From contig NZ_CP048222.1 of NCBI RefSeq assembly GCF_010119975.1, forward strand, positions 7,850,501 through 7,914,500: 64,000 bases of DNA, written 5' to 3'. The position numbers and the translations under genes were made by a program. This DNA comes from Rhodocytophaga rosea. Lineage in GTDB: Bacteria > Bacteroidota > Bacteroidia > Cytophagales > 172606-1. Under the pieces are notes generated by a model, which was given only the letters and a program-made list of their open reading frames with translations, made no database searches and was not told the DNA's origin. Shown one piece after another: positions 1 to 64,000 of this stretch (positions within the stretch are counted from its first letter, which is position 1; every line of letters starts with the position of its first letter).

Positions 1-533
1 TTTTCTGTTTTTGTCGCAAACGTATGATGAATAGGCAGCAACACTTCGGCTACAATCCGGATATCAAGTTCATACAACAGATCGATGGTTTCATTCACAA
101 TGCCTTCCCGGTTATTTTCAATCGGAACCACTCCAAATCTCACCCTGCCGGTATCAACGCTTTCAAACACCGAACGGATGCTGGGCAAAGAAATATAATC
201 ACTCATGGCACCAAACCGGCTTTCAGCCGCCTGGTGGGTAAAGCTTCCCTCCGGACCCAGGAATGAAATGCGTTCTGGAAGTTCCAGATTCCGGCTCACG
301 GCAAAAATCTCCAGGTAAATCGCTTCAATCGCCGACCGGTTCAGCAATTTTCCTTTACTATGTTCGGTCAGCCGGTCAATAATAGATTTTTCGCGTTCGG
401 GCCGGTAAATAACTGTATTGGTGGTGCGTTTTAAATTGCCAACTTCCTTTACAATTTCCATCCGCTGATTAAGCAGTTGCAGCATCTGGTTATCAATCAG
501 GTCGATCTGTTGCCGGAGTTCTTCTAAGGTCAT
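1..533 (-). CDS. pheA: Bifunctional chorismate mutase / prephenate dehydratase (P-protein), 3' part cut by window edge
   Basis: Reading the minus strand from the ATG at 533-531 gives an open frame to the window edge (about 177 residues). The first ~85 residues look like an AroQ-type chorismate mutase (MTLEELRQQIDLIDNQMLQL..., with the downstream helix containing REREK-like basic residues). From about residue 90 the prephenate dehydratase domain begins with FLGPEGSFTH and continues with VVPIENNREGIVNE, the conserved substrate-binding region. The enzyme converts chorismate to phenylpyruvate for phenylalanine synthesis in the cytoplasm. The C-terminal part of the dehydratase and any ACT domain lie outside the window. 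It is 138 bp downstream of parE on the same strand. No Phe-rich leader peptide was seen in that gap. Confidence 0.93.
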   Translation of the reverse strand, partial: MTLEELRQQIDLIDNQMLQLLNQRMEIVKEVGNLKRTTNTVIYRPEREKSIIDRLTEHSKGKLLNRSAIEAIYLEIFAVSRNLELPERISFLGPEGSFTHQAAESRFGAMSDYISLPSIRSVFESVDTGRVRFGVVPIENNREGIVNETIDLLYELDIRIVAEVLLPIHHTFATKTE

Positions 534-671
534 AGCGTGAGTTATACTTGGGTTTAAATTCTTCCACTAAACTATTGAAACTATCCTGCAAAAAACAAAA
601 TCGACCTATATACTCATAATTTTCAGCCTTATTTTATTCATCCTTCTTGTTAAATCAGGGATTTAACTATT

Positions 672-2576
672 TTATGCTGCGCCAGCCTCAAGTGGCAGAT
701 TATCATCATTGGCCAGGTCTTTCTCTATGCGAAGGTTTTCAATAATAAACTTCTGGCGTTCCGGTGTATTTTTACCCATATAATAACTCAGCAGTTTAGA
801 GATAGAGGTATCCTTGTGCAGAATAATTGGTTCCAGGCGCATATCCTCTCCGATGAAGTCTTTAAATTCATTGGGTGAAATTTCTCCCAGTCCTTTAAAT
901 CTGGTGATCTCAGGTTTTGGTCCCAGCTTTTTAATTGCTTTCTGCCGTTCTTCGTCGGTATAACAATAGATGGTGTCTTTCTTATTGCGTACCCTGAATA
1001 AAGGAGTTTCCAGTATATACAGATGCCCGTTCCGGACCAGATCCGGGAAGAATTGCAGAAAGAACGTAAGCATCAGCAAGCGGATGTGCATGCCATCTAC
1101 ATCAGCATCGGTAGCAATCACGATTTTATTGTAACGCAAGGTTTCCATGCCATCTTCAATGTCGAGGGCATGCTGCAATAAGTTAAATTCTTCGTTCTCG
1201 TATACGATTTTCTTGGTCAGGCCAAAGCAGTTCAACGGTTTCCCACGTAAGCTGAATACGGCCTGGTGCTGCACATTCCTGGAAATGGTAATAGAGCCGC
1301 TGGCTGAATCTCCTTCTGTAATGAAGAGGGTAGTTTCATAGCGTTTATCTTCCGGATTGTTCTTATCTACCTTGATCACATCGTTATAATGAATGTGGCA
1401 ATCGCGGAGTTTTTTGTTGTGTAGGTTTGCTTTTTTCGCCCGCTCATTCGCCAGTTTTTTGATACCGGCAATATCCTTGCGTTCCCGTTCCGATTGCTGA
1501 ATGCGTTTTTTTAGCGCATCCGCTGTCTCTTTATTTTTATGGAGGTAGTTATCCAGGTTCTTTTTAATAAAATCTCCCACAAAGGATCGTACACTTTGCC
1601 CTTCAGGCGCCATATTAATAGAACCTAATTTTGTTTTGGTCTGGGATTCGAACACTGGTTCCTGTACCCGCACACTAATCGCTCCTACAATAGAAGCCCG
1701 GATGTCAGAAGCTTCAAATTTTTCTTTGAAAAAATCCCTCACCGTCTCTACTATTGCTTCCCGCATCGCAGCAAGGTGCGTTCCGCCCTGGGTAGTATAC
1801 TGTCCGTTTACAAACGAGTAATACTCCTCGCCATATTCATTTCCATGGGTAAGGGCAATTTCAATGTCATCGCCTTTCAGGTGGATAATAGGATACCGGA
1901 GGCTTTCTATATTTGTTTTCCGTTGTAAAAGGTCTAATAAACCATTCTGGGAAAAAAACTTTTGCCCATTGAAATTGATAGTAAGTCCCGCATTCAGAAA
2001 AGCATAGTTCCAGATCTGGTTTTCAAGGAACTGGGGTATAAACCGGTAATTTTTAAAAACTGTATTATCCGGTTCGAAAATGATCATCGTTCCATTCCGC
2101 TGCGTAGTAGGCGTTTCGTTACTTTCCTTAGTAAGTATACCTTGTTGAAATTCAGCTATTTTAGTTTTACCATCCCGGTAAGACTGTACTTTAAAATAGT
2201 TAGATAAGGCATTTACTGCTTTGGTTCCTACGCCATTCAAGCCAACTGATTTCTGAAAAGCGCCGGAATCATATTTTCCACCCGTATTGATCTTGGAAAC
2301 ACAATCAATCACTTTTCCTAAGGGTATTCCCCGGCCATAATCGCGCACTTCCACCCTGTGTTCAGAAATGTTCACTTCGATGGTTTTCCCAAACCCCATC
2401 ACGTGTTCATCTATAGAATTGTCGATAACTTCTTTTACAAGCACATAAATGCCATCGTCCTGAGAGGAGCCATCGCCTAGTTTGCCAATGTACATACCAG
2501 GTCGCAGGCGGATATGTTCCCGCCAGTCAAGAGATCTAATGCTGTCTTCGTTGTAATTATGTGGTGCGTCGGCCAT
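672..2576 (-). CDS. parE: DNA topoisomerase IV subunit B (ParE-type, 634 aa)
   Basis: This is the ATPase subunit of a type IIA topoisomerase, which decatenates and relaxes DNA with ParC. The GHKL ATPase comes first: EVIDNSIDE at residues 49-57, DYGRGIPLG around 79-87, and the glycine-rich ATP lid [17 protein letters not shown] around 109-125. The Toprim domain follows, with EGDSASGS around residue 425 and [10 protein letters not shown] around 490, the acidic metal-binding residues. The length and the lack of the proteobacterial GyrB insertion fit ParE of Bacteroidota; GyrB is the main alternative. The ATG at 2574-2576 is the first start ahead of the conserved RPGMYIG. No parC is adjacent in the window; pheA follows instead. 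Confidence 0.9.
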
Positions 2577-3210
2577 ATGCTGCTGAAAGAAATTAAAACT
2601 TTATTGAATGAGCCAGTTTTGAAAGTGATTGCAAATTAAAAAACATTCTTAGATAATAACCAACATTTGTATAATATTTTTATAAAGCAATCATTTGTAA
2701 AGATACCATTTTACTTTCAGATTTTCTATGAATTTTTGATGATTATTGATACTTGCTTATTCTAAAACTCAAACTTTACAATTCGTGAAAAATATTCTGC
2801 ACTATAAAATGTTTAATATATGGTATGGTGTATACTTCAAAATATGTATATAAGTTTTGTTTATATAAACAATTTCTTTTATAGATAAGCTTGCCGGAAT
2901 ACAAAACATAATATGGTTGTAAACCAAAGTTCTGGTTGATTCAATTCATCATCTCCATACAGGCAAATCTCTTTAACATTTCATTAACAAAACTTTGAAT
3001 ACAGGATTATTGGATAGCTGATATAAATTTGTAGTTTTAACTGAAAAATTATACCTATACCATCTCTGATCATAAGCGCATTGCTTATATGTTAAATCTA
3101 AGGCCGCTAAGTATGGATGGGTAACGATTTTACTATTACCAGCTATTCATTTTTAATTGTCCATTTACTAAGGTGCGTCTTCTAAACTTTAAACTCTCCA
3201 ACACAATATT
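2577..3210. other. Divergent intergenic region between parE and the molybdoenzyme cluster
   Basis: This 634-bp stretch is very AT-rich and holds no convincing gene on either strand. It must carry the promoters of the divergent parE and molybdoenzyme genes. On the plus strand TAAATTTG at 3024-3031 matches the Bacteroidota -7 consensus TAnnTTTG. A TTTG at 2994-2997 is upstream, but the 26-bp gap is longer than the usual 19-21 bp, so the -33 assignment is doubtful. No RNA gene or strong hairpin was seen. Confidence 0.6.
3024..3031 (+). promoter_or_regulatory. Candidate -7 promoter element (TAAATTTG) for the molybdoenzyme cluster
   Basis: The octamer matches TAnnTTTG, the -7 consensus known for Bacteroidota sigma-ABfr promoters. 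It lies 180 bp upstream of the first cluster gene on the right strand. No well-spaced -33 TTTG is present, so this is a weak call. Confidence 0.3.
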
Positions 3211-3690
3211 ATGGCTCAATTTACTTTAAACGTCAACGGACAAAAGCATACCGTAGATGTAGATCCACAGATGCCGCTTTTGTGGGTCATACGCGATTTT
3301 GTAGGCTTAACCGGTACTAAGTTTGGCTGTGGGATGGCCCAGTGCGGTGCCTGTACCATTCACTTAGATGGTGCTGCTACCCGTTCTTGTGTGTTGCCGG
3401 TTTCTGCCGTAGCTGGTAAACAAATCACCACCATCGAAGGCCTTTCCACTGATCGCAGTCATCCAGTACAGAAAGCCTGGATCAAAGAACAGGTTCCGCA
3501 ATGTGGGTATTGCCAGTCGGGACAGATCATGTCGGCAGTAGCCTTGCTGAAAAAGAATCCCAAACCGACTGATACGGATATTGATGCAGCCATGCAGGGG
3601 AATATTTGCCGCTGTGGTACCTATCAGCGGATACGCAAAGCGATTCACACCGCTTCTATTGAAATGGGGGCATCTTCAAAAGTTGATTAA
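3211..3690 (+). CDS. [2Fe-2S] small subunit of a xanthine dehydrogenase/isoquinoline oxidoreductase-type molybdoenzyme
   Basis: The 159-residue protein has the two iron-sulfur domains of this family. The plant-ferredoxin-like N-terminal cluster uses Cys40, 45, 48 and 60 ([17 protein letters not shown], then RSC). The helical C-terminal cluster uses Cys98, 101, 133 and 135 (QCGYCQSGQ and ICRCGTYQR). It passes electrons from the molybdenum centre to an acceptor. It has no signal peptide and would be co-exported with a Tat-tagged partner. Only 2 bp separate its stop from the start of the first molybdopterin subunit, so co-translation is likely. There is no FAD subunit in the cluster, as in IorAB-type enzymes, which use a cytochrome as acceptor. 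It resembles IorA, but the substrate cannot be inferred. Confidence 0.93.
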
Positions 3691-3692
3691 TC

Positions 3693-5876
3693 ATGAACAT
3701 GCTAGACAAACCCTTGAAACGCCGCAAGTTTTTACAGCTCACCGGATTATCCGGTACAGCCTTAGCGCTCGGATTTTATTTTCCTGCGAGTGGCAAAGCC
3801 ATTTCAACTGGTGCTACCTTATATAATATCAGTTCGGTGCCGCCAGCCGGTCTTGAGCTTACTGCATTTATCATCATCGATACAACTGGAAAAATCACAC
3901 TCATTAACCCCCGTCCGGATATGGGGCAGGGTTCTTTCCAGGCGATACCCATGTTATTAGCCGAAGAACTGGAAGTAAACCTGGACCAGGTAGAAATCAG
4001 GCAGTCCGATGGGCGCAGTAAATTCGGTAACCAACTCTCCGGAGGAAGTGGCAGTGTGCGTTCATCCTGGGAACCTCTACGCAAAGCCGGAGCGGCTGCC
4101 AGAGAAATGCTGGTGCAGGCAGCTGCTAATAAGTGGAAGGTGAACATAGCCGATTGTTATGCTGAAGATGGAAAAGTAATCAACAGAAAAAACAAGGCTA
4201 GTTTACCATACGGGCAGCTGGTAGAGGAGGCTGCCAAACTGGAAGTGCCTAAAGAACCCAGGCTCAAAGACCCCAAGGATTTTAAGAAACTCACCAAATC
4301 ACTGCCCCGTCCGGATGTACCTCTGAAAGTGGATGGCACCGCTGTTTTTGGCATCGATGTAAAAGTGCCTGGAATGCTGTATGCTTCTATTGAGCGTTCT
4401 CCGGTCATTCACGGCAAAGTGGTAAAGTTCGACGATAGTAAAGCCAAAGCCATCAAAGGAGTAAAACAGGTACTGCTTGCCGAACGCCCCATGCCGCACA
4501 AAACCACCCAGAGTGTAGCTGTGATTGCCGATCATTACTGGGCTGCATTACAAGGTAGAAAAGCCCTCAGTATCACCTGGGAGGATGGAACATACAATAC
4601 CGTCAGTACAAGTAATTATTTTAATGAATTAAAGGAACTGGCTAAAAGTGAGGGGGCTATCTATAAAGTAGTGGGTAAATTTAAAGAAGCCCTTGCAGGT
4701 GCATCTAAGATTCTGGAAGCCCAGTATGAAACTCCTTTTGCTGCCCATGCGCCGATGGAACCAGAAAATGCAGTGGCTTCTGTAAAAGAAGATAGTTGCG
4801 AAATATGGGCACCAGTACAAGCCCCAGACTGGCTGGTAGGACAAGTGGCTACATACCTGAAAATAAAACCGGAGAATGTAAAAGTAAATGTAACATTCCT
4901 GGGAGGTGCTTTTGGTAGAAAAGCCTATTACGATTATGTATTGGAGGCAGTGTATTTGTCTAAACAGGTAAAAGCGCCGGTTAAACTGATCTGGACCAGA
5001 GAAGATGATACCATGCAGGGACCTTTCCGGCCCGGAATGCTAAGTGTGATGCGGGGAGGAGTAGATCAGAAGGGCAATGTGGTTGCTTTCGAACATAAAG
5101 CGGTTGGTGCTTCTATCCAGCATCAGGTATTTAAAGCCGATTTAAAAGGCAAAGCTGATGATTGGGTCATGGAATGTATTGGTCCTGATTCGAGTCCATA
5201 TGCGTTTGCCAATGCTTCCTATAGCCATATACTGGCAGAAACCGACATTCCTATTGTGTGGTGGCGCTCCGTATATTGTTCAACCAGTGCTTTCGGTCAG
5301 GAATGTTTTGTGGATGAACTCGCCCATGCGGCCGGTAAAGACCCGATGGATTTCCGGATTGCCCTATTTGAAAAAGCGCCCAGGTTTAAGCAGGTCTTAC
5401 AGACTCTAGCCCAGAAATCAGACTGGTATACCAAACTTCCGGCTGGCAAAGCGAGAGGGGTAGCCATAGTAAAATCCTTCGAGAGCATCTGTGCCCATGC
5501 GGTGACTGTAGCAAAAACTGACGAAGGCATTAAAGTGGAGAAGGTGGTTTGTGTGATCGATTGCGGTATGACGGTAAATCAGGATAATGTGAAAGCGCAA
5601 ACGGAAGGCAATATCATTATGGGGATAACGGCTGCTGTAAAGGATCCAATTACCGTTGAGAATGGCAAAACCGTACAGAGTAATTTCCATAACTACCGGG
5701 TATTGCATATCAATGAAGTGCCACAAATGGAAATTCATATTATGCAAAACCAGGAAGCACCTGGTGGCGTAGGAGAACCTGGATTGCCGCCTATTGCGCC
5801 AGCCCTTGCTAATGCAGTGTTTGGCCTTACTGGTAAACGCATCCGCAGGCTTCCTTTCCGCTTAGATAGGGTGTAG
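3693..5876 (+). CDS. Molybdopterin-binding large subunit of a xanthine dehydrogenase-family enzyme (copy 1, Tat-exported)
   Basis: This 727-residue protein is an IorB-like catalytic subunit. A twin-arginine signal (KRRKFLQLTG at residues 9-18, then a hydrophobic stretch ending near ASGKA) marks it for folded export. Recognisable molybdopterin-binding segments include MGQGSFQAIPMLLAEEL, HAPMEPENA, GGAFGRKAYYD, QGPFRPG and the C-terminal GVGEPGLPPIAPALANA. Glu695 in GEPG corresponds to the catalytic glutamate of the family. It is followed 120 bp downstream by a close paralogue. Compared with that paralogue it has GGAFGRK instead of the more usual GGGFGRR, and WWRSVYCSTSAFGQE, so substrate or activity may differ. 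It sits directly behind the Fe-S subunit. Confidence 0.92.
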   Translation: MNMLDKPLKRRKFLQLTGLSGTALALGFYFPASGKAISTGATLYNISSVPPAGLELTAFIIIDTTGKITLINPRPDMGQGSFQAIPMLLAEELEVNLDQVEIRQSDGRSKFGNQLSGGSGSVRSSWEPLRKAGAAAREMLVQAAANKWKVNIADCYAEDGKVINRKNKASLPYGQLVEEAAKLEVPKEPRLKDPKDFKKLTKSLPRPDVPLKVDGTAVFGIDVKVPGMLYASIERSPVIHGKVVKFDDSKAKAIKGVKQVLLAERPMPHKTTQSVAVIADHYWAALQGRKALSITWEDGTYNTVSTSNYFNELKELAKSEGAIYKVVGKFKEALAGASKILEAQYETPFAAHAPMEPENAVASVKEDSCEIWAPVQAPDWLVGQVATYLKIKPENVKVNVTFLGGAFGRKAYYDYVLEAVYLSKQVKAPVKLIWTREDDTMQGPFRPGMLSVMRGGVDQKGNVVAFEHKAVGASIQHQVFKADLKGKADDWVMECIGPDSSPYAFANASYSHILAETDIPIVWWRSVYCSTSAFGQECFVDELAHAAGKDPMDFRIALFEKAPRFKQVLQTLAQKSDWYTKLPAGKARGVAIVKSFESICAHAVTVAKTDEGIKVEKVVCVIDCGMTVNQDNVKAQTEGNIIMGITAAVKDPITVENGKTVQSNFHNYRVLHINEVPQMEIHIMQNQEAPGGVGEPGLPPIAPALANAVFGLTGKRIRRLPFRLDRV

Positions 5877-5882
5877 TTATTG

Positions 5883-5956
5883 GTCAATAGTCTTTGGTCA
5901 GCAGTAAATGATTTATTGGTAAATGAACTTACTAAGTATGGGGAATTTACTGCTGA
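5883..5956. repeat. Dispersed heptad-phased repeat plus 12-bp inverted repeat between the two paralogous subunits
   Basis: Positions 5883-5905 match 53921-53943 (thrB-thrC gap) at 21 of 23 bases, on the same strand. Overlapping it, TCAGCAGTAAAT (5898-5909) is perfectly inverted at 5945-5956, so the transcript could form a 12-bp hairpin between the two molybdopterin-subunit genes. There is no T-run, so a classic terminator is not supported. Confidence 0.7.
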
Positions 5957-5996
5957 TTGTTAAAGAATTATATAGTATTGCCTAAACCTTTTATGT

Positions 5997-8174
5997 ATGG
6001 TAAATAACAATACGACTGCTATTAACCGGCGTTCTTTTATAAAGGTATCCAGTCTGTCTGGAGTTGCTTTAACCTTAGGATTTGCATGGCCTGTAGCTGG
6101 CAAGGAGCGTCAAGCAGTTTTACAACGGATTGATAAAGACACGCCTTCCTCGAAAGAACTCAATCCTTTTGTCATCATTGAGGGTACTGGAAAAATTACG
6201 CTCATGCTGCATAAGCCTGAAATGGGACAGGGCACATACCAGTCTATGCCGGTCATTCTGGCTGAAGAACTGGAAGTCCGTTTGGATCAGGTGGAAATCA
6301 AAATGGCAAAAGCGGATAAGAAGTACGGAGATATGGGGGTAGGCGGTAGCAACAGTGTAAAAGGTTCCTGGATGCTACTTCGTCAGGTCGGTGCAGCTGC
6401 GAGAGAAATGCTCATTGCCGCTGCTGCCCAGACCTGGAATATTCCGGCGGCTGAATGTTATGCCAAAGAAGGAAAAGTATATACGAAAACAGGTTCAAAG
6501 AGTCTTACCTATGGCGAACTGGTAGAAAAAGCCAGCAAACTCGAAGCGCCAAAAGAACCCAGGTTAAAAGATCCTAAAAATTTTAAACTAATTGGTAAAG
6601 CTGTTCCCAGGCCAGACATTCTCAATAAAGTGGATGGCACAGCCCAATTCGGCATCGATGTAAAAGTGCCGGGCATGTTGTATGCTTCCATTGAACGGGC
6701 ACCTGTGTTTCATGCTAAGGTGAAAAATTTAGATGACACTGCTGCCAAAGCGGTACAAGGTGTAAAGCAGGTGTTACCATCTGAAAGAAAGCTCAACAAA
6801 AATACCTTTCATGGAGTAGCGGTGCTGGCCGATAATTACTGGGCAGCCGTTCAAGGGAGAAAAGTATTGAAGATTGAATGGGATAACGCTGATTTTAATC
6901 AAGTTAATACTGGTAGCTTATATAAGAAGTTTAATGACCTGGCAAAAGGTGAAGGACATATATCTCACCAGGCTGGGGATTTTGACAAGACATTTGCTGA
7001 GGCTTCAAAAAAAGTAGAAGCGATCTATGAATTGCCCTTTGCTGCCCATGCTCCTATGGAACCACAGAATACGGTGGCTTATGTACAAGGCGATAAATGC
7101 GAAATATGGTCGCCAACACAAGTACCAGACTGGGCATTGGGTGAGGTAGCCGCTTATCTAAAAATCCCGGCAGAAAATATTACCCTGAACATTACTTTCA
7201 TTGGAGGAGGCTTTGGCCGGAGGCTCTTTTTCGACTCCATCATGGAGGCTGTACATCTTTCCAAACAAGCCAATGCGCCGGTTAAGGTAGTATGGACCCG
7301 GGAGGACGATATGACACAAGGTCCCTTCCGTCCTGGAACACTCAGCAGCCTGAAAGCTGGTCTGGATGCCAGTGGAAAACCGATGGCATTTCAGCACAAA
7401 GTTGTTGCTCCTTCTATTGGCTATGATAACTTTGGCAGCAAAGATCCTCAGCGAAAGGAAGATGAAGGAGCAATGGAAGGCATCAAGGATAGTGCGTATG
7501 AAATTCCGAATATTAAATACAATAACATTTACGCTGAAACTACTATGCCCCTAGGTTGGTGGCGTGCCGTATATTCCACGACTACTGCCTTCGCACATGA
7601 GAGCTTTATAGATGAAATGGCCCATGCCGTAGGCAAAGATCCGGTGGCATTCCGGCTGGGTATGATCGGGAAAAACACCAGGATGAAAAACCTGCTCACC
7701 TTTATGGCTGAAAAAAGCAACTGGAACAAAACAATGCCCAAGGGCTGGGGCAAGGGAGTAGCGATATGGCAGTTCTTCGCCGGGCAAGCTGGGCATGTGG
7801 TGTTTGTTTCTAATACCAATGGAAAACTTAAAATAGAAAAAATTGTTGCCTGTATCGACTGCGGCACAGCTGTAAACCCAGATAATGTGAAAGCGCAGGT
7901 GGAAGGAGCAACCGTTATGGCCTTAATGGCTGCCCTCAAAGACCAGATCACCTTTGAGAATGGCAAAGCAGTGCAGAGTAATTTTCATAATTACCGCATG
8001 ATGCGCATCAATGAAATTCCACCAGTGGAGGTACATATTCTGCCTAGCACAGATAAGCCAGATGGCGTGGGTGAACCTGGTTTACCGCCATTGGCTCCGG
8101 CATTAGGAAATGCAGTTTTTGCCGCTACTGGTAAGCGCATACGTAAATTGCCCTTCAATTTAGAAGAAGTATAA
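5997..8174 (+). CDS. Molybdopterin-binding large subunit of a xanthine dehydrogenase-family enzyme (copy 2, Tat-exported)
   Basis: This 725-residue protein is a paralogue of the preceding gene, similar along its whole length. It has a twin-arginine signal (NRRSFIKVSS near residues 10-19, followed by a hydrophobic stretch). Catalytic-core segments are MGQGTYQSMPVILAEELEV, HAPMEPQNTV, GGGFGRRLFFD, QGPFRPG, PLGWWRAVYSTTTAFAHE and GVGEPGLPPLAPALGNA, with Glu693 as the likely catalytic base. The motifs fit the canonical IorB family better than copy 1. Only one Fe-S subunit gene is present for the two large subunits. Either both large subunits share it, or they form a heterotrimer; the sequence does not decide. 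Confidence 0.92.
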   Translation: MVNNNTTAINRRSFIKVSSLSGVALTLGFAWPVAGKERQAVLQRIDKDTPSSKELNPFVIIEGTGKITLMLHKPEMGQGTYQSMPVILAEELEVRLDQVEIKMAKADKKYGDMGVGGSNSVKGSWMLLRQVGAAAREMLIAAAAQTWNIPAAECYAKEGKVYTKTGSKSLTYGELVEKASKLEAPKEPRLKDPKNFKLIGKAVPRPDILNKVDGTAQFGIDVKVPGMLYASIERAPVFHAKVKNLDDTAAKAVQGVKQVLPSERKLNKNTFHGVAVLADNYWAAVQGRKVLKIEWDNADFNQVNTGSLYKKFNDLAKGEGHISHQAGDFDKTFAEASKKVEAIYELPFAAHAPMEPQNTVAYVQGDKCEIWSPTQVPDWALGEVAAYLKIPAENITLNITFIGGGFGRRLFFDSIMEAVHLSKQANAPVKVVWTREDDMTQGPFRPGTLSSLKAGLDASGKPMAFQHKVVAPSIGYDNFGSKDPQRKEDEGAMEGIKDSAYEIPNIKYNNIYAETTMPLGWWRAVYSTTTAFAHESFIDEMAHAVGKDPVAFRLGMIGKNTRMKNLLTFMAEKSNWNKTMPKGWGKGVAIWQFFAGQAGHVVFVSNTNGKLKIEKIVACIDCGTAVNPDNVKAQVEGATVMALMAALKDQITFENGKAVQSNFHNYRMMRINEIPPVEVHILPSTDKPDGVGEPGLPPLAPALGNAVFAATGKRIRKLPFNLEEV

Positions 8175-8291
8175 ATTTCGTTAATAGGGCAATGAATATT
8201 TGGTATGCTGCTGAACAAATGGCAAGAAAATTGTAACTTCATGGTCTGATTAATATAAAATCAAGTTCAAACCTAACTTTTACTTATTTTC

Positions 8292-8729
8292 ATGAAGTTA
8301 AAATTCTTAGCAGTTCCTTTATTTATTGCCGGCTCATTCGGCTTGTACTCTTTCGATTCCAAGCCTGTAGAACCGGCACCGAAGCAACAAGGAGATCCTT
8401 TAGCCAAGAGTATTGCGGCCGGAAAAACGTTGTACACCACCTATTGCCAGGTATGCCATCAGGAGAATGGTATGGGTATTGAAGGTGCCTTTCCTCCCTT
8501 AGCCAAATCTGACTATCTGATGGGAGATGCTAAACGGGCTATTGGTGTTGTGAAGAATGGCTTACAGGGTGAAGTAACCGTGAATGGAAAAAAATATAAC
8601 AATGTGATGCCTCCACAACCCTTAACGGATGAGCAAGTAGCACAGGTGTTAAATTATGTACGTAATAGCTGGGGCAACAAAGGTAAAATTATTACTACCG
8701 CTGAAGCCAAAGCCGTAGCAAAAAAATAG
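8292..8729 (+). CDS. Exported c-type cytochrome
   Basis: The 145-residue protein has a short signal-like N-terminus (MKLKFLAVPLFIAGSFGLYS) and one haem-binding CQVCH motif (Cys52, Cys55, His56). The likely distal ligand is Met106 in NNVMPPQP, followed by the conserved C-terminal helix LTDEQVAQVLNYVRNSW. This is a class I monohaem cytochrome c of the type found beside IorAB-like molybdenum hydroxylases. It probably accepts electrons from the Fe-S subunit in the periplasm and hands them to the respiratory chain. It lies 117 bp after copy 2 of the large subunit. The lysine-rich C-terminus (KAVAKK) is unremarkable. Confidence 0.9.
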   Translation: MKLKFLAVPLFIAGSFGLYSFDSKPVEPAPKQQGDPLAKSIAAGKTLYTTYCQVCHQENGMGIEGAFPPLAKSDYLMGDAKRAIGVVKNGLQGEVTVNGKKYNNVMPPQPLTDEQVAQVLNYVRNSWGNKGKIITTAEAKAVAKK

Positions 8730-8740
8730 TTAATTTTAGT

Positions 8741-8850
8741 GTCCAACAAAAAGTTACTGAAGAATAGAATTAAAGAATTTTTGAATAAATAGTTTTACTC
8801 TTTTATTCATACCTTCTGTAAATCAACAATTCAGTAATTTTTTGTTGGAC
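8741..8850. repeat. 110-bp element with 22-bp terminal inverted repeats (MITE-like)
   Basis: The arms at 8741-8762 and 8829-8850 are inverted copies matching at 21 of 22 bases (outer end GTCCAACAAAAA). They enclose 66 bp of AT-rich DNA containing a smaller inverted pair, GAATAAA/TTTATTC. No clear target-site duplication flanks it. The element fills most of the gap between the cytochrome c and XdhC genes. It could be a miniature transposable element or a very large mRNA hairpin; no transposase with these ends is in the window. Confidence 0.7.
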
Positions 8851-8868
8851 TCCAACCACCATCTTCCT

Positions 8869-10029
8869 ATGAAAGAGCTTAAGAGAATCATAGAAGTCTA
8901 TGAAAATATAGATTTTACCCAGCGGAAGGCCGCTATGGCTACCGTTGTGAAATTATATGGTTCATCTTACCGCCGGCCCGGTGCCCGGATGCTGATTACA
9001 GACGATGGGCGATGGGAAGGAGCTATTAGCGGAGGTTGTCTGGAAGGAGATGCTTTACGGAAAGCCCGCCAGGTAATGTCCACTGGCGAACCTATGCTGG
9101 TGACCTATGATACCATGGATGATGAAAATGCAGATAGCCTGGCTGTTGGACTAGGGTGTAATGGAATTATTGATGTATTGATCGAGCCCATCATTCCTGA
9201 CCATATTTATAATCCGATTAGCCTGTTTAAAACCTATACAACACATTCTGTTCGGGATACTGCTGTTTTGATGACTGTTTTCAGAACGGAAGGTGAACCT
9301 GATTTACAGGTTGGCGAACGTTTTCTGTTATTGAATGATGGCACGCTTCATCCATCTACTACTAAAAATTTGCCCCTGTTTTTGCAGCAGGACCTTACCA
9401 AAGTTGCCCAGGGTGGCAAATCTCAGGTAAAATTATATGAACAACCTTCCGGAAAAATAGAAGCGTTTCTGGAAGTATTACATCCAGGTATTCATCTGGT
9501 GATATTTGGAGGAGGCTACGATGCCACTCCGGTGGTAAGGTTAGCCAAAGAAGTAGGCTGGCATGTAACGGTATCAGATGATTGTGTTGCACATTTAACT
9601 CCTATCCGTTTTCCGCAGGCAAATGCCATGGTGAATGCCAACCGGAAAGAGATTCTGCAGCATATTCCCATCACTCCTTTTACTGCCACTGTGCTCATGT
9701 CGCACAATTACAAATACGACATGGCTGTAATGGAAAACCTGCTTACTACCCAAGTACCCTATATTGGCATGCTGGGACCAAGAAAACGCTTTCAGAAAAT
9801 GCTGGAGCAGTTTGAATCCCAGGGAAAAACTTTTGATATAGAAATCATCAACCGGGTACATAGCCCGATAGGCTTAGATCTGGGTGCTGAAACGCCGGAC
9901 GAGATCGCTTTGTCTATTATTTCGGAGATTCAGGCAGTTTTTGCCGGGAGAAAGGGAGAATTCCTCAAACAAAAGCCAGGATTTATCCACGAACGTAGCC
10001 AGCAGCAGGTTGAAATAAGCAGTGAATAG
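8869..10029 (+). CDS. XdhC/CoxI-family molybdoenzyme maturation factor
   Basis: Proteins of this family bind molybdenum cofactor, help its sulfuration and insert it into xanthine dehydrogenase-type enzymes. The N-terminal XdhC/CoxI domain shows ATVVKLYGSSYRRPGARMLI and SGGCLEGDALRKA, both family hallmarks. The C-terminal part is a Rossmann-like domain beginning HLVIFGGGYDATPVVRLA, with later YIGMLGPRKRF and HSPIGLDLGAETPDEIALSI, also diagnostic. I chose the ATG at 8869 (386 aa) because an upstream in-frame TTG at 8842 lies inside the inverted-repeat arm at 8829-8850. The gene is in line with the molybdenum hydroxylase subunits and upstream of the MocA-like gene, which fits a maturation role. 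Confidence 0.92.
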   Translation: MKELKRIIEVYENIDFTQRKAAMATVVKLYGSSYRRPGARMLITDDGRWEGAISGGCLEGDALRKARQVMSTGEPMLVTYDTMDDENADSLAVGLGCNGIIDVLIEPIIPDHIYNPISLFKTYTTHSVRDTAVLMTVFRTEGEPDLQVGERFLLLNDGTLHPSTTKNLPLFLQQDLTKVAQGGKSQVKLYEQPSGKIEAFLEVLHPGIHLVIFGGGYDATPVVRLAKEVGWHVTVSDDCVAHLTPIRFPQANAMVNANRKEILQHIPITPFTATVLMSHNYKYDMAVMENLLTTQVPYIGMLGPRKRFQKMLEQFESQGKTFDIEIINRVHSPIGLDLGAETPDEIALSIISEIQAVFAGRKGEFLKQKPGFIHERSQQQVEISSE

Positions 10030-10098
10030 AGATCAGCATAGAATGTAAGTGTAAGCAGGCTGGCTCGTTTGATTTTTTAACACTTCATTACTACGGAT

Positions 10099-10695
10099 AT
10101 GCCCAGATCTAGCATAGGACTGATTATACTGGCAGCAGGTGCTTCTACCCGGATGGGCTCACCCAAACAATTACTTCCCTTTTCAGGCAAAAGCCTGATC
10201 CGCTATAGTGTACAAAATGCCCTGGCCTCTAAATGTTTTCCGATTGTAGTGGTGCTGGGTGCTAATAAAGACCTCATCAAATTAGAACTCGAAGATCTTC
10301 CCGTGTTTGTGGCCGAAAACCCGGATTGGAAGCAAGGAATGGCTTCATCAATTCATGCTGGTTTAGAGATGCTGCTCACTGCATATCCTGGTGTAAAAGG
10401 GGGAATTATAATGCTCTGTGACCAGCCCTTCGTCACTACTTTGTTCCTCAATCATCTGGTGGATACATTTGAGAAGGATCAGAGACACATTATTGCATCC
10501 TATTACGGAAATGATTTTGGTGTACCGGCCGTTTTTCCCAAAAAACTTTTCGATGAACTGTCTGCTTTAGAAGGAAATGCCGGTGCCAAAAAATTAATAC
10601 AACAGTATTCTGCAGAAGTAATTCCTGTGGTTTTCCCTGAAGGCCTGGTCGATATTGACACTCCCGAAGACTATTTAGGGCTACAAAGTTTATAA
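10099..10695 (+). CDS. MocA/MobA-like molybdenum cofactor nucleotidyltransferase
   Basis: The 198-residue protein starts with the nucleotidyltransferase signature LILAAGASTRMGSPKQLLPF and has the metal-binding LCDQPF near residue 117. Members beside xanthine dehydrogenase-type genes usually add CMP to molybdopterin to give the cytosine dinucleotide cofactor (MocA). MobA, which adds GMP, is the alternative. Ending with VDIDTPEDYLGLQ is typical of the family. It follows xdhC by 69 bp and closes the cluster, so the last two genes mature the cofactor for the exported enzyme. It acts in the cytoplasm before Tat export. Confidence 0.88.
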   Translation: MPRSSIGLIILAAGASTRMGSPKQLLPFSGKSLIRYSVQNALASKCFPIVVVLGANKDLIKLELEDLPVFVAENPDWKQGMASSIHAGLEMLLTAYPGVKGGIIMLCDQPFVTTLFLNHLVDTFEKDQRHIIASYYGNDFGVPAVFPKKLFDELSALEGNAGAKKLIQQYSAEVIPVVFPEGLVDIDTPEDYLGLQSL

Positions 10696-10870
10696 AATCT
10701 AAACTGACACAATTTTACTTAGTGCTTTATAAAAGGGCTGTTTTATAGCAATGGATTCAAATTGTGAATTATTATTTCGATCATACTCCTCGCATTATTA
10801 TTTTTTAACTATTCTTGTTCAATATGAAATGAGTGATTTGGTCGACTTTTAAGCCCAGTACTTTACTTTT

Positions 10871-11431
10871 ATGCCCTTAATTAATAAACTGATATTAAAG
10901 AAATTCCATTTCACTTCAATGATTATTCTGATTATAAATTTCTTGATGGGAATTGTCTTTAAAATAAATTTTAATGCCATAGTTATTTTGCTATTCAATA
11001 CGATTATATATGTTTCAGGCATAGTGTTATTATTTCTGTCTTTAAGGCACAAAAAGCTATTGCCCTTGTATTATTCCTTATATATTTTTCTCCCTGTTGC
11101 CGTATTACTGGCTTGGCTGGCTGATGGAATATTTGGAGCATTGCTAGGGACTATATTCTTTGCATTATTAGTACCTCCAGATACAATACGACAGTATAAT
11201 AACTATGAATTAAGAAGCCCATTTTCCGGCGTTCTATCTAATTGCTGTTCGTATGATATTTTTCAAAGCCACTATTTATTATTTGAGCGTAAAGTGGCTA
11301 GTTTCAATTGTGAACACAGCCTGGATATTATAAAGGATTTCCGAGTATTTAAAGATAAAAAAAAAGCTTTTGTTTATTTTTATGATGCATTCAATGGTGT
11401 GGATTCTACAGTGACCGTAACACTCGAATAA
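10871..11431 (+). CDS. Hypothetical membrane protein (186 aa)
   Basis: I do not recognise the family. Four hydrophobic segments are visible in the first ~115 residues (about 16-33, 37-58, 66-85 and 88-105). A soluble tail of about 80 residues follows, ending in an aromatic-rich region (KKAFVYFYDAFNG). The ATG at 10871 starts the frame; no start further upstream is convincing. It is clearly more AT-rich than the molybdoenzyme genes upstream and is followed 31 bp later by another small membrane protein. The two probably form a small transcription unit. No function is proposed. Confidence 0.72.
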   Translation: MPLINKLILKKFHFTSMIILIINFLMGIVFKINFNAIVILLFNTIIYVSGIVLLFLSLRHKKLLPLYYSLYIFLPVAVLLAWLADGIFGALLGTIFFALLVPPDTIRQYNNYELRSPFSGVLSNCCSYDIFQSHYLLFERKVASFNCEHSLDIIKDFRVFKDKKKAFVYFYDAFNGVDSTVTVTLE

Positions 11432-11462
11432 TGGTTGAATGGCAAAACTTATATAAAGTATT

Positions 11463-11774
11463 ATGTGTGTACTGAATCTTATAAAAGAGGCTTTGTATTA
11501 CATTACTACTTTAATATTTATAAGTTATCTATTTATTTGTGTGAGATTTATAATATTTTACAATGATAGAGAAATAGGAAATTCATTTTTTCTGTTATTG
11601 ATAATTTCTTTTGGAATCTATATTGTTCCAGTCTGGTTGTGGGCAAGACATATTCATAAAATAGCTGTTAACTACAGTGCTATTCGAATGCAACTCCTTT
11701 TGTTTTTCCTGCTTGGATTCACTCCGTTAATTCTATTAAGCCTGGCTTTTTATTATTTGACAAATCCCTTTTAA
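11463..11774 (+). CDS. Hypothetical small membrane protein (103 aa)
   Basis: The protein has three hydrophobic segments, at roughly residues 10-30, 40-58 and 75-98, separated by short loops containing charged residues (IFYNDREIGNS and ARHIHKIAVNY). No family is recognised. It lies 31 bp after the other AT-rich membrane-protein gene and shares its base composition, so the two may be transcribed together. It is shorter than most annotated families, and a signalling or accessory membrane role is only a guess. Confidence 0.62.
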   Translation: MCVLNLIKEALYYITTLIFISYLFICVRFIIFYNDREIGNSFFLLLIISFGIYIVPVWLWARHIHKIAVNYSAIRMQLLLFFLLGFTPLILLSLAFYYLTNPF

Positions 11775-11885
11775 TGGAGAAACCTAGCGGGCTAATTATA
11801 GCCATCGACTACAGATTACTGGCTAATTCATATCTTTCCGAACAAATCCTAAACTGCATCAGTTAGTGTAAGGAATAGCAACAGC

Positions 11886-13430
11886 ATGACTCGAAAATAT
11901 AAGATCAGCGAAATTTTACAGCGGCTCCAACAAGGTGTGTATGAGAAAGAAGAGGCTACCAAACTATCGCTCCTTGCAGCATTAGCCGGAGAAAGTATAT
12001 TTCTACTTGGACCTCCCGGCGTTGCCAAAAGTTTGATCGCCCGTAAACTGAAATTTGCTTTCCGGGATGGACGTTCGTTTGAATACCTGATGAACCGCTT
12101 TTCTACACCGGATGAAATTTTTGGCCCTGTTTCTATCAAAAAGCTGAAAGACGAAGATAAATATGAACGCCTCACGGATAAATACCTGCCTGGAGCCAAT
12201 GTGGTATTTCTGGATGAAATCTGGAAAGCAGGCCCGGCCATTCAGAATGCACTGCTCACCGTGCTGAATGAAAAGATCTACCGCAATGGCGAGCAGGAAA
12301 TAAAAGTGAACATCAAAGCCATTATCTCCGCTTCCAATGAACTACCAGGGCACTCAGAAGGATTAACAGCTTTGTGGGACCGCTTTCTGGTCAGATATAT
12401 GATTACCGAGATCCGGAGCAGCACCCATTTTGTGGATATGATCGTGGATACAGCTGATGTATACGAAGATTCTGTGGAAGAAAGCCTGAAAGTAGGAGAG
12501 GAGGAACTTATTGTCTGGGATATAGCCATTAATTCAATAGAAGTGCCTGCCGAAGTACTAAATGTAATTCAGGTCATCAAATACCGGCTGGATGAATATG
12601 ATAAAGAAAATCCTGAGAGTGCCTTTCAGGTGTACGACCGGCGCTGGAAAAAAATTATACGCCTGCTGCGGACTTCTGCTTTTTTGAATGAACGTAAGGC
12701 CATAGACCTGATGGATTGTTTTCTGATCCCACATTGCCTCTGGAACCGTCCTGAACAATTTGAATTAAGCCGGGAAATAGTAGCCGAAATCATTCGTAAA
12801 CATGGCTATAGTATGGCCATGAATTTAACCCCTCTGAAAGCTGAACTCCGGGATTTTGAGGAAGATGTACGCAAAGAAACCCAGATTCCTAATATAGTTT
12901 TGATTGATAAACCCCGTCCGGTAGATAAGGAATATTACGAAATTTTAAATATGGAGCAGTATTTTGATGGCAACCGAATTAAAAGAGGCGAATTTGACCG
13001 GCTGGGTATTGATGAGGAAAATACAGTGAACCTATTTGATGCCAATGGAAATCTGACTAACAGGGTTAAAGCCCGCAAGTCAGAAGAAAATCCAAATGCC
13101 ATTATTATTAACTATAATGCCCGCCTGTTTACTTTCCTGTTACTCACCGATAAGGCCGAAAAAACAGAATATATCTACAAAAAGCCTCATCCGCTGGTAC
13201 ATCAGTTCTGGAACGAAAAAGCAAATCAGCTCAGGCAATATATGCTGGAGCAAAAAGAATTTACCCGGAATAGCCGTCCGGAAGCCTTACCGCACTTACG
13301 GAATAATTTATTTGTCGATCCAGCTTTGGCGGATATAGTAGAAACCAACCTCCGTGAATCTTCAGATATTCTTGATTCTCTGCTGATTAAAGTAGAGAAG
13401 ATCAAGCACTTGTACGAAAGTATTAAATAG
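11886..13430 (+). CDS. RavA-like MoxR-family AAA+ ATPase (514 aa)
   Basis: The AAA+ module occupies about residues 20-300. Walker A is GPPGVAKS at 42-49, Walker B is VVFLDEIWKA around 105-114, and sensor 1 is ISASNELPG around 145. The downstream helical region and the C-terminal ~200 residues match the layout of RavA-type proteins. Such ATPases act as chaperones, in E. coli with the von Willebrand-A protein ViaA encoded next to ravA. Here no VWA gene is adjacent; the next gene is a convergent amidase. The predicted protein is cytoplasmic. The ATG at 11886 fits the family N-terminus. Confidence 0.85.
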   Translation: MTRKYKISEILQRLQQGVYEKEEATKLSLLAALAGESIFLLGPPGVAKSLIARKLKFAFRDGRSFEYLMNRFSTPDEIFGPVSIKKLKDEDKYERLTDKYLPGANVVFLDEIWKAGPAIQNALLTVLNEKIYRNGEQEIKVNIKAIISASNELPGHSEGLTALWDRFLVRYMITEIRSSTHFVDMIVDTADVYEDSVEESLKVGEEELIVWDIAINSIEVPAEVLNVIQVIKYRLDEYDKENPESAFQVYDRRWKKIIRLLRTSAFLNERKAIDLMDCFLIPHCLWNRPEQFELSREIVAEIIRKHGYSMAMNLTPLKAELRDFEEDVRKETQIPNIVLIDKPRPVDKEYYEILNMEQYFDGNRIKRGEFDRLGIDEENTVNLFDANGNLTNRVKARKSEENPNAIIINYNARLFTFLLLTDKAEKTEYIYKKPHPLVHQFWNEKANQLRQYMLEQKEFTRNSRPEALPHLRNNLFVDPALADIVETNLRESSDILDSLLIKVEKIKHLYESIK

Positions 13431-13516
13431 TGGTAGACTACTTGTTGATAGTAATTAGGATTACTGTAAGAAAATAAATTGCCTGGGTGCTTAAATACGA
13501 ACAACCAACAACTAAA

Positions 13517-15148
13517 TTAAACGGCTTGTTTGCCTGATTCAAATCTGGGTGCTACTCTGTGCTTAGAAGCTTGTTCATAAGCATAGGCTAAAGTTATAAG
13601 CGATGCTTCCTGGTAGGCAATACTAAAAAACGACAAACCAATGGGTAAGCCATGCACCATTCCCATCGGAACCGTAATATGTGGATATCCGGCCATAGCA
13701 GCAGGAGCAGATAAACCATAGCCTGAAAAATGGTCGCCGTTTACCAGGTCGGTACACCAGGAAGGTCCATAAGAAGGGCCACAGATAGCATCCAGTGAAT
13801 GTTCTTTCATGATCGATTGAAGCAATTTCCGGGAAGTATCCCTGCTTGTTGACAGCGCCTCTTTGTACTCTTTGCTATCAAGTCCACCTAGTTTTTCCGA
13901 GCTTTCCAGGATTTCCTGTTTAAAGAAAGGCATAGCTTTCGCCTCATTCTCTTTATTAAACTCAATGATTTCTTTCAGAGATTTTACTTTGGCATTGGAA
14001 CTCGCCAGATATTTATTCAGCCCATCTTTAAACTCATATTTTAATAGGGTAAATTCGGCGTCTCCAAGCTTGTTGAACTTCTCTATTACTTCTACTTCCA
14101 CAAGGATAGCTCCTTTGCTTTTTAATAGCTCCATCGATTTTTTTAACAACTCGTCTACACCTTCGTGCCCTTTCATAAATTCTTTTACAATCCCAATACG
14201 TTTGCCTTGTAAACCATTGGCATCCAGAAATTGCGTATAATCAGGTTTGATTTTTCCATTACTTTCCAGTGTAACAGCATCAGATGCATCTATACCTGCT
14301 AAAGCACCCAGCACAATAGCAGCATCGGCTACTGTTCTGGTCATTGGACCAGCAGTGTCCTGAGTCTGGGAGATGGGGATAATGCCAGAACGGCTCCACA
14401 GACCCACCGTTGGTTTGATACCTACAAGTCCGTTAATAGATGAAGGACAGATAATAGACCCATCTGTTTCAGTTCCAATAGCGGCTGCACATAAATTAGC
14501 TGATGCAGCAGTACCAGAACCCGAACTGGACCCACAGGGATTCCGCTCCAGCTGGTACGGATTTTTGGTTTGTCCGCCCCGGCTGCTCCAGCCACTGCTC
14601 GACCGGCTGGACCGGAAATTGGCAAATTCACTCAAGTTGGTTTTTCCCAGCAATACAGCTCCTGCTTCGCGGAGTTTACTTACAATAAATGCATCTTTAC
14701 TGGCTCTGTTTCCGGCCAGGGCTATGGAACCGGCTGTAGTTTCCATTTTATCGGCGCTATCAATATTGTCTTTGATAAGAATCGGAATCCCATGTAATGG
14801 ACCTCTGAGTTTTCCATTTTTACGTTCTTCGTCCATGGCTTTGGCAATGCTGAGTGCATCCGGATTCACTTCAATCACCGAGCGAAGAGATGTCCCATTT
14901 TTATCAATGGCTTCGATCCGGTCTAAATACAGCTTTGTAATGGCTTCCGACGTATACTGGCCATCTTTCATTCTCTGTTGCAACTCAACTATAGTGAGTT
15001 CTTCCAATTCAAAAGCAGCATCAGATCCAGGTTTTTGCGTTATTTGTTTAGTATTTCCGGTAGGGCTATTTTCACAAGCACTAAGCCAAAGAGTGCCTAA
15101 AGAAAGGCTTGCCAGGGAACTGTTACGTATAAATTTTCTTCTATGCAT
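13517..15148 (-). CDS. Lipoprotein amidase of the amidase-signature family (543 aa)
   Basis: The Ser-cisSer-Lys amidase fold is clear: Lys in IPILIKDNIDSADK, the glycine/serine-rich NPCGSSSGSGTAASANL, and the nucleophile region GTETDGSIICPSS. It hydrolyses amide bonds; the substrate cannot be predicted, and Glu/Asp-tRNA amidotransferase subunit A is a related but cytoplasmic alternative. The N-terminus (MHRRKFIRNSSLASLSLGTLWLSAC) combines an RR pair with a lipobox-like LSAC, so export and lipid anchoring are likely. It converges with the RavA-like gene with an 86-bp gap. It is read as a single gene; nothing on the opposite strand is coding. Confidence 0.9.
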   Translation of the reverse strand: MHRRKFIRNSSLASLSLGTLWLSACENSPTGNTKQITQKPGSDAAFELEELTIVELQQRMKDGQYTSEAITKLYLDRIEAIDKNGTSLRSVIEVNPDALSIAKAMDEERKNGKLRGPLHGIPILIKDNIDSADKMETTAGSIALAGNRASKDAFIVSKLREAGAVLLGKTNLSEFANFRSSRSSSGWSSRGGQTKNPYQLERNPCGSSSGSGTAASANLCAAAIGTETDGSIICPSSINGLVGIKPTVGLWSRSGIIPISQTQDTAGPMTRTVADAAIVLGALAGIDASDAVTLESNGKIKPDYTQFLDANGLQGKRIGIVKEFMKGHEGVDELLKKSMELLKSKGAILVEVEVIEKFNKLGDAEFTLLKYEFKDGLNKYLASSNAKVKSLKEIIEFNKENEAKAMPFFKQEILESSEKLGGLDSKEYKEALSTSRDTSRKLLQSIMKEHSLDAICGPSYGPSWCTDLVNGDHFSGYGLSAPAAMAGYPHITVPMGMVHGLPIGLSFFSIAYQEASLITLAYAYEQASKHRVAPRFESGKQAV

Positions 15149-15375
15149 GAGGTTTTGAGGTAGGTATCAAGCAGAAAAATAATGAAAAAAATGTAGTAAT
15201 TAGCAATAGTATATCTTTTAATGATTAGCTTAAAAAAGTGTTAACAGGAACCAGGAAATGCATTCAATAATTTACCAGGCGCTTATCTTTGAAAAAACAG
15301 ATAAATAGTATAAAAATGCAATGGATTTAGTAGATTTATATATTATCCGTTTAAGGAGAAGCTGGGCATTTGCGT

Positions 15376-18300
15376 ATGTATCTTTCTAATAAATTTAATA
15401 TACTACTATTCCCTTTTGGATTAATAAGTGTCATACTAGGTTTGATACTCCATCAGCCTGCTATTGTGTACGGAAATTCACCTTCATTTACAGGTAGTTC
15501 AGCGCATGAAATCTTTGTTGTCAGTGATTCACTCCCTATTAACAAAGTTAGGATTACCGGTATTATCACTAGCTCGGAAAAAGGAGTGCCAGTTCCGTTT
15601 GCCAATGTGTTTCTGGTAAATACTATGCTAGGCGATGTTACGGACGACAAAGGTGCCTTTGAGATTAGAAATGTACCGCTGGGTACCTTTGAATTAATGG
15701 TATCGTATGTTGGATTTATTGCCCAGAAAAAAACAATCCAGGTGGATGAGGAGAAGGATCTGGTTGTAAATATTATTTTGGAGCCTGATCAGCAAAAACT
15801 GGCGGAAGTAGAAGTAAAAAGCGAACGGGATAAAGAGTGGCAGAAACAATATAATCGTTTTGAAAAGCATTTTCTGGGCGGAACCACCAATGCATCACAA
15901 TGTACGATTCTCAATCCATGGGTGGTTAATTTTTCTCCAGGTGAAAAGAATACCCAATTTAAAGCGTCAGCAACAGCGCCCCTGGAAATTGTAAATAAAG
16001 CCTTAGGATATAAACTCTGGTTCTTTCTCAAACGATTTGAAGCAGAAGGAAATCAGGGGTTGTTTGTGGGAGAAACCAAATTCGAAGAAATTACGCCGAC
16101 TAATTCCAAAGAAAAGGAACGTTGGGAAAAGAACCGGCAAAAGGCGTATGCAGGCTCTATCCGCCATTTTTTAAGATCACTGGTTCGGAATACCTGGCGG
16201 GAAGAGGGTTTTCTGGCCTATTCGGTAACAAATGATCAGCAATCGATGATCCGGAGTACATACTCTTTCCTCTACAATGAAGTAGGCAGGAATTTAACTG
16301 TACTCAAACCTGATGAAGTTATTTTTCCGGGCAGAATGCCTTTTGAGCGTAAACTGCGGTTTCCAGGCAAGATTGAGATTATTTATACCAAAGAAACGGT
16401 GATAGGCTCTCCCTACAAAGATGTGCCGCATCCGGTTACCAGAATCAAAATGATCGACCCTATTATTGATTTCACTACTGAAGGACGGGTATACAATCCT
16501 ACTTCTTTTGAAGTAACGGGTGCCTTAGCCTTAGAAGGAGTGGCCGATATGCTTCCTCTGGAGTATACACCAATCAATGAAGAAACAGGAACGGGAGATA
16601 CACTTGCAAACCCTACTACTATTTCTCAAAAGCTTGAAAATATCACCAGCCGGTTTGCGAAAGCAACCAGCTGGCGGAACCAGCAAAAAGCATATGTGCA
16701 CACAGATAAACCATTTTATGTGAATGGCGAAACCATCTGGCTGAGTTCCTATCTGGTAGAAAGTACCCTGCATACGCTTGCTGCCGGCGACCAGGTTTTA
16801 TATATTAACTTACTGTCGGCACAACACAAATTGGTGCAACAACTCATTCTCCCGTTATTTGCCGGAAGGGCAACTGGGTCATTAGTATTGCCGGATACGT
16901 TGTCTGCTGGAAATTACCAGCTGATGGCCTATACCAGTTATATGCGCAATTTCGAACCAGATTATCTGTTTCATACAACTATTCCAGTGTTTGATATTAA
17001 GCAAAATAATAACCTCGTCACATCCACTCCCCAGGCTTCGCTTTCCCGCCCGGATCTACAGTTTTTTCCGGAAGGAGGCCATCTGGTAGCAGGAATCACC
17101 AGTAAACTGGCATTTAAAGCCGTAAGGCCAGATGGAAAAAGCATGATCGTGAAAGGCCGGATCATCGATAATAACGGTAACCGGCTGATGTCTTTTGAAA
17201 GCAATGCCATGGGAATGGGTAAATTTAATTTTAAACCGGAAGCTGGGAAATCATACCAGGCAGAATGTACAATTGGTGAAGCTACCATTATGTATAGGCT
17301 GCCGGCCGTTGAGGAGGAGGGGTATGTAATGTCTCTGGATGAAATGGGTAGCGGTAAGGTCCGACTGAAACTGCTTGCCTCTGCTCCATTTGCCCAGGAA
17401 AATTATATGGTAATAGCACAAAGCAGAGGTGCCATTCAACAGAGCATACAGGGTAGATATCAGAATGGGGTTTCGTTTCTGGAGTTTCCAGTGTTCAATT
17501 TACCCAATGGCATTTGCCAGCTTACTTTATTTAATAGCCAGGGAATGCCTGTGTGTGAACGGCTTGTGTTCATCAATAATGTTTCGCAATACCTGAAAGT
17601 ACAAGTACAACCGCAAGCGCTTACTTTTGAGCCCAGAGAACAAGCTTCGCTAAAAGTTATTGTCACCAATCAGGCTGGCGAACCGGTAAGAACATCCTTT
17701 TCCTTGTCTGTAACCGATGCCGGCCAGATAGTAAAAGGCGATCAGGAAACCAGTATCCTGACCTATCTGCTGCTTCAGTCAGATCTGAAAGGAAACATCG
17801 AATCACCGGGTAATTATTTTAAAGACCGGTCTGATTCTACCAGGGAAGCACTGGATATACTCATGATGACTCAGGGCTGGCGCAGGTTCAACTGGAATGA
17901 TATTATAGCAGGCAGACAGAAAAATATTGAGTATCCTATTGAAAAAGGGGTAGAGATCAATGGGAAAGTTGTAACGCCCGATAGAAGAGCCAGGCCCATT
18001 CCCCAGACTAAGATTACCCTTGTCTCTAAGGATTCGTTAAGCCTCCCGGCCTTATATGCTTATTCCGATCCGGAAGGAAAATTCAGTATTAAAAATGTTC
18101 CTATAAAAGCAGGCGCAAAGATTGCCTTTCAGTTAAGTAGTACCAGAGGCAAAACAGTGGAAGGGAAGGTGATACTTGCTGATGATACGGCAAGCTATAT
18201 AGCTCCTCCTGAACTTGCATTCCCTGTAACCTATAGTGTACCAGAAGTTTACCTGTCGAAAGCGGTCCAACGCAAGGAAATCGAGAATGCCTATTCTTTC

Positions 18301-19035
18301 AATAATGGGAAGGAAAGAGTGTTAAGCGAAGTAGTGGTGAAGAGTAAAAGATTGCCATCACAAAACAGTGATGCGAGTATTACCAGGCTGCATAGTTCTG
18401 CAGATGCAGTGATTGTAATAGACGATAAATTTCCTATATATGCTACTATTTACCAGATGATTGCCGGAAGAGTAGCCGGGGTAAATGTGCAGGGAACCAG
18501 GGTCACAATCAGAGGAATTGGTACGTTTAATTCTGGCACCCAGCCTTTATATATTGTAGATGGGATGCCCTTATCTTCTGTTTCTGCCACCGATTCAACC
18601 TCAGGCGGCCAGGGTGATGATCCCTTAAGTTTCATTAATCCCAGAGATGTGGCCAGAATAGAAGTATTAAAAAATGCAGGAAATACAGGCATTTATGGCG
18701 TTAGAGGGGCAAATGGCGTAATTGCAATATTTACAAAACGAGGGTATTCTCCGCCAGCAACACCGGTTGCACCAGAACTGGAAACTTTTATATCGCCCGG
18801 CTATTCTGCTGTGCGGGAATTTTATGCGCCTATGTATGATGTACAGCAGGAGGAACATGCCAGACCGGATAAACGGGCCACTTTATTCTGGCTTCCCGAT
18901 ATGCTGACAGATGAAAACGGCCAGGCAGAAGTGCGTTTTTATTTATCGGATGATTCTAAAAGTTTCCAGGTTGTATTGGAAGGAATCAGCGCTTCCGGGC
19001 AACCAGCCAGCCATAGACAAGTGTTTGGAAAATAA
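15376..19035 (+). CDS. Large exported protein: CarboxypepD_reg, macroglobulin-like and TonB-plug domains, no beta-barrel (1219 aa)
   Basis: After an N-terminal hydrophobic signal, a carboxypeptidase regulatory-like domain (about residues 60-140: GVPVPFANVFLVNT...DDKGAFEIRNVP) leads into a Bacteroidota-specific region to about 430. A macroglobulin MG2-like segment follows from ~440 (KAYVHTDKPFYVNGETIWL). A second regulatory-like beta-sandwich lies around 860-930. A TonB-receptor plug occupies ~1005-1125 (MIAGRVAGVNVQG, PLYIVDGMPL, RIEVLKNAGNTGIYGVRGANG). The tail resembles macroglobulin ends (TLFWLPDMLTDENGQAEVRFYLSDD). There is no room for a 22-strand barrel, so it is not a normal receptor. 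ATG 15376 is preferred over an in-frame TTG at 15370. TATCTTTG at 15284-15291 is a weak promoter match. Function is unknown; surface or periplasmic location is inferred. Confidence 0.85.
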   Translation: MYLSNKFNILLFPFGLISVILGLILHQPAIVYGNSPSFTGSSAHEIFVVSDSLPINKVRITGIITSSEKGVPVPFANVFLVNTMLGDVTDDKGAFEIRNVPLGTFELMVSYVGFIAQKKTIQVDEEKDLVVNIILEPDQQKLAEVEVKSERDKEWQKQYNRFEKHFLGGTTNASQCTILNPWVVNFSPGEKNTQFKASATAPLEIVNKALGYKLWFFLKRFEAEGNQGLFVGETKFEEITPTNSKEKERWEKNRQKAYAGSIRHFLRSLVRNTWREEGFLAYSVTNDQQSMIRSTYSFLYNEVGRNLTVLKPDEVIFPGRMPFERKLRFPGKIEIIYTKETVIGSPYKDVPHPVTRIKMIDPIIDFTTEGRVYNPTSFEVTGALALEGVADMLPLEYTPINEETGTGDTLANPTTISQKLENITSRFAKATSWRNQQKAYVHTDKPFYVNGETIWLSSYLVESTLHTLAAGDQVLYINLLSAQHKLVQQLILPLFAGRATGSLVLPDTLSAGNYQLMAYTSYMRNFEPDYLFHTTIPVFDIKQNNNLVTSTPQASLSRPDLQFFPEGGHLVAGITSKLAFKAVRPDGKSMIVKGRIIDNNGNRLMSFESNAMGMGKFNFKPEAGKSYQAECTIGEATIMYRLPAVEEEGYVMSLDEMGSGKVRLKLLASAPFAQENYMVIAQSRGAIQQSIQGRYQNGVSFLEFPVFNLPNGICQLTLFNSQGMPVCERLVFINNVSQYLKVQVQPQALTFEPREQASLKVIVTNQAGEPVRTSFSLSVTDAGQIVKGDQETSILTYLLLQSDLKGNIESPGNYFKDRSDSTREALDILMMTQGWRRFNWNDIIAGRQKNIEYPIEKGVEINGKVVTPDRRARPIPQTKITLVSKDSLSLPALYAYSDPEGKFSIKNVPIKAGAKIAFQLSSTRGKTVEGKVILADDTASYIAPPELAFPVTYSVPEVYLSKAVQRKEIENAYSFNNGKERVLSEVVVKSKRLPSQNSDASITRLHSSADAVIVIDDKFPIYATIYQMIAGRVAGVNVQGTRVTIRGIGTFNSGTQPLYIVDGMPLSSVSATDSTSGGQGDDPLSFINPRDVARIEVLKNAGNTGIYGVRGANGVIAIFTKRGYSPPATPVAPELETFISPGYSAVREFYAPMYDVQQEEHARPDKRATLFWLPDMLTDENGQAEVRFYLSDDSKSFQVVLEGISASGQPASHRQVFGK

Positions 19036-19471
19036 AAATTATAGATAAAATTTGTGATGGTTTCCTCCTGTAAATTTAACAAATACTTTACTTTGAATCG
19101 CTTCAAGTATATATTGTAGTTTAATGAGATTTTTCACTCATTATTAGTAGTTTACAATAATAAATTCCTTGTTGATATTAACCTGTTCAATATATTTTTA
19201 GCAGGCTCTCCCGATGCCTGTTATGTGCAAAACCCAATACCTTGATAGAGCAGCTGAGACTTGTTTAGAAAACGTCATTTTAGTTTTACAAAAAATCAGT
19301 TTAGTTTTACACGCAAGTTGCTGATGATTTTGATATAAACCAGAAATTCAATTCTGGAATTACCTGGTACACACCCTTAACCTTTGTAAGACTGATTATC
19401 AATCAGATATTTAGTAAATTTTTTCTTGCTGACATGCTACAGCGCAGCTTATTCTTTTTGTTTTCTCATTA
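19036..19471. promoter_or_regulatory. Intergenic region with a directly repeated 12-mer (operator candidate)
   Basis: This 436-bp region has no gene. TTTAGTTTTACA occurs at 19279-19290 and again at 19300-19311, exactly 21 bp apart, about 160 bp upstream of a histidine kinase gene. A spacing of two helical turns is what a dimeric regulator on one DNA face would use, and the GTT core loosely fits direct repeats bound by LytTR-type regulators. Assignment to a regulator is inference. The rest is AT-rich with nothing else recognised. Confidence 0.4.
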
Positions 19472-20839
19472 ATGAAAAAAGTTTTTGATTATTTTCTGGA
19501 GCACTACCAGAATGAATCGTTGTCGGTGTATAAAAAAACCAGGGTACTCATTAAAGCAAGTATTACAAGTGTACTGGTTCTTTTGCCCATCATCTTAATG
19601 CACTGCTTTTCTCATGGTCCGGCACTACTGATCGGTTCTGATATATTGTTCATTGGGCTGATGCTTTTTCCATTATTCCTGATCCGTCAGAAAAAATTCG
19701 AAGCTGCTGCCAACATCATCATGTTGGGTGTATCTTTATCCATTATTCTGCAAAATCCATTTAATGACCTGACTTCTAATGTAGTACATCCCTACAACCG
19801 ATGCCTGGAAACGGCTATTTTGTTTATTGCCAGTATTGTACTAGTGGCCTTGTTTGCCTATAAAAAGTATCAGCTGGTGATGCTGGTAAGTACCGGAATT
19901 GTTGCAACCGTCAGCCACTATTTTATACTTATCCATAGACATTACCAGAGTCAACATTCTCAGCAGTCCATTATTTTCATCGTCACTTTTGTTTTTATCA
20001 TGTTTCTGGCTGGTCTGTTATCCAGATTTATGATGAATATGTACAGCGATCTGATCTGGATTGTAGAAAAAGAAGCCCAAAAAGTAAAATTGTATAACCA
20101 GAACCTGGAGCAGAAAGTAGCCGAACGGACCAGGGAATTAAAAATTCAAAATGAAGAACTCAAAAAAGTAAACAGCGAACTCGACCGTTTTGTATATAGT
20201 GTATCCCATGACCTGAGGGCTCCTTTGCTTTCAACCCAGGGACTTATCAATATCCTGCAAATGGAAACCGATGAGTCGAAAAAAGGGCAATACCTGGCCT
20301 TGATGAACAAAAGCATTCAGAAACTGGATGGATTTATACAAGAGATCATTCATCTGTCGAGAAATACCAGGCTGGAAATACAGAAAGATTATATTGATTT
20401 TCAAAAGCTGGTGCAGAATGTATTGCAGGAGCATGCGTATATGGATAATGCCGGAAAAATTGAATACATTACGCAGGTAAATCAACCAACTGCCTTTGTA
20501 TCGGATTATAAACGCCTGGAAGTAGTGCTTAATAATGTGGTTTCAAATGCCATCCGCTATGCCAATATGTATCATTCCGACCCATTTGTAAAAATTGTAG
20601 TCGATGTAAAGCCTGACAAGGCATTAATTGAAGTAACAGATAACGGGCAAGGAATTGGCAGGGAACACATCAGTAAAGTATTTGATATGTTTTACCGGGC
20701 CACTGCCAACAAAGCTGGATCAGGTTTAGGATTATATATTGTGAAGGAAACAATTCAAAAGCTGAATGGCAGCATTGATCTTACTTCGGAGCCTGGTTGC
20801 GGCACCTCCTTTTATATTCAGGTGCCTTCAGTGAGCTAA
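19472..20839 (+). CDS. Membrane sensor histidine kinase (455 aa)
   Basis: The N-terminal ~190 residues carry about six membrane segments. A coiled coil (about 195-235, EQKVAERTRELKIQNEELKK) links to the HisKA domain with phospho-acceptor His246 in VYSVSHDLRAPLLS. The HATPase domain shows VVLNNVVSNAIRYA (N box), TDNGQGIG (G1) and GSGLGLYIVKE (G2). It autophosphorylates and would transfer phosphate to a response regulator, but none is adjacent, so it is an orphan kinase. No extracytoplasmic sensor domain is visible, so the membrane segments themselves probably sense. The ATG at 19472 follows the direct-repeat region. Confidence 0.93.
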   Translation: MKKVFDYFLEHYQNESLSVYKKTRVLIKASITSVLVLLPIILMHCFSHGPALLIGSDILFIGLMLFPLFLIRQKKFEAAANIIMLGVSLSIILQNPFNDLTSNVVHPYNRCLETAILFIASIVLVALFAYKKYQLVMLVSTGIVATVSHYFILIHRHYQSQHSQQSIIFIVTFVFIMFLAGLLSRFMMNMYSDLIWIVEKEAQKVKLYNQNLEQKVAERTRELKIQNEELKKVNSELDRFVYSVSHDLRAPLLSTQGLINILQMETDESKKGQYLALMNKSIQKLDGFIQEIIHLSRNTRLEIQKDYIDFQKLVQNVLQEHAYMDNAGKIEYITQVNQPTAFVSDYKRLEVVLNNVVSNAIRYANMYHSDPFVKIVVDVKPDKALIEVTDNGQGIGREHISKVFDMFYRATANKAGSGLGLYIVKETIQKLNGSIDLTSEPGCGTSFYIQVPSVS

Positions 20840-21035
20840 GAAAATGATGATGTTAGAAGATAGTTTTTGGCCGGACTTACAAGACTAAAAATTCAACTTA
20901 TTTCTGTTATAATTGGTTTAAATTGTGTAACTGCGATTGTATGCAAACGTTTTCAGCGTTTTTGTATCTGTCTGTAGGTTACCATTCGTATACATACACA
21001 TTAAGTGATACTTCATCTTAAATAGATACAAAATT

Positions 21036-21638
21036 ATGGTACCGAAGCGAAAAGGGGCAATTATACGCAAGATCAAAGATATTACATTGAGTAGTACTTT
21101 AAGCCTGGGTTTACTGGCCGGCACAGGGTTTATGCAAAGCTGTGGTAATAGCAATGCAGAGCAGGAGGAATATGAAGTTGTATTCACAAAAGGAATGCGG
21201 ACCCATATTCAGGAGACGGAGAAAGGCGTATTTAAAATTACAGACGAACAGGTAGTGGGAGAAGGGGAGTCGAGGGCCATTGTTACTTTTCTGAATGGAC
21301 AAACTGATACACTTACTTTAGATCAGGCCAAACGTATTGTCGAAACACAGGCTGATAATAAGGATTGGGAAAATGACAACCAGCAAACCTATAATACCGG
21401 TGGTTATCATGGCGGGGGCTTAGGTAATGTACTCATGTATGGTGCGCTGGGGTATTATTTAGGACGTTCGATGAACAGCCGCCCCAATCCGGGCTTTTAT
21501 GCCAGTCCGGATGTATATAGCCGTGCCCAGCAGCATACCACTGTGGTACAAGGTTCCAGGGTGAACAAGCCGGTAAATGCCAGCCGTGGTTATTTTGGAA
21601 CAAAAAGTGGCAGTAGTTCCAGAAGTGTAGGTGCTTAA
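21036..21638 (+). CDS. UPF0323-family lipoprotein (200 aa)
   Basis: A basic N-terminus and hydrophobic stretch end in a lipobox-like FMQSC, with Cys36 as the likely lipidated residue. The middle has a small domain ending in GQTDTLTLDQAKRIVETQ. The C-terminal half is glycine-, asparagine- and serine-rich (GGYHGGGLGNVLMYGALGYYLGRSM, then SRGYFGTKSGSSSRS). This arrangement matches UPF0323 lipoproteins, known from epsilon-proteobacteria; the assignment is from memory of that pattern. The following gene is a glutathionylspermidine-synthase-like protein, and in E. coli a comparable pair is the lipoprotein YgiB with YgiC. A joint envelope role is inferred. Function is unknown. Confidence 0.75.
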   Translation: MVPKRKGAIIRKIKDITLSSTLSLGLLAGTGFMQSCGNSNAEQEEYEVVFTKGMRTHIQETEKGVFKITDEQVVGEGESRAIVTFLNGQTDTLTLDQAKRIVETQADNKDWENDNQQTYNTGGYHGGGLGNVLMYGALGYYLGRSMNSRPNPGFYASPDVYSRAQQHTTVVQGSRVNKPVNASRGYFGTKSGSSSRSVGA

Positions 21639-21642
21639 AAAT

Positions 21643-21740
21643 AATTACGAATTACGAATTACGAATTACGAATTACGAATTACGAATTACGAATTACGAA
21701 TTACGAATTACGAATTACGAATTACGAATTACGAATTACG
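21643..21740 (+). repeat. Heptanucleotide microsatellite: AATTACG x 14
   Basis: The 98 bp consist of 14 perfect, uninterrupted copies of AATTACG. They begin 4 bp after the UPF0323 stop codon and end 127 bp before the ATG of the ATP-grasp gene. The array has no variable spacers, so it is not a CRISPR. Its perfection implies recent slippage. Copy-number change here could alter transcription or mRNA structure between the two genes but would not shift a reading frame. Confidence 0.97.
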
Positions 21741-21867
21741 TTTCTTTAGAAGCTTATTTTAACAATGAGTGATTGCGTATTTGTTTTATAATTTAGTCCA
21801 TAATCTGGCTAGTCAAGCCTTGCAATCCTTTAATCTGTATAATCCTGGTTCCAGACAAATTTTCTCC

Positions 21868-23037
21868 ATGATCAAACTTAAATCATTGAATATTACGCCG
21901 GAAGAACAATTGCGACGGCTGGGATGGGAATGGATGCTGGGGATTGATACCTTGCCTTACATTACAAGGGAAGTTGTATTGCTTCGTAAAGAAGAAGCGG
22001 AGGCATACGCGAAAGCAGTTGAACAATTGTATGAAATGTTTGTGGAGGCCGGTCAGTTTGTAATAGATCATAATCTTTTCGAAGCTCTCAATATTCCTCA
22101 GAATTTGATTGAACTCATCCGGCTTACCTGGGAAGATGACCGGAACCTGCACTTATATGGCCGTTTTGACCTGAGTGGAGGTGCCAGCGGACAACCAATC
22201 AAACTGATCGAGTTTAATGCCGATACAGCAACTTGTATACCTGAAACAGCGGTTGTACAATGGGCTCATCTGAAAAGCAATAACCTGGACGATTCGATGC
22301 AGTTTAACACTTTGTTTGAATCTCTCACCGGTAATTTCCGACGGTTAAAAACTGCCAATCCGGAGTTAGCGCCCACTTTATTGATTTCGGCTTTGCGGGA
22401 TAATCCGGAAGATGATACCAATGTAACGGTGATTGGAGAAGCCGCCAGAGAAGCAGGTTTTGAAGTGGCTTACCGCCATATTGATGAAGTGGATTTTTCG
22501 CCGGAAGAAGGGATTTTCACAGAAGATGAAAAAGGAGGCTTTTCTCAATACAGTTTCTGGTTTAAACTCGTACCCTGGGAATACATTGCCTACGATGAAC
22601 CCCAGCTGGCTGGTATTCTCACCCAGATAGTAAAAAACCGGAAAGCAGTTATAATTAATCCGGCTTATACCTTATTATTCCAATCCAAGGGTATTCTGAA
22701 AGTAATATGGGACTTGTATCCGTATCATCCGTTATTGCTGGAAACCGATGACAAACCTCTGGCTTATAAATCCTATGTAGAAAAGGTCATGTTTGGTAGG
22801 GAAGGGGCAAACATTCGTATTGTAGATAGTAGTGGTAAGGTTTTACATGAAAAAGATGGGGAATATGGAGAGTATGGAAAAATTTACCAGGAATTTACGG
22901 AATTTTTACAGGATGCTTCCGGCCATTTTTATCAGGCTGGCGTTTTCTTTGCCTATGAAGCCTGTGCCTTAGGTTTCCGGAGGGGCGGACAGATCATCAA
23001 CAATACAGCTCAGTTTACCGGGCACCTGATTGATTAA
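21868..23037 (+). CDS. Glutathionylspermidine synthase-family (ATP-grasp) protein
   Basis: The 389-residue protein matches the synthetase domain family of glutathionylspermidine synthase: GWEWMLGID near the start, LYGRFDLSGGASGQPIKLIEFNADTAT, LVPWEYI, then IINPAYTLLFQSKGILKVIWDLYP and a C-terminal GQIINNTAQFTGH. These ATP-grasp ligases form an amide bond. There is no N-terminal CHAP amidase domain, so it resembles the single-domain YgiC/YjfC type, whose substrate is not known. I chose ATG 21868; the frame remains open to a GTG at 21769 that lies just after the heptamer array. The partner upstream is the UPF0323 lipoprotein. Confidence 0.87.
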   Translation: MIKLKSLNITPEEQLRRLGWEWMLGIDTLPYITREVVLLRKEEAEAYAKAVEQLYEMFVEAGQFVIDHNLFEALNIPQNLIELIRLTWEDDRNLHLYGRFDLSGGASGQPIKLIEFNADTATCIPETAVVQWAHLKSNNLDDSMQFNTLFESLTGNFRRLKTANPELAPTLLISALRDNPEDDTNVTVIGEAAREAGFEVAYRHIDEVDFSPEEGIFTEDEKGGFSQYSFWFKLVPWEYIAYDEPQLAGILTQIVKNRKAVIINPAYTLLFQSKGILKVIWDLYPYHPLLLETDDKPLAYKSYVEKVMFGREGANIRIVDSSGKVLHEKDGEYGEYGKIYQEFTEFLQDASGHFYQAGVFFAYEACALGFRRGGQIINNTAQFTGHLID

Positions 23038-23147
23038 AAATTCATAACTGACATATGTACCGTATGACCCTAAAAACTACGGTGCTACCAGAAAGAATTC
23101 CCTACTTTGAACGGTCAATCCATCCTTAACTGGCCTCTGTCCCGTTC

Positions 23148-25340
23148 ATGAAATTATTACTGGTAACTGCTTTCCTGTGCTGGCTGACTTTATCGCTTTA
23201 TGCCTCTCCAGTAGATACTTTTCTGGTGTCTACTACGGATACGAAAGAATACCATGATTTGACTCCCTATATTCAAGCAGTAAATGACCCAAAAGGTGTT
23301 CTTTCCATTAGTACTATGAGGGCGAAAGATTTTGTTGGTTCATTTAAACCTCTGAACGATCCTGGTATTAATGTTAAATCACCGGTTCATTGGCTGCATT
23401 TTTATATTCAAAATCCTGATACCCTCTCACATACTGTTTACATTAGTTTTACTTTTACCGATTTTATAGAATTTTACATCCGGCATGAAAATGGAGCAGG
23501 TCTGATGAAAAAATCAGGCGATCTGGTGCCATTCCATGAAAGGGATGTGAAAGTGGGACAGATGGTATTTATTGATGTGCCAGTTCCGCCACAATCTGTT
23601 ATAGCCTGTTATGCCCGCTTGGAGAGCTCTACTGACATCTCCCAGCAATCCCGGTCTTTGGCGCTTAAATCCATCAAGCTCTATTCTGAAGCAAGTTTTG
23701 ATAAACGGTTCGATGTAACCAACCGGATTTACCAGGCACTGTTCTATGGGGCTATGCTGATTATGCTGTTTTATAATCTGTTTATTTTTATCACCCTTAA
23801 AGACAGCAGTTACTTGTATTATGTATGTTATACATTAGCCGTGGGTGTTTTTTTTTCTTCTAACAGTGGATATATATTTGAATTATTTCTACCAGAGTAT
23901 CCCCGTACCGATTTATATGTGCGTTTTTTGTCAACGCCAGTGCTGCTTTTTTTCTACCTGCTATTTAGTAGAAAATATCTGAAAACGGCCAACACTGCCC
24001 CGGTTCTGAATAAAGCGATTACTTTATTACTGTTTCTTTTTCCGGTTGTGTTTATCCTTATGATGTTAGGGTACTGGACACTGGGCAGAAGTGCCAGTAT
24101 TATTGGAGCTATTATTTCGTTCGTTTTTATATTATTTGCAGCCATCAGCAGCGTGAGAAAAGGTTATACACCAGCACTATTCTTTCTAGTGGCGAATATA
24201 TTGTTATTAGTTGGAGGCGCAGTATATGCATCACAGCGGTTTTTTGCCGTAGAACAAAGTCCCATTACACAGTATAGTGTACAGATTGCCTCGGTGCTGG
24301 AAGTGGTATTATTTTCCTTCGGTCTGGCGGCACGTATCAATTTGATGCAGAAAGAGATCACTGATAAAACGATCGAAAATGAACGGCTGGAAAAAGTGAA
24401 AGAAAGAGCCTTAAAAAGCCTTATTGAAGAAAAGAATCAGGAGCTCGAACAAAAGGTAAAGGAAAGAACGGCACAGATTCATCAACAGAAAGAAGAGATC
24501 ACCACTCAGAACGATTACCTGACTCAAAGTTATAAACAACTCGAACAAGCCCAGCAAACCATTGAAAAACAGAATAAAAAACTTTCTCTGGTAAATGTCC
24601 GCCTGGAAAAAACGGTACGCGAGCGGACAAAAGAATTGAAACAGACAAATACTGATTTGCTGAAAGCAAACCGGGAACTGGATATATTTATTTACCGTAC
24701 AGCGCATGATATTAAAGGGCCATTGGCCAGACTTATCGGCCTGAGCCAGGTGGCTTTACTGGATGTACAGGAGCAACAGGCCATTGAATACCTCAATAAA
24801 TTGAATTTTGAAGCCAATTACCTGAATTATTTACTTAACCGGCTTTCGGTAATCCATGAAATTACGCATGCCGAAGTAAGGTTTGAACCAATAGATTTTC
24901 AGGAACTGATGATTTCTGTGATAGGAAAACTACATCAGGTTTCCGGCTTTGATCAGGTGCAGATCCATATATCAGTTGGTGCAGCGATTTGCATAGACTC
25001 AGACCATTCTATTCTTTCGTTTATTCTGCGGAACCTGATTGAAAACGCCATACAATTCCGGAAACCAGACGCAGCCGCCTCTTTTATCACGGTTGAAGTA
25101 AAGCACCAAGAAATGCTGATAATCATACAGGTAACGGATAATGGCATTGGCATTTCTCCAATAGATACACCTACGATTTTTGATCTGTTCAGCCGGGCAG
25201 CGGGTAAACATAAAAAGGCTGGCATGGGTTTACATATGACAAAGCTCAGCGTAGAAAAGCTAAAGGGAAATATCTCTTTACTGCCTCATCCTTCAGGTTT
25301 TACCCAGTTTCAGGTAAGTTTGCCGGTAAAGAATGCGTGA
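23148..25340 (+). CDS. 7TMR-DISM sensor histidine kinase (730 aa)
   Basis: A signal peptide (about 1-20) precedes a periplasmic beta-sandwich sensing domain (about 30-185) of the 7TMR-DISMED2 type. Seven membrane segments span ~195-405 (7TMR-DISM). A long coiled coil (~405-510; repeated KERTAQI/RERTKEL) leads to a HisKA-like box with His520 in YRTAHDIKGPLARL. The HATPase domain has LRNLIENAIQF, TDNGIGIS and KKAGMGLHM. It would relay an extracellular ligand signal to an unknown response regulator; none is adjacent. The H-box AHDIKGP is a Bacteroidota variant of SHDLRxP. It is 110 bp downstream of the ATP-grasp gene. Confidence 0.92.
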   Translation: MKLLLVTAFLCWLTLSLYASPVDTFLVSTTDTKEYHDLTPYIQAVNDPKGVLSISTMRAKDFVGSFKPLNDPGINVKSPVHWLHFYIQNPDTLSHTVYISFTFTDFIEFYIRHENGAGLMKKSGDLVPFHERDVKVGQMVFIDVPVPPQSVIACYARLESSTDISQQSRSLALKSIKLYSEASFDKRFDVTNRIYQALFYGAMLIMLFYNLFIFITLKDSSYLYYVCYTLAVGVFFSSNSGYIFELFLPEYPRTDLYVRFLSTPVLLFFYLLFSRKYLKTANTAPVLNKAITLLLFLFPVVFILMMLGYWTLGRSASIIGAIISFVFILFAAISSVRKGYTPALFFLVANILLLVGGAVYASQRFFAVEQSPITQYSVQIASVLEVVLFSFGLAARINLMQKEITDKTIENERLEKVKERALKSLIEEKNQELEQKVKERTAQIHQQKEEITTQNDYLTQSYKQLEQAQQTIEKQNKKLSLVNVRLEKTVRERTKELKQTNTDLLKANRELDIFIYRTAHDIKGPLARLIGLSQVALLDVQEQQAIEYLNKLNFEANYLNYLLNRLSVIHEITHAEVRFEPIDFQELMISVIGKLHQVSGFDQVQIHISVGAAICIDSDHSILSFILRNLIENAIQFRKPDAAASFITVEVKHQEMLIIIQVTDNGIGISPIDTPTIFDLFSRAAGKHKKAGMGLHMTKLSVEKLKGNISLLPHPSGFTQFQVSLPVKNA

Positions 25341-25420
25341 GTGAAAATTACAGAATTACATTTATTACTCACTCATGCAGACCTTCAGTAATATCTACTC
25401 AATCACTCAAACGCTCAATT
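25334..25420. repeat. Small inverted and heptad-like repeats after the histidine kinase
   Basis: TGCGTGAGTGA (25334-25344) can pair with TCACTCATGCA (25369-25379) apart from one G-T wobble, forming an 11-bp hairpin across the kinase stop codon. Degenerate TCACTCA-like units continue to about 25413. No T-run follows, so a terminator role is uncertain. Confidence 0.5.
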
Positions 25421-25424
25421 ACCT

Positions 25425-26327
25425 ATGATCCGGATTGCCTATTCTGACCGATATTTATTGAATTTGCCCGGTGATCATAAGTTTCCCATTCAGAAGTACG
25501 CACTCATTAAAGATCAGTTATTGTATGAAGGCACCATCACAGAAGATAATTTGTACGACGCCGGTATATGTACCGATGAACAGGTGCTGGCGGTGCATAC
25601 AGAGGAATACTGGTACAAAGTGAAAAACCTGCTTCTTAATGAACATGAAATCCGGAGAATTGGCCTTCCCTTAAACCAGCGGCTGGTAGAAAGGTCTTTA
25701 AGCAGCAGTTGTGGTACACTGAAAGCAGCAGATTATGCGTTAGATAATAAAATCAGCTTTAATATTGCTGGCGGTACCCATCATGCGTTTACCTATAAAG
25801 GAGAAGGTTTTTGTGTGTTGAATGATATGGCTATTGCCGCTTGCTGGCTTATGAAAACGCAGGGAGTGAAACGGATACTGATTATAGATCTGGATGTACA
25901 CCAGGGAAATGGTACGGCAGAAATTTTCCGGAACGAGCCCAATGTTTTTACCTTCAGTATGCATGGAAAAGATAATTATCCCCTGAAAAAAGAAGTATCA
26001 GACCTCGATATTGCCTTACCCAGTTATATGAATGACGACGCCTATTTAAGCATTCTTGCTGAGCAACTACCAAAATTATTTGATAGCCATAAACCAGATT
26101 TTGTCTTTTATCAGGCAGGGGTAGATGTACTGGCAACTGATAAGCTGGGAAAACTATCGCTCACCAGGCAAGGTTGCCGTAAACGGGATGAATTAGTGTT
26201 TGACTATTGCCTGAAACTACGTATTCCGGTGGCAGTTACGATGGGAGGGGGTTATTCAGAACGGATGGCTGATATTGTAGAAGCCCATTGTAATACGTTC
26301 CGGACGGCTTTTGCGATGCTGGAGTAA
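25425..26327 (+). CDS. Histone deacetylase-family (arginase/deacetylase fold) amidohydrolase
   Basis: The 300-residue protein shows the full zinc-dependent deacetylase active site: NIAGGTHHAFTYKGEGFCVLND, then IIDLDVHQGNGTAEIF, FSMHG, and a C-terminal AGVDVLATDKLGKLSLT and TMGGGYSERM. The two histidines of GGTHHA and the Asp-His of DLDVH are the expected catalytic and metal residues. Bacterial members deacetylate acetylpolyamines, acetoin-related or protein substrates; the true substrate is not predictable. It has no signal peptide, so it should be cytoplasmic. Its length of about 300 residues fits the short class-IV-like bacterial group. The neighbours suggest no pathway. Confidence 0.9.
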   Translation: MIRIAYSDRYLLNLPGDHKFPIQKYALIKDQLLYEGTITEDNLYDAGICTDEQVLAVHTEEYWYKVKNLLLNEHEIRRIGLPLNQRLVERSLSSSCGTLKAADYALDNKISFNIAGGTHHAFTYKGEGFCVLNDMAIAACWLMKTQGVKRILIIDLDVHQGNGTAEIFRNEPNVFTFSMHGKDNYPLKKEVSDLDIALPSYMNDDAYLSILAEQLPKLFDSHKPDFVFYQAGVDVLATDKLGKLSLTRQGCRKRDELVFDYCLKLRIPVAVTMGGGYSERMADIVEAHCNTFRTAFAMLE

Positions 26328-26483
26328 AATAATTAGGATTTGAGAGGAAAAATCTGTATTCTTTTAATATTTTGAGAGCATACTTAAATATTGCGGTTTT
26401 TTTATAATTTTAGACCTTATGCCTCGCTACAATAAAAACGGGGTTTGAGCGTAACATACAAACATTCTTTACTCTTCCGGTTC

Positions 26484-27509
26484 ATGTTAAAATACCTTTT
26501 TGTTGCCCTTTGCATTTGCAGCTTTATATTTCCGGTGCAGGCGCAGGACCCGCAGTATTCCCAGTTTTATGCCGCTCCTTTATATTTAAATCCTGCTTTT
26601 GCCGGGTCGGCGCTGGCACCAAGATTTACAGCCAATTACCGCTATCAGTGGCCGGCCTTGGATGCGAACTATATGACGTATGCAGCCAGTTTTGATTATT
26701 ATTTCTCCAAAGTGAACAGTGGGGTAGGATTGGTAGTAAACCACGACAGGCAGGGAATAGGCGGATTGCGGTCTACAGATGTTGGGGCGCAGTATTCGTA
26801 TCGCCTGCAATTGTCAGATAATTTGTTTTTTCAGCCAGGGTTTCAGCTTTCCTATGTAATGCGCAATATTAATTTCTTTGACCTCAGCTTTGGCGATCAG
26901 TTTAATCCGATTACCGGGGAATTTTCGAATCCTACGGGAGAAAGATTTGATGATGGGGCTATGATCAATTACCTGGATTTTTCAACCGGAGCTTTAGTGT
27001 ATACAGAACAATTCTGGATCGGTGTTTCCGGCCATCACCTCAACCGCCCCAATCAGTCTTTAATCGGTAATACCAGCCGCTTGCCCATAAAAGCTACTAT
27101 TCATGCTGGTTTTAAAATTCCTCTGGATGAATCTTCTAAACGTGGACTGGCTCAGGACGTAAATGCACCGGAACGCAGTATTACACCGGCTATTTTATAC
27201 AAAATGCAGGGCAAATTCGATCAGCTGGATGTAGGTATGTACTTCACGCTGGAGCCTGTTGTGTTTGGCTTATGGTACCGGGGGTTACCCATCAAACGGT
27301 ATGAAGTTGGCCTGAATAACCATGATGCTGCTATTTTTATGGTAGGGTATACACATAATAATATGTCTGTGGGTTATAGCTACGACCTGACAGTTTCCAG
27401 GCTGGGTGTGGCCACCGGTGGGTCTCATGAGATTTCCTTCAGATATGTATTTGCCTCTCCCGAAGAACGGAAAAAGTTTGCCAAAAAAATTCCTTGCCCT
27501 AAATTCTGA
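26484..27509 (+). CDS. PorP/SprF-family outer-membrane protein of the type IX secretion system
   Basis: A signal peptide (MLKYLFVALCICSFIFPVQAQ) is followed by the family hallmark DPQYSQFYAAPLYLNPAFAGS. The rest is a run of alternating amphipathic strands ending in aromatic positions, as in a ~14-strand beta-barrel, and the final strand GSHEISFRYVF. PorP/SprF proteins help secrete or anchor type IX substrates such as adhesins, often next to the gene of the substrate; none is seen here. I prefer ATG 26484 (341 aa) to an in-frame TTG at 26445, because it gives a correct signal peptide. It is monocistronic by spacing. Confidence 0.92.
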   Translation: MLKYLFVALCICSFIFPVQAQDPQYSQFYAAPLYLNPAFAGSALAPRFTANYRYQWPALDANYMTYAASFDYYFSKVNSGVGLVVNHDRQGIGGLRSTDVGAQYSYRLQLSDNLFFQPGFQLSYVMRNINFFDLSFGDQFNPITGEFSNPTGERFDDGAMINYLDFSTGALVYTEQFWIGVSGHHLNRPNQSLIGNTSRLPIKATIHAGFKIPLDESSKRGLAQDVNAPERSITPAILYKMQGKFDQLDVGMYFTLEPVVFGLWYRGLPIKRYEVGLNNHDAAIFMVGYTHNNMSVGYSYDLTVSRLGVATGGSHEISFRYVFASPEERKKFAKKIPCPKF

Positions 27510-27534
27510 TTGGAAGGAAGAAGCTGGATCGTAG

Positions 27535-27582
27535 AAGTTGGAATAAAATTGAACCACTATTCTTACTTTTATATTCCAACTT
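27535..27582. repeat. Intergenic palindrome (11-bp arms)
   Basis: AAGTTGGAATA (27535-27545) is perfectly inverted at 27572-27582. The preceding bases contain GAAGCTGGA/GAAGTTGGA direct repeats. A similar arrangement, with GGAAATAAA inverted, lies at 45277-45327. The two could be members of one small palindromic repeat family, or simple hairpins at gene ends. Confidence 0.55.
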
Positions 27583-27622
27583 ATGTTGTCTAACCTCCCA
27601 TTTATACATAACACAAACCATC

Positions 27623-28585
27623 ATGGAAGATATACGAATTGCTACGGCTCAGTTTGAAAACAAGAGCGGAGATAAAGAATATAACCTGAATAAAATACGT
27701 GAACTTTCAGCCAAAGCAAGGCAGCAGGGCGCGCAGGTAGTGGCTTTTCATGAATGTTCGGTTACCGGCTATACTTTTGCCAGGCGTCTTTCCAAAGACC
27801 AGTTATTGAAAGTATCAGAATACATTCCGGAAGGAAAAACAGTAGAAAGGCTCACTGCCATTTCTAAAGAGAATAACATTACTATCCTGGCTGGCTTGTT
27901 TGAAAAAGACCACGAGAACAAGATTTATAAATCGTATGTCTGTGTGAATGAAAATGGGCTGGTTGCTAATTACCGCAAGCTCCATCCCTTTATCAATCCA
28001 CACATTACACCTGGAGACCGGTATGTGGTATTTGACTTATTCGGCTGGAAATGCGGTATCCTGATTTGTTACGATAATAATATCATAGAAAATGTACGGG
28101 CTACAGCTTTGCTGGGAGCCGATATTATTTTTATGCCCCATGTTACCATGTGTACGCCTTCTACCAGGCCAGGAGCCGGTTTTGTGGATGCTTCTTTGTG
28201 GCGCAACCGGGAAAAAGACCCAACTTCGCTGCGCCTGGAATTCGACAGCATGAAAGGCAGGGGCTGGCTCATGAAATGGCTTCCTGCCAGAGCCTATGAT
28301 AATGCGATTTATGCTATTTTTTCTAATCCCATTGGCATGGACGATGATCAGCTCAAAAATGGCTGTTCGATGATTCTCGATCCTTTTGGTGATGTGATTT
28401 CTGAATGCCGCAGCCTGGGCGACGAAGTGGTTACAGCCTTATGTACAAAAGACAAGCTAACCCAAGCCGGAGGATTCCGTTACCGCAAAGCCAGAAGACC
28501 AGAGTTATACCGCGACATTATCGGCCAGCCGCATGTACCTGAGCAAAAAGTAGTCTGGATGAAGCCTTCGGAGATTATGAATTAG
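27623..28585 (+). CDS. Nitrilase-superfamily carbon-nitrogen hydrolase (320 aa)
   Basis: The Glu-Lys-Cys catalytic triad is visible: Glu44 in VVAFHECSVTGYTF, Lys119 in NYRKLHPF and Cys149 in GILICYDNN. The enzyme would cleave or condense C-N bonds through a thioester with Cys149. The overall pattern is like N-carbamoylputrescine amidase or aliphatic amidases, but the loop FMPHVTMCTPSTRPGAG and a central insert (KDPTSLRLEFDSMKGRG) are unusual, so the substrate is open. It has no signal peptide. It is followed 24 bp later by a small exported protein with which it may be co-transcribed. Confidence 0.9.
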   Translation: MEDIRIATAQFENKSGDKEYNLNKIRELSAKARQQGAQVVAFHECSVTGYTFARRLSKDQLLKVSEYIPEGKTVERLTAISKENNITILAGLFEKDHENKIYKSYVCVNENGLVANYRKLHPFINPHITPGDRYVVFDLFGWKCGILICYDNNIIENVRATALLGADIIFMPHVTMCTPSTRPGAGFVDASLWRNREKDPTSLRLEFDSMKGRGWLMKWLPARAYDNAIYAIFSNPIGMDDDQLKNGCSMILDPFGDVISECRSLGDEVVTALCTKDKLTQAGGFRYRKARRPELYRDIIGQPHVPEQKVVWMKPSEIMN

Positions 28586-28609
28586 AGTACAGCGTAAATT
28601 CTACTTATA

Positions 28610-29086
28610 ATGCTGAAAAATCATTCGTGGCTCATGAAAAAAAGGTGGATTATTATTACAAGTACTGCACTTAGTATTCCTTTGCTTATGGCATTTATCA
28701 GTTTGCCTAAAGCCTATTTCTTATCTAAGCCGGATTGTAAATCTACATTGAATTTTCCATCTGGAAGCAGTCCAGATTTTTCTTCGCCTGACTATGAGAA
28801 AAAGGTGATTGATATACTGGAAACAATGGAACAACATGAATTCAGGTATTTTTTCAAATCCTTTGTTCAGGAAGGAAAAACTACTTATATGATCGTAAAT
28901 TTCCGAAACCATAAGCAATGCTTTGATGCCAGAATGCGCGTAGATAACTGGGATAAGCTGGCTGGTATGAAACGTACTAATGGATTATCCTATCCGGAAG
29001 AATTATATGAAGTGAAATGGCAAATAGGAGATAGGGAAGGTACAAAAGAGCTGGTTTACCTGGATATGCATTCCATCATAGATTAA
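28610..29086 (+). CDS. Hypothetical exported or membrane-anchored protein (158 aa)
   Basis: A basic start and hydrophobic stretch (about residues 9-36, KKRWIIITSTALSIPLLMAF) suggest a signal peptide or N-terminal anchor. The remaining ~120 residues form a small globular domain with two Cys (PDCKST and KQCFDA) and no recognised motif. An in-frame Met at residue 9 (28634) is an equally good start. It lies 24 bp after the nitrilase gene. No function is proposed. Confidence 0.65.
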   Translation: MLKNHSWLMKKRWIIITSTALSIPLLMAFISLPKAYFLSKPDCKSTLNFPSGSSPDFSSPDYEKKVIDILETMEQHEFRYFFKSFVQEGKTTYMIVNFRNHKQCFDARMRVDNWDKLAGMKRTNGLSYPEELYEVKWQIGDREGTKELVYLDMHSIID

Positions 29087-29287
29087 TGTAATTTTATAAA
29101 TCCTGTAGCCATTCATTACCGGGCATCTTATCTAAGAATAGCTGCTTTTCATTATTGTCTATTATTTTAAGAAATTGAAAATAATCAGCTCAATTAGGGC
29201 TTATTTCTTCCTATTTTTTATATTGCGGACCGTTTTATTAACTGTCAGGAATTATATCCGTACAATAATACATCAATTATATCCGCT

Positions 29288-30463
29288 ATGCCAACAGCCA
29301 CCGCAGAAAGTATTCCAGACCATATTGCATCGCTTTTCAAGAAACAGTTTCACGAAACGCCGCTGATCGTACGTTCACCGGGAAGAGTGAACCTGATTGG
29401 AGAACATACAGATTATAACGAAGGATTTGTACTTCCAGCCTCTATTGATAAAGCAGCGTATGTAGCCATTACCCCACGTACCGATGATCAGTTTCACTGG
29501 ATAGCTGCTGATCTGAAAGATGAGTTGATCGGAGATATTCATTCTTTGCAAAAGTCTTCCAAAGGATGGCCTAATTACCTGATGGGTGTTACCCAGCAAT
29601 TGCTGAAAGCCGGCCATAAAGTAAAGGGATTTAATTGTGTATTCAGTGGTGATGTGCCCATAGGAGCAGGCATGTCTTCGTCGGCAGCTTTGGAGTGTGC
29701 CGTGGCTTTTTCACTCAATGAGTTATTTCATCTGAAAATATCCAAAGTAGATTTAGTAAAACTTTGCCAGAAGGCTGAGAATGAGTTTGTAGGTGTAAAA
29801 TCGGGCATTATGGACCAGTTCGCCAGCATGTTCGGTAAAAAAGACCATGTAATTAGGCTGGATTGCCGCAGTCTGGAATATGAGTATTTTCCATTCAAAA
29901 TGCAGGATATCCGCATTGTATTGTGCGATACGCAGGTAAAACATTCACTGGTTACTTCAGAATACAATACACGCCGTGCCCAATGCGAAGCAGGCGTGAA
30001 ATTACTGCAACAATATGCCCCGGAAATCCAAAGCCTGAGGGATGTTGAACTTTCCTTACTGGAGCAACATCGTATGGAAATGGACCCGGTGGTATATAAC
30101 CGGTGTTTGTATGTAGTAGAAGAAAACGCCCGTTTGCTGGAAGCTACTGAAGATTTGCAGCGAGGTGATATGGCCTCATTCGGAAACCGCATGTACCTGA
30201 CACATTATGGACTAAGGGATTTATATGAAGTAAGTTGCCCTGAGCTGGATTTTCTGGTAGAATTTACTGAGAATGAGGAAATTGTATTAGGTTCAAGAAT
30301 GATGGGCGGAGGCTTTGGAGGCTGTACGATCAATCTGGTGAAAGAAGAGAATATAGATTCATTTTATGATAGGATCACAGCCGCTTATAAAAAAGGCATG
30401 AAAAAAGACCTAAAGATATATACCGGTAAAATTGAATCGGGAACCAGCATTATCAGCCAATAA
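29288..30463 (+). CDS. galK: Galactokinase
   Basis: This GHMP kinase phosphorylates galactose at C1 with ATP, the first Leloir step. The galactokinase signature GRVNLIGEHTDYNEGFVLP sits near residues 31-49. Motif 2 is IGAGMSSSAALECAVAFSLN, and motif 3 is GSRMMGGGFGGCTINLV near residue 340. The length of 391 residues is normal. It is 108 bp upstream of galT, so together they convert galactose to UDP-galactose. No mutarotase, epimerase or galactose transporter gene is adjacent. The upstream 201 bp hold the likely promoter without a clear motif. Confidence 0.96.
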   Translation: MPTATAESIPDHIASLFKKQFHETPLIVRSPGRVNLIGEHTDYNEGFVLPASIDKAAYVAITPRTDDQFHWIAADLKDELIGDIHSLQKSSKGWPNYLMGVTQQLLKAGHKVKGFNCVFSGDVPIGAGMSSSAALECAVAFSLNELFHLKISKVDLVKLCQKAENEFVGVKSGIMDQFASMFGKKDHVIRLDCRSLEYEYFPFKMQDIRIVLCDTQVKHSLVTSEYNTRRAQCEAGVKLLQQYAPEIQSLRDVELSLLEQHRMEMDPVVYNRCLYVVEENARLLEATEDLQRGDMASFGNRMYLTHYGLRDLYEVSCPELDFLVEFTENEEIVLGSRMMGGGFGGCTINLVKEENIDSFYDRITAAYKKGMKKDLKIYTGKIESGTSIISQ

Positions 30464-30571
30464 AATTGGCTAGTAGTCATTTGTCATTAGTGAAAAAACG
30501 GTATTCCGAGCTAAGTGAGAATGTCGGTAGTTTAAATGATACATTTTTTTGATTTATAACCTGTACAACCA

Positions 30572-31621
30572 TTGATGCAACCTGCCTTCGACCTTCACGA
30601 ACATTCCCATACCAGACTGAATATATTAACCGGCGAACGGGTGCTGGTATCGCCGCATCGTTCAAAACGACCCTGGCAGGGCAAAGTAGAAGACCTGCCC
30701 AAAGATGAACGTCCCGTGTATGATCCCAAATGTTATTTATGTCCAGGCAATGAGAGGGCCGGAGGTGTTAAAAATCCCGATTACAAGCAGACGTTTGTGT
30801 TTACCAATGATTTTGCAGCTTTGCAAGCGGATACGCCGGTAGGAGAGTTCAACAAAAATAATTTGCTGCAAGCCAAAAGTGAGTCGGGTATTTGTAAAGT
30901 GATTTGTTTTTCGCCCCGTCACGATCTCACGCTGCCATTAATGGATGTTGCTACGATCAGGCAGGTAGTGGATGTATGGGTAGAGCAATACAAAGAATTA
31001 GGCAGCCGGCCGGATATCCATTATGTGCAGATTTTTGAGAATAAGGGTGAAATGATGGGTGCCAGCAATCCCCACCCTCATGGCCAAATATGGGCGCAGA
31101 GTTCAGTACCAGTAGAAGTGAATAAGGAGACAAGGCAGCAAAAACAGTATTATGAAGCAAATGGAAAAAGTTTGCTATCAGACTACCTGGCGATAGAACT
31201 GGAAGAGAAATCAAGGATAGTGGTAGAGAATGAGCATTTTGTAGCCCTGGTTCCTTTCTGGGCCGTCTGGCCGTTCGAAACCCTGCTTATCAGCCGCCGG
31301 CATATCGGCAATATTACAGAGATGAACGATTCTGAGAAAAATGCGTTGGCCAATATTCTCAAACGTCTGACTACCAGGTATGATAATCTGTTTACTATTT
31401 CATTCCCATATTCTGCTGGTATGCACCAGACTCCAACGGATGGTGGTTTATATCCCGAGTGGCATTGGCATATGCATTTCTATCCGCCATTGCTTCGTTC
31501 GGCTACCGTGAAAAAATTTATGGTGGGCTACGAGATGCTGGGCAATCCTCAAAGAGACATTACTCCGGAATCTGCCGCAGACAGGCTAAGAGGTTTGTCA
31601 GAAGGGCATTATAAGTTGTAG
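30572..31621 (+). CDS. galT: Galactose-1-phosphate uridylyltransferase
   Basis: This enzyme exchanges UMP between UDP-glucose and galactose-1-phosphate. The active-site segment [13 protein letters not shown] carries the histidine nucleophile region HPH. Zinc-type residues appear in CYLCPGNER near residue 50, and the second conserved block is [19 protein letters not shown]. With 349 residues it has typical length. It follows galK and converges with an interrupted minus-strand gene only 28 bp downstream. The 108-bp gap from galK contains degenerate TAGTCATTTGTCATTAGTG repeats (30471-30491) of the heptad family seen elsewhere. Confidence 0.95.
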
Positions 31622-31828
31622 AAATGGTTGCGTTAAATATCAGGAGTTATTATTGCACATCATCCTTTTTCCATGAAGAATAAATCTTTAAAAATAATTT
31701 TTCTTCTTCTTTGGTTTTTATTTGAAACTGATAACTATACTCTTTATTCCTGTAAGTAAAATATATCCAGGTTTCTATTCCTACTTCAAAAACTGCTTGA
31801 GAATCTTTCCGATTTGAAGGTATATATT

Positions 31829-32795
31829 ATGCGAATCAGGAGTATAAAATAAAAAAACAGATGTAGAGTAAACAGGGTTTAAGTTTTATGCACGAACTTA
31901 AACTAATCCAATTATACTGCTACATCTGTGAAGAGTATAATCAATTTCTGCGTTGGAATGTTCAACGTTTTAGTAAAAATAATTTTGAAGGGCAAATCAG
32001 TGATGAAGAAATTCTGACTATTTACCTGTTTTGTTTATGCTATGAAGAAAAATATAAAATCAAATCCATGCATCAGCATATAGAAAAATACTGGCATAGT
32101 TGGTTTCCAAACCTGCCTGCTTATCAGACTTTTAATCATAGAATTAATCGTTTGGCAGCCGCTTTTACTTACTTGACCCAAAGACTGACACAGGCTTTTT
32201 ATTTACCTGCTGACTGCCTTACCATTGTGCTGGGCGATTCCATACCTATTCTTACCTGCTCTCACAAAAGAAGTGGAAAAGTAGCCACCCCATTAACAAA
32301 CAAAGCCTATTGTGCAACCAAAAACATGCATTATTATGGAGTCAAACTCCATACCTTAGCCTTAAAAAGAGCCCATACCCTGCCTTTCCCCTGCTTTTTA
32401 GCTATCACCCCCGCCTCAGTCCATGATTTGACGGCCCTGCGGAGTGTGTTGGAAAAAAGCTATGCCCATATGAGTGTTCTAGATAAAGCCTATTGTGATA
32501 AAGAATTACAACAACACATGCTTGCCAAGGGCAATACACTGCTCACGCCAATGAAAGAAAAAAAAGGGATGCCACTCATCGTTAAACAATTTGATCAGGC
32601 GTATCAGGATTTAACCAACACTGCCCTTGCTAAAATAAGGCAGCCTATTGAATCTCTTTTTAGTTGGATACAAGAGAAAACTTATATACAAAATGCTTCC
32701 AAAGTACGTTCCCAAGAAGGCTTGATGGTGCATGTGTTTGGTCGTTTAGCCGCTGCGCTGATGATGCTTTCCGGATTGTAACCCCTGATTCGCAT
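31829..32795 (+). mobile_element. IS982-like insertion sequence, 967 bp
   Basis: Inverted ends ATGCGAATCAGGAGT (31829-31843) and its complement with one mismatch (32781-32795) bracket one transposase gene. Both sides have the directly repeated pentamer ATATT (31824-31828 and 32796-32800), the likely target-site duplication. Removing the element plus one pentamer restores a reading frame in the interrupted gene, which independently confirms the boundaries. The size and single ORF fit IS982; the end sequence itself could not be checked against ISfinder. Confidence 0.87.
31888..32781 (+). CDS. DDE transposase, IS982-like (297 aa)
   Basis: The DDE residues are likely Asp in IVLGDSIPI (about residue 117), Asp in MSVLDKAYCDKEL (about 194) and Glu in RQPIESLFSWI (about 255). 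The segment YCATKNMHYYGVKLHTLAL and the following PASVHDLTALRSVL are typical of IS982 transposases. The frame appears intact and ends at the inner edge of the right inverted repeat, so the element may be active. It interrupts a membrane-protein gene on the opposite strand. The upstream 44 bp from the left end hold the likely transposase promoter. Confidence 0.88.
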   Translation: MHELKLIQLYCYICEEYNQFLRWNVQRFSKNNFEGQISDEEILTIYLFCLCYEEKYKIKSMHQHIEKYWHSWFPNLPAYQTFNHRINRLAAAFTYLTQRLTQAFYLPADCLTIVLGDSIPILTCSHKRSGKVATPLTNKAYCATKNMHYYGVKLHTLALKRAHTLPFPCFLAITPASVHDLTALRSVLEKSYAHMSVLDKAYCDKELQQHMLAKGNTLLTPMKEKKGMPLIVKQFDQAYQDLTNTALAKIRQPIESLFSWIQEKTYIQNASKVRSQEGLMVHVFGRLAAALMMLSGL

Positions 32796-33172
32796 ATATT
32801 GTAGCTTTATATTATCAAGTTGGCTTATTTTATAAACAATAGTTAAACTTTTATTTTTGAACCTTACTTTTATTTTTTCAGGGGTAAAAACTATTGCTCC
32901 TTTTTTAAAGATAATATAGTTTAGAAGAATTGTCAAAATAAGTATTATTAAGACAAAAGTGATCAGAAAATAATAACCAGGCATTAAAGTTGCAAAGCTT
33001 GTTCCAGCAATACCTTTACTACCAAAAGTAAAAGGTGCCATTAAAAGAAACATCCAACCTAATGCATTTCTGATTTTGTTGTAAATGCTTTGATTTTTTT
33101 CGTTGATAAGAACTGTTTTAAATTCTAACATGTGATTGAATCATCATGTAAATATGTTGAATGACAAGATAA

Positions 33173-34816
33173 TCATTTCACTGCTTTCCTCTCAATCTCC
33201 TTCAGGTTCTCCATTTTCTTATTTCGCAGAAAGCCATTAATATCCTCGAAGTGTTCTTTGATGCGTTTATTGCCGAATTCAAATACCTTATCGGCCAGGC
33301 CATCCAGAAAATCCCTGTCGTGGGAAACCAGAATGAGTGTGCCATCAAAAGCTCTGAGGGCATCTTTGAGAATATCTTTGGTTTTGATATCCAGGTGGTT
33401 AGTAGGCTCATCCAGGATCAGCAGGTTAACTGGTTGCAGCAGCAGTTTGATCATCGCCAGGCGGGTTTTTTCACCGCCGGAAAGCACTTTTACTTTTTTA
33501 TCAATTGTATCGCCCCCAAACATAAATGCCCCCAGAATATCTTTGATCTTGGTACGGATTTCTCCCACCGCAATATTATCGATGGTTTGAAAAACGGTAA
33601 TTTCTTCATCCAGCAAAGAAGCCTGATTCTGGGCAAAATAGCCGATCATGCAATTGTGACCTAGTTGAAGGCGGCCATCAAAATCAATTTCATTCATAAT
33701 GGCTTTTACCAGCGTAGATTTTCCTTCGCCATTTTTACCAACAAATGCCACTTTTTGTCCGCGCTCGATAGTAAGAGAAGCATCTTTAAAAACCGTATAA
33801 TCGCCATATTTTTTGGTCATGCTTTCTACAATCACCGGATAGTTGCCAGACCTGGGAGCCGGAGGAAATTTCAGGTTCAAAGCAGAAGTATCTACCTCAT
33901 CTACTTCAACAATCTCTATTTTCTCCAGCATCTTCACCCTCGACTGTACCTGCAGGGTTTTGGAATAAGTACCCTTAAACCGGTCGATAAATTCCTGTAT
34001 ATCAGCGATCTGTTTTTGCTGGTCGTCAAACTGCTTTTGTTGCTGTTCCCGCCGTTCTTTCCGTAGTTGCAGGTACTGGCTGTAGGTAACTTTGTAGTCA
34101 TAAATCCGGCCCATCGTGAGTTCAATGGTCCGGTTAGTGATATTATCGACAAAGGCCTTATCATGGGAAATGACAATAACTGCTTTGGCATTGTTCACCA
34201 GAAAATCTTCCAGCCACTGAATAGACTCAATATCGAGGTGGTTGGTAGGCTCATCGAGCAAGAGCAGATCCGGTTTCTGGAGCAGAATTTTAGCCAGTTC
34301 AATCCGCATACGCCAGCCACCGCTGAATTCGCTGGTAGGCCGGGTAAAATCATTTCTGAGAAAGCCTAAACCTAACAGCGTTTTTTCTACTTCTGCATCG
34401 TAATTAATGTCTTCAATGGAATAATATTTTTCGCTCAATTCTGAAACCTGCTCTATAATCTTGTAATACTCCTCCGATTCATAATCGGTACGGGTTTCCA
34501 GCGCCAGATTGAGTTCATCCATTTGCTTTTTCATATTTAGAATTTTAGAAAATGCTTTGGATGTTTCCTCAAACACACTGCAATCGTCTTCAGTAAGTAA
34601 ATGCTGAGGCAGATAGGCGATTATTGCATCTTTCGGTGCAGATATTTTTCCCCTGGTTGGTTTATTTACGCCGGCAATGATCTTTAATAAAGTAGATTTT
34701 CCGGCACCGTTTTTACCCATTAGGGCAATACGGTCGTTTTCATTGATATTGAAAGTAATATTGCTAAACAAGATAGAGCCGCTGAATTCTACGGCAATGG
34801 CATCAACTGAGATCAT
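33173..34816 (-). CDS. ABC-F family ATP-binding protein (547 aa)
   Basis: Two ABC ATPase domains without membrane segments are separated by a charged helical linker (about 235-285, RKERREQQQKQFDDQQKQ). Walker A motifs are GKNGAGKST and GKNGEGKST; signatures are FSGGWRMRIELAKIL and LSGGEKTRLAMIKLL; Walker B motifs are LLLLDEPTNHLD and LLILDEPTNHLD. ABC-F proteins act on ribosomes, in translation control or antibiotic resistance, rather than in transport. The ATG at 34816 is preferred; a TTG ten codons upstream also lies in frame. CAAAGATA at 34836-34843 (TATCTTTG on the minus strand) is a promoter -7 candidate. Confidence 0.92.
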   Translation of the reverse strand: MISVDAIAVEFSGSILFSNITFNINENDRIALMGKNGAGKSTLLKIIAGVNKPTRGKISAPKDAIIAYLPQHLLTEDDCSVFEETSKAFSKILNMKKQMDELNLALETRTDYESEEYYKIIEQVSELSEKYYSIEDINYDAEVEKTLLGLGFLRNDFTRPTSEFSGGWRMRIELAKILLQKPDLLLLDEPTNHLDIESIQWLEDFLVNNAKAVIVISHDKAFVDNITNRTIELTMGRIYDYKVTYSQYLQLRKERREQQQKQFDDQQKQIADIQEFIDRFKGTYSKTLQVQSRVKMLEKIEIVEVDEVDTSALNLKFPPAPRSGNYPVIVESMTKKYGDYTVFKDASLTIERGQKVAFVGKNGEGKSTLVKAIMNEIDFDGRLQLGHNCMIGYFAQNQASLLDEEITVFQTIDNIAVGEIRTKIKDILGAFMFGGDTIDKKVKVLSGGEKTRLAMIKLLLQPVNLLILDEPTNHLDIKTKDILKDALRAFDGTLILVSHDRDFLDGLADKVFEFGNKRIKEHFEDINGFLRNKKMENLKEIERKAVK

Positions 34817-35229
34817 GTATGAATAAGGTAAGCTGCAAAGATACAATAAGAACTGTAACAGTAGGGAACCTGATAAGTAGTGTTTTGAGTAGATTTATAC
34901 TGTTTTATTACAGAAGTAGAGGGCTTTGCAAAAGGATTTATTAATTTTATTGGTGCTTTGGAAGCATCAATTTGTGATTTTCTATCATTTTTAGCAGATT
35001 GGCTACTTGTATAGGAATCAATAATGGAAAAGTAATAAATGAAGGAGTACATGCAAATTTGTAAGAAAATTCATAAAACTTTAGTGCCCTTCTGCCAAAC
35101 CTGTCTTATATTTACCTTCGAAATGCTTTGCAGACAAAAAACCAAAACCTGTAAAGATGTAATAGTAACAAAAACCATTCATAATCCTATCTGTTAAACA
35201 CATAATACTGAATTTAAGCATATACTTTT
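34817..35229. other. Divergent intergenic region, ABC-F / small basic protein
   Basis: These 413 bp separate divergent genes. Apart from the weak -7 match for the ABC-F gene near its start, no promoter with both boxes, no hairpin and no coding frame with protein-like composition was found. Confidence 0.5.
34836..34843 (-). promoter_or_regulatory. Candidate -7 element (TATCTTTG) for the ABC-F gene
   Basis: The octamer on the minus strand matches TAnnTTTG. It is 20 bp upstream of the chosen ATG, which would give a short leader. No clear -33 TTTG was seen at the expected distance. Confidence 0.35.
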
Positions 35230-35577
35230 ATGACAAACAGCGACGAAAAAAAATATACCCAAAATGGCAAAGTGATTAAAATTGTGCCGCTTAAACGGGT
35301 AAAAAAATCTGATGCTTCTGATGATACGACAGAGATCAGCAAACCTAAGAGAAGCAAAAAAGCGGAAATCAAAGGGCAGGCAAAGTTTGCTGTAAATGAT
35401 AAAGTCGCCCTTAAAAATATTCCGGCTGAGTATTCTGGTTCTGGTTTCGCAGAATCTATTGTTACCAAAGTTTTTAAGTCAAGCCACGACCAGTCATACC
35501 GGTACTCGATCCGTTCACTTTCCGGCCAGGAACTGGCGTTACTGAAAGAAGAGCAGTTAAAAGTAAGAAAATCTTAA
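35230..35577 (+). CDS. Small basic hypothetical protein (115 aa)
   Basis: The N-terminal ~50 residues are charged and lysine-rich (KRVKKSDASDDTTEISKPKRSKKAEIKG) and look disordered. The C-terminal ~65 residues form a beta-rich unit (KFAVNDKVALKN...SYRYSIRSLSGQELALLKEEQL) that resembles small SH3/Tudor-like barrels by pattern only. No family is named with confidence. It is cytoplasmic and could bind nucleic acid because of the basic tail, but that is inference. A clear terminator hairpin follows 52 bp after the stop. Confidence 0.68.
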   Translation: MTNSDEKKYTQNGKVIKIVPLKRVKKSDASDDTTEISKPKRSKKAEIKGQAKFAVNDKVALKNIPAEYSGSGFAESIVTKVFKSSHDQSYRYSIRSLSGQELALLKEEQLKVRKS

Positions 35578-35628
35578 ACTGGTCAGTCACAACTGGCCAT
35601 TATTAATCAGTTTAGAAAAAAACCACAA

Positions 35629-35652
35629 CCCCTCTCAAGAGGGGATTTTTTT
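35629..35652 (+). terminator. Rho-independent terminator after the small basic protein gene
   Basis: CCCCTC (35629-35634) pairs with GAGGGG (35639-35644) around a TCAA loop, followed by ATTTTTTT. This is a textbook intrinsic terminator on the plus strand. Confidence 0.88.
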
Positions 35653-35759
35653 GTGTGATGCACAAATAAGGAGAAGTATCAAAAAAGGGATCTAGTGCAG
35701 CCAACTTCTTCTGCGTAAATGAAGGTCACGTGTATAGGCTATGAAATGTAAGTCATGAA

Positions 35760-36254
35760 ATGACCAGTAGACAATATTGGAAATCCCTAGATTTTGACTT
35801 TGCAGAAACTTACTCACTGTTGAGGGGAGAGACAGGCTTTCATTTTTATAACCAGATTCAGGAGAAATCCAGGAAAGAACCAGATCAAAAGAAGCGGGAT
35901 GAATTACTAAGTTTATCCATCCGTGGATCGATTGATCTATTAAAACAGCAAGGAATATATCATCCTACCGCTGTTAAAACGAATGTATTTGCCAGGAAGT
36001 CCCGGGAAGTAGAACAACTTAGTCAAATCCTGCAAACCGAATTCATAGAGCAATCTTTATGGATGTGTGGCAAAACTTTCAGGGATGCTATCGTTTTTTA
36101 CAAAGGCGGAAAAATAGTATCCCATATAAATATCTGCCTTTCTTGTCACTGGATAGAAACTTGCAAGGAGGTTTCTATAGATACAGATGATAGGGTATTC
36201 CCAAAACTGAGAGAGTTCTTTACAGCCATTGGCCATCCAGTAGCGGAAAATTGA
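35760..36254 (+). CDS. Hypothetical protein (164 aa)
   Basis: No signal peptide or membrane segment is visible. The only striking feature is a C-terminal SHINICLSCHWIETCKE block with a CxxCH and a further Cys, near residues 121-137, which might bind metal or be redox active; there is no haem export signal. The ATG at 35760 directly precedes a plausible start TSRQYW. It runs convergently to the next gene with only 4 bp between the stop codons. Family and function are not recognised. Confidence 0.66.
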   Translation: MTSRQYWKSLDFDFAETYSLLRGETGFHFYNQIQEKSRKEPDQKKRDELLSLSIRGSIDLLKQQGIYHPTAVKTNVFARKSREVEQLSQILQTEFIEQSLWMCGKTFRDAIVFYKGGKIVSHINICLSCHWIETCKEVSIDTDDRVFPKLREFFTAIGHPVAEN

Positions 36255-36258
36255 TATA

Positions 36259-36825
36259 TTATTCCAGCCGCCGTACCACCAGGGCTTTTACTGTTTCATA
36301 AAAGCGGTTAGGGGTAAGGGTGCGCCAGTTATCAATTTCGAGCGTTCCCCCAAAATTAATATAATAGTCGAGATGGAATTTTCTCCATTCATCTTCCACA
36401 AACTCCCGGAAATTCACGGCAACAATCCACCCGTCTTCTACTTCTTCAAACCATTCTTCATAGTAACAATCGTCTGATCCATGAAAATTAAGTATATTTT
36501 CCCCGATCAGAATATACTGGTTAATGCCTTCTTCTACCAGGTAATCGATTACATTACGTTTAAAATGCATGATGTCGTTATGAAGGGTATCATTCCACTC
36601 ACCGAACATTTCTATAATAGCAAAACGGCGCTGGTAATCGATATAAAGTATTTTCACATAGAGGGTTTCGGAGCCGATTTCATCCCATAGCGGATGAATA
36701 TAGTAGCCATAAATATCGTGGGTATACATCTGCATGTTATATTCCCGGCCGTAAAAGGGAGACCTGTCGTCATCAGCGGCTACGTAATAGTTCTCCCAGT
36801 TGTAAAAAGGTTCTATTTCGTGCAT
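36259..36825 (-). CDS. Acidic hypothetical protein (188 aa)
   Basis: The protein is rich in Asp, Glu, Tyr and Trp (for example DDCYYEEWFEEVEDGW), with no signal peptide or membrane segment. Alternating hydrophobic residues suggest a mixed alpha/beta soluble protein. The C-terminal NWRTLTPNRFYETVKALVVRRLE looks helical. I do not recognise the family. It is convergent with the 164-residue hypothetical gene and upstream of the OmpA gene in transcription order. Confidence 0.72.
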   Translation of the reverse strand: MHEIEPFYNWENYYVAADDDRSPFYGREYNMQMYTHDIYGYYIHPLWDEIGSETLYVKILYIDYQRRFAIIEMFGEWNDTLHNDIMHFKRNVIDYLVEEGINQYILIGENILNFHGSDDCYYEEWFEEVEDGWIVAVNFREFVEDEWRKFHLDYYINFGGTLEIDNWRTLTPNRFYETVKALVVRRLE

Positions 36826-36959
36826 GTAAGTTTCTTTTCAATACCGTAACAAGCCAAAAATGGCAGTTGTTCCGTAAGCTTGTTAAATTTAAGCTAAGAT
36901 TTTATGAAATGTACATGTACAGGAATAATAGTCTGGACAATTTCCTCTGAAGCAAGAAC

Positions 36960-37664
36960 TTACTTACCGGTATCAGTAATTAAAAATTCTACCCGGCGGT
37001 TCTGATTCCGGCCTTCCTGGCTAGCATTGCTGGTAACCGGCCTGGAACTACCATATCCTTTGGCGGAAAGCCTATGCTTCGCAATTCCTTTTTCTGCCAG
37101 ATATTCAATAACAGCGTCTGCCCGTAATTGTGATAATTTAACATTGGATTTTTTGTCTCCGGTATTATCTGTATGCCCGCTTACAATGATTTTTAGTTTG
37201 GAATTCTGCTCCAGCAGCGAAAGCAATTGATCCAGTTCAGCCGTGGATTCTGGCTTTAGCCTGGCTTTACCAGTTTCAAAATATACATAGCGGAAAACCT
37301 GTGTCTGGTTAATATCCGGCTTTGGTGAAGGCTGTTTTTCTGATTCCGAAGCAATGACCGGCTCAGTTTCAAAGATTTTCTGAGGTGATTCCCTTTCCGG
37401 AGGTTTATTATTCTTATAGCCTTTGAATCTGTATTTTTTGTTAAAATTAATACTTTCCTGCCGGTTGATGCAAGTTTCGTTCAAACACACGATGGCTGAT
37501 AACTTAGTATGCACAGGATATCCATAGACATCTCTTCCAAGTTTTATGGTTTTCCTCACGATCCCTTTTTCCTTGGCATCCCAGTGAGTAACGGCTATTG
37601 GACGGGTGCAGGAAATATGGATCAGGCACAACAGAAGCAGGCTACCCGGTAAAATTCTATTCAT
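36960..37664 (-). CDS. OmpA-family peptidoglycan-binding lipoprotein (234 aa)
   Basis: A signal sequence (MNRILPGSLLLLCLIHISC) ends in a lipobox-like IHISC, with Cys19 as likely lipidated residue. Residues ~20-105 are a unique region with a Cys pair (IVCLNETCINR). The C-terminal OmpA domain (about 125-230) has YFETGKARLKPESTAELDQLL, IIVSGHTDNTGD, LSQLRADAVIEYL and NQNRRVEFLI, the peptidoglycan (diaminopimelate) binding pattern. It probably tethers the outer membrane to the cell wall. No neighbour indicates a specific system. Confidence 0.9.
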   Translation of the reverse strand: MNRILPGSLLLLCLIHISCTRPIAVTHWDAKEKGIVRKTIKLGRDVYGYPVHTKLSAIVCLNETCINRQESINFNKKYRFKGYKNNKPPERESPQKIFETEPVIASESEKQPSPKPDINQTQVFRYVYFETGKARLKPESTAELDQLLSLLEQNSKLKIIVSGHTDNTGDKKSNVKLSQLRADAVIEYLAEKGIAKHRLSAKGYGSSRPVTSNASQEGRNQNRRVEFLITDTGK

Positions 37665-37879
37665 GTAAGCTGGTTTAGAAAACAGTTTTTAATTCTGTTA
37701 CTCAAACTATATTGTATTGTTTGCTGAATTAAAATATGAAAAAAACCTGTACCGGCAAAAACAGGAGAATAGGGTAGATTATACAGATGTAAGATAGCAA
37801 AGTCAGGAGTTGTTCAACTTAAAACAGATAACAACTCCCTGAAAAATAGATTATACCTGCGCTGTTGTAAAAGCATTAC

Positions 37880-38419
37880 TTATTTGTGAGCCAGATTTTT
37901 AAGCTCATTAGCTACCTTCAGATTATAAGACATAAAGGCTTTGTCATTAATCTCAAAATGCAGGGAATTATCATCATACACAATAAAGCTGATGCCAGCG
38001 CCCCTTTTTACAAGCCCGTCTCGTTCGGTAACGACCAGGGTGGCCTTTCCGGAAATCCGTTCAAGTACTTTGGAAAGATCGCTGCTTTTCTGGTCAGCAA
38101 GATAGATCATTTGCGTATTACCTACTTCTTCGGGTGTATTTACCTGATGTACTATAATTTTTTTGCCTGCCACCGTTTTATTCTGCATTAAAGGGAGCAA
38201 TTCTGCCGCTACCTTCGATTTTCCGACAATAGTTATTTTGAAATCGTCTCTCTGTTCGGTGGGCCATTCAATGTACCTGGTGAAGCTGTATAGAAAAATA
38301 GCATATGCCTTATGATTGGTTGTTTGCCCAAAAGACTGCTGCGGTGCAATAATACTCACGCTGCAAAGCAAACACATACTAGTCCAGAACGAAAGAAGGA
38401 GTTGTCTGATATTTCTCAT
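37880..38419 (-). CDS. YfiR-family periplasmic protein (179 aa)
   Basis: A signal peptide (about 1-31, ending near SFGQ) precedes a single globular domain with the family's KAYAIFLYSFTRYIEWP start and NTQMIYLADQKSSDL middle. It ends in GAGISFIVYDDNSLHFEIND and AFMSYNLKVANEL. YfiR of Pseudomonas regulates the membrane cyclase YfiN; here no cyclase is adjacent. The gene follows a TonB-dependent receptor gene by 11 bp on the minus strand, so both are probably co-transcribed and may act together in sensing. Conserved YfiR cysteines are not obvious in this copy. Confidence 0.85.
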   Translation of the reverse strand: MRNIRQLLLSFWTSMCLLCSVSIIAPQQSFGQTTNHKAYAIFLYSFTRYIEWPTEQRDDFKITIVGKSKVAAELLPLMQNKTVAGKKIIVHQVNTPEEVGNTQMIYLADQKSSDLSKVLERISGKATLVVTERDGLVKRGAGISFIVYDDNSLHFEINDKAFMSYNLKVANELKNLAHK

Positions 38420-38430
38420 AGGTTGGCAGG

Positions 38431-40470
38431 TTATCTGGCTTGAAAAGAAAAACGATAGGAAAATTTCACTACCAGTTCCCGGCTGCGACCTGGCAAGTAA
38501 TCTATTTCACTCTGGTAAGCCCGTAACAGAGGTTGCTTCGTATTAAAGATATCATAGATTCCTATGCCGGCATCCAGGCCTTTTATACCCAGGTTGTCAT
38601 ACCCCACATGCAAATTTGCCAGCAGATAAGGAGCAAAACGTTCCAGAACGGCATTTTCTTCTTCATCCAGAGAGGTATATCCATATCGTTCGCTTGAATA
38701 GATGAGGGAAGGACTTATCCGGAGATGAGAACCCAGCTGCAGGTTACCATTCGCTGTAACTTTATGAGCCGGAAAAGCCACAAATAAACCAGGTTTGGGT
38801 GCTACTCTGTACACATCTACTGTATGTCCGGCCAAAGCCTGGTAAAAGGAATAGCTCAGATTTGCCTGCCATTTTGGTTGCTGAATCTTGTAGATCGCCT
38901 CTAACCCTCTGGTGCCTGAACGATCATAATTCTGGTAATTTTCCAGGTAATTTCCGTTATCGAGCAAACTGGAAGTATAAATAATAATATCTCTGGTTTT
39001 AATATTATACAGATTTACTGCCAGTATCATATCGGGGGTAAACTGGTAGCCTAATTCAAGTTCTGCCACCTGTGAATGCTCTGGTTTTATACCTGCATCG
39101 TAATTGATATTCTCAATGCCTGGTGCCCGGTAAGCATGGCTGTACAAAGCTTTAAAATGAAAGTTGTCGAACCGCTTGGTAATAGCAAACCTTGGCACAA
39201 AAGCAGATCCAAAGGCATTGTGTTTGTCGTAGCGGAAACCAAGGGTTATGTTGGCCAGCCGGTGTTTGAGAAGTCCCTGAGCAAATAGGGAGCCTGTCTG
39301 GTAAGATACCTCATTTTTGTTTTCACCGAAATAATCTTCGCCAGCTTTGTTACTGGCAAAGTCATAAAAGTATTCTGCTCCGGCAATCAGGTTTATTTTT
39401 CGTGAAATGTCGTATGCTGCGGTCAGGTTGGCTTTCGAACGTTGTGTAATGATCTTATAATCATAGGTATTATCCGTATCTCCTAATCCATGTGCCTCCC
39501 AGGGATTTTGAATAGTATAAAAAAGGAAAGGAGTGAGGGTGAGTTTCTGATTAAGGCGGATATCATCTTTCAAACTGATGAATAAATTGGAAAAGCCAAC
39601 CTTATAAAAGGGATGCCCTATGTCGAAACGGTCATACATGGCACGTAATCGGGCATTTTTATACTTGATCCCGGCATTTACATAGGTAGCTTCCTGCTCA
39701 GTTGATTTTGTTACATCATATTGTGAGGGCTGGCCTACAGTGGTAAAATCCTGGTAAGGCTGGTCAGTAGAAACAGATTTACCGGAAAAAAAGGAAAAAT
39801 CAGTAAATACCTGATCGCCTAATTTTTTTCCCACAGAAGCACTTATATTTCTCCGGCCATATCCGCCCTGTAAGATCCCCATACTGCCTGAGGCAGAAAC
39901 TTCCTCTTCGCCTGCTGCCCCTTTGGTGATAATATTGATTACGCCATATTCAGCGGTACCCCCATAGATGGAAGAACCCGGACCCCGGATGATTTCAATG
40001 CGGGAAATCTGATTGAGTGGAAATTTATCGCCGAAAGGCACGCCCTGGTAAAGTGTTTCATTGTATTCTATACCATCTACCAGAACTAATACTTTTCCTT
40101 CAATACCCCAGTTTCCACGCATGCTGATCCCTTGCACAAGGTAAATATCTGCTCCAAAATCCAGCCCTGGTACCTGCCTTAATAAGTCTACCAGATCTCT
40201 GGCACCCGAATGTTTGATTTCCTCACTGCTGATTACTGAAACAATACCAGGTGTCTCTCTTAAAGAAAGGGCTTTTTTTGAGGAAGCAGCTACATTTTCG
40301 TTCAGCTGTTGCTGAAGCACGCTGGCTTCTGTCTGGGCACTCAGGTTTTTAAGATTCTCAAGTGAGATTGCAGCATCGGTGCTGTCTGTCGACTGCGCAT
40401 AGACAACGTGTGTACAACAGCCCAGCACTAGTGATAATACCTTTATTTTCTTCAGGTAGATTTTTTTCAT
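38431..40470 (-). CDS. TonB-dependent outer-membrane receptor (679 aa)
   Basis: A signal peptide (MKKIYLKKIKVLSLVLGCC...YAQ) precedes the plug domain (about 50-165: TPGIVSVISSEEIKHSGARDLVDLLRQVPGL, VLVLVDGIEYNE, RIEIIRGPGSSIYGGTAEYGVINII). The rest is a beta-barrel ending in a terminal aromatic strand (VVKFSYRFSFQAR). The pattern is like BtuB/FepA-type receptors; the ligand is unknown and there is no CarboxypepD_reg N-terminal domain or SusD partner. No B12 box was seen upstream. The ATG at 40470 is preferred to an in-frame TTG at 40530. It is followed 11 bp later by the YfiR gene. Confidence 0.9.
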   Translation of the reverse strand: MKKIYLKKIKVLSLVLGCCTHVVYAQSTDSTDAAISLENLKNLSAQTEASVLQQQLNENVAASSKKALSLRETPGIVSVISSEEIKHSGARDLVDLLRQVPGLDFGADIYLVQGISMRGNWGIEGKVLVLVDGIEYNETLYQGVPFGDKFPLNQISRIEIIRGPGSSIYGGTAEYGVINIITKGAAGEEEVSASGSMGILQGGYGRRNISASVGKKLGDQVFTDFSFFSGKSVSTDQPYQDFTTVGQPSQYDVTKSTEQEATYVNAGIKYKNARLRAMYDRFDIGHPFYKVGFSNLFISLKDDIRLNQKLTLTPFLFYTIQNPWEAHGLGDTDNTYDYKIITQRSKANLTAAYDISRKINLIAGAEYFYDFASNKAGEDYFGENKNEVSYQTGSLFAQGLLKHRLANITLGFRYDKHNAFGSAFVPRFAITKRFDNFHFKALYSHAYRAPGIENINYDAGIKPEHSQVAELELGYQFTPDMILAVNLYNIKTRDIIIYTSSLLDNGNYLENYQNYDRSGTRGLEAIYKIQQPKWQANLSYSFYQALAGHTVDVYRVAPKPGLFVAFPAHKVTANGNLQLGSHLRISPSLIYSSERYGYTSLDEEENAVLERFAPYLLANLHVGYDNLGIKGLDAGIGIYDIFNTKQPLLRAYQSEIDYLPGRSRELVVKFSYRFSFQAR

Positions 40471-40677
40471 AGATAAGCACAGGAGTGGAAATGAATAAAG
40501 AGACTGATTTTCAGGTGGGTATTTCAACAAAAATAAAATTCTGAAGAAAGCTGGGTATTCATTTTTAACCTATATTCTTACATAGGTAGGTTTAGCTATG
40601 GTTCAGCAAAGAACGCAGCAGGCAATAGGATTCCCTACTAGGATAGGAGCAGAAGGATAAGAATAAATCCCTATGGC

Positions 40678-42024
40678 TTAAAGTAATAATCGGGCGGTCA
40701 TAAAATAGACCGCAATGCCCAGGATGTCATTGGCCGTAGTAATGAAAGGGCCGGAAGCAACCGCAGGATTAACGCCAAATTTATCCAGGATAAGAGGAGT
40801 AACAGTACCAGTAAATGACGCAACCAGTACAACGGAAATCAGGGCGACTGATACGACCATTGCCAGGCGAAGGTCCGTTCCGAAGGCGATATTAAAAGCA
40901 AATACAATACAGCTCAGTACAAAACCATTCAACAGGCCAATGAGCAATACCCGTATCAGGCGCTGAACAGTACTGGTTTCGAGAACCGATTTATTGGCAA
41001 GACTTTGTAAAATCACGGAAGAAGACTGGATGCCCACATTTCCGCCGGTGCCTCCGATCAGGGTAACAAAAAATGCCAGGGCTGGTGCCAATATAATTTC
41101 ATTTTCAAACAAGCCCATAAATCTGGCAGCGATCAAACTTCCGGCTACCCCAATGGTGAGCCAGGGCAACCTGGCTTTTACAGAATCGAGAACCGTATCA
41201 TCATCTTCGGTATCACCGGAAAGACCAGTCATGGCTTGCCGGTCTAAGTCGGCTTGTTCAGTGATTACGTCCACAATATCATCAATTGTGATACGGCCTA
41301 ATAGTTTACCGCGTACATTCACCACAGGAATAGATTCCAGGTCATAGCGCTGCATAATATCAGCAACCTCTTCGGCAAGCTGGTGCGATTCTACGGATAC
41401 TACATCATCGTCGTATATATCAGAAACCCTGGTGTTGGCCTTAGAGAGTACGATTTTTTTCAGAGATACCCTTCCTTTCAGAATACCCTGGTCGTCGATC
41501 ACATACACAGAATTAAAGCGATCTACTTTCTCTGCCTGTCTCCGGATTTCATCCACACATTGTACCACCGTCCAGTTGATATTACATTTCACCAGCTCTT
41601 TTGCCATCAAACCACCAGCCGTATCTTCTTCATAATGCAGTAGGTCGATAATATAGCGGGCTTTTTCCCGGTTTTCGAGCAAGGCAATCACTTCTTCCCT
41701 GACTTTACCAGGTTGTTCATTGAGGATGTCAGCCGCATCATCAGAATCAATATAATTAATGAATTGTGCAATCTGAGCAGAATCAAAATCTTTCAAAAAG
41801 TCAGCCCGCCAGTATGCATTCAGGTTACTCACTACTTCGGCACCAGTCTCTTTATCCAGTAAACCCAGAATATACCTGGCATCATCGTCATCCAGCTCAT
41901 ATAAAACATTGGCAATATCAGCCGGGTACAATTCATTCATGCTTTCCTGAATGAAAGCCTCATCCTGAGCCTCAATGGCCTTTTCTAACTGCGTAAAATA
42001 TTCTTTGCTAAGTTCAAAAGGCAT
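40678..42024 (-). CDS. mgtE: Magnesium transporter MgtE
   Basis: The layout is that of MgtE: an N-terminal helical domain (about 1-130, with ELYPADIANVLYELDDDDARYILGLL and EEDTAGGLMAKEL), two CBS domains (about 135-255; DIYDDDVVSVESHQLAEEVADIM), and five C-terminal membrane helices (about 280-448). The pore motif lies in the helices, with GGTGGNVGIQSSSVI and the conserved PLILDKFGVNPAVASGPFITT. It imports Mg2+ with gating by the cytosolic domains. It has a normal length of 448 residues and no obvious operon partner. Confidence 0.95.
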   Translation of the reverse strand: MPFELSKEYFTQLEKAIEAQDEAFIQESMNELYPADIANVLYELDDDDARYILGLLDKETGAEVVSNLNAYWRADFLKDFDSAQIAQFINYIDSDDAADILNEQPGKVREEVIALLENREKARYIIDLLHYEEDTAGGLMAKELVKCNINWTVVQCVDEIRRQAEKVDRFNSVYVIDDQGILKGRVSLKKIVLSKANTRVSDIYDDDVVSVESHQLAEEVADIMQRYDLESIPVVNVRGKLLGRITIDDIVDVITEQADLDRQAMTGLSGDTEDDDTVLDSVKARLPWLTIGVAGSLIAARFMGLFENEIILAPALAFFVTLIGGTGGNVGIQSSSVILQSLANKSVLETSTVQRLIRVLLIGLLNGFVLSCIVFAFNIAFGTDLRLAMVVSVALISVVLVASFTGTVTPLILDKFGVNPAVASGPFITTANDILGIAVYFMTARLLL

Positions 42025-42208
42025 TATACCGGTTGATTTATAAAGTGTATGAGAAGATTAAGCAGTTGTGCCAATCGTATTAGCCGTTCCTGCTGCAATT
42101 TTAATGCCTGCAAAAATAGCCTAAGTCCTGCCAAGTTTCCTAACAGGCACAGATAGTTTCCTTGTTTTTTAAAGCCGTTTCTTTAAAACTTTATATTTGT
42201 AACAGGCC

Positions 42209-42886
42209 TCAATATACTGCCAGATTTTGCCATAATCGCTCAAATTCATGCTCAAAAGCTTCTACGGCTTGTTTATCTGAGGTAATTAATATGTTTTCGT
42301 GGTTATATTTGGCAGCACTTCTGGTCCAGTTATAACTGCCGGTCAGCACATATTCCTTGTCGATGATGGCAAACTTATGGTGCATATGGTCGCTGGTCTT
42401 GTCAATACGCACTGGAATGCCAGCCTGTTCCAGCCGCTCAATGTCTGAACCGGCATCATGCAGTTTTTCATTATCAGTGATGATAAACACCTGTTTTCCC
42501 AGCCGGTGGCAGTCAATAATAGTATCCGAAATGCGGTCGTCGCTAATGGTAAATACACAAATCTGGATGGTATGTACAGCCGAGCGTAACTGGCTAATAA
42601 TCGCATCCAGACAAGCTTCTCCAGGGCTAAAATACACAGTAGCTGGCTGCACATTTTCGGTTTTAATCAGTAAAATTTTATTTACTTCTTCCAGCCAGTG
42701 AATTACTTGCAGGTCGTTTGGATTAGTTATCTTCGCTTGTACCCACGAAAAAAAACGGTTTCGGAGCCAGGCACGGGTATTTTCATTGGCCTGCGCCTGA
42801 TGTAATGCCTGTTTGAGTTCTTTTTTATCAGAAGAGGTAAGGATATGGGGAAAGGTTCGCAAAAATAGTTTTTCTAAATCTTCCAT
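42209..42886 (-). CDS. Phospholipase D-like (HKD) protein, likely nuclease (225 aa)
   Basis: One HKD motif is present: HHKFAIIDKEYVLTGSYNWTRSA, close to residues 165-187, with the preceding FTISDDRISDTIIDCHRLGKQV typical of the Nuc/Pld6 subgroup. Such single-motif proteins dimerise to form the active site and usually cut nucleic acid. About 75 N-terminal residues form a helical extension with no recognised domain. There is no signal peptide, unlike secreted Nuc. The biological role is unknown. Confidence 0.85.
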   Translation of the reverse strand: MEDLEKLFLRTFPHILTSSDKKELKQALHQAQANENTRAWLRNRFFSWVQAKITNPNDLQVIHWLEEVNKILLIKTENVQPATVYFSPGEACLDAIISQLRSAVHTIQICVFTISDDRISDTIIDCHRLGKQVFIITDNEKLHDAGSDIERLEQAGIPVRIDKTSDHMHHKFAIIDKEYVLTGSYNWTRSAAKYNHENILITSDKQAVEAFEHEFERLWQNLAVY

Positions 42887-43096
42887 CGGTGCTATGAACT
42901 ATATATAAATTCTATCGGGTAAATCCTATGGTGGGTGGCGTGAAAGTAAGAATAAAACGCTGAATAAAATGCGTTTGCAGGCAGGATATTCAATGAATTT
43001 ATTTTTCATTTTTGTAGTTTATTACATTTATATAAAGAAAGAATGGCATTCCAGCCGGGAATGTTTTCCATCCTATATACCTTTACCTAAAGCCTT

Positions 43097-45253
43097 ATGA
43101 TAAAGTTAAAGCAATTTCCACTTTTAATAACTATTCTATTGATGTCCCTGGCTCCACTCACTTTTGCGCAAAATCACCAGAAAATTGCCTATCCCCTTAC
43201 AGAAAAAACCAGTCAGGAAGATGAGTATTTCGGAACAAAGGTAGCAGATCCTTACCGCTGGCTGGAATTTGATACAGCAGCCAATGTTGCCCAATGGGTA
43301 AAGGCACAGAATGAGGTTACCCAGGCTTATTTAGCTAAGATTCCTTTTCGTCAGCAGATAAAAAAGCGGCTGGAAGAAATATGGAATTATCCCAAGTATT
43401 CATCTCCGGAAAAAAGAGGGGAGTATTATTTCTTCTTTAAAAATAATGGCCTGCAAAACCAGAGTGTGCTCTATTACCAGAAAGGCCATACGGGAGAAGC
43501 AAAGGTATTTCTAGACCCCAATACATTATCTCCCGATGGAACCGTAGCACTTACCGGAATTTATTTCTCAAAAGATAACCAGTACATGGCCTATACCATG
43601 GCTGCCAGTGGCTCTGACTGGAATGAAATCCGGGTGATGAAAGTAGCCTCCAAAAAGCTGTTGAGTGACGAAATCAAGTGGGTGAAGTTTTCGGATGCTT
43701 CCTGGCGTGGTAATGGGTTTTATTACAGCCGGTATGATGCTCCTGCCAAAGGCAAAGAACTTTCTAACCAGAACCGGTTTCATAAAGTATATTATCATAC
43801 ACTGGGCGATACCCAGGAAAAAGACGAACTGGTGTTTGAAGACAAAAATCATCCGCTCCGGTATTTTTTTCCTAAGGTCAGCGAAGATGAGCGTTTCCTG
43901 ATTATCCATGGCTCTGAAGGTACGCAAGGCACAGAAGTGCATGTAAAAGATATTAGTGCCAATCAGAAAGACTTTACCCTTTTATGTAAGGGTTTTGAAT
44001 ACAACTATGCGGTGGTAGATAATGTAGGAGACAGGCTGCTGGTGTTAACAGATAATGGCGCTCCCAATTACAGACTGGTCTCTATTCTTCCAAAACAGCC
44101 AGAAACCGGCAACTGGCAAACCATCATTGCAGAAAAGCCGGAATTGCTCGAGAAAGTGAACACTGCCGGAGGAAAACTATTTGCCATTTATCTGAAAGAT
44201 GCCAGCAGTAAAGTGTATCAACTGACAATAGCCGGAAAGGTAGAAAAAGAAATCTCGCTGCCTGCGATTGGTACAGTAGGTGGATTTGAGGGCAAAAAGG
44301 ATGATCAGGAAGTTTTTTACACCTTTACTTCTTTTACTTATCCAACAGCAATCTATAAGTATGAGGTAGCGAAGGGTACTTCGGAATTGTTCCGGAAGTC
44401 TGATTTTAAGATGAACATGGATGCGTTTGAGACAAAACAGGTATTTTACCAAAGTAAAGATGGCACAAAAGTGCCTATGTTCCTGGTTCATAAAAAAGGC
44501 TTACAAATGGATGGTACCAATCCTACGTATCTGTATGCCTATGGTGGCTTTAATATCAGCATGACCCCTTCGTTCAGTGTGGCCAGAATGGTCTTTCTGG
44601 AAAATGGAGGCATATTTGCCATGCCTAATTTGCGTGGTGGAGGAGAGTATGGAGAAAACTGGCACAAGGCTGGTATGCTGGAAAAGAAACAAAATGTGTT
44701 TGACGATTTTATTGCGGCCGCAGAATACCTGATCCGGAATAAATATACTTCTACAGGAAAACTTGCCATTGCCGGTGGTTCAAATGGCGGCTTGCTGGTA
44801 GGTGCTGTGATGACTCAACGTCCGGACTTATTCGGAGTAGCTCTGCCGGCAGTAGGCGTGATGGATATGCTGCGGTATCATACATTTACAGTAGGCTGGG
44901 GCTGGGCGGTAGAATATGGTTCCAGTGCTAAGGAAGATCAATTTAAGTATTTGTATAAATATTCTCCTTTGCATAACCTGAAAGCAGGAACAAACTATCC
45001 CTCTACCCTAATTACCACTGCCGACCATGACGATAGGGTAGTACCTGCACATTCGTTTAAGTTTGCGGCTACTTTGCAGGAAAAGCAAGCAGGCCAGGCA
45101 CCTGTATTGATCCGAATTGAAACCAAAGCAGGCCATGGTGCCGGAAAACCAACTTCCAAGCAAATAGAGGAATGGGCAGATATCTGGTCGTTTGTGTGGT
45201 ATAATATGGGGGTAACACCTGTCCTCACAAAAGAACAGTCGATGAAAGAATAA
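43097..45253 (+). CDS. Prolyl oligopeptidase-family serine peptidase (718 aa)
   Basis: A signal peptide (about 1-24, ending TFAQ) precedes a seven-bladed propeller and an alpha/beta-hydrolase C-terminal domain. The nucleophile is Ser562 in GGSNGGLLV; Asp645 or 646 in DHDDRVVPAHS and His680 in AGHGAG complete the triad. It cuts peptides after proline and, having a signal peptide, acts in the periplasm. The PDRYRWLEFD-like segment near the start (TKVADPYRWLEF) is a family hallmark. It stands alone; a terminator-like hairpin follows the stop. Confidence 0.96.
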   Translation: MIKLKQFPLLITILLMSLAPLTFAQNHQKIAYPLTEKTSQEDEYFGTKVADPYRWLEFDTAANVAQWVKAQNEVTQAYLAKIPFRQQIKKRLEEIWNYPKYSSPEKRGEYYFFFKNNGLQNQSVLYYQKGHTGEAKVFLDPNTLSPDGTVALTGIYFSKDNQYMAYTMAASGSDWNEIRVMKVASKKLLSDEIKWVKFSDASWRGNGFYYSRYDAPAKGKELSNQNRFHKVYYHTLGDTQEKDELVFEDKNHPLRYFFPKVSEDERFLIIHGSEGTQGTEVHVKDISANQKDFTLLCKGFEYNYAVVDNVGDRLLVLTDNGAPNYRLVSILPKQPETGNWQTIIAEKPELLEKVNTAGGKLFAIYLKDASSKVYQLTIAGKVEKEISLPAIGTVGGFEGKKDDQEVFYTFTSFTYPTAIYKYEVAKGTSELFRKSDFKMNMDAFETKQVFYQSKDGTKVPMFLVHKKGLQMDGTNPTYLYAYGGFNISMTPSFSVARMVFLENGGIFAMPNLRGGGEYGENWHKAGMLEKKQNVFDDFIAAAEYLIRNKYTSTGKLAIAGGSNGGLLVGAVMTQRPDLFGVALPAVGVMDMLRYHTFTVGWGWAVEYGSSAKEDQFKYLYKYSPLHNLKAGTNYPSTLITTADHDDRVVPAHSFKFAATLQEKQAGQAPVLIRIETKAGHGAGKPTSKQIEEWADIWSFVWYNMGVTPVLTKEQSMKE

Positions 45254-45298
45254 TGCTTGTTCCAGGTACAATGTGATGGAAGTTGGAGGTAAGAAGTA

Positions 45299-45327
45299 GG
45301 AAATAAACCTTCTATCTCTTTATTTCC
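45299..45327. repeat. Intergenic palindrome (9-bp arms)
   Basis: GGAAATAAA (45299-45307) is perfectly inverted at 45319-45327, preceded by GAAGTTGGA/GAAGTAGGA units. It resembles the palindrome at 27535-27582 in composition and position after a plus-strand gene. Confidence 0.5.
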
Positions 45328-45350
45328 AAAGAAAACATCTAAAGGTTGAA

Positions 45351-45384
45351 CTAAATCGGCTCTCGCCTCAAGAGTGCCGATTTA
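45351..45384. terminator. Bidirectional terminator between convergent genes
   Basis: CTAAATCGGC (45351-45360) is perfectly inverted at 45375-45384, with an inner CTC/GAG pair, and is followed on the plus strand by GTTTT. It sits between the convergent prolyl oligopeptidase and RibD-like genes. A T-run is weak on the plus strand. Confidence 0.7.
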
Positions 45385-45404
45385 GGTTTTCATTGAAAAA
45401 GCGA

Positions 45405-45953
45405 TTAGCTGCTTTTGTGATACTTTATCTGGTAAGTCAACAGCAGTACACCCGACTCATAGACTTTTGTATCTAATAGGAGTAAGTCTACTTCTTTTTT
45501 ACTGTTTCCAAAAAGGGGAATGCCCTTGCCAAAAAGCACTGGGTTGAGCTTGATTTTAAGCTCATCAATCAATTGATGCTCCAACAAAAAGCCAGCAAAA
45601 TCCCCTCCACCACACAAGTAAATAGGGGTGCCTTCAGTCTGCTTTAACTGGTTAATAAATGCGATTTCGTCCCGGTCAATGATGTGGACCTGTTGACTGG
45701 CTTCATCAAAGGTCAAACTTCGTGAAAATATATAGTGCTGCATATGAGGATAGGCTGGCTGTCCTTTTTGCAGTCCATAATCATATCCAAATTCATAGGT
45801 TCTTCTACCCATAAGGACCGTATCATACTTCTCAAGGCTTTTCAAATAGTCTTCTACATGGGTTCCTTCTGCCAGAAAACCGTTAATTGTCCCGTTTTCA
45901 TGGGCAATATAATGGTCCAGCGTAGTGGCTACATGATAAATAATCTTTCGCAT
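45405..45953 (-). CDS. Dihydrofolate reductase-like (RibD C-terminal) protein (182 aa)
   Basis: The protein begins MRKIIYHVATTLDHYIAHENG, matching the RibD C-terminal/DHFR fold, with TVLMGRRTYEFGYDYG and YLCGGGDFAGFLLEHQLIDELKIKLNPVLFGKGIPLF as conserved blocks. Such small proteins bind NADPH and reduce an unknown substrate; true folate activity is not implied. It is cytoplasmic. It converges with the prolyl oligopeptidase gene across a hairpin, and no partner genes are evident. Confidence 0.9.
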   Translation of the reverse strand: MRKIIYHVATTLDHYIAHENGTINGFLAEGTHVEDYLKSLEKYDTVLMGRRTYEFGYDYGLQKGQPAYPHMQHYIFSRSLTFDEASQQVHIIDRDEIAFINQLKQTEGTPIYLCGGGDFAGFLLEHQLIDELKIKLNPVLFGKGIPLFGNSKKEVDLLLLDTKVYESGVLLLTYQIKYHKSS

Positions 45954-46030
45954 CTATTCTTTCTTTGATTGACTACAAAGGTTTTATCGCTATTGATGAA
46001 AAACCTGTTTTACCTGATTCTAATAGTATG

Positions 46031-46828
46031 TTAGGGCTTGGTTTGAGCAGAGAGAAAAGTTTGTAATTCCTGAAGCTTGTCTGTATTGATAAAATCTACA
46101 CCTGCTTCCAGTAAAGATTTCCATACATTTAGCTTCTCTGGCGATGCCCATAATCGCAACTTTTTGCCTTGTTTGTGAGTTTCTACTGCTAACTTTCTCA
46201 AAATTTGTTCGTCAGCTTCCGGAATCGTGCCTTCACCATTCCATTTAAGGACTTTCGAGTAATTCTGACTAATAACCGGCATAAAATCAGATGCATGGTT
46301 TGCGGCTAAATCTTCCGGCCTTCCATCTATGGAAACCAAAGGTGTAGCCTCCTGTTGCACCGTACCTGTTGGCCTGTTTCCGGATAGTACGACTTTCACT
46401 CTTCCATCCGGATTATTTTTTGTCTGTAGTAAACTGGCATAAGGCGTAAGCTGCTTTTTTAGTAGGGCATATGTTGGTTCCGCATCCGTTTTAATGTCTA
46501 TCATCAGGTAAATAGCAGGAGAATAGCCAGGATATACATATCCTTTGTTGAGGGCGATATGCTGACTCAGTGGCTCCAGATAGGCTTTTTTCAGGGTTAG
46601 AATATTCTGTAAAGAACTTGGTTTGTCGTGCACTACATACAGTTCCCCATCGATGAGATGAATATCGGCTTCGATGCTGGTAAAACCATATGAAAGAGCA
46701 TCCAGCAAAGGCTTTTTGTGCAGATAATCATTATGGGCATGGGCATTGGGCAAAGGTTTTACCTGTGCTTCTACCTTGAAAAAAAGGGCCTGTCCTATCA
46801 GGCAGGCCACAAATATACATAATCGCAT
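46031..46828 (-). CDS. Exported PI-PLC/glycerophosphodiester phosphodiesterase-like protein (265 aa)
   Basis: A signal peptide (about 1-21, ending FKVEAQ) precedes a TIM-barrel of the PI-PLC/GDPD superfamily: NAHAHNDYLHKKPLLDALSYG, then SIEADIHLIDGELYVVHD. These hold the conserved His-Asn, Glu-Asp and His used for metal and phosphate binding. The HAHND motif differs from the HRG of classic GDPD, placing it in the uncharacterised PI-PLC-like group. It probably hydrolyses a phosphodiester in the periplasm. It starts 5 bp after the PhoX-like gene, so a shared phosphate-scavenging role is inferred. Confidence 0.85.
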   Translation of the reverse strand: MRLCIFVACLIGQALFFKVEAQVKPLPNAHAHNDYLHKKPLLDALSYGFTSIEADIHLIDGELYVVHDKPSSLQNILTLKKAYLEPLSQHIALNKGYVYPGYSPAIYLMIDIKTDAEPTYALLKKQLTPYASLLQTKNNPDGRVKVVLSGNRPTGTVQQEATPLVSIDGRPEDLAANHASDFMPVISQNYSKVLKWNGEGTIPEADEQILRKLAVETHKQGKKLRLWASPEKLNVWKSLLEAGVDFINTDKLQELQTFLSAQTKP

Positions 46829-46833
46829 AGGAA

Positions 46834-48240
46834 TTAAATGGATGAACGCCAGGGGCCTGTAATTGCCAGGGTAATCCCCGGACCTTGAATATTTACAAAA
46901 TACGTATTGCCATCAGGTGAGAACACGCCCCCTGCGAATTCTGACTTATAACCAGTGTTTTCAGCCAGTTTATAATAATCACCAGATGGGGTAATTCCCA
47001 CTACAAACGGATGTGCATCGTCTTCGCACAAAACTACATCGCCCCAGGGAGCCACGGTCAGGTTATCGCAGTATTTCACAATATCAGAATCGTTGGGTTC
47101 GGCAAATATCTGGAGTTTTCCCGGTGAATTTTTTTCACCAGGTTTGCCTTCTTCCGGGCTGGGGACATATTTGAAAACCTGTCCTTTAGATTCAAAACCA
47201 CCATTGGTGCAGGCAAAATACAGCTCATTGGTGCCAAACCACATCCCTTCTCCCCTGGCAAATCTGGCGGCTCCTTTATCAAAGCCCCGGTAACGCAAGT
47301 CGTCTTCCGGCGATTCAACATTGTCAATGTCTATCCATTCTACTTCAACATCAGTACGGAGCGGCATTTTAGCAGTTTCCAGCAGTTTCCAGTTGCGGGT
47401 ATCAAAACTTTTCTGCCCTTTAATAGCTAGTACCTGCAAACGTCCACCTTTCGCCAGTTCCTTAGGCTGGTTAGGCAAATAGCGGTAAATTAATCCATCC
47501 GGGCGGTCTTCGGTTTCATAGACAATGCTGGTTCTGGGATCAACACACACTGCTTCATGGTTAAACCGGCCCATAGCTTTTAAAGGAATTGGTTCTGCCA
47601 GGCCGATTTTTTCACTGGCTGGTACTTCAAAATTAAATCCATGGTCTTTTTCGAGTTTTTCACCGGCTTTGTCAACGGCTTCTTCACAGGTGACCCAGCT
47701 GTTCCAGGGGGTACGACCGCCGGCACAGTTGCGGATGGTACCTGCCAGACTTAAATATTCAGTTTCAACAGATTGTGTTTTTGGGTTGTAAATCAAGGTT
47801 GTAGTGCCTCCTAAAGCCGGAAGTTCTCCCTTACCAAAGTCGTATAACTTATTGCTTTCTATTTTACTCAGTAACTCGTTTTTCTGCCCAAAAGGACTAT
47901 CTGCCAGGGAGGATGGACTGATCTCATGGTTACGTACCAGAATTACTTTTCCACCAGATCCTGCAAATGAAGCCATACCATCTGCTTTTCCGGGGGTGAA
48001 AAAGCCATCGCTCATCTGAGTTCCCTGTTTGGAAATAACCTTATAGGAAAAGCCTTTGGGAAGATTCAGCACGCCATTGGGGTCAGGCAACAATGGACCA
48101 TAACCTTTGGAAGTGTTGATTCCGGACGAGGCTACTGTCCGGGAAGCACAGGCATATAAACCCATAAAACCAAGACTTACGACTCCTGATACTTTCAGAA
48201 AGTTCCGCCTGGAGTATTGATTGTTTGATTGAGAATGCAT
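46834..48240 (-). CDS. PhoX/DUF839-family exported phosphatase-like protein (468 aa)
   Basis: The start SRRNFLKVSGVVSLGFMGLYAC has a twin-arginine motif and could end in a lipobox (GLYAC). The body is a PhoX-type beta-propeller: LNLPKGFSYKVISKQGTQMSDGFFTPGKADGM, VRNHEIS, NCAGGRTPWNSWVTCEEAV, and ATPDGD-like NYKLAENTGYKSEFAGGVFSPDG. PhoX enzymes are Tat-exported, calcium/iron-dependent alkaline phosphatases; whether this relative retains the activity is uncertain. The next gene (PI-PLC-like) follows after 5 bp on the same strand. A Pho-box was not identifiable upstream. Confidence 0.88.
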   Translation of the reverse strand: MHSQSNNQYSRRNFLKVSGVVSLGFMGLYACASRTVASSGINTSKGYGPLLPDPNGVLNLPKGFSYKVISKQGTQMSDGFFTPGKADGMASFAGSGGKVILVRNHEISPSSLADSPFGQKNELLSKIESNKLYDFGKGELPALGGTTTLIYNPKTQSVETEYLSLAGTIRNCAGGRTPWNSWVTCEEAVDKAGEKLEKDHGFNFEVPASEKIGLAEPIPLKAMGRFNHEAVCVDPRTSIVYETEDRPDGLIYRYLPNQPKELAKGGRLQVLAIKGQKSFDTRNWKLLETAKMPLRTDVEVEWIDIDNVESPEDDLRYRGFDKGAARFARGEGMWFGTNELYFACTNGGFESKGQVFKYVPSPEEGKPGEKNSPGKLQIFAEPNDSDIVKYCDNLTVAPWGDVVLCEDDAHPFVVGITPSGDYYKLAENTGYKSEFAGGVFSPDGNTYFVNIQGPGITLAITGPWRSSI

Positions 48241-48641
48241 ACGAAATGAATAATTGTAGTTTCAGGTTTAATTACACCTGTGGAGGTGAATTGCAAGTTT
48301 ATTTAATTAACATATCTTAAATATTAAATATACATTAATTTTTATACACATAATCCATTGTAACACGCTTTTGTTTGATGCCAAAGCTGTTGGAGTGATA
48401 GATAAGAAGAAAAGTAGGATTTATTTTTACAAAAAATTAGCAATGCAAATACGATTTTGTTTAAGCTGGCCGGTATTATACTATTTTATTGCTTTCTAAA
48501 CAGATTCGTATTTTAAGAAGTAAATAACTTTACTGATCTGCTTTGTTTATTAAACAAAAAAAAATCGCCTCATAAACTGAAGCGATTTCTGAATTGATTA
48601 GTTACTGGTTAGGCAGCTTTTTGCCTGATTATTCCATTCAT
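48241..48641. other. AT-rich intergenic region between the DUF839 gene and the 134-aa protein
   Basis: These 401 bp hold the upstream region of the PhoX-like gene (minus strand) and a terminator for the gene at 48642-49046. No other gene, repeat or RNA was recognised. Confidence 0.5.
48556..48588 (-). terminator. Intrinsic terminator downstream of the 134-aa protein gene
   Basis: On the minus strand AAATCGC (48588-48582) pairs with GCGATTT (48568-48562), followed by a run of T (48564-48556). The loop is about 13 nt. Confidence 0.75.
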
Positions 48642-49046
48642 TTAATTCAAAGACTTAAACCACAATTTAGCTTCGGGAAGGTCTTTGAAAATCTGAGAAG
48701 TATAATGAGGTGTTTTCTTAATTAAATCCTGAATGGCAAATTGCTCAAAAATATCTGGCGGGTATATAAACGCAATATTTTTTAAACCTGCCTGAATTGC
48801 TTTTGGAAACCAGATATTGGCAATCCACTCATTACTAGCTGTCCAGGTACCTTTTACTTTCCGGGTATCAGAAATAATATTGGGGCATTTAAATTCCTGG
48901 ATACAGGCTAAACTCTGGTTTAAACTCTTTTTAAGTTTTTCATCATTCGGATAGCCATTTCTGGTTGTAATAACTATTTTACTTGATGGATCATATTCTA
49001 CCATGCAAAAATCATCCTGATAATATAAAACTAGCTCGCTTGTCAT
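48642..49046 (-). CDS. Hypothetical protein, SpoIIAA/STAS-like fold (134 aa)
   Basis: The alternating pattern (LVLYYQDDFCMVEYDPSSKIVITTRNGYP... FKCPNIISDTRKVKGTW... LKNIAFIYPPDIFEQ) resembles small Bacteroidota proteins of the SpoIIAA/STAS-like group, but no motif fixes the family. It has no signal peptide. It carries its own terminator-like hairpin downstream, which supports an expressed single gene. Function is unknown. Confidence 0.7.
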   Translation of the reverse strand: MTSELVLYYQDDFCMVEYDPSSKIVITTRNGYPNDEKLKKSLNQSLACIQEFKCPNIISDTRKVKGTWTASNEWIANIWFPKAIQAGLKNIAFIYPPDIFEQFAIQDLIKKTPHYTSQIFKDLPEAKLWFKSLN

Positions 49047-49350
49047 ATTCTGTTGTTTACTATTTTTTGCCTGTATACTTATTATTCAAAGTGAGTAAAC
49101 CATTGTAAAAACCCAACCTATAAAGTAAATGTAAGTTTGTTCATTTACTAGCCTGTAAGGCCAGACCAGTATTGCTTTAGTATTTATATAGTATCTGATC
49201 AAATTGAGCATTTTACCTGTATGATGCTAAAGTAGAAACATGTCCAGGTAAAGTTTTAAAGCACACTAATAAATTTTAAAAATAAACTAAAATATCGGCC
49301 ATATTCCCAGGTTGAAATGTATAGTTTTGATAGATATTTTATGATGATAT
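49047..49350. other. Divergent intergenic region, nothing recognised
   Basis: The 304 bp between the 134-aa protein (minus) and the CBU_0592-like gene (plus) are AT-rich. They must hold both promoters, but no -7/-33 pair, repeat or hairpin stood out. Confidence 0.4.
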
Positions 49351-49605
49351 ATGGAATATAAAACTCTGATTGATGTAGTAGGCTGGGCTGGTTCGATACT
49401 GGTAGTGGCCGCCTATATTTCGGTAAGTTACGAGCGGCTTAAACTTTCTCCCCGGCTGTTTCAGCTGTTAAATGCAGGTGGCAGTATCTGTCTGATTGCA
49501 AATACGATCTATTATCAGGCGTATCCTTCTGCAGCTGTAAATGTGATCTGGCTTTTTATTGCCTTGGTTTCCTTAGGGAGAATGAGTGCTAATAAGTCAT
49601 TATAA
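49351..49605 (+). CDS. CBU_0592-like small membrane protein (84 aa)
   Basis: Three hydrophobic segments (about 8-24, 39-53 and 58-76) with the pattern VVGWAGSILVVAAYISVSYERLKLSP...LLNAGGSICLIANTIYY fit the small CBU_0592-type membrane proteins that are widespread but uncharacterised. Its three-helix size also recalls SemiSWEET-like units, though it lacks their PQ motif. It precedes a small lipoprotein-like gene by 11 bp. Confidence 0.75.
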   Translation: MEYKTLIDVVGWAGSILVVAAYISVSYERLKLSPRLFQLLNAGGSICLIANTIYYQAYPSAAVNVIWLFIALVSLGRMSANKSL

Positions 49606-49616
49606 ATCCCAATGAT

Positions 49617-50045
49617 ATGAGTCTATGTAAAATTCAAAAGTTAATTCGGGCAGGGGCTATGCTTATTTTGTTGAACACAATAGTTTGGGTATCGTCCTGT
49701 ATTTCTAAACATGAACGGTTAATTTCATTCAGTTCACAATATTCACATGACTTTTCTGAGAAAGAATTAGATGATCCTGAACAATATCCCATGGAGAAAA
49801 TTATCAGTCAACAACAGGTCAGAGATACGTTGATTTTAGAAGTGGATCTGCCCTTTAGTGGCTGTGCAGACTTAGAAGGGAATATTCATATAAAAAATGA
49901 TTCACTCATTCTTTTTTATTATTTAACTGATGAAACGCTGTGTACAGAACAGATACATTATTTGTTGACATATAAAATAATGAATCAAGAAAGGATGAAG
50001 TATAAGCCAGCTCTTCAATACAAAAAGAGATATAAAAATTACTAG
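49617..50045 (+). CDS. Hypothetical lipoprotein (142 aa)
   Basis: The N-terminus is basic then hydrophobic (about 10-26) and ends in WVSSC, a lipobox-like site with Cys28. The remainder is a charged, soluble region with two further Cys (FSGCADLEG and ETLCTEQ) that could form a disulfide. No family is recognised. It is 11 bp after the small membrane protein gene and probably shares its transcript. It is more AT-rich than thrA downstream. Confidence 0.65.
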   Translation: MSLCKIQKLIRAGAMLILLNTIVWVSSCISKHERLISFSSQYSHDFSEKELDDPEQYPMEKIISQQQVRDTLILEVDLPFSGCADLEGNIHIKNDSLILFYYLTDETLCTEQIHYLLTYKIMNQERMKYKPALQYKKRYKNY

Positions 50046-50166
50046 AACAATATGTCTGGCTGTCCTTTGAATCAAGCCTCTTTTCTCCTGCTATTTAGCA
50101 AATTCATAAAATTATAAAGCTTCTTTTGTTTGATTTGTAAAATACTATTTGTAATGTTGCGGGCCT

Positions 50167-50307
50167 ATGTCAAAACAGCCAGTATTTGATATTTTTTCCA
50201 CTCAACCAGGTATGCTGCCGTACCGGGCAATGATCCGCTATACCGGCTTCCTTACGTGCTGCTTTTCTGCAATTATTATTACAACAGCTATTATTCCAAC
50301 CCTTTAG
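50167..50307 (+). CDS. Threonine/isoleucine-rich leader peptide of the thr operon
   Basis: An ORF of up to 46 residues (in-frame ATGs at 50167, 50212 and 50230) ends with ATT ATT ATT ACA ACA GCT ATT ATT CCA ACC CTT TAG, giving AIIITTAIIPTL. It stops 120 bp before thrA. A cluster of Ile and Thr codons is what a ribosome-mediated attenuator of threonine synthesis uses; E. coli thrL has the same logic. The real start is uncertain: TTTG at 50129 with TAATGTTG at 50152 (19-bp gap) suggests transcription beginning near 50163, favouring one of the inner ATGs (25 or 31 residues). Too short for routine gene calls. Confidence 0.75.
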   Translation: MSKQPVFDIFSTQPGMLPYRAMIRYTGFLTCCFSAIIITTAIIPTL

Positions 50308-50333
50308 GGGGTTGACAGCACACATATTATCAC

Positions 50334-50387
50334 CAGGGAATGGTCCCGCACACAAAGGTTAGCACCTACGTTCCCCTGTTTCTCTTT
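50334..50387 (+). promoter_or_regulatory. Attenuator hairpin before thrA
   Basis: CAGGGAA (50334-50340) pairs with TTCCCCTG (50371-50378) with one bulge, followed by a T-rich tract TTTCTCTTT (50379-50387). A preceding hairpin CAACCC/GGGTTG (50297-50302 / 50309-50314) overlaps the leader stop codon. Ribosome stalling on Ile/Thr codons could switch these structures. The exact antiterminator has not been folded computationally. Confidence 0.6.
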
Positions 50388-50427
50388 CCAAGATTTATCA
50401 TCCGTTTTTATATAGCATTACCCACCA

Positions 50428-52875
50428 ATGAAAGTATTAAAGTTCGGAGGCACCTCCGTAAAATCCCCCGAAATGATCCGTAAATCCGGCGCCATCGTTC
50501 AGGCAGCCTTAGCGGAAGAACCAGTTGCAGTTGTGTTTTCTGCCATGTCGGGCATTACCGATCAGCTGGCCGGTGTCGCTGCCTTAGCCTCACAAGGAAA
50601 CGAAACGTATTTACAGGGACTGAAGGAAATTGAGAAAAAACACATCAGCGCGGTTAGTGAATTATTACCCATTCAACAGCAGAGTAGTGTCCTGGCTTCG
50701 GTAAAAATGATTCTCAACGAACTGGAAGATGTGCTGCAAGGTTTGTTTCTGCTCAAAGAGCTTACCCCCAAAAGCCGTGATTTTGTAATGAGTTTTGGTG
50801 AAAGGCTCTCTTCCTACCTCATCACCGAATACTTCAAATCTATTGGTATGAACGCTTCTCTCACCGACAGCCGCAAACTCATCCAGACAGATAATCATTT
50901 TGGCAATGCAGCTGTCAACTTTGATATAACTTACAAGCACATTGCTGAGCATTTCAAACAAGTAAACAACGTACAAATATTTCCAGGCTTTATTGCGTCA
51001 ACCGCTGCCGGAGAAACCACTACGCTGGGAAGAGGAGGGTCTGATTATACAGCTGCTATTATTGCCGCCGCCATAAATGCAGATATGCTCGAAATATGGA
51101 CAGATGTGGATGGCATGATGACAGCAGATCCCAGAAAGGTGCGAAAAACCTTTCCGCTGGAACAATTATCTTATAAGGAAGCCCTGGAACTTTCCCATTT
51201 CGGAGCCAAGGTATTATATCCACCATCTGTTCAACCAGTGCTGGCAAAAAATATTCCGCTGAAAATAAAAAACACTTTTAATCCGGAAGCTGCCGGAACA
51301 CTCATTACGGAAAAAAGTGGGAATAACCAGCTGGCGATCAAAGGTATTTCATCTATAGATGTGGTGGCACTGGTTACCCTGAATGGGAGCGGAATGGTAG
51401 GTGTATCTGGTTTTGCCATGCGCTTATTCAATGCCCTGGCCAAGCACCGGATTAACGTGATTCTGATTACACAAGCCTCATCAGAGCATTCCATTACCGT
51501 AGCCATAACTCCTCAGGATGCCATTATTGCGAAGCATTCCATCGAAGAAGAATTTAGTCGTGAATTGCAAATGGGTCAGATTGAGCCGGTTGAAGTAGAA
51601 GAAGGACACAGCATCTTGGCCATTGTGGGAGAGAACATGCGGAACACACCTAATATCTCAGGCACTCTTTTTTCAGCCCTTGGCAAAAACGGAGTGAACG
51701 TTCGGGCCATCGCTCAAGGCTCTTCGGAGAATAATATCTCAATCGTAATCAGCCAGTCGGATACTAGAAAAGCACTGAATGTGATTCATGAAGCCTTTTT
51801 CCTCTCGGGCACAAAAGTGTTGCACATTTTTCTGATCGGAACCGGTTTTGTGGGAGGTACCCTGTTAGACCAGTTGCAGAGGCAGGCAAAATACCTGCTG
51901 GAAAATCATGCGGTTGAAATCAGAGTAGCAGGGATAGCCAACCGTCGTAAAATGCTTCTGAATGAGGAAGGTATTCCCCTTTCTGACTGGAAAGCCTTAC
52001 TTGAAAATACTGGCGAACCTTCAGACCAAGGGCAATTTGCCAGCCGCATGCATGAACTTAATTTACGTAACAGCATTTTGGTAGACTGTACGGCCAGTGC
52101 CGAAGTAGTAAGGTTATATGAAGATTCATTAAAACATGGGATTTCTATCGTTACGCCCAATAAAGTAGCTTGCTCTGGTCCCTACGGCCATTATACTAAT
52201 CTAAAACAGATTGCTGCCAGACGGGGGGTAAAATTCCTGTATGAAACCAATGTGGGCGCTGGTTTGCCGGTTATTAAAACACTAAATGATCTTACACAAA
52301 GTGGCGATGAAATCATTCGTATTGAGGCCATTCTGTCTGGTACCTTAAACTTTTTGTTTAATGAGCATAAAGAAGGTGTTTCATTCAGCAGCATTGTAAA
52401 AAAAGCACAGGAACTCGGCTATTCCGAACCTGATCCACGCATTGATATGAATGGTGTAGATGTAGCCCGTAAGATATTGATTCTGGCCAGGGAGGCGGGA
52501 GCAAAGTTTGACTTTGCAGATGTAGTATCAGAAAACTTTCTGCCTGCTGCCTGCCGGAGTGCTGCTTCCGTAGAAGAGTTTTTTAAGATTCTGCCAGAGT
52601 ATGATGTTCATTTTGAAAATATCCGCAAGGAAACAGAAGCAAAAGGTTTACGGCAGCGTTATGTGGCCGTGTATGAGAATAATACAGTTAAAACGGGTTT
52701 GCATATTGTAGATCAGTCACATCCATTTTATCAGGTAGAAGGCAATGACAACATGGTGCTTTTCACCACCGAACGCTATAAAGTTCGTCCGTTGATTGTA
52801 AAAGGGGCAGGGGCAGGAGCTGCGGTAACTGCGGCTGGTGTATTTGCTGACATCATCCGGATTGCTAATTTTTAG
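50428..52875 (+). CDS. thrA: Bifunctional aspartokinase / homoserine dehydrogenase
   Basis: The 815-residue fusion starts with the aspartate kinase signature MKVLKFGGTSVKSPEMIRKS and has TTLGRGGSDYTAAIIAAA and EIWTDVDGMMTADPR. Two ACT domains lie around 310-460 (VGVSGFAMRLFNALAKHRINV and AIVGENMRNTPNISGTLFSALG), the expected threonine-sensing region. The NAD-binding homoserine dehydrogenase domain begins near residue 465 (FLIGTGFVGGTLLDQL), with NVGAGLPVIKTLNDLTQSGDEI and GTLNFLF. It supplies homoserine from aspartate. It heads thrABC and is preceded by the leader peptide and attenuator, so feedback at both enzyme and transcription level is likely. Confidence 0.97.
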   Translation: MKVLKFGGTSVKSPEMIRKSGAIVQAALAEEPVAVVFSAMSGITDQLAGVAALASQGNETYLQGLKEIEKKHISAVSELLPIQQQSSVLASVKMILNELEDVLQGLFLLKELTPKSRDFVMSFGERLSSYLITEYFKSIGMNASLTDSRKLIQTDNHFGNAAVNFDITYKHIAEHFKQVNNVQIFPGFIASTAAGETTTLGRGGSDYTAAIIAAAINADMLEIWTDVDGMMTADPRKVRKTFPLEQLSYKEALELSHFGAKVLYPPSVQPVLAKNIPLKIKNTFNPEAAGTLITEKSGNNQLAIKGISSIDVVALVTLNGSGMVGVSGFAMRLFNALAKHRINVILITQASSEHSITVAITPQDAIIAKHSIEEEFSRELQMGQIEPVEVEEGHSILAIVGENMRNTPNISGTLFSALGKNGVNVRAIAQGSSENNISIVISQSDTRKALNVIHEAFFLSGTKVLHIFLIGTGFVGGTLLDQLQRQAKYLLENHAVEIRVAGIANRRKMLLNEEGIPLSDWKALLENTGEPSDQGQFASRMHELNLRNSILVDCTASAEVVRLYEDSLKHGISIVTPNKVACSGPYGHYTNLKQIAARRGVKFLYETNVGAGLPVIKTLNDLTQSGDEIIRIEAILSGTLNFLFNEHKEGVSFSSIVKKAQELGYSEPDPRIDMNGVDVARKILILAREAGAKFDFADVVSENFLPAACRSAASVEEFFKILPEYDVHFENIRKETEAKGLRQRYVAVYENNTVKTGLHIVDQSHPFYQVEGNDNMVLFTTERYKVRPLIVKGAGAGAAVTAAGVFADIIRIANF

Positions 52876-52923
52876 ACCTTTTCCTGATTTATTCCAGTCA
52901 GGAGAATGAGGTTGTAATTACTT

Positions 52924-52978
52924 GTCATTGGTGTGTTACAAACTCTTAGCCAATGACTATTGACCAATGACTATTGAC
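52924..52978. repeat. Heptad-phased repeat between thrA and thrB
   Basis: The 14-mer CAATGACTATTGAC occurs as two exact tandem copies at 52951-52978 (four heptads CAATGAC TATTGAC CAATGAC TATTGAC). GTCATTGG (52924-52931) is the inverse of the preceding CCAATGAC (52950-52957), allowing a small hairpin. Copies of the same 14-mer occur at 53975-53988. Confidence 0.92.
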
Positions 52979-52991
52979 CTAAACCTATACA

Positions 52992-53918
52992 ATGGAAAAA
53001 TCCATTAAAATATTTGCACCGGCTACTGTAGCCAATGTTGCTGCCGGATTTGATATCCTGGGATTTGCCCTGGAAAAGCCAGGAGATGAGATTCTGATCC
53101 GCAAAACGGATAAAACCGGTATTCAGATCAAGAATGAGAGTGCATTCACTTCTATGCCCTTGCAGCCTGAAAATAATACAGCTGGGGTGGCTTTACAGGC
53201 GTATCTGGATGCGATTGAGAGCAAGCAGGGATTTGAGATTACCTTTATCAAAAAAGTAAAGCCGGGAAGTGGCATTGGAAGCAGTGCAGCCAGTTCGGCG
53301 GCAGCGGTGTTTGGTGCCAATGAATTGCTGGGGAATCCTTTGCCAGCTAAAGATTTGGTCGCTTTCGCGATGGAGGGTGAACGCTTAGCCAGTGGTTCGG
53401 CCCATGCTGATAATGTAGCCCCCGCTTTACTCGGTGGTTTTGTATTGATCCGTAGTTACCATCCCCTGGATATTATACCCTTGCCTACGCCAGAACGTTT
53501 GTGTTGCAGTATTATACATCCGCAGATCGAATTAAAAACTGAAGATGCCCGGAAAGTACTCAAAAAGCAGATTACGCTGCAAAATGCGGTAGTACAATGG
53601 GGGAATACCGCCGGTCTGATTGCTGGTTTATTCCGGGAAGATTATGCCCTCTTTGGACGCTCACTGCAAGATGTAATCATCGAACCCACCCGTTCTATTC
53701 TCATTCCAGGTTATGATCAGATGAAGGAAGCTGCTTTACAGGCCGGTGCGCTTGGATGCAATATTTCCGGTTCCGGACCTTCGCTGTTTGCTTTCAGCAC
53801 ATCCTTAGAGGAAGCAAGCCGGGTAGCAGAAGCCATGCAGCAGGTGTGCAGCAGTTTGCAAATTGACAGTGATATTTATGTTTCCAGAGTAAATAAAAAA
53901 GGACCGATTGTTTTATAA
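52992..53918 (+). CDS. thrB: Homoserine kinase
   Basis: A GHMP-family kinase of 308 residues, starting KSIKIFAPATVANVAAGFDILGFALE. The ATP-binding motif 2 is KPGSGIGSSAASSAAAVFGANEL (about 92-114), and the C-terminal NISGSGPSLFAFS is motif 3. It phosphorylates homoserine with ATP for threonine synthesis. The order thrA-thrB-thrC and the small gaps support one operon, though both gaps contain heptad repeats able to form hairpins. The ATG at 52992 begins a family-typical N-terminus. Confidence 0.96.
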   Translation: MEKSIKIFAPATVANVAAGFDILGFALEKPGDEILIRKTDKTGIQIKNESAFTSMPLQPENNTAGVALQAYLDAIESKQGFEITFIKKVKPGSGIGSSAASSAAAVFGANELLGNPLPAKDLVAFAMEGERLASGSAHADNVAPALLGGFVLIRSYHPLDIIPLPTPERLCCSIIHPQIELKTEDARKVLKKQITLQNAVVQWGNTAGLIAGLFREDYALFGRSLQDVIIEPTRSILIPGYDQMKEAALQAGALGCNISGSGPSLFAFSTSLEEASRVAEAMQQVCSSLQIDSDIYVSRVNKKGPIVL

Positions 53919-53920
53919 AT

Positions 53921-54002
53921 GTCAATAGTCATTGGTCAGTAGTCATTCGTTGTTTTCTTACATTCAACAATAACCAATGACTATTGACCAATGACCAATA
54001 AC
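53921..54002. repeat. Heptad-phased inverted repeat between thrB and thrC
   Basis: GTCAATAGTCATTGG (53921-53935) is perfectly inverted at 53974-53988, so a 15-bp stem can form in the thrBC transcript. The right arm continues as heptads: CAATGAC TATTGAC CAATGAC CAATAAC (53975-54002). Bases 53921-53943 match 5883-5905 at 21 of 23 positions. The hairpin has no T-run. Confidence 0.92.
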
Positions 54003-54009
54003 TATTCCG

Positions 54010-55314
54010 ATGAATTACTACAGTACAAATAAACAGATTGCGCCGGTAAGTTTTAATGAAGCCGTTATCTCCGGACTGGCACCAGACAAAGGCTTGTTCA
54101 TGCCTGAGCAGATTCCGGTATTATCCCAATCCTTTATCCAAAGCCTGCCAGACTTATCTTTTGTCGAGATCGCTACAGAAGTTGCCAGTCATTTTATTGG
54201 CCAGGAAATTCCGGAGAAAGACCTGCAGACCCTTATTGCCGATGCATTCAATTTTGATATACCCCTGGTTGAACTCCGGGAGGATCTGCATATTCTGGAA
54301 TTGTTTCATGGACCCACACTGGCTTTTAAAGATGTAGGTGCCAGATTTATGTCCAGGATAATGGCATATTTTCTCAGGAATGTGGGTCAAAAAGTGTATG
54401 TATTGGTGGCTACTTCTGGGGATACCGGAAGCGCTGTTGCACAGGGTTTTTATAAAGTTCCTGGTATAGATGTCGTGATTTTATATCCATCCGGAAAGGT
54501 GAGCAAAGTGCAGGAAGTACAGTTTACGACCCTAGGTGAAAATATAACGGCTCTGGAAGTAAATGGCACTTTTGATGACTGCCAGCGGCTGGTAAAAACG
54601 GCTTTTGCCGATGTGAACCTTCGCAACAAATTGTACCTGACATCCGCTAATTCAATTAATATCGCCCGTTTGCTGCCACAATCATTTTATTACTTTTATG
54701 CCTATGCCCAGCTACGCAGAAAGTACAAGGGTCCGGTTGTGTTCTCTGTGCCAAGTGGAAATTATGGCAATCTCACAGCCGGATTGTTTGCACAGCGCAT
54801 GGGTTTACCGGTTCACCATTTTATTGCCGCCAGCAATTCTAACGATACAGTTCCGCTTTATTTGCAAAAAGGAACCTATCTACCTAAACCTTCTGTAGCT
54901 ACGATCTCCAATGCTATGGATGTAGGTGATCCCAGCAACTTCGCCAGAATGTCGGATTTATTCGGAAACTCTTTACCTTCTATGCAACAGCAGATTTCCG
55001 GCTATAGCCTGAGCGATGCCGAAACCAGAAATGCCATGAAAGAAATGCGGGATAAATTCCAGTATACGATTGATCCGCATGGGGCTGTTGCATACAAAGC
55101 GTTTGAGACCTACAAAGCAAATGGTGGCGAGGGGCATGGAATTATTCTGGCAACGGCACATCCGGCAAAGTTCGGTGATGTGGTAGAAAGTGCTATTGGA
55201 AAGCAACCCATCTTGCCGGAACAACTGGCTACGCTTCTGAATAAACCAAAAAAGTCTATTCCTATGTCAAATTCCTTCGAGGGTTTGAAAGAATTTTTGA
55301 TGAGCAATGCTTAG
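54010..55314 (+). CDS. thrC: Threonine synthase
   Basis: The PLP enzyme of 434 residues converts O-phosphohomoserine to threonine. The N-terminal MNYYSTNKQIAPVSFNEAVISGLAPDKGLFMPE is family-typical. The PLP lysine lies in HGPTLAFKDVGARFM (about Lys107), followed by VLVATSGDTGSAVAQG, the phosphate-binding segment. The C-terminal GHGIILATAHPAKFGDVV is also conserved. It is the last gene of thrABC and ends 58 bp before proC, which may be transcribed with it. Confidence 0.96.
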   Translation: MNYYSTNKQIAPVSFNEAVISGLAPDKGLFMPEQIPVLSQSFIQSLPDLSFVEIATEVASHFIGQEIPEKDLQTLIADAFNFDIPLVELREDLHILELFHGPTLAFKDVGARFMSRIMAYFLRNVGQKVYVLVATSGDTGSAVAQGFYKVPGIDVVILYPSGKVSKVQEVQFTTLGENITALEVNGTFDDCQRLVKTAFADVNLRNKLYLTSANSINIARLLPQSFYYFYAYAQLRRKYKGPVVFSVPSGNYGNLTAGLFAQRMGLPVHHFIAASNSNDTVPLYLQKGTYLPKPSVATISNAMDVGDPSNFARMSDLFGNSLPSMQQQISGYSLSDAETRNAMKEMRDKFQYTIDPHGAVAYKAFETYKANGGEGHGIILATAHPAKFGDVVESAIGKQPILPEQLATLLNKPKKSIPMSNSFEGLKEFLMSNA

Positions 55315-55372
55315 ATGTAAGTTATTGTATAATAAATAATTGAATGTGTTAATTTGATTTAATACTTGAATA

Positions 55373-56173
55373 ATGAATATCCTAATTATTGGCGCCGGAA
55401 ACATGGGCAGCACCTTTGCCAAAAGTTTTCTGGCTTCCCACTTTACCACCCGTGAAGAATTATTTGTGCAGGAGAGAAATTCCTCATCCCAGGAACGCAT
55501 TCCGGAGCTATTACCGCAAAACGTTTACAAACTGCCTGGTGCGTATATCTCCCAGGTAGATATCATCGTTATTGCGGTTAAACCACAAGATTATAGTGTG
55601 CTATATCCGGCTTTGCAACCGTTTATTCATGAAGAACAAATTATCTTATCACTGATGGCCGGAGTAAGCCTGACTACACTGGCAGAAACTTTACAGGTTC
55701 CGAAGCTGGTAAGGGCCATGCCAAATCTTCCTTCCCAGATCGGGATGGGAATGACCGTGTTTAGTTGCAGTGCAGGATTATCACGTAAAGAGTTATTCAT
55801 TATACAGAACCTGCTCAATGCAACAGGCAAAGCCTTATATGTGGAGGATGAAAAACTGATTGATGCGGCTACTGCCGTTTCCGGCAGTGGGCCAGCCTAT
55901 GTGTATTATTTTATGAATGCCATGATTAAAGCCGGTGTTGAACTGGGTTTTACTCCTGCCCAGGCAGAGTTGCTGGTGAATCAGACATTTATGGGCTCCG
56001 TGCATTTGCAGAACCGCAACAGCCTCACCTGTGAAGAACTGATGAAAAAAGTAGCTTCGAAAGGAGGAACGACTGAAGCCGCTTTCCGGGTGTTCAACGA
56101 ACATAGTGTTGAGACTGAAATTATGGAAGGATTGTTTGGCGCCTTCAAGCGTTCGGTAGAATTAGGCAGATAA
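55373..56173 (+). CDS. proC: Pyrroline-5-carboxylate reductase
   Basis: The NAD(P)-binding N-terminus reads MNILIIGAGNMGSTFAKSFL, with the C-terminal dimerisation domain showing the family signature VSGSGPAYVYYFMNAMIKAGVELGF and VASKGGTTEAAFRVF. It makes proline from pyrroline-5-carboxylate in the cytoplasm. At 266 residues it is of normal length. It lies 58 bp after thrC on the same strand; co-transcription with the threonine operon is possible but not required. Confidence 0.96.
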   Translation: MNILIIGAGNMGSTFAKSFLASHFTTREELFVQERNSSSQERIPELLPQNVYKLPGAYISQVDIIVIAVKPQDYSVLYPALQPFIHEEQIILSLMAGVSLTTLAETLQVPKLVRAMPNLPSQIGMGMTVFSCSAGLSRKELFIIQNLLNATGKALYVEDEKLIDAATAVSGSGPAYVYYFMNAMIKAGVELGFTPAQAELLVNQTFMGSVHLQNRNSLTCEELMKKVASKGGTTEAAFRVFNEHSVETEIMEGLFGAFKRSVELGR

Positions 56174-56410
56174 TTGCATATTCACATCCTGCTATTTTTT
56201 CTCGCTTTCTAAATTGACAAATACAATAAATTCTTCTTATATTTATATGCTTTGCGATTTAATAAAGGTTTGATAAAAAGCTAAACAGCCATCTTAATAG
56301 TAAAATTATACTATGGATTTGTAGGTGGTTTGATTCAACCTTTATTTGAATAAAGTTATTATAAGAGGCTTTTACCTAATCCATTTGTTAATTTTCCTAA
56401 ACTTATTTAC

Positions 56411-57325
56411 ATGAACATTTCGAGACGGACATTTTTAAAAAATAGTACCCTTGCCTTAGCCGGAACTACCTTACTGGCTAGAGAGGGGTTTGCTTTTAAA
56501 TCCAAAGAACTCATTGGCGTTCAGCTTTATTCCATACGGGATGATATGAAAAAAGACCCGCTGGGTACGTTGAAACAATTGGCTTCAATGGGTTACAAAC
56601 ACGTAGAGCATGCCAATTATGTAGACCGGAAATTCTATGGCTATGGCGCTAAAGAATTTAAAAAAATACTGGATGATCTGGGCCTAAAAATGCCGAGCGG
56701 CCATACAGTAATGAGCAAAGACCATTGGGATGATACCAAGAAAGACTTTACGGACAAATGGAAATATACTGTAGAAGATGCAGCTACCCTTGGTCAACAA
56801 TTTGTGATCAGTCCCTCTATGAGTGAAACGGTACGTAGAAATTATGATGAACTGCTGCGCTTTATGGAACTGTTTAACAAAAGCGGCGAACTTTGTAAAA
56901 AATCCGGAATGAAGTTTGGCTACCATAACCACGATTTCGAGTTCAGCGAGAAGCTCAACAACTTAACCCTGTATGATATTATCCTGAAAAATACAGACCC
57001 TAAACTGGTAATGCAGCAACTGGATATTGGTAATATGGTAAATGGCGGCGGAGAAGCGATGGAAGTGCTGAAAAGATACCCTGGTCGTTTTGAATCCATG
57101 CACGTAAAAGACGAGATTAAATCTGAGAGTAAAGAACATGGGACCTACGAAAGCACAGTTCTGGGAACTGGCCTGATCAATGTAAAGGAAGTAATTGACT
57201 GGGGACGTAAATCCGGAGGAACTATACATTTTATTATTGAACAGGAATCTTATCAGGGAAAAACGCCGCTTGAGTGCGTAAGAGAAGATTTGAAGGTGAT
57301 GAAAAAATGGGGATATATTTCCTGA
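56411..57325 (+). CDS. Tat-exported sugar phosphate isomerase/epimerase-like TIM-barrel protein (304 aa)
   Basis: The start MNISRRTFLKNSTLALAGTT has a twin-arginine signal, so the folded protein is exported. The body is an xylose-isomerase-like TIM barrel: LIGVQLYSIRDDMKKDPLGTLKQLASMGYKHVEHANY, KSGMKFGYHNHDFEF (metal-binding His/His region), and GRFESMHVKDE. Such exported Bacteroidota members are uncharacterised and may act on sugars or inositols in the periplasm. It is a single gene and is followed by a strong hairpin terminator. Confidence 0.88.
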   Translation: MNISRRTFLKNSTLALAGTTLLAREGFAFKSKELIGVQLYSIRDDMKKDPLGTLKQLASMGYKHVEHANYVDRKFYGYGAKEFKKILDDLGLKMPSGHTVMSKDHWDDTKKDFTDKWKYTVEDAATLGQQFVISPSMSETVRRNYDELLRFMELFNKSGELCKKSGMKFGYHNHDFEFSEKLNNLTLYDIILKNTDPKLVMQQLDIGNMVNGGGEAMEVLKRYPGRFESMHVKDEIKSESKEHGTYESTVLGTGLINVKEVIDWGRKSGGTIHFIIEQESYQGKTPLECVREDLKVMKKWGYIS

Positions 57326-57358
57326 AAAGGAAAATAAAGAATTCCATATATTGGTATT

Positions 57359-57405
57359 AAATTGCCTGCGGTTGTATCTAATTAAGATATAATCGCAGGC
57401 AATTT
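57359..57405 (+). terminator. Long hairpin terminator after the TIM-barrel gene
   Basis: AAATTGCCTGCG (57359-57370) is perfectly inverted at 57394-57405. The intervening sequence also pairs partly (TATCT/AGATA). A T-rich tail TTAATTT follows. It could act for both strands. Confidence 0.8.
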
Positions 57406-57518
57406 AATTTACAGAAAAACTTGAAAATCGCTAACCTAAATCGTTGTTAGAAAGTTAAATATATGAAATGAAACTTTGTTATAGTGGCCTTCTCGATTAC
57501 TAATAACCCTTACAAAAT

Positions 57519-58988
57519 TTGTTAGAAAAAAGAGAGTTTGATGCAGTGGTAGTGGGAAGTGGCCCTAATGGATTGGCTGCTGCTATTACCATGCAGCAAG
57601 CCGGACTCTCAGTATTACTTGTAGAAGTGAAGCATACGATTGGAGGAGGGATGCGTACTGCCGAACTTACATTACCTGGCTTTAAGCATGATATTTGTTC
57701 GGCTATCCATCCACTGGGCGCAGATTCTCCTTTATTCAAAACGCTGCCTTTACAGCAGTTTGGTCTTGAATATATATATCCACCGGTGGCTGCTGCCCAT
57801 CCTTTTGACGATGGAACTGCCGCATTATTATACCAGTCCGTGGAGGCTACGGCTGCTACTTTGGGAATAGATGCAGAAGCTTATCGGAAGTTAATCAATC
57901 CGCTTTCTAAAGACTGGCCAAAGCTGGGGCCGACGCTGCTTGGGCCATTGCAGGTGCCGCCTCCCAATTTTCTGGCAATGGCCAGATTCGGATTGTCAGG
58001 TATATTGCCTGCTACTACTCTGGCCAATATCAAATTCAAAGGGAAACTGGCCAAAGGCTTATTTGCTGGAATGGCTGCCCATTCCATATTGCCCTTATCA
58101 TTTACCACAACTGCTGCTCTAGGTTTGGTACTCACTCTACTGGGGCATAGCAAAGGATGGCCTTTACCCAAAAGAGGTACCCAGCAGATTGCCAATGCCT
58201 TAGGTGCATATTTTATATCGATTGGGGGAAAAATTGAGACTAATTTCCAGGTGAATTCTCTCAACCAGTTACCTTCATCCCATGCTGTTCTGTTTGATAT
58301 TACGCCCAGGCAACTGTTGAAAATTGCCGGACATACGTTTTCACCTTTATACAAATGGCAACTTCAACAATTTAAGTATGGATTGGGTGTATTTAAGATC
58401 GATTATGCGCTGGATGGACCTATTCCTTTCAAAAATGAAATGTGCAAACATGCTGGAACCCTACACCTGGGAAATACCATAGAAGAGATTGCTGCCGGAG
58501 AAGAAGCCATTTATCAAGGCAAAAATCCCGAAAAACCATTTGTATTATTGGCCCAGCAAAGCCTGTTTGATTCCACCCGGGCACCAGCAGGAAAGCATAC
58601 ACTCTGGGCCTATTGCCATGTTCCCAACGGCTCTACTGTTGACCAGACCAACGCCATCGAAAATCAGATTGAGCGCTTTGCGCCGGGTTTTAAAGAGCGG
58701 ATATTAGTCAGACATGTCATGAATACAGCGGATATAGAGACCTACAATAGCAATTATATAGGTGGTGATATCAATGGGGGCCGTCAGGACATTACCCAGC
58801 TTTTTACCCGTCCTGCCTTACGTTTTTCACCATACAAAACTTCCCGAAAAGGACTCTATATCTGTTCATCATCTACCCCTCCTGGCGGTGGTGTTCATGG
58901 TATGTGTGGCTATCATGCTGCCAGAACTGCTTTGAAGGATATATTCAATATCAAAATTGGATTAATACCTGAGAAAGCAAGACTTTAA
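57519..58988 (+). CDS. FAD-dependent oxidoreductase of the phytoene desaturase-like family (489 aa), TTG start
   Basis: The dinucleotide-binding motif is VVGSGPNGLAAAITMQQAGLSVLLVE near residues 11-36, followed by GGGMRTAELTLPGFKHDICSAIHPLGADSPLF. The C-terminal GGDINGGRQDITQLFTRP and PPGGGVHGMCGYHAA are typical of phytoene-dehydrogenase-like NAD(P)/FAD oxidoreductases. A stop lies at 57504-57506 in this frame, and the only start leaving room for the Rossmann motif is TTG 57519. The substrate is unknown; no carotenoid genes are adjacent. It is cytoplasmic. Confidence 0.88.
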   Translation: MLEKREFDAVVVGSGPNGLAAAITMQQAGLSVLLVEVKHTIGGGMRTAELTLPGFKHDICSAIHPLGADSPLFKTLPLQQFGLEYIYPPVAAAHPFDDGTAALLYQSVEATAATLGIDAEAYRKLINPLSKDWPKLGPTLLGPLQVPPPNFLAMARFGLSGILPATTLANIKFKGKLAKGLFAGMAAHSILPLSFTTTAALGLVLTLLGHSKGWPLPKRGTQQIANALGAYFISIGGKIETNFQVNSLNQLPSSHAVLFDITPRQLLKIAGHTFSPLYKWQLQQFKYGLGVFKIDYALDGPIPFKNEMCKHAGTLHLGNTIEEIAAGEEAIYQGKNPEKPFVLLAQQSLFDSTRAPAGKHTLWAYCHVPNGSTVDQTNAIENQIERFAPGFKERILVRHVMNTADIETYNSNYIGGDINGGRQDITQLFTRPALRFSPYKTSRKGLYICSSSTPPGGGVHGMCGYHAARTALKDIFNIKIGLIPEKARL

Positions 58989-59081
58989 TTGGCCTTTGAT
59001 TTGATTATTATCTTACTGCTTTAACTGATATTAATTTTTAGTTAAATCATACACCATATAGAATTGGAACAGCTAATTTGT

Positions 59082-59089
59082 TATCTTTG
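59082..59089 (+). promoter_or_regulatory. Candidate -7 element (TATCTTTG) for the HAD/SemiSWEET pair
   Basis: The octamer matches TAnnTTTG and is 51 bp upstream of the HAD gene start. A TTGG at 59064 is closer than the usual -33 spacing, so the full promoter is not confirmed. Confidence 0.35.
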
Positions 59090-59139
59090 TTTAATTACAA
59101 AAGGAATTCAATGGAGTTCTTTAATTTGAAATTTTATAT

Positions 59140-59856
59140 ATGAATAACACAATTTTTGAAGCGGTTATTTTTGATATGGACGGGGTTGTGATAGATACCC
59201 GTAAACCCATTGAGGCATTCTGGATAGCATTGGGCAATAAGCATCAGATAGCCATTACACAGGAACTAATGGAAACCAGGATTCATGGCTGCCCGGCCAG
59301 GCAAACGATCAATGCTTTGTTTGGGAATTTATCAGAGGCTCAAAAAGAGGAAATATTTGAAGAAGGCGAAGAGTTTGAAACCTCCATGGAATATATCGCT
59401 ATGGCAGGGGTAAAATCATTACTTCAAAGCCTGAAAGCCAATCAGATTCCTACTGCCCTCGTCACTAGTTCGCTCCGGCCAAAAGTTGATAAAGTAATAA
59501 ACCATCTGGCTCTCGAAGGCTTATTTGAAGTAATTGTTACATCAGACCTGGTAAAAATAGGAAAACCCGATCCAGCCTGTTATGTAATGGCTGCTGAAAA
59601 ATTAGGTAAAAATCCTGCCAGCTGTGTCGTGTTTGAAGATGCAGTGAGTGGTGTAAAAGCAGCAATCGGCGCAGGCATGCTTACCGTAGGGGTGGGCACT
59701 GGCATGCAAGAGAAATTACTCAAAGAAACCGGTGCGATAGATTGTAAACCTGATTTCCATAATGTAGCCATCAGAAATCATAAGAATTCCCTTGAGTTAG
59801 TTGTTTCAAACCATCTGTCACTTGAACTTTCTGCCAGTCAGTATATCACAAGATAA
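59140..59856 (+). CDS. HAD-superfamily hydrolase, beta-phosphoglucomutase-like (238 aa)
   Basis: Motif I is VIFDMDGVVIDT (residues ~8-19), where two aspartates form the active site. Motif II lies at VTSSLRPK and motif III/IV at KIGKPDPACYVMAAEKLGKNPASCVVFEDAVSGVKAAIGAG. This is the usual pattern of sugar-phosphate phosphatases and beta-phosphoglucomutase. It is cytoplasmic. It is followed 12 bp later by a SemiSWEET sugar transporter gene, so the pair may handle an imported sugar. The specific substrate is not predictable from the sequence. Confidence 0.92.
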   Translation: MNNTIFEAVIFDMDGVVIDTRKPIEAFWIALGNKHQIAITQELMETRIHGCPARQTINALFGNLSEAQKEEIFEEGEEFETSMEYIAMAGVKSLLQSLKANQIPTALVTSSLRPKVDKVINHLALEGLFEVIVTSDLVKIGKPDPACYVMAAEKLGKNPASCVVFEDAVSGVKAAIGAGMLTVGVGTGMQEKLLKETGAIDCKPDFHNVAIRNHKNSLELVVSNHLSLELSASQYITR

Positions 59857-59868
59857 ACAGCTATTTAC

Positions 59869-60135
59869 ATGTTCTCCATATTTTCCATAGAAACAGTAGG
59901 CCTGATTGCAGGAGCACTAACTACAGTTTCTTTTGTACCACAAGTGATCAAAACATGGCGTTCAAGGTCAGCCAAAGATTTATCCCTCAGCATGTTTACT
60001 TTATTCTGTGCAGGCCTGATCTTATGGCTTATTTATGGAATCGCCTTATCTTCTCTTGCCATCATTATTGCCAATGCCTTTACACTGGTATTGGCGATCT
60101 GCCTGCTCGTTTTTAAATTCACTTTTAAGAACTGA
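59869..60135 (+). CDS. SemiSWEET-type sugar transporter (88 aa)
   Basis: The protein is a three-helix half-transporter: helix 1 with TVGLIAGALTTVSFVPQVIKTWRSRSAKDLS, including the PQ motif (VPQ), helix 2 SMFTLFCAGLILWLIYGIAL, helix 3 IIIANAFTLVLAICLLVF. SemiSWEETs work as dimers to let sugars cross the inner membrane down a gradient. It starts 12 bp after the HAD gene, so the two are almost certainly co-transcribed. The length is exactly that of the family. Confidence 0.92.
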   Translation: MFSIFSIETVGLIAGALTTVSFVPQVIKTWRSRSAKDLSLSMFTLFCAGLILWLIYGIALSSLAIIIANAFTLVLAICLLVFKFTFKN

Positions 60136-60155
60136 CAATCAATACATTGCGGTTG

Positions 60156-60389
60156 TTAATCATAGTGGTGGATACTCACTACTTGCGATTCTGAGCTTAA
60201 AAGCGAAATCGTCATTTTGTTGTGTTGGAAGTATTGATCTTCTGTTAAATGATTATATAGATCGGTACATTTTTCTGAATTGGTATACTGAACGTAGAAA
60301 AGTTGCTCGCCCTTTTCATTCTCTATCTTAATAATAGACCCCATAATTAGAAGAATTAGGTAAAATATAAAAAGTTGAAATCCTTTCAA
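60156..60389 (-). CDS. Possible small membrane-anchored protein (77 aa)
   Basis: The frame has an N-terminal hydrophobic stretch (FQLFIFYLILLIMGSIIKI) followed by a soluble tail ending SSESQVVSIHHYD. Protein-like composition and a location in a 340-bp gap between plus-strand genes support a real gene. A shorter start at MGSIIKIENEKG would remove the hydrophobic part. No family is recognised and the case is weak. Confidence 0.4.
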   Translation of the reverse strand: MKGFQLFIFYLILLIMGSIIKIENEKGEQLFYVQYTNSEKCTDLYNHLTEDQYFQHNKMTISLLSSESQVVSIHHYD

Positions 60390-60524
60390 ATGTCTTGCCA
60401 GGATTCCATAAATTAAGCTTTACTAGTACTTTAACGTAATTAGAATAAGCATGCCTTTCAAGATAATAACAACTTATTGAACTTTTTTAATAAATTTCAC
60501 CCTTTTCCTGGCTTATTATATTTT

Positions 60525-60974
60525 ATGCACCTCATTCTGTTTATTGGAATACCCGGAAGTGGAAAAAGTACTTTCTATTTTCAGCATTTTTTCCATACTC
60601 ATATGCGGGTGAATCTGGATATGCTTCGCACCAGAAACCGGGAGAACAGGTTGCTTGAGTTTTGTTTTCAAACCCAGATGCCTCTGGTCGTGGATAATAC
60701 CAATGTACAGTTGGAGGAGAGAAAGAAATACATAGATGCAGCAAAACAACATAAGTTTAAAGTGAGTGGATATTATTTTGAATCCAGCCTTCAGGCAAGC
60801 CTTGAGCGGAATGCAAAGCGTACTGGTAAACAGCAGGTGAGTGAAAAAGGGTTGAAGGCGAAGTATTACCAGTTGCAAATCCCGGAAAAGACGGAAGGAT
60901 TTGATGAATTATTTTACGTACGTGTTCAAGACAATTTTACTTTTGACATAAGCCCCTGGAAAGATGAAGTTTGA
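60525..60974 (+). CDS. P-loop kinase resembling the 5'-polynucleotide kinase domain (149 aa)
   Basis: Walker A is GIPGSGKST at residues 8-16. The next feature RVNLDMLRTR contains the D-x-x-R pair (Asp32, Arg35) which in T4 polynucleotide kinase binds and activates the 5'-OH. DNTN at 57-60 and the arginine-rich lid ERNAKR near residue 98 also fit the PNK-like kinase layout. It would phosphorylate RNA or DNA ends, or a small molecule; this is by motif only. The ATG at 60525 is better than an in-frame TTG at 60477. It overlaps the start of the Thg1-like gene by 11 bp, so the two are translated together. Confidence 0.85.
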   Translation: MHLILFIGIPGSGKSTFYFQHFFHTHMRVNLDMLRTRNRENRLLEFCFQTQMPLVVDNTNVQLEERKKYIDAAKQHKFKVSGYYFESSLQASLERNAKRTGKQQVSEKGLKAKYYQLQIPEKTEGFDELFYVRVQDNFTFDISPWKDEV

Positions 60975-61719
60975 TGAATTCGATGCGCAGATGCGGATAT
61001 ATGAAACGGCTCACGACCAGTTGATTGCGCCAGATTTTTATGTGGTGGCTAGGCTTGATGGCAGAGGGTTTACAAAATTAACGAAAGAGAAACTTGACCT
61101 GGAAAAACCATTTGCTGTAGAATTCCGGGATGCGATGGCAATTACTGTAAAACACATGATGAATTGTGGTGCAAGAGTAGTGTATGGATACACACAAAGC
61201 GATGAAATCTCATTATTGTTCCATCGGGAAGATGCTTCGTTTAACCGAAAACACCGGAAATTACTTTCCATTCTGGCCGGAGAAGCAAGTGCGGCGTTTA
61301 CCCATGAGTTAAAGCATATGGGCGTATTTGATTGCAGGTTATCGATTTTGCCCAATGAGGCAAAAGTACTGGATTATTTTGCCTGGCGTGTGGAAGATGC
61401 CCACCGCAATTCACTGAATGCGTATTGTTACTGGAAATTGCGGGAAAAAGGCAAATCCGTAGCAGAAGCCACCAGGCAACTAAAGAGCTTGTCGGTAGCA
61501 GAGAAGAACGAATTGCTTTTCAGCATGGGAATTAATTATAATAATCTACCTGTCTGGCAGAAAAGAGGCATGGGTTTCTATTGGAAAATACAGGAAAAAG
61601 TTGGTTTTAACCCTGTAAGCAGGCAGGAAACAAAGGTGTTGCGGAAAATTCTTTACCAGGAAATGGAGCTGCCGCTCACCAACTATAAACAGTTGATTAC
61701 ACAACTCATGCATACATAA
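60964..61719 (+). CDS. Thg1-like 3'-5' RNA polymerase (TLP, 251 aa)
   Basis: The protein has the Thg1/TLP polymerase core: DFYVVARLDGRGFTKLT with Asp32, and YGYTQSDEISLLFH with Asp80 and Glu81, which align to the metal-binding D29, D76 and E77 of human THG1. The eukaryotic tRNA-His motif HINNLYN is absent; instead WRVEDAHRNSLNAYCYWKL is present, as in bacterial and archaeal TLPs. These enzymes add nucleotides to RNA 5' ends in the 3'-5' direction and can repair truncated tRNAs. Its start overlaps the kinase gene by 11 bp, so a coupled 5'-end repair pair is a reasonable inference. Known families have about this length. Confidence 0.93.
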   Translation: MKFDEFDAQMRIYETAHDQLIAPDFYVVARLDGRGFTKLTKEKLDLEKPFAVEFRDAMAITVKHMMNCGARVVYGYTQSDEISLLFHREDASFNRKHRKLLSILAGEASAAFTHELKHMGVFDCRLSILPNEAKVLDYFAWRVEDAHRNSLNAYCYWKLREKGKSVAEATRQLKSLSVAEKNELLFSMGINYNNLPVWQKRGMGFYWKIQEKVGFNPVSRQETKVLRKILYQEMELPLTNYKQLITQLMHT

Positions 61720-61897
61720 GGTGTTAAAAATAGATTGCTTATATAAAACAATGTATTAATGTCATGTATTTTAGAGTTGAATAAATTGAAATTCATACAA
61801 TAAGTCTATTGCCATTTACTCAAGTACGGATAATAAACTACAGAAAGAACTTTTATAGCATACCAAGGCATAAATTCTTTATCTTTTTATTAAAGAC

Positions 61898-62332
61898 TTA
61901 GTCTAAATCAATAAAAATAGAACGATAGATTAAGATATTTTCTTTGCTAAGCTGTGGATTTATGTCTATTATATTTGAGATAAACAGATTCTCATTTAAT
62001 ATTATTTCTAGCCTTTTTATTAAATTGTCACTTAAAATCAAAGAAGTAGTTTGTGTTGACACCTTTTTATCAAAAGCAATTTTATTGATTTTTCTAATTT
62101 TCGGATCTATTTCAACAACAAAAACAAGTCCTTCCTGCTTCCTTAGTTTTTTATACTCATCTTTAGAAAAAAGTCGTTTTCTGTTTTGCCTTATGAATTG
62201 GTTAATATTTATAGAATAATCAATTATATAACTTTTGTCTATTTGATAATAATTACTCTTGACACTGTCTGATTGGCTTTTAGCGATAGAATTACAAATA
62301 AGAATAATAATTACAATCATTAAAGTTTTCAT
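61898..62332 (-). CDS. Hypothetical secreted protein (144 aa; frame open to 62575)
   Basis: From the ATG at 62332 the protein begins MKTLMIVIIILICNSIAKSQ, a clean signal peptide, followed by a ~120-residue charged region (FIRQNRKRLFSKDEYKKLRKQEGLVFVVEID). The reading frame continues upstream without a stop to an ATG at 62575, 11 bp after the stop of the glycine-rich gene. That 81-codon extension (with YHNNNGHPRIFTESQ) also looks protein-like, so a longer protein with an internal membrane segment cannot be excluded. I prefer 62332 because the signal peptide is conventional. No family is recognised; the gene is very AT-rich. Confidence 0.6.
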   Translation of the reverse strand: MKTLMIVIIILICNSIAKSQSDSVKSNYYQIDKSYIIDYSININQFIRQNRKRLFSKDEYKKLRKQEGLVFVVEIDPKIRKINKIAFDKKVSTQTTSLILSDNLIKRLEIILNENLFISNIIDINPQLSKENILIYRSIFIDLD

Positions 62333-62586
62333 AGCTATATAATGTTTCTTAATGAGCCTGTTTGATAATTTTGGCTCATCATTAGTTACCGCACCCTGTA
62401 TAGTAGACATAGTTTCACCGTATCCTCCATAACTATTTAATCGTAATTGCGATTCAGTAAATATTCGGGGATGGCCATTATTATTGTGATAAATATTTAT
62501 GTTTGATCTATTAGTTGTTCTTCTGAAATTTAATGGTATTTCATTAAGCGAGTGAGTACTTTGAAAAGAGGCCATAATAGAGTTTG

Positions 62587-63540
62587 TTAATCACCTCCGC
62601 CACCACCACAACCGCTGCTACAACCACTACTGCCACTATCTCCACCGCTATCACTGCTACCACTGTCACTGCTACTGCTGTCGCTTGAGTTGGAATCTGA
62701 ATAGTCGCCCCCTGCACCCCCGCCACCAAAAAAACCTCCTCCAAATCCTGCAAAACCGGCTGCTGTTCCACCGGAAGAACTCGAAAAGTCGCTACTACTG
62801 CTGCTTGAAGTGTCACTATTGCTGGAAGTTGTAGAATGGCTATCTGTTCGTTTATTCCTGTGTTTTTGCTTGTGTACTTGCTTATTCAAAGTTTTTTGAT
62901 GGACTCTTAGTGTAAGCCGGATAATAATAAAAATAACCAAGGCTATTGCTCCAAAACCTATAAGCAAACCAGTAGCTACCGGGTCTCCACTACATCCGAT
63001 AAGTATTCCCGAAAGCAGTGCGATAAGCAGAAAAGATTGTGTGCGTACAGATAGCCTGGGTTTGGGTATAAGCCATACTTGCCGGGTATTGATACGCTTA
63101 AAGTATTTTGCTTCGTTAAATCTTTCTTCAGTCGATGGCCAGATATGAGCAGGAGGGACACTGCCAAAGAAATGCTGATAAGAAGCTAATGTACGGTTGT
63201 ATAAATCTTCAAACTTATTGTCTTCCTTGGCTCCACCTTTGGTTGCATGGTGATGCAGTTTTTGATGTAAAATATCTTCACATAAGTCTTCCCAGTAGGA
63301 TTTGGTGTAAGTTAAGTGCAAATGCCAGGCCTGGTCAACGGCATCGGAAGGAGTAACCGGATGACCTGCATGAACGGCGAGAAAAATAAACTTTTTGTAT
63401 TCTTCCGTTACATCTTTAGCATAGGCATGTGTCCATCCGTTTTCCCGGGCCAATCGTTTGGAGAAGGATAGGGAAGAGTCTATATTATCGATCTGCCAAT
63501 GGTTAAGTTTCTCAAATAACTCTTGTTGCGTGTTTGTCAT
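62587..63540 (-). CDS. Glycine-rich TIGR04222-like membrane protein (317 aa)
   Basis: The N-terminal ~150 residues contain an HLHLTYTKSYWEDL block within a His-rich region typical of TIGR04222/glycine-rich domain proteins (VTPSDAVDQAWHLHL). Two membrane segments lie near 178-215. The C-terminal ~90 residues are low complexity: serine/aspartate runs then GGGFFGGGGAGGDY and SGCSSGCGGGGGD. Such proteins occur in many Bacteroidota without a known function. It is 11 bp upstream of the longest form of the next gene and may be co-transcribed with it. The Cys residues near the end recall metal or lipid attachment but no lipobox is present. Confidence 0.8.
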   Translation of the reverse strand: MTNTQQELFEKLNHWQIDNIDSSLSFSKRLARENGWTHAYAKDVTEEYKKFIFLAVHAGHPVTPSDAVDQAWHLHLTYTKSYWEDLCEDILHQKLHHHATKGGAKEDNKFEDLYNRTLASYQHFFGSVPPAHIWPSTEERFNEAKYFKRINTRQVWLIPKPRLSVRTQSFLLIALLSGILIGCSGDPVATGLLIGFGAIALVIFIIIRLTLRVHQKTLNKQVHKQKHRNKRTDSHSTTSSNSDTSSSSSSDFSSSSGGTAAGFAGFGGGFFGGGGAGGDYSDSNSSDSSSSDSGSSDSGGDSGSSGCSSGCGGGGGD

Positions 63541-63576
63541 AGATCTTTAAATTCATTGTAAGTATAATGGTTGGGG

Positions 63577-63609
63577 CAAAAAAAAGCCTCACCGGCTAGG
63601 GTGAGGCTT
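63577..63609 (-). terminator. Intrinsic terminator after leuA
   Basis: On the minus strand AAGCCTCACC (63609-63600) pairs with GGTGAGGCTT (63593-63584), with a 6-nt loop, followed by a run of T (63586-63578). This ends the leuA transcript. Confidence 0.85.
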
Positions 63610-63701
63610 AATAAGTTTATATGTTGGTACGGATACCTGAGACATTTCATAGTACCCGATATTACAAAACTTTTCTCAGTTCTGCAAATTTTCTGAGCAC
63701 T

Positions 63702-64000
63702 TTACTTCCGGTTTGCTTCTGCTTTTACCGGATATTGTTCAGCTACCAGTTCCTGCAAATCTTCATCGGTAATCAGCTTTTTCTCGTCAGCTAAAGCAAT
63801 GAATTTTTTGTACATATCGTCCAGTTCTGCTTTTTCGAAGCTGTATCCTAAAATTTCCAACCGGTGTTTCAAGGCATGACGGCCGCTACGGGCAGTCAAT
63901 ACGATGGAAGATGAAGGAATACCTACTTCCTGCGGATTGATGATTTCATAATTCTCGGCATGTTTCAAAAAACCATCCTGGTGGATGCCAGAGGAGTGCG
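63702..64000 (-). CDS. leuA: 2-isopropylmalate synthase, C-terminal part (cut by window edge)
   Basis: Read from the window edge, the frame gives HSSGIHQDGFLKHAENYEI then INPQEVGIPSSSIVLTARSGRHALKHRLE. The HSSGIHQDG motif is a catalytic-barrel/linker hallmark of 2-isopropylmalate synthase, which condenses 2-oxoisovalerate and acetyl-CoA for leucine synthesis. The protein ends only ~65 residues after SGRHALK, so it lacks the C-terminal LeuA regulatory (leucine-binding) domain of the longer enzymes. The missing N-terminal part and any leu neighbours are outside the window. Homocitrate synthase relatives are an alternative. Confidence 0.9.
   Translation of the reverse strand, partial: HSSGIHQDGFLKHAENYEIINPQEVGIPSSSIVLTARSGRHALKHRLEILGYSFEKAELDDMYKKFIALADEKKLITDEDLQELVAEQYPVKAEANRK

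Follow-up and report, generated by a model that had tools for sequence, protein, structure and literature searches.

The closest described counterpart of the locus reported here is thrL of Escherichia coli, in which a short Thr/Ile-rich leader ORF lies immediately 5' of the bifunctional thrA in thrABC. The same arrangement is present in the window, by which we mean the whole 64,000-nt stretch of the Rhodocytophaga rosea genome that was analysed, but the locus differs from thrL in having another peptide, a block made up of a stop-codon hairpin (H1) and a CATAT motif, and no conserved terminator or antiterminator. It also resembles the hairpin-stabilised leader pauses of E. coli trp and his and the NusG-dependent pauses of Bacillus subtilis, in which a hairpin stands at a set spacing from a downstream signal and a leader is translated, although the pause is putative here. 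A comparative study of attenuators by Vitreschak and others in 2004 reportedly took in some Bacteroidetes, and thr leaders may figure in it. As far as the excerpts of the cited papers used here go, Flavobacterium psychrophilum shows strong signs of leader peptides acting as attenuators ahead of amino-acid operons (PMC9723704), and some 5' UTRs of Bacteroides thetaiotaomicron contain short ORFs reminiscent of leader peptides (PMC7366714), but these excerpts name neither a thr leader nor the H1-CATAT layout. For tlrB, a NusG-dependent pause is described as giving time for translation of the leader peptide (PMC12288461, in part), and for toiL-topAI the translation state of the uORF is described as deciding Rho-dependent termination, as in the read-out proposed below (PMC12121999, in part). 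We found no account of the present thr layout in the literature searched, where most subscription papers are absent; leader-peptide attenuation would therefore be already known in the phylum, and the thr H1-CATAT layout without an intrinsic terminator appears to be the new part. Our main reading, to which we assign a probability of roughly 0.5, is that the locus carries a Thr/Ile-sensing, ribosome-mediated attenuator of thrABC with a read-out other than an intrinsic terminator.

In the window, where all features described are on the plus strand, the leader ORF (50167..50307; 46 aa and a stop, with the ATG at 50167 and the TAG at 50305-50307) is located directly 5' of thrA-thrB-thrC. Pfam domains identified thrA (50428..52875) as a bifunctional aspartate kinase/homoserine dehydrogenase gene (PF00696, ACT domains, PF03447 and PF00742), thrB (52992..53918; PF00288 and PF08544) as a GHMP kinase family gene named homoserine kinase from its family and position, and thrC (54010..55314; PF14821, PF00291 and PF24857) as a threonine synthase gene. 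The proC gene for pyrroline-5-carboxylate reductase, also recognised by Pfam, follows directly 3' of thrC in the same direction (55373-56173). Upstream of the leader, TACTATTTG (50143..50151) is a putative -7 promoter box, so named for its likeness to the flavobacterial -7 box consensus TAnnTTTG as given in the excerpt of PMC9723704, than which it is one base longer; Rhodocytophaga aerolata, with a ThrA 82% identical to that of the window, has TACAATTTG at this place.

The leader of the window encodes MSKQPVFDIFSTQPGMLPYRAMIRYTGFLTCCFSAIIITTAIIPTL, with extra in-frame ATGs at 50212 and 50230, so that there are several possible starts, as the first-pass annotation had remarked; Bacteroidota mRNAs are described as being without Shine-Dalgarno sequences (PMC9723704, in part). 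Its last codons, ATT ATT ATT ACA ACA GCT ATT ATT CCA ACC CTT (50272..50304), include a run with Ile or Thr at 8 of 10 positions. When the 300 nt upstream were dinucleotide-shuffled 2000 times, 2 shuffles attained as much, and for the corresponding run in R. aerolata the figure was 3 of 2000. The two Rhodocytophaga leaders share the N-terminus (MSKQPVFDIFS in the window, MFKRPVFDIFS in R. aerolata) and the Ile/Thr tail, the R. aerolata peptide reading MFKRPVFDIFS...AAIIITIITTL, and differ in the middle. A third member of the family, G002, has a shorter form of the leader that ends in ...AASVIITL and is followed by the hairpin ACCCUCUGAGGAGGGU and then by CACATCGCC; this leader (L043/L006) fell under the cut-off of our automatic screen even though H1 and CACATCGCC are present. 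The element was absent from three of the six family genomes with a thrA start, namely G003 and G005 (Xanthocytophaga and its genus) and G006. The Ile/Thr-rich short ORF that had been noticed before thrABC is thus real, exceeds chance expectation and recurs in relatives. An Ile/Thr-codon-rich short ORF upstream of a biosynthetic operon, as expected of a ribosome-mediated attenuator, is therefore present, and sensing of threonine and isoleucine through translation of the leader is well supported by comparison and would be the best-supported part of the mechanism.

Our survey comprised 240 regions upstream of thrA, taken from relatives, from genomes of named organisms and, for 130 loci (L121-L250), from a sample of 395 genomes across the phylum; ThrA was found at E <= 1e-100 in 297 of these 395 genomes, and the 130 loci are among the best 150 of the 297, those most like the ThrA of the window. 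A thrA start was available for 237 of the 240 loci, and 228 remained distinct when their final 200 nt were compared. Of these, 119 passed a permissive screen for leaders (at least 5/8 Ile/Thr), a figure that takes in chance ORFs, for example L016 and L203, and a strict set (at least 6/8 Ile/Thr), freed of near-duplicates and of 10 leaders of family f23 that had been chosen by eye, comprised 67 leaders. Among 124 phylum-sample loci counted by family, H1 was present in 10/10 of f24, with CATAT in 7, and H1 together with CATAT was found in 22/31 of f26, 11/34 of f43 and 2/2 of f25; in f19, H1 was present in 3/4, none with CATAT, and counts were 0/7 in f48, 0/6 in f36 and 0/3 in f30. All 10 loci of f23 had a different, classical layout. 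By genus, H1 and CATAT occur together in Rhodocytophaga, Chitinophaga and Chryseosolibacter, two Chryseolinea carry the variant CATAC, Ohtaekwangia has H1 but lacks CATAT, and in the Dyadobacter, Runella and Spirosoma loci our screen near thrA found no such leader. This comparison supports the view that the Thr/Ile leader with a stop-codon hairpin is widespread in the phylum.

H1 of the window (CAACCCU-UUAG-GGGGUUG, 50297..50314) holds the stop codon in its loop. A hairpin overlapping the leader stop codon had been proposed at the outset, and it was recovered with a pairing probability of 0.99-1.0 in the three folding models containing it and recurs in relatives: it was found in 57 of the 67 non-redundant, non-f23 Ile/Thr leaders, compared with 725 of 3350 shuffles. 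Its stem sequences fall into several classes, ACCCC/GGGGU (38), ACGGG/CCCGU (13), CCCCG/CGGGG (13), CGGGG/UCCCG (7), AACCC/GGGUU (6), UCCGC/GCGGA (1) and others, and both strand orders occur, some classes being inverted; alignment A2, which pairs inverted stems by sequence and not by structure, was excluded from the pair counts. Folding of the leader as a whole, which the first-pass annotation had suggested as a check, gave a stability no better than that of shuffled sequences (z -0.14 for 268 nt and 0.03 for 146 nt). In leaders with the ACGGG/CCCGU stem (L044, L051, L056, L117 and similar ones), we observed a hairpin 3' of H1 with a CAG triloop (YC-CAG-GR), which has a stem of variable sequence and is mostly without a U-run.

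Eight nucleotides past H1 lies the conserved motif ACATATTATCACC (50322..50334), with its CATAT core at 50323-50327, which is supported by its frequency and spacing. CATAT was present within 25 nt of the leader stop in 49 of the 67 leaders, compared with 824 of 24097 windows (3.4%) upstream of the leaders; neighbouring sequence was chosen as background because shuffles of 25-nt windows recreate CATAT, doing so in 755 of 3350 dinucleotide and 555 of 13400 mononucleotide shuffles. The motif had been written down before the phylum sample was drawn, and it was found in 31 of 37 leaders of that sample and 18 of 30 of the earlier loci. Spacing was measured in 68 loci that have both elements and were picked for a CATAT 5-13 nt past H1, so that the tightness derives in part from selection. 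Here CATAT is 16.5 nt from the centre of the H1 loop (SD 0.69) and 8.6 nt from the end of H1 (SD 1.0), whereas the distances from CATAT to the stop codon form two groups (22 loci at 8-11 nt and 46 at 16-20 nt; SD 3.8), depending on whether the clade has its stop within the H1 loop or past the hairpin. A spacing that is fixed to H1 and bimodal to the stop points to the polymerase and not to the terminating ribosome, and in these selected 68 loci the hairpin does keep a constant distance from the conserved sequence 3' of it, the arrangement expected of a hairpin-stabilised pause. The fixed spacing fits a relation between hairpin and polymerase, and on the spacing of hairpins and pausing there is a study cited in PMC6336406; to our knowledge CATAT bears no likeness to the E. 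coli pause consensus. CATAT at the set distance was missing from 20 of the 88 loci with H1; among these exceptions, five loci with the CGGGG/UCCCG stem have ACATA or ATATA immediately past H1. L116, L117, L176, L184 and L197, also among the 20, have inverted stems and lack CATAT. We considered an antiterminator in which the 3' arm of H1 pairs with the motif (GGGU/AUCC) and dropped it, as CATAT and its spacing are retained in seven loci whose H1 strands are inverted. The CATAT motif at a fixed distance from a hairpin is a candidate RNA-polymerase pausing signal of Bacteroidota.

Downstream of CATAT, the window contains a short hairpin, H2 (GGGA-AUGG-UCCC, 50336..50347), that begins 13 nt past the C of CATAT and competes with a longer stem, its pairing probability being 0-0.35. 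A hairpin starting 9-14 nt past the start of CATAT was found in 10/10 loci of f43, 10/10 of Chitinophaga, which are close relatives, both Rhodocytophaga and 2/7 of f24, and was absent from f26 (0/15), Chryseolinea-type loci (0/7) and other loci (0/3); we therefore rejected H2 as a universal element, its presence being clade-specific. The longer stem (50336-50375) and the tail CTGTTTCT form a terminator-like hairpin (50336..50383; -10.6 kcal/mol) about 43 nt before thrA. Its existence could suggest a classical attenuator of the E. coli thrL type, in which this hairpin is an intrinsic terminator controlled by H1 or the 3' arm of H1, a design that does occur elsewhere, both before thrA in f23 and before trpE in the genome of the window itself, as described below. 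The second hairpin with a T-rich tail, which had been noticed from the sequence, is indeed there, although its tail is poor and weakly U-rich, but it is not conserved: R. aerolata has no counterpart (best candidate -3.5 kcal/mol), and the sequence similarity between the two loci ends just past H2. Moreover, a terminator at <= -9 kcal/mol was present in 2 of the 67 leaders, one being the window, and at <= -6 kcal/mol in 5 of the 67, leaving 65 without a hairpin at <= -9 kcal/mol. In the set of 55 leaders that forms the non-redundant part of the 68 loci with H1 and CATAT, such terminators were no commoner than chance, with 4/55 at <= -6 compared with 15/275 shuffles and 2/55 at <= -9 compared with 5/275. 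In a thermodynamic model applied to the window sequence alone, the terminator-like stem formed with a probability of 0.79-0.88 at seven of eight simulated ribosome positions and 0.56 at the remaining one, and no competing antiterminator dependent on ribosome position appeared; since the stem is favoured at all eight positions, no antiterminator switch is seen. Taken with the two Rhodocytophaga sequences, these results make the classical explanation decidedly unlikely, and the terminator-like hairpin of the window is probably non-functional. In the comparison with relatives recommended in the first-pass annotation, the peptide tail and the first hairpin were thus kept and the second hairpin was not. 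Of the Thr/Ile attenuation that it had proposed, the coding leader and the stop-codon hairpin before thrABC hold up, in R. aerolata, in G002 and across the phylum, but a read-out by a downstream terminator in the manner of E. coli does not.

The same genomes carry terminator-like hairpins in other leaders that, like the thr leaders, place a peptide rich in the regulated amino acid before a biosynthetic gene. For example, a terminator-like hairpin at <= -9 kcal/mol was present in the trpE leaders of 14/14 Bacteroidota genomes, in which Trp leaders (WWW; L329-L342) upstream of trpE are followed by strong intrinsic terminators, whereas it was present in 1 of 13 thr leaders of these 14 genomes, a count from which G002 was omitted and in which L018 was set by hand. 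Specifically, the trpE leader in the genome of the window (L335, G000) has MNIQLHNMAWWWRIPETVV and a terminator of -17.9 kcal/mol. Upstream of ilvD, 5 of 5 leaders had a terminator at this threshold; these are the near-leader loci among the 21 examined, 15 being without a leader and L328 being dropped with its leader 607 nt away. Among 14 his loci, 7 of 11 leaders had one, and the 4/11 without it show that the absence of a terminator is not special to thr. The 7 his leaders outside f43 all had a terminator. We observed that the hisG leaders L294, L295, L306 and L307, all of f43, are His-rich (HHAHHGHHH and similar) and are followed by pyrimidine-rich, G-poor RNA without an intrinsic terminator; they may possibly represent a second terminator-less attenuator. 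In f23 (L191, L193, L195, L200, L210, L213, L216, L218, L220 and L228), the thr attenuators have an Ile/Thr leader before thrA, as in the window, but 10/10 have a terminator with a T-run (-15 to -22.5 kcal/mol), CATAT was found near the stop (up to 25 nt away) in 0/10 and H1 was absent from 9/10 at the score used. Several f23 leaders also contain CGGAGGAAG-like antiterminator candidates. The comparison within one cell, in which trp leaders have strong terminators and thr leaders do not, makes the idea of leader-peptide attenuation through pausing and Rho in Bacteroidota a testable one.

Comparison across loci thus supports an attenuator that has an Ile/Thr-rich leader end and H1, that in most carriers has CATAT at a constant spacing, and that is not followed by a conserved intrinsic terminator, whereas from spacing and base composition we infer that its read-out would consist of RNA-polymerase pausing and Rho. 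RNA polymerase may pause with H1 behind it and CATAT near its active site, which would let the first ribosome catch up. When Thr-tRNA and Ile-tRNA are sufficient, the ribosome would reach the stop codon, melt H1, free the polymerase and dissociate, and the C-rich, G-poor RNA left bare would allow Rho to end transcription before thrA or early within it; under a shortage of threonine or isoleucine, the ribosome would stall in the Ile/Thr run and transcription would continue into thrA. A Rho RNA-binding domain was found in 14/14 genomes, and in the 60 nt from CATAT there was a modest excess of C, which outnumbered G in 44 of 55 leaders, compared with 61 of 109 leaderless regions upstream of thrA (p = 2e-4, kinship uncorrected). 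The wider form of the idea, in which a phylum-specific attenuator couples the leader ribosome to the polymerase through a stop-codon hairpin and a CATAT pause and leaves the decision to Rho, with thr regulated so in many families and trp in the classical way, is one that we put forward tentatively, judging its chance to be below even.

The locus may also be read as control of thrA translation, by attenuation or reinitiation, with the position of the ribosome altering the RNA structure at the thrA start and termination following as secondary polarity. Such control needs no terminator, several clades have hairpins between the leader and thrA, and a like mode of action is proposed for the E. coli toiL-topAI uORF, where Rho would act within the gene (PMC12121999, in part). 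However, the H1-CATAT block is far upstream of thrA, most leader stops being 75-135 nt before it, the position of H2 varies among clades, and an unsystematic look revealed no conserved pairing that involves the thrA start, so that we consider translational control rather unlikely and continue to favour an attenuator acting on transcription.

We also searched for the H1-CATAT block by pattern and by covariance model. The strict pattern GGGG-N7-12-CATATMATCC occurred in 18 of 118 genomes, compared with 1 genome for the reversed control; in 6 of the 18 it marked thrA leaders, and the other sites were taken as incidental because 11 of 13 are inside long open frames, though the reversed control is lower. 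The covariance model R1, built from 47 sequences, matched in 18 of 99 genomes at E <= 0.5, with 14 of the 18 matches upstream of thrA; of these leaders, G130 alone is independent, the other 13 being members of the model or close to one (G182 is 3 mismatches from L242). The remaining four matches, L286 among them, overlap long open frames. In the genome of the window, R1 placed the thrA leader first (E 0.029), followed by one weaker match (E 3.6). When the 700 nt 5' of 49 his, ilvD and trpE loci were examined, CATAT[ACT][AG][CT]C turned up at two places, neither of them beside a leader stop. From these searches the block looks thr-specific in a limited test, R1 leaning on thr codons in a manner that could make it miss other sites. 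An element so placed, with CATAT strongly conserved and unpaired between hairpins and with the R1 matches upstream of thrA, might instead be a structured RNA of H1, CATAT and H2 that binds a protein or small molecule, the leader peptide being incidental or tuning. We regard this as highly improbable, in that the element was never seen without Ile/Thr codons in the loci studied, though those codons were the criterion of the screen, and in that H1, a small hairpin, overlaps coding sequence and H2 is not universal.

No Rfam leader family matched in the window or in 34 related loci, a single tRNA being the one match, and the Rfam Thr leader, which we take to be RF00506, gave no covariance-model match at the gathering score; at E <= 10, the window yielded three unrelated sub-threshold matches. 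A model of the block would aid the annotation of thr leaders, which Rfam missed in the loci searched. In R. aerolata (L041/L002), the stretch that separates the attenuator from thrA also contains TATTTTTG, which fits TAnnTTTG and lies about 45 nt before the gene; it may possibly be an internal promoter that would bypass the leader.
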